This document shows positions 1 through 10,944 of a stretch of 10,944 nucleotides of DNA, piece by piece (position 1 is the stretch's first letter; each line of letters begins with the position of its first letter). A program made the translations under genes and the position numbers. Location of the stretch: the NCBI GenBank assembly GCA_025966435.1, contig JAICRQ010000068.1:1-10944 (forward strand), given 5' to 3'. The notes beneath the pieces were generated by a model. It did no database searches. It was not told where the DNA came from and worked only from the letters and a program-made list of their open reading frames with translations. This DNA is from Anaerolineales bacterium. Its GTDB lineage: Bacteria; Chloroflexota; Anaerolineae; Anaerolineales; Villigracilaceae.

Positions 1-1
1 C

Positions 2-1555
2 GTCATTGAAGTTACACAGCCCCAGGGACACTCCACATCCGGTAGCCATGAACGCTATAAATCGCCAAAGCGCCTCCAATGGGAAGAGGAGTACGATTGT
101 ATCTGCAAGATGCGCGAGTGGATGATCGAAAGCGATGTCGCGACCGAACCGGAGCTGGTCGCGATCGAAAAAGAGGATCACGCGACCGTGGAGGGAATAC
201 GCAAGCTTGCCTGGGAGGCGTATCTCGCGCCGATTCTCGAGGAGCGCGATCAGGTCATGGACATGCTCGACGAGATCGCGGGTAACTCCTCACACGCTTC
301 TGAGTTGACCCAGATCAAGGAGCGGCTGGCAGCCCTTCCTGCGCCATTGCGCCGGGACGTCCACAGTGCCGCCCATGAAGCACTGCGAGTCTTGCAACAG
401 GAAGCCAACCCGTCCAAGCAGATTTTGGCTGTGTGGAAGAACGAACAGGATGCGATCAACGATGAGCGTTATGGCTCCTATCTGCACAGTGGCAAAGCCG
501 TTGCGGTCAAAGAGGTGAAGCCTGTCTACTCAAGTTCGTCGCCGACCGTGATGGGCTTTGAAGTGATGAATGCCGCGTTTGATTCGATCCTGGGGCGCGA
601 TCCGCGCGTGATCGCGTTCGGCGAGGACGTCGGATTCCTAGGCGATGTAAATCAGGGCTTCAAGGGGATGCAGGAAAAATACGGCGCGTTGCGTGTGAGC
701 GATACAGGCATCCGTGAAACCACGATCCTGGGACAGGCAATCGGCATGGCGATGCGTGGGCTGCGTCCGATCTGTGAGATTCAATATCTGGACTATGTGT
801 TATATGCCCTGCAGATTATGTCTGACGATCTCGCCAATCTGCACTGGCGCACGGTGGGCGGGCAGTCTGCGCCAGTGATCGTCCGCACGCGCGGTCATCG
901 GCTGGAGGGGATCTGGCACGCCGGGTCACCCATGGCGGGAATCATTCATTTAGTGCGCGGGATGAATGTGGTAGTGCCGCGTGATATGACTCGCGCGGCC
1001 GGGTTCTACAATACTTTATTGAAAGCGGATGAGCCTGCCGTGGTTGTGGAGGTGTTGAACGGCTATCGCATCAAGGAAAGGCTTCCGGATAACATCGGGG
1101 AGTTTACAGTCCCGCTTGGCGTTTCGGAAGTGATCCGTGAGGGAGGCGATGTGACGGTCGTGACATACGGCGCGTGCTGCCGCATCGCGCTGGATGCCGC
1201 GCAGAAGTTGTCGAAGGCCGGGATTGAAGTCGAAGTGGTGGATGTACAGTCCTTACTGCCGTTTGATATTCATGGAAAGATTCTGGAATCTCTCAAGAAG
1301 ACCAATCGTATTGTGTTTTTGGATGAAGACGTACCCGGTGGGGGGACTGCGTACATGATGCAGGAGGTCATCGAAAAGCAGGGCGGCTACTATCACCTCG
1401 ACTCGGAACCGCGTACTCTTTCTGGAAAGGCGCATCGTCCTGCATACGGCAGCGACGGTGACTACTGGTCCAAGCCGAACGCCGAGACGGTGTTTGATAC
1501 GGTATATGAGATGATGAATGAAGTTGACCCGAACCGATATCCTGTGATTCGCTAA
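2..1555 (+). CDS. 2-oxoacid dehydrogenase E1 component, alpha-beta fusion (5' truncated by window)
   Basis: Thiamine-diphosphate (TPP) dependent E1 of a pyruvate or branched-chain 2-oxoacid dehydrogenase complex; it decarboxylates the 2-oxoacid and acylates the lipoyl group of E2. The frame is open back to base 2, so the gene starts upstream; the first ATG in view (110) is internal. Window residues 5-20 (TQPQGHSTSGSHERYK) match the GHS loop of E1 alpha. A helical linker follows. Residues from about 184 to 517 form a full-length E1 beta-like part (about 334 aa), with the Glu of GEDVG (residue 208) at the position of the TPP-activating Glu, then the transketolase pyrimidine-binding and C-terminal domains. 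One frame runs through both parts, so this is a fusion rather than the usual two genes. The TAA stop (1553-1555) overlaps an inverted repeat. E2 and E3 lie downstream. The sequence alone does not settle whether pyruvate or branched-chain acids are used. Confidence 0.93.
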   Translation, partial: VIEVTQPQGHSTSGSHERYKSPKRLQWEEEYDCICKMREWMIESDVATEPELVAIEKEDHATVEGIRKLAWEAYLAPILEERDQVMDMLDEIAGNSSHASELTQIKERLAALPAPLRRDVHSAAHEALRVLQQEANPSKQILAVWKNEQDAINDERYGSYLHSGKAVAVKEVKPVYSSSSPTVMGFEVMNAAFDSILGRDPRVIAFGEDVGFLGDVNQGFKGMQEKYGALRVSDTGIRETTILGQAIGMAMRGLRPICEIQYLDYVLYALQIMSDDLANLHWRTVGGQSAPVIVRTRGHRLEGIWHAGSPMAGIIHLVRGMNVVVPRDMTRAAGFYNTLLKADEPAVVVEVLNGYRIKERLPDNIGEFTVPLGVSEVIREGGDVTVVTYGACCRIALDAAQKLSKAGIEVEVVDVQSLLPFDIHGKILESLKKTNRIVFLDEDVPGGGTAYMMQEVIEKQGGYYHLDSEPRTLSGKAHRPAYGSDGDYWSKPNAETVFDTVYEMMNEVDPNRYPVIR

Positions 1556-1580
1556 CCACAGAGACGCTGAGTACGCGGAG
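1554..1580 (+). repeat. Left inverted repeat of the GxxExxY cassette
   Basis: Contains CCACAGAGACGC followed by a purine-rich tract (GAGTACGCGGAG). Pairs with the reverse complement of 2015-2041 at 21 of 27 positions, with the longest uninterrupted block CAGAGACGC. The first two bases are the last two of the E1 TAA stop. From memory, and unchecked here, CACAGAGA-type repeats are common near GxxExxY genes in many genomes. Confidence 0.75.
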
Positions 1581-1597
1581 AGATTAAAGGACTTTAG

Positions 1598-2008
1598 ATG
1601 AAGTTTGTCCCGCGCAGTGATATTTTGGACGTAAACAAAACAACCGAAGCTATTATCGGTGCGGCAATTGAAGTTCATCGTCATCTTGGTCCTGGATTAC
1701 TCGAATCTGCATACGAAGAATATCTATGCGAGGAACCCTTATTAAGAAAGACTCCATTCAAACGTCAGATTGTTTTACCTGTGACGCACAAGAACAAAAA
1801 ACTGGATATTGGATATCGAATCGATTTATTGGTCAATGACGAAGTTGTTGTCGAATTGAAAACGGTTGAGTCCATATTGCCTATTCATGAAGCACAAACT
1901 CTGACCTACATGAAATTGGGCGGTTGGCAAGTTGGACTTATTTTTAATTTCAATGTGACAATTCTCAAAAACGGCATCAAACGGCTCGTCCATAAACTCA
2001 AAGAATAA
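1598..2008 (+). CDS. GxxExxY family protein, PD-(D/E)XK nuclease fold
   Basis: A 136-aa soluble protein of the GxxExxY family, whose biological role is not established; the family is related to PD-(D/E)XK nucleases. The name motif is GLLESAY at residues 33-39. The nuclease-like core is visible as Asp76 (YRIDLLV), then ELK with Glu86 and Lys88 after a short strand, followed by HEAQTLTY (97-104) with the conserved Gln, and NFNV near the C-terminus. All expected acidic and Lys positions are present, so it looks intact. The start is fixed by a stop codon (TAG 1595-1597) directly upstream in frame and by AAAGGA six bases before the ATG. It is A+T-rich relative to E1 and E2 and sits between inverted repeats in the middle of the dehydrogenase operon, so it is probably a passenger and not part of the enzyme complex. 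DNA or RNA cleavage is possible but unproven. Confidence 0.92.
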   Translation: MKFVPRSDILDVNKTTEAIIGAAIEVHRHLGPGLLESAYEEYLCEEPLLRKTPFKRQIVLPVTHKNKKLDIGYRIDLLVNDEVVVELKTVESILPIHEAQTLTYMKLGGWQVGLIFNFNVTILKNGIKRLVHKLKE

Positions 2009-2014
2009 AAAAAG

Positions 2015-2041
2015 CTCTGTGTTCTCCGCGTCTCTGCGGTG
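2015..2041 (-). repeat. Right inverted repeat of the GxxExxY cassette
   Basis: Reverse-complement partner of 1554-1580; on the + strand it reads CTCTGTGTTC then TCCGCGTCTCTGCGGTG. It starts 6 bp after the GxxExxY stop, preceded by an A-run (2007-2013), and ends just before the E2 ribosome-binding site. It also contains a small internal hairpin, CCGC/GCGG with a 6-nt loop (2026-2039). Confidence 0.75.
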
Positions 2042-2046
2042 AAAAC

Positions 2047-2060
2047 AAGGAGAATGTATG
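2047..2060 (+). promoter_or_regulatory. Ribosome-binding site and start of E2
   Basis: AAGGAG (2047-2052) lies five bases before ATG 2058. An overlapping out-of-frame ATG at 2054 is too close to be used. The site is just outside the right inverted repeat, so E2 keeps its own translation signal despite the inserted cassette. Confidence 0.75.
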
Positions 2061-3293
2061 GCAACGAAAGTACTTGTTCCTCTACTCGGTGAAGGTGTTG
2101 AAGAAGTCACTGTCACAAAATGGCTTAAAAAGGAAGGCGACTCGGTCGACGAGTTGGAGCCGCTTCTCGAAGTGAATACCGATAAAGTGGACACGGAAAT
2201 CCCCGCGCCTGTCTCAGGGACAGTCTTGAAGATTCTTACTGAGGAGGGCGTTCCTGCAAAAGTAGGAGCTGTATTAGCTTTTATTGGGAAACCCGGGGAA
2301 TCTGTAGAAGGTTCTTCTCCAGCCGCCGTAACAAAAACCGAATCAAAGGGGGAAGATCGGAAGATAGTTGCTCCTCAACCTGAAACCTTAGACGTGAAAT
2401 CTGCCACCAAACAAGATAGCGGATTCATTTCTCCAGTCGTTGCAAAGATCGCGGCGGAGCACGGGGTAAATTTACAGGATGTTCAGGGAACGGGATTGAA
2501 CGGGCGTATCACCAAGAATGACGTGTTAAGTTTTGTTGAAAGTGGACAAAAGACCATTGACCATGGACCACAAACGATGGTTGATCGTCCATCGTCTATC
2601 ACCGCTTCCGCCAGTGGCGATCAGTTGATAAAGCACACCGTCATCCGCAAACAGATCGCCGAGCACATGGTCATGTCCAAACATACGTCGCCCCACGTGC
2701 TGACGGTGATGGAAGCCGACATGACTCATGTAGTCAAACATCGCTCTACCAACAAGGAAGTGTTCGAGCGTGATGGGGTTAACCTTACCTTCACAGCCTA
2801 CTTTATGATGGCGATTGTGTCAGGGTTGAAAGCCAACCCCCACGTCAATGCATCATGGACAGACGAGGGTATTCGCATCCACAAAGACATTAACCTGGGG
2901 ATGGCAACCGCTCTCGGTGAAGAAGGACTGATCGTGCCGGTGATCAAAGGCGCGGATAATTTATCTTTGCTAGCGATGGCGCGCGCCGTCAATGACCTTG
3001 CCGCGCGGGCGCGCGCGAAAAAGCTCCAGCCAGATGAAGTCAAAGGCGGGACGTTCACATTGACCAATCATGGCACCAGCGGCTCGCTGTTCGCCTTTCC
3101 TGTCATCAACCAACCACAGAGCGGAATCCTGGGAGTCGGCGCGATGCAGAAGCGAGTGATTGTGATCGAGGATGCCATTGCCATTCGCCCCATGGTGTAT
3201 CTCTCGTTTACGTTCGATCATCGCATCCTCGACGGCGCCGCCGCAGATCGGTTTTTGATGAAGGTCAAGGAAACGATGGAAAACTGGGCTTGA
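2058..3293 (+). CDS. 2-oxoacid dehydrogenase E2, dihydrolipoyl acyltransferase
   Basis: Core acyltransferase of the complex; it moves the acyl group from E1 to CoA through a swinging lipoyl arm. The 411-aa protein has the standard order: one lipoyl domain (about 1-77) with the lipoylated Lys43 in NTDKVDTEIPAP; a variable linker; the E1/E3 peripheral-subunit-binding domain (about 122-160, FISPVVAKIAAEHGV...GRITKNDV); a second linker; and the catalytic domain (about 190-411) with the active-site motif DHRILDG, His388 and Asp392. Length is normal for a single-lipoyl E2. The second linker (residues 165-181) is encoded by a heptamer repeat, see the separate entry. The TGA stop overlaps the next gene's ATG (TGATG). 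It lies between E1 and E3 genes, so PdhC/BkdB-type; the substrate is undetermined. Confidence 0.95.
   Translation: MATKVLVPLLGEGVEEVTVTKWLKKEGDSVDELEPLLEVNTDKVDTEIPAPVSGTVLKILTEEGVPAKVGAVLAFIGKPGESVEGSSPAAVTKTESKGEDRKIVAPQPETLDVKSATKQDSGFISPVVAKIAAEHGVNLQDVQGTGLNGRITKNDVLSFVESGQKTIDHGPQTMVDRPSSITASASGDQLIKHTVIRKQIAEHMVMSKHTSPHVLTVMEADMTHVVKHRSTNKEVFERDGVNLTFTAYFMMAIVSGLKANPHVNASWTDEGIRIHKDINLGMATALGEEGLIVPVIKGADNLSLLAMARAVNDLAARARAKKLQPDEVKGGTFTLTNHGTSGSLFAFPVINQPQSGILGVGAMQKRVIVIEDAIAIRPMVYLSFTFDHRILDGAAADRFLMKVKETMENWA
2552..2600 (+). repeat. Seven-heptamer palindromic repeat inside the E2 linker
   Basis: Read in sevens the stretch is GACCATT, GACCATG, GACCACA, AACGATG, GTTGATC, GTCCATC, GTCTATC. 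The first three share GACCA; the last three are near reverse complements of a GAYGRAC-like unit, so the array is also an imperfect palindrome (about 19 of 27 positions match between 2555-2581 and the reverse complement of 2574-2600). Seven is not a multiple of three, so each unit is read in a different phase. It encodes the linker residues TIDHGPQTMVDRPSSI, which have no catalytic role. The array resembles the short heptanucleotide repeats known from cyanobacteria in kind, not in sequence. Confidence 0.65.
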
Positions 3294-3778
3294 TGCGTAT
3301 GCAAAAGCGAAAAGAAAAAGATCACCCCGGCACCAGCATCCTGGTGCATCCGCCCATTGTGGCGTTGCTATGTATTGGGATCGCCTACTTGCTGGGGCGC
3401 TTGATTCCACTGCCATTCGCCGCACCGGCTATTTTGCGTTACATCGGGGTAGTTCTTACTATCGTTGGGTTCCTGTTGGGTATCGGTGCCTTCATCGAAT
3501 TCCAAAAAGCCCAAACGACGTTGGACCCGCACGGTTCTACAAGTCAGCTTGTCACATCCGGGATCTATCGTTTTTCGCGCAACCCTATTTATCTTGGGTT
3601 CCTGTTGATCGTCATCGGTTTGCCGCTGTACTTTGGTTTATTTTGGGGAATTGTGATGGCTCCCGTTTTTATCTTCCTGATGAACCACCTCGTCATTCAG
3701 CATGAGGAGATGTATCTCGAGAGGAAGTTCAAAGAAACCTACACGGATTACCGGGCTCGCGTGAGACGTTGGCTGTAG
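3293..3778 (+). CDS. Isoprenylcysteine carboxyl methyltransferase-like membrane protein
   Basis: A 161-aa integral membrane protein of the ICMT/PEMT-like methyltransferase superfamily. Hydrophobic segments lie at about 22-42, 45-66 and 95-130. The family hallmark is the C-terminal half: TSGIYRFSRNPIYLGFLL (the R-x-x-R-N/H-P-x-Y-x-G motif that binds S-adenosylmethionine) and the tail EEMYLERKFKETYTDYRARV, with the Glu-Glu and Y-x-x-Y pattern typical of the group. Bacterial members rarely have a known substrate, so methylation of a lipid, thiol or small molecule is possible. The start chosen is ATG 3293, which overlaps the E2 stop (TGATG) and implies translational coupling; ATG 3299 is an alternative, and no clear ribosome site precedes either. 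Its presence between E2 and E3 suggests co-expression but not necessarily a role in the complex. Confidence 0.85.
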   Translation: MRMQKRKEKDHPGTSILVHPPIVALLCIGIAYLLGRLIPLPFAAPAILRYIGVVLTIVGFLLGIGAFIEFQKAQTTLDPHGSTSQLVTSGIYRFSRNPIYLGFLLIVIGLPLYFGLFWGIVMAPVFIFLMNHLVIQHEEMYLERKFKETYTDYRARVRRWL

Positions 3779-3797
3779 TAGAATAAAAACATTAAAC

Positions 3798-3825
3798 GTC
3801 ATCGCGGCCAAAGGCATGTGATGAC
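3798..3825 (+). other. Small hairpin in the leader of the E3 gene
   Basis: GTCATC (3798-3803) pairs with GATGAC (3820-3825), with an inner GCC/GGC stem around an AAA loop and a small internal bulge. It has no T-run, so it is unlikely to be a terminator. It sits 6 bp ahead of the E3 ribosome-binding site (AAGGAGA, 3832-3838) and could be an RNA-processing or stabilising structure. Confidence 0.35.
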
Positions 3826-3843
3826 ATCTACAAGGAGATAGGT

Positions 3844-5244
3844 ATGGCGGAAAATTTTGATGTCGTTGTGATTGGCGCGGGCCCGGGTGGCTATGTGGCT
3901 GCGATCCGCGCCGCGCAACTAAAGCAGAAAGTTGCCATTGTGGACAAACAATGGCTGGGCGGTGTGTGTTTGAATGTCGGTTGTATCCCATCGAAATCGC
4001 TGTTGAAGAATGCCGAAGTGGCGCACACGCTTCGCGAGCGAGGGAAAGATTTTGGTTTTTCCTTCGACAACCTCAAGCTGGATTTCGGCGTTGCGGTTAA
4101 GCGTTCACGGCAAGTATCGGACCGGCTCGTCAAAGGCGTTGGATTTCTGATGAAGAAAAACAGCATCACGGTCTTTATGGGGGAGGCGCATCTGACCAAC
4201 CCGAACACGGTGACCGTCAAAGATAAGGACGGCAAGACGACCGAGCTAAATGCGAAGAATATCATCGTGGCAACCGGTGCCAGTGTCGCGATCCCCGGCG
4301 CGTGGAAGGTGGATGGCGAAAAGGTTCTAACATACTTGGAAGCAATCCTGCAGGAAAGGCTGCCGAAGTCGGTCGTAGTCATCGGAGCGGGTGCAATCGG
4401 CGTGGAATTTTCGACGGTATGGCGCTCCTATGGTGTGGAGGTAACAATCGTAGAAATGCTGCCGCGCCTGCTCCCGCTTGAGGATGAAGAGGTCTCGAAG
4501 GAGTTGAAGAAAGAATTCGAGAAGCGTGGCATCAAATGCTTTGTTGGCAATAAAGTGGAATCTCTCGAAACCACAGAGTCCGGCGTGCGCGTCAGGGTCT
4601 CGGCAGAGGGGAAGGAAACCACGCTGGAAGCAGAGCAGGCACTCGTCGCGATCGGCTTCCGCCCCAACTCAAAGGGAATCGGACTAGAAGACGTCGGCGT
4701 CAAGGTCAACGAGCGTGGCTTCGTGGAGATCAACGAAAAAATGCAGACAAGCGTGCCAAGCATCTACGCCATCGGCGACCTGACCGGCAAATTGCTCCTG
4801 GCGCACGTTGCCTCAGCGATGGGAATCGTCGCGGCAGAAAATATTGCCGGCGCCGAGACGATCACGCTCGATTACGAGATGCTCCCGCGCGCCACGTACT
4901 GCAATCCGCAGGTGGCGTCGTTCGGGCTCACTGAGGCGCAGGCAAAAGAGCGCGGCTACAACATCAAGGTCGGGCGGTTCCCCTTCCAGCCAAACGGCAA
5001 GGCGCTCGGGATGGGCGATTATGCAGGCTTCGTTAAGATTGTCGTCGATGAAAAATATGGCGAGATCCTCGGTGCCCACATGATCGGTCCGGAAGTGACC
5101 GAACTACTCCCTGAGCTGACTCTGGCGCACATGATGGAGTTGACCCCGCACGAGATTGCCCGCAACGTGCATGCCCATCCAACCTTATCTGAAGTCATCA
5201 TGGAAGCGGCGCACGGCGCAGAAGGAATGCCGATCCACATGTAG
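3844..5244 (+). CDS. lpdA: Dihydrolipoamide dehydrogenase (E3)
   Basis: FAD-dependent E3 of the 2-oxoacid dehydrogenase complex; it reoxidises the dihydrolipoyl group of E2 and passes electrons to NAD+. The 466-aa length is normal. Features in order: FAD-binding GAGPGG (11-16) in the first beta-alpha-beta fold; the redox-active disulfide Cys42/Cys47 in GGVCLNVGCIPSK; the NAD-binding GAGAIG with VTIVE after it; the second FAD motif YAIGDLTGKLLLAH; and the dimer-interface domain ending in HAHPTLSE with the catalytic pair His445/Glu450. All key residues are present. The start is supported by AAGGAGA at 3832-3838, five bases before the ATG. It is the last gene of the operon, 65 bp after the methyltransferase-like gene, and is followed by a strong stem-loop. 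It may also serve other lipoyl-dependent complexes in the cell. Confidence 0.97.
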   Translation: MAENFDVVVIGAGPGGYVAAIRAAQLKQKVAIVDKQWLGGVCLNVGCIPSKSLLKNAEVAHTLRERGKDFGFSFDNLKLDFGVAVKRSRQVSDRLVKGVGFLMKKNSITVFMGEAHLTNPNTVTVKDKDGKTTELNAKNIIVATGASVAIPGAWKVDGEKVLTYLEAILQERLPKSVVVIGAGAIGVEFSTVWRSYGVEVTIVEMLPRLLPLEDEEVSKELKKEFEKRGIKCFVGNKVESLETTESGVRVRVSAEGKETTLEAEQALVAIGFRPNSKGIGLEDVGVKVNERGFVEINEKMQTSVPSIYAIGDLTGKLLLAHVASAMGIVAAENIAGAETITLDYEMLPRATYCNPQVASFGLTEAQAKERGYNIKVGRFPFQPNGKALGMGDYAGFVKIVVDEKYGEILGAHMIGPEVTELLPELTLAHMMELTPHEIARNVHAHPTLSEVIMEAAHGAEGMPIHM

Positions 5245-5249
5245 TTGAG

Positions 5250-5283
5250 AAGTGACTGTCACTCCCAAGTGACAGTCACTTTT
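5250..5283 (+). terminator. Perfect 14-bp stem-loop after E3, probable terminator
   Basis: AAGTGACTGTCACT (5250-5263), loop CCCA (5264-5267), then its exact reverse complement (5268-5281), ending in four T (5280-5283). It lies 5 bp after the E3 stop. The T-run is short for a classical terminator. Each arm is also a 13-bp palindrome on its own (AGTGAC-T-GTCACT), so the element may be a dispersed repeat doing duty as a terminator. Confidence 0.7.
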
Positions 5284-5446
5284 GAATCCAGAAGTAAAGC
5301 TTGTGAGTTGTGGGGTTTCATCCTGGTGTGGGTTGGGGGAACTCCGAAGGGCTGAATCGAGTCTTATGGGTATAATATCAATATCATTTCAATTTAATGT
5401 ATCCACTCTTTAAGCGCTTTTTATCACAATTGGGCAGGAGGCCCGG
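5284..5446 (+). promoter_or_regulatory. Intergenic region with a TATAAT promoter element
   Basis: A perfect -10 hexamer TATAAT at 5371-5376 lies in an A+T-rich stretch 71 bp before the membrane-protein start. No convincing -35 is seen 16-18 bp upstream. Closer to the gene are a small palindrome AAGCGCTT with a T-run (about 5412-5421) and the ribosome-binding site AGGAGG at 5436-5441, five bases before the ATG. Nothing else is recognised in this stretch. Confidence 0.4.
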
Positions 5447-6130
5447 ATGACGCGTTCGCCACATCCTTCCCCGCGAGGACCATTTTCTATGCGGGGCATG
5501 TTGAGCATCTTAATGCTTTTCGCAAGCCTGGGCGCGTTAAGTATTGCTTTGATTGCAGGGGCAAGGCTGATTTTTGATATTTTAGGCGTCGGTCTGGAGA
5601 ATTCGCTTCCCACACTCCCCACGAAGGCACTGGTGATCGGGCTGGCGTATGGTGTGGGATGGATTACCGCCATGATCGCGATCCGGGTCTATGGAAATCT
5701 GGTTTTGCCGTTCATTATCAATTTCATGATCTGGGGTTGTTTGGTCGGAGTCTGTGCCCTGTATCTGCTGGTCTTATACAGAATGTATGACCAGACGTAT
5801 AACCTGCTGCGCTTCTGGGCGTACTTAACGATTGTGGCGTCTGGGCTGGGCGCAATGGTTGGGCTGCATTTGATCCTCGAAGACCACGACCTGAGACCCT
5901 TTTCGATTCCCTTGCTGGTGATTTGCATGATCCATCTGGCATTGATTGTTTTCCGTTATGTGTTTACTACGGCAAACCCTGGTTATCTATGGACGGATCT
6001 GTTGTTCTTCATCGCCATGGCAGGCTTTGGATATCTCATGCTGGCGCATATTGGCTTGCTGAGTCCCTTGCGGCGTCAGTTGACCAATTATTTTGATAAG
6101 AACAGCAGGATGATACGGACTGAGGATTAG
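5447..6130 (+). CDS. Multi-pass membrane protein of unknown function
   Basis: I do not recognise a characterised family. The 227-aa protein is strongly hydrophobic with about six predicted membrane segments: roughly residues 18-45, 60-82, 85-110, 122-145, 150-172 and 183-205. The N-terminus is short, Pro/Arg-rich and cytoplasmic-looking; the C-terminus is charged (SPLRRQLTNYFDKNSRMIRTED) and probably also cytoplasmic. No catalytic motif, cofactor site or transporter signature is visible. The start at ATG 5447 has a perfect AGGAGG five bases upstream, so translation is likely strong. It has its own promoter-like element and follows the operon terminator, so it is probably a separate transcription unit. 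It converges on the sensor kinase gene, with 30 bp between the two stop codons. Confidence 0.85.
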   Translation: MTRSPHPSPRGPFSMRGMLSILMLFASLGALSIALIAGARLIFDILGVGLENSLPTLPTKALVIGLAYGVGWITAMIAIRVYGNLVLPFIINFMIWGCLVGVCALYLLVLYRMYDQTYNLLRFWAYLTIVASGLGAMVGLHLILEDHDLRPFSIPLLVICMIHLALIVFRYVFTTANPGYLWTDLLFFIAMAGFGYLMLAHIGLLSPLRRQLTNYFDKNSRMIRTED

Positions 6131-6154
6131 CAGGTAGGTAGACAGGAAAACAGG
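6131..6154. repeat. Three degenerate octamers between convergent genes
   Basis: CAGGTAGG, TAGACAGG, AAAACAGG in direct succession, sharing the pattern xxxxCAGG or xxxxTAGG. They fill most of the 30-bp gap between the membrane-protein and kinase stop codons. No terminator hairpin is seen here, so the convergent transcripts probably overlap. Confidence 0.4.
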
Positions 6155-6160
6155 TGTTTA

Positions 6161-9100
6161 CTACTCTGCCAGCGGTATCTGCAAAATGAAGGTACTGCCT
6201 GGCATTTTTTCTTCGTCATAGCCCGGGCTTTCGACCCAGATCCTGCCTCGGTGCGATTTGACAATGCCCGCCGCGATCGCCAGACCAAGACCCGGTCCAC
6301 CGCCCTTGAACTTGGTGCGCCCTGAGGAATGCAGCTCCACTTTCCCGAGCTGGTAGAGTTTCTCGAAGACAATCTTGTGGTTGGCGGGATCAATGCCGAT
6401 GCCAGTATCCCGGATGCGGATCTCGCAAAACTCCCCGTGTCCATTGACCTGGACTGGCTTGGCATCTATAAAAATAGATCCGCCATCTGGCGTGAATTTA
6501 ATAGCATTGACCAGGACATTGTCGAGGGCTTTTTTCAGCAGTTCAGAGTCCGCCAGCAGAGGAGGCATCGTGTTGATGCCAGTGTCCAGCTCGAGCTTGA
6601 TCTGGCGCTCCTCCAAATCTTCCAGATAACTCTTACAGACCAGTCGCAGAACGGGACCGAGAGTCACTGCCTCGAGATGCGGAGTCAGCACCTGATTTTC
6701 CAGCCGCGCCACATCCAACATGCTGTTGACGATCTGATGCAACCGGTCCGTGCCTTGGATGATACCGTCCATCACCTGCCGCAGACTTGGACTTTCCTGC
6801 ACTACGGACGTCGCTTTGATCATCCCCAAATAGCCCTTGATCACAGTCAGCGGGGTGCGCAGTTCATGGGCAGCCACCTGGATAAAATCGCTCTTGTTCT
6901 TATCGAGTTTTGCCAGAGTCTGGTAAGCGCTGTTCAGCTCATCCACACGCTGTTCCACCATGCGCTCCATCATCTGATTAAAGCGGTTCAAGTCATCATA
7001 GAGACGGGCGTTCTCCAGCGCAATCGATGCCTGGATGGCGAAGGTATTTGCCAGAAGAACATCATCCTGATTAAAGGATGCCGGCGCCGCGCGGCTGATG
7101 GTGAGCATCCCAATGACTTTGGTCTTTGCATATAATGGAATTCCCAGCCAGGCGCGATCGTCGGGCACCCAATCGGGTTGTTTCCAGTTTTGCATGTTTT
7201 TAATATCGCCGATGATCAGCGGCTCCGATTGTTTGGCGATGAAGTGATACACATTCGTCCCGCGCAACGTGTACGACAGGGTCTCCACCGGCGCATCCAT
7301 TGGAAAACCAGCGTGCGCCACCAGCCGCGGGGTGCCGTTGATATCCTCGCGAAAGATCGCCGAGCGGTCATGGGGAATTAACATGGACAGTTGTGTGATG
7401 ATCTGTTGCGGAACATCAGTCACGGCGCCCAGAGAGGAGAGCTGCCGCACCGATTTCGTCAGCGCCTCGGCAATCTGGCGCCGGGTCTGCTCACTGGAAT
7501 AGAGCTTGGCATTCTCCGCCGCGGTCCGCTCGGCAAATTCCTTTGCGATCGCCAGCTCTGTGGTGCGGTCGCGCGCCTCATTGAGCAGGCGCTGCACCTC
7601 ACTCTGTGCCTGTTCCTTTTGCTGTACCAGCATCACCCGCAACAGTGCGCTGCTCACCAGGTTACGAATGCGGACGTAGATCTCCCAATCGCGCGGTCCC
7701 ATCTCCACCCACATAAAGCCGAACCGATTGCGTGCCAGAGAAAGCGGCATGATGACCGCGGAATAGCGGTGGTCTGCCGGCGTTTTCCCGCGAGGGATGA
7801 GCTGCCCGGTTCCAATGGTCGTGCGTTTCTGCGGGATCTCAAATTGTGATCCTTCATATTGAAGCAACAGGTTATAACTTTCAGGCGGAGGCGCAGAAAT
7901 GGACTGTGGTGCTTTTACATCGCTGTAGAACATCACATACCATCGTTCGATGCCCATATCGGGGAAGTGTGTGGAGATGGCGTTACCGATTTCGTCCATG
8001 CTCATGGCAGGTGCCATCGAGAAGCTAAAGCCATGCAGAAGGTGCTCCTGCTGTTCGAGGATAAGCCTCCGATAGGCTTGTGAGCGCTGCGAAAGCTCAC
8101 CCGCCAGCAGGCGCGCCTGTTGGAAGAGATTTTCCGCCTGCAGCATGTTCGTGTGGCTGGTGATGCCTCCCAGGGCATACCGGCGCATCATCGAGATCAC
8201 ATTATGCCAAACGGCGGGGGCAAGCTCATGCTTCTGCATCAATTCGATCATGGCATTGATCGTCTTCAAGAATTCTTCATTGGAAGATCTACCGTTCATC
8301 GCTAACAGGAAGCCATCCCAGGCGCGCCCAAATGCATCCCGGAAGAGAAGAAGCGCCGTGTCCTGTTCAGTGACCCCGGCGGAATTGAGCAGAGCGCGCA
8401 GCGCGGCTTCACGTTTGTTCTCGAGCCTGCCGGTCTTTGCCACATCGCGTGGGGCAACCGCAGCCTGGCGGACGTTCTCCGGCAGACAGCCGCACGACCA
8501 GCGGGTGAGTAATTGGGTGGGTGTCAGTGTGACCTGTGGAACGCTATCTCCACGAATTCGCTTAAGCAGTGTCTCCAGGGCGCGCTTGCCTGCCGTGTAA
8601 AAGGACTGTCTTACGGTCGTCAGCGGGACACCGATTGCCTGGGCTTCGCGCAGATCGTCGAACCCGGTCACTGCCACATCGTCCGGTACGCGTACCCCTC
8701 GCTGTTGTAAAGCCTCCAGCGCGCCAAAAGCCATGCTGTCATTCGCCGCGACAATCGCCTGCACCCGGAGCCTGCGCTCGTCGAGGAGAGTGCGGATCGC
8801 GGCTCTTCCGCTTTCCGCCGTGAAGTCGCCATCGACAACAAGGTCTTCATCGTAGTGGAGATTCTGCGCTTTGAGCTCATTCTGGTACCCCTCGAAGCGC
8901 TGCTCGGCGTCGATTTGCCCGGGGATGCCGCGAAGGAAAGCGATCCGTTTATACCCGTGATCCTGGATCAGGTGACGCACAGCCGCGCGCATCCCCTCTT
9001 CATTATTCGGGATGAACATCGAAGCGCCGTCGATCTTCACCGATTGTGTCACGATAGGGATCGCACCGTAAAATTCCGAAAACGTCTTAAGGTCTTGCGG

Positions 9101-9370
9101 ACTCGCGCCATAAGCGACATCAGCAGTTAGCAACAAGCCGTCGAGTTGACCTGGCTTGGCGAGGTCATATAGCCCAAAGGAAAGTTTGTTTTTATCATCT
9201 GTGAGAGCCGGCGTTAGTTTTCCCCCAATGAAATAGACAAGATTTAGGTTTTGCTCCTCGGCAGCTGCATTGACACCCGCGAGAAACTCCATGCCCCAGG
9301 CGCGTCCGACCTGAGAGGCAAACACACCGATGGTTTTACGTTCAGAAGAGGGCTTGGCAGGAAACGACAT
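6161..9370 (-). CDS. Cytoplasmic sensor histidine kinase with LacI-type ligand-binding domain
   Basis: A 1069-aa sensor kinase. Residues about 12-295 are a LacI/GalR-type sugar-binding fold (TIGVFASQVGRAWGMEFL..., DDVAVTGFDD, ending in the typical RWSCGC), but the DNA-binding helix-turn-helix of LacI proteins is absent. A helical region follows (about 300-440), then a GAF-like region (about 447-583), a coiled coil (about 583-630), a GAF domain (about 640-785), a second coiled coil, HisKA with phospho-acceptor His835 in AHELRTPL, and HATPase with N-box NVLVNAIKF (Asn955), DTGIGID (Asp988) and GPGLGLA. No signal peptide or membrane segment is seen, so it is soluble and senses an internal ligand. 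There is no response regulator in the window, so the partner is unknown. A TATAAT lies 30 bp upstream on its strand; the ribosome site is weak. The stop is TAG at 6163-6161. Confidence 0.93.
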   Translation of the reverse strand: MSFPAKPSSERKTIGVFASQVGRAWGMEFLAGVNAAAEEQNLNLVYFIGGKLTPALTDDKNKLSFGLYDLAKPGQLDGLLLTADVAYGASPQDLKTFSEFYGAIPIVTQSVKIDGASMFIPNNEEGMRAAVRHLIQDHGYKRIAFLRGIPGQIDAEQRFEGYQNELKAQNLHYDEDLVVDGDFTAESGRAAIRTLLDERRLRVQAIVAANDSMAFGALEALQQRGVRVPDDVAVTGFDDLREAQAIGVPLTTVRQSFYTAGKRALETLLKRIRGDSVPQVTLTPTQLLTRWSCGCLPENVRQAAVAPRDVAKTGRLENKREAALRALLNSAGVTEQDTALLLFRDAFGRAWDGFLLAMNGRSSNEEFLKTINAMIELMQKHELAPAVWHNVISMMRRYALGGITSHTNMLQAENLFQQARLLAGELSQRSQAYRRLILEQQEHLLHGFSFSMAPAMSMDEIGNAISTHFPDMGIERWYVMFYSDVKAPQSISAPPPESYNLLLQYEGSQFEIPQKRTTIGTGQLIPRGKTPADHRYSAVIMPLSLARNRFGFMWVEMGPRDWEIYVRIRNLVSSALLRVMLVQQKEQAQSEVQRLLNEARDRTTELAIAKEFAERTAAENAKLYSSEQTRRQIAEALTKSVRQLSSLGAVTDVPQQIITQLSMLIPHDRSAIFREDINGTPRLVAHAGFPMDAPVETLSYTLRGTNVYHFIAKQSEPLIIGDIKNMQNWKQPDWVPDDRAWLGIPLYAKTKVIGMLTISRAAPASFNQDDVLLANTFAIQASIALENARLYDDLNRFNQMMERMVEQRVDELNSAYQTLAKLDKNKSDFIQVAAHELRTPLTVIKGYLGMIKATSVVQESPSLRQVMDGIIQGTDRLHQIVNSMLDVARLENQVLTPHLEAVTLGPVLRLVCKSYLEDLEERQIKLELDTGINTMPPLLADSELLKKALDNVLVNAIKFTPDGGSIFIDAKPVQVNGHGEFCEIRIRDTGIGIDPANHKIVFEKLYQLGKVELHSSGRTKFKGGGPGLGLAIAAGIVKSHRGRIWVESPGYDEEKMPGSTFILQIPLAE

Positions 9371-9399
9371 TTTGCAGTATCTCTAAAGTTGATGTGGGG

Positions 9400-9405
9400 A
9401 TTATA
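9400..9405 (-). promoter_or_regulatory. -10 promoter element for the sensor kinase
   Basis: On the - strand this reads GGC-TATAAT-CC, a perfect -10 hexamer 29 bp before the kinase ATG, giving a short leader. The -35 candidate (TTCAGC at 9427-9422, 16-bp spacer) is weak. It implies the kinase is transcribed separately from the acetyltransferase gene upstream. Confidence 0.5.
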
Positions 9406-9455
9406 GCCTCGATTTCAGCGGGCTGAATAAAACAAAAGAGTAACAAAATTTGTGT

Positions 9456-9490
9456 GGGTTGCCCTCAACAGAACGCTTCGCAGTCAACCC
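9456..9490 (-). terminator. Possible stem-loop after the GNAT gene
   Basis: GGGTTG (9456-9461) pairs with CAACCC (9485-9490) around a 23-nt loop, just 3 bp past the acetyltransferase stop codon. The stem is short and there is no clean T-run on the - strand, so it is a weak terminator or part of a dispersed intergenic repeat. Confidence 0.3.
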
Positions 9491-9493
9491 GCC

Positions 9494-10345
9494 CTACAGA
9501 CTTAACTTCATCTGCCACTGGGTCAAATTTTCTTTTTCAAAACCGGCTCTTTCGAACACCGGTCCAAGCTCTTCAGGGAGTATTGCAGGAACGTGCCATG
9601 CCTTACCGGCGTGAAGCGCCGTCACACGCTGGAGCAGCTTTGTCCCCAGCCCGTGCCCCCGCGCTTCTGGCTCGACGAGCAATGACCAGATGACCACATG
9701 CTCTGCCTCAGGGTTTGAGATGACGACGTATGCCTGTCCCTCGCGAAAGGCGTGTAGCTGTGGGTTCGCTTGAGAAATGCTCTCTCCCGATAGCTGCCAG
9801 GGCAGGTCTGGTAAGCCATGTCGTGAGATCAATCGGCCCATCTCCTGCAGATCGACATTGTGCAGCGGTTTTTCTCCGTTTTCTTTATCGGGCTTGCCGC
9901 TATCGCTAGCGCTGCGCGTAAACCCAACTAACCTGCGCATGTTCGCAAAACCATAGTTCTGATACAGTCTCACGGCAGGCTCATTGTGCTCGATCACTTC
10001 GAGCACAATCTCGCGGTCGCCGCGTTTACGGGCATCCTCAACCAGCCTTTTCATGAGCCATGAACCAGCAGCCCCTTTGCCTCTTGTTTCTCTTGCGATT
10101 CCCATTGCCGCGACCCGGCTGGTGTGAATAGAGCGACGGGGTGCAATTAACGCGACGCCGCACGCTTGATCGTCAGCGAGCAGAACGCGGCTTTCTGCCA
10201 GGTCTATGCCATCTTTGCGGAGCATGTTTGCAAACATATCCATCGTGAAATGTATGGGGATAACATAGCCCTCGAAGCCGCGATTCAATAATGGAACAAG
10301 TTCTGATAAAGAGTAATTTGAGGCGGGGACAATACCAAATTCCAT
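9494..10345 (-). CDS. Tandem GNAT-family N-acetyltransferase
   Basis: A 283-aa protein with two acetyl-CoA-dependent GNAT folds. In the first (about 1-150), the core is VAAMGIARETRGKGAAGSWL with the acetyl-CoA loop R-G-K-G-A-A near residue 90, then VIEHNEPAVRLYQNYGF, the usual C-terminal GNAT signature. In the second (about 170-283), the core is IWSLLVEPEARGHGLGTKLL with R-G-H-G-L-G near residue 230, then LGPVFERAGF. Both acetyl-CoA loops look intact. The substrate cannot be read from the sequence; small molecules, peptides or an amino group on an antibiotic are all possible for this family. AGGAGA (10355-10350 on the - strand) precedes ATG 10345 by four bases; an out-of-frame ATG at 10349 overlaps. 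It is divergent from the transporter gene, with a 137-bp gap. Confidence 0.9.
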   Translation of the reverse strand: MEFGIVPASNYSLSELVPLLNRGFEGYVIPIHFTMDMFANMLRKDGIDLAESRVLLADDQACGVALIAPRRSIHTSRVAAMGIARETRGKGAAGSWLMKRLVEDARKRGDREIVLEVIEHNEPAVRLYQNYGFANMRRLVGFTRSASDSGKPDKENGEKPLHNVDLQEMGRLISRHGLPDLPWQLSGESISQANPQLHAFREGQAYVVISNPEAEHVVIWSLLVEPEARGHGLGTKLLQRVTALHAGKAWHVPAILPEELGPVFERAGFEKENLTQWQMKLSL

Positions 10346-10382
10346 GCATTCTCCTGTGCCTCGATTCTACCCGCATCCGGCG

Positions 10383-10403
10383 TATAATTTGGAAACGGGT
10401 TCC
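10383..10403 (+). promoter_or_regulatory. -10 element and overlapping palindrome before the MFS gene
   Basis: TATAAT (10383-10388) is a perfect -10 hexamer, with only a weak -35 upstream. Directly after it GGAAAC-G-GGTTCC (10391-10403) is a near-perfect 13-bp palindrome covering the predicted transcription start (about 10395), a position typical of a repressor operator. On the other strand TAGAAT (10369-10364) is a possible -10 for the acetyltransferase gene. Confidence 0.4.
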
Positions 10404-10482
10404 CAGACTTCGCCGTGGAATGAGACCGAATTTGGGGTGAGAGCGTGCGTACCAGAAGAGCCTGTAAATGAAAGGAACAACC

Positions 10483-10944
10483 ATGACAGATCTTTCCAGA
10501 ATTGCGCGCAAAATTACGTGGGTTCTCTTTGCAAACCAGAGTCTGGCATCGGCAGGTTTCATTGCTTCTGCTACCATCAATTCTATTATCGGCACGAACC
10601 TCGGGGGCAGCGCGGCCTTTGCAGGTGTGCCGTCCGCTGTGTATCAGGTAGGCGCCGCGTTTGCGGCTTCTGCATGGGGCTACATTATGGACCGCATTGG
10701 CAGAAGGAATGGGATGGTCGCCGGGCTTATCATCGGCGTGATCGGCAACGCGCTGGTTCTGGTGGCAATCGGGGCATCGTCCTTCCTGCTATTTCTGAGT
10801 GGCATGGTGATGATGGGAATCACGAACGCCGCGGTGGTGCTGGGGCGTTTTGCGGCAGCGGAGGTGAACCCGCCGGAACGACGCGGAGCAGCCATCTCGA
10901 ATGTAGTGCTGGGAGGCACATTCGGCGCCATCGTGGGTCCGCTA
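10483..10944 (+). CDS. Major facilitator superfamily transporter (3' truncated by window)
   Basis: N-terminal 154 residues of a secondary transporter; the frame stays open to the last base. The start begins MTDLSRIARKITWVLFANQS. About four to five membrane segments are in view. The loop after the second is the MFS signature GYIMDRIGRRNGMVAG (the G-x-x-x-D-R-x-G-R-R motif A). A further conserved region reads EVNPPERRGAAISNVVLGGT, the usual fifth-segment area of drug-efflux type MFS proteins. The substrate is unknown. AAAGGA (10471-10476) lies six bases before ATG 10483; an in-frame ATG at 10468 would add five residues, but would leave that Shine-Dalgarno inside the gene. It is divergent from the acetyltransferase; a paired efflux and modification function is possible but speculative. 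Confidence 0.88.
   Translation, partial: MTDLSRIARKITWVLFANQSLASAGFIASATINSIIGTNLGGSAAFAGVPSAVYQVGAAFAASAWGYIMDRIGRRNGMVAGLIIGVIGNALVLVAIGASSFLLFLSGMVMMGITNAAVVLGRFAAAEVNPPERRGAAISNVVLGGTFGAIVGPL

Follow-up and report, generated by a model that had tools for sequence, protein, structure and literature searches.

Why should a small nuclease-like gene, bracketed by inverted repeats, sit between two co-functional enzyme genes of an operon? The question is raised by a contig of an Anaerolineales bacterium (Villigracilaceae; assembly GCA_025966435.1, contig JAICRQ010000068.1), of which we analysed positions 1 to 10,944; this whole stretch of 10,944 nucleotides is called the window below. The original prediction, made from the sequence alone, was that a GxxExxY gene here forms a cassette bounded by inverted repeats, and that its protein may recognise or cut these repeats and drive their spread, by analogy with REP elements and their RAYT transposases. 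The features concerned are listed in Table 1.

Table 1. Features of the GxxExxY cassette and the neighbouring operon genes (window coordinates).
Feature	Position	Strand	Basis
2-oxoacid dehydrogenase E1 beta-type region, upstream, co-directional	110..1555	+	ORF and profile matches
Left arm, ACC and three units (GAG type)	1555..1580	+	inverted-repeat scan, consensus match
Left-arm units	CACAGAG 1557-1563, CGCTGAG 1565-1571, CGCGGAG 1574-1580	+	read from sequence
GxxExxY gene, 136 aa, PD-(D/E)XK type, Cas4/RecB-like	1598..2008	+	TIGR04256/PF13366, model, fold matches
Right arm, inverted, GAG type	2015..2040	-	minus-strand units CGCAGAG, CGCGGAG, CACAGAG
2-oxoacid dehydrogenase E2-type gene, downstream, co-directional	2058..3293	+	profile matches
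Lipoamide dehydrogenase gene, after the E2-type gene	3844-5244		profile matches

The cassette is indeed bounded by inverted repeats and lies, as described, between genes that act together, here of the E1-beta and E2 types of 2-oxoacid dehydrogenase. The repeats had been put at 27 bp with 21 of 27 positions matching; their inverted arrangement stands, but not their length, as each arm has 26 nt, with 81% complementarity and a spacing of 434 nt. They are the sole inverted pair that the repeat scan reported between 1200 and 2500 of the window. Their alignment score of 13.5 lies above the maximum of 50 shuffles (11.0) and above the 99th percentile (12.5; maximum 19.0) of 1185 control positions in other loci. 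When one flank was paired with the opposite flank taken from another GxxExxY locus, 2 of 26 pairings scored at least as high as the window arms, as is expected if the arms are common to many loci. Each arm consists of ACC followed by three C-R-C-N-R-A-N units, of the GAG type in the window; the consensus CCRCAGAGACGCNGAGNACRCRGAG fits both with zero mismatches, having been derived from these two arms themselves. By reading, GTAG is absent from either strand of the arms, and no target duplication was seen at the cassette. The TAA stop codon of the E1-beta-type gene (1553-1555) shares its last base with the left arm, and AAGGAG, which resembles a ribosome-binding site for the E2-type gene, directly follows the right arm. 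The G+C content of the GxxExxY ORF (0.392) is below that of the E1-beta part (0.564) and of the E2 gene (0.515), in keeping with the first description. In most relatives the E1-beta region falls within an open frame of some 800-860 aa; the gene therefore probably begins upstream of the window.

The protein itself was correctly taken to be the product of one intact PD-(D/E)XK-fold gene with all core residues. It scores 132.5 bits against TIGR04256 GxxExxY (cut-off 35) and 127 bits against PF13366 PDDEXK_3 (cut-off 22), the sole Pfam family matched at E 0.001. Its core residues are E36, D76, E86-x-K88 and Q100xxxY104, the last being the QxxxY motif. E36, D76, E86, K88 and Q100 are invariant across the 32 sequences of alignment A1; in the 76 sequences of alignment A3, E36, D76 and K88 are invariant and E86 and Q100 reach at least 90%. 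The fold matches of the predicted structure (pLDDT 91.1, pTM 0.85) are PD-(D/E)XK enzymes, namely SSO0001 (which we take to be a Cas4), AddB and lambda exonuclease. The hallmarks of Cas4 are four Fe-S cysteines and a cas locus; the window protein has one cysteine in its 136 aa, and its neighbours are 2-oxoacid dehydrogenase genes. Neither Pfam nor the fold matches revealed an HUH/Tyr (IS200/IS605-type) transposase domain, and no transposase family was found for the gene between the arms, which sets the cassette apart from a classical insertion sequence. The anti-phage defence families of PADLOC-DB gave 0 matches to the protein at E 0.001. GxxExxY proteins form a large family, with at least 7999 significant matches in one search, and purifying selection on the gene is apparent where dN/dS is measurable (seven values, two of them with saturated dS above 2).

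We defined the C-R-C-N-R-A-N unit by reading 31 loci and searched for arms beside GxxExxY genes in 40 further stretches from the order, which contain 42 GxxExxY places, 41 of them with sufficient flank. Inward-facing three-unit arms stand on both sides in 25/41 of these, compared with 12/1185 control positions. These 41 genes are not all independent, as some share a site (e.g. L073/L082/L100 and L090/L098/L102/L108) and one L071 gene is the gene of L023, read before the unit was defined; the controls are pseudo-gene positions within the same stretches and overlap, being taken in 150-base steps. An inverted repeat scoring above 12.5, the 99th percentile of controls, flanks 36/41, and the five genes without one count against the explanation that we favour below. 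A second set spans many phyla, including Chloroflexota, Acidobacteria, Planctomycetes, Bacteroidota, Proteobacteria, Verrucomicrobia, Methanothrix and Methanophagales, and comprises 80 named loci, all fetched using an alignment of one deep clade, of which 12 were dropped for short flanks. Both inward-facing arms are present at 48 of the remaining 68 genes (5/1095 controls) and an inverted repeat above 12.5 at 55 (31/1095 controls), the 13 genes that have none again being unfavourable to our explanation. The expectation that such repeats flank GxxExxY genes more often than other positions is thus borne out in both sets. Among 158 GxxExxY ORFs found by profile, strict arms occur on both sides of 79; the remaining 79 include genes that lack arms, genes with too little flank and arms too mismatched for the strict rule. 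Cassettes are co-directional with both neighbours in 80 cases and run against both in 7 of the 116 ORFs that could be counted with a naive gene caller (14 had far neighbours, and the rest had no flank or neighbour).

The arms are also dispersed without the gene, as the analogy with REP elements would have it. We searched genomes for the pattern CRCNRAN{2,4}CRCNRAN{2,4}CRCNRA, with the reversed pattern as control. Matches number 326 in G111 (control 32; 5 GxxExxY genes found), 435 in G087 (control 14; 7 genes found) and 1364 in the 2.2-Mb genome G039 (control 95; 1 gene found). In G039, a member of the order, the matches listed include dense clusters; its arm types are mixed despite the single gene found, which runs counter to our explanation. 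In G063, 38 of the 50 listed matches (of 101) form inward-facing pairs, and the one gene found (L094) has a doublet on each side. Across 121 genomes of the order, arm matches exceed the control by 15 or more in 58/76 genomes with the gene vs 6/45 without, a threshold set after the counts were seen (a threshold-free rank test gives p 8.5e-14). When only genomes at least 90% complete are considered, the excess is present in 43/58 with the gene vs 2/26 without. The median arm load is 82 with the gene and 7 without it (Spearman 0.76). The exceptions weigh against the favoured explanation: 18/76 gene-bearing genomes lack the excess and 6/45 gene-less genomes show it, and families f5 and f13 show no arm excess whether the gene is present or absent. 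The window's own genome has 39 pattern matches (control 9). Six places in it beyond the window arms match the arm consensus with at most 3 mismatches (control 1), four of which (L004, L006, L008 and L009) are doublets or near-doublets with at most 2 mismatches per arm, the second arm of L006 being recognised by reading only.

To what extent are the arms tied to the protein? Left and right arms are of the same type in 72/79 cassettes (shuffled mean 25.8, maximum 39), and this match also holds in genomes that contain several arm types. On a tree of 79 proteins, arm type changes 16 times vs 35.0 after shuffling (0/200 as low). In one deep clade the arms end in G without exception (52/52); in the second they end in T or A in 23/27, with A in 3/27, and in G in 4/27. 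These cassette and protein sets include near-copies, which were removed to give a set of 34 proteins less than 60% identical, where arm type changes 11 times vs 20.3 (0/200 as low). The last unit letter, chosen for this test after the 79-protein tree was seen, changes once among the 34 vs 11.3 when shuffled (0/500 as low). Tree-following in the same proteins is weak for unit letter 5 (8 changes vs 11.5; 11 and 19 of 500 as low), and was not detected for the AAT arm type alone (130/500 as low). At an apparent shared site, L019 and L024 have GAG/GAA units and L030 and L036 have GAT, both arms having changed together (types assigned by reading, and for L019, L030 and L036 also by computed typing). 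Because arm type tracks protein phylogeny, the GxxExxY protein itself likely recognises the arms.

Comparing the same operon in relatives, which had been suggested as a way to find empty sites, reveals a patchy occupancy. We judged the E1-beta/E2 junction at the best 30 loci, the window's own included, from the 52 family genomes with a match (61 searched). Three hold a GxxExxY cassette, seven hold gene-less arms (5/7 with both arms by a strict rule), eight hold IVP-like genes, ten hold none of these and two could not be judged; some of the ten gaps contain arm-like fragments. The GxxExxY gene is therefore absent from this site in 25/28 genomes that could be judged. Neither of the outcomes that the original prediction had named against itself (relatives all carrying the gene but no repeats, or no association of the two elsewhere) occurred. 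A site in another genus, present in 10 of 11 genomes, is filled in six and lacks the cassette in three (L204, L205 and L207), with an apparent decayed gene, by reading, in L206. GxxExxY genes 74-87% identical to each other are found at sites without detectable flank similarity (e.g. L153/L163 and L011/L012), and L187 carries two copies, 83% identical, in one contig. Identity between the window gene and its counterpart at the same site in G011 is 73%, so this insertion may be old and vertically kept, which counts against our explanation.

The window site thus has another small gene as an occupant, the IVP-like gene, which comes with repeats of a different kind. It is found in L043, L046, L047, L053, L055, L057, L061 and L065, with PF05635 shown for L043, L047 and L065 and the other five assigned by similarity to two of these. 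In the five examples inspected in detail (L043, L047, L053, L057 and L065) it is bordered by other short repeats that are CAGTGATCAGT- or CAACTACCAACC-like. The E1-beta/E2 gap of L041 and L051 contains a different repeat, starting GTCATTGCGAG.

Signs of movement come from amplified families. G046, a genome of the same order that is 59% complete, has 73 ends of one tip-plus-arm family (control 0) with the outer tip GTATYTGTTT, and 17 entries, representing 13 distinct places, were read. One frameshift is common to six copies, the stretch that holds the ExK lysine is missing from seven, and three have the same internal deletion; only L212, truncated by the end of its contig, retains frame and ExK in the part that remains. 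Since frameshift and deletion are held in common, these broken copies probably moved in trans. The 13 complete elements measure 99-537 bp, and 3/13 have 8-bp target duplications (at most 1 mismatch; cross-paired 0/156). G063, also of the order, contains a family of elements of about 155 bp that lack the gene and have a doublet at their centre and the ends CASGCGTTTTKCA. Here, 9-bp duplications (at most 1 mismatch) flank 7/14 elements with both ends read (cross-paired 0/182), and the amplified elements that were read contain no gene. In Bacteroidota, a 698-bp element with GCTACTCTTT-type ends, 85% identical between L153 and L163, occupies unrelated sites. Its arms are present solely as a palindrome before the gene. 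The outer tips beyond the arms differ between G046, G063 and L153/L163. A scan of 76 cassettes for target duplications in general, in which arm registration was imperfect (also for the window's left arm), gave no clear signal above cross-pairing. We found no insertion sequence with the same tips in G046 or G063. In G046, all 64 exact tip matches fall among the 73 tip-plus-arm ends, and at further ends 13/17 interiors are wholly element sequence and those of L241, L243, L262 and L268 partly so, although this search is weak given the incomplete genome and the many interiors that stop at contig ends; G063 has zero exact tip pairs spaced 1-3 kb.

With moderate confidence, we regard the cassette in the window as an autonomous-type copy of a selfish element that resembles REPIN/RAYT. 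The GxxExxY nuclease would recognise the arms, either in double-stranded form or in the hairpin that a doublet makes, and would nick or cut them, and this could lead to the spread, or the copying by repair, of gene-bearing cassettes and gene-less doublets alike. Placed directly behind a stop codon, ahead of the ribosome-binding site that follows and in the direction of the operon, the cassette would be expressed through read-through while burdening the host little. The nuclease activity would be what drives the spread, and strand transfer may be performed either by the protein alone or by a transposase in trans. The outer tips and the 8-9 bp duplications also fit a DDE transposase acting in trans, so that GxxExxY is only one candidate for the catalyst of the movement. 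The gene-less state of the amplified G063 elements that were read, the lack of a general duplication signal in the 76 cassettes and the weak or undetected tree-following of letter 5 and the AAT type likewise count against our explanation. Extended to the whole family, the proposal becomes more tentative, though it is a serious possibility: GxxExxY proteins may form a class of enzymes, so far unrecognised, that mobilise repeats. They would be stand-alone nucleases of the Cas4/RecB-like PD-(D/E)XK type whose arm specificity is encoded in the protein (last letter G in one deep clade, mostly T/A in the other) and which themselves drive a family of interspersed repeats that is among the most widespread in bacteria and archaea, like REPIN/RAYT but with an independent origin on another nuclease fold.

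Several other readings have to be weighed against this one. The cassettes and doublets could instead be MITE-like passengers: DDE transposases from resident insertion sequences would read the outer tips and move the whole element, and GxxExxY would be cargo or a nuclease that binds the arms for some other reason. We consider this rather unlikely, but it would account for the duplications in G046 and G063, for tips that vary from family to family and for the probable movement in trans of G046 copies with a shared frameshift or internal deletion. It leaves unexplained why arm type tracks GxxExxY phylogeny and arm load tracks the presence of the gene; the failure to find an insertion sequence with such tips also speaks against it, if weakly after an incomplete search. 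It is improbable that the arms work as RNA, pairing in the operon mRNA so that the gene is removed in the manner of RNase III, as in 23S rRNA intervening sequences, with spread as DNA being incidental. The co-directional placement of cassettes inside operons (80/116) would suit this, as would the genes resembling those of 23S rRNA intervening-sequence proteins, with their own repeats, that occupy the window site in other genera. However, pairing is not clearly favoured: of 263 differences between left and right arms, a G-U pair survives in 89, and the others are pair-breaking transitions (70) or transversions (104). What is conserved is the unit sequence rather than complementarity, and Rfam has zero matches in the window at gathering thresholds. 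As the differences do not track RNA pairing, a reader of the unit sequence is the better inference, most simply the encoded protein. A housekeeping gene within a passive repeat seems highly improbable. Apparent purifying selection and the gene's presence at the window site in 3/30 genomes would agree with it, but most relatives lack the gene at that site, the arms flank it across phyla and similar genes occur at unrelated sites.

The favoured reading, a selfish element spread by its own nuclease, has a known counterpart. In the REPIN/RAYT system an enzyme gene is flanked by repeats that also occur as gene-less inverted doublets, the repeat class is tied to the enzyme lineage (PMC3116915, PMC3733652), and the GTAG REP is a palindrome with a GTAG tag at one end (PMC3733652). 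GxxExxY elements likewise combine one small enzyme gene and short flanking repeats with dispersed inverted doublets and a tie between repeat and enzyme lineage, but their repeats are not GTAG REPs: the arms are made of three direct C-R-C-N-R-A-N units in place of tagged palindromes, and the enzyme has a PD-(D/E)XK rather than an HUH/Tyr fold. Since fold and repeat architecture both differ, the system would work like REPIN/RAYT without being a member of it. Also unlike REPIN/RAYT, two arm families show target duplications of 8-9 bp, and 52/76 carrier genomes hold at least 2 GxxExxY genes. With MITEs and insertion sequences the elements share inverted ends, target duplications as far as the G046 and G063 families are concerned, and internally deleted copies with common breakpoints; however, the cassette has no DDE transposase, and its arms keep their form from phylum to phylum and go together with the gene of a nuclease. 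The protein resembles Cas4/RecB-type nucleases in its fold and its E...D...ExK...QxxxY residues, but stands alone, without the Fe-S set or a neighbouring cas gene. The 23S rRNA intervening sequences with their S23/IVP protein also place a small gene of selfish character in an inverted-repeat setting (PMC4990558), but with another protein family and other repeats, whereas the GxxExxY cassettes lie in protein operons.

In the CC-licensed PMC texts searched, we found no description of an association between GxxExxY and such arms; in the excerpts retrieved, the passages that name GxxExxY are not about repeats, and the repeat strings are absent or occur only in unrelated papers. Our proposal offers a testable role for a very large unassigned family and suggests which enzyme may stand behind interspersed repeats of many phyla. 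Should the nuclease act on the arms, unrelated nuclease folds would have given rise to mobile repeat systems at least twice. The arm letter together with the protein clade provides a ready specificity code that can be tested.

With one query for each kind of mobile-DNA record, we found GxxExxY genes in 0 of 50,697 phage records and 6 of 72,556 plasmid records. In viral contigs, 27 pattern matches include 3 relatives; L190, one of these three, is flanked by an arm on either side. In a plasmid record of Sphingomonas parapaucimobilis (L196), an annotated GxxExxY gene lies between fabD and fabG, again among co-functional genes.
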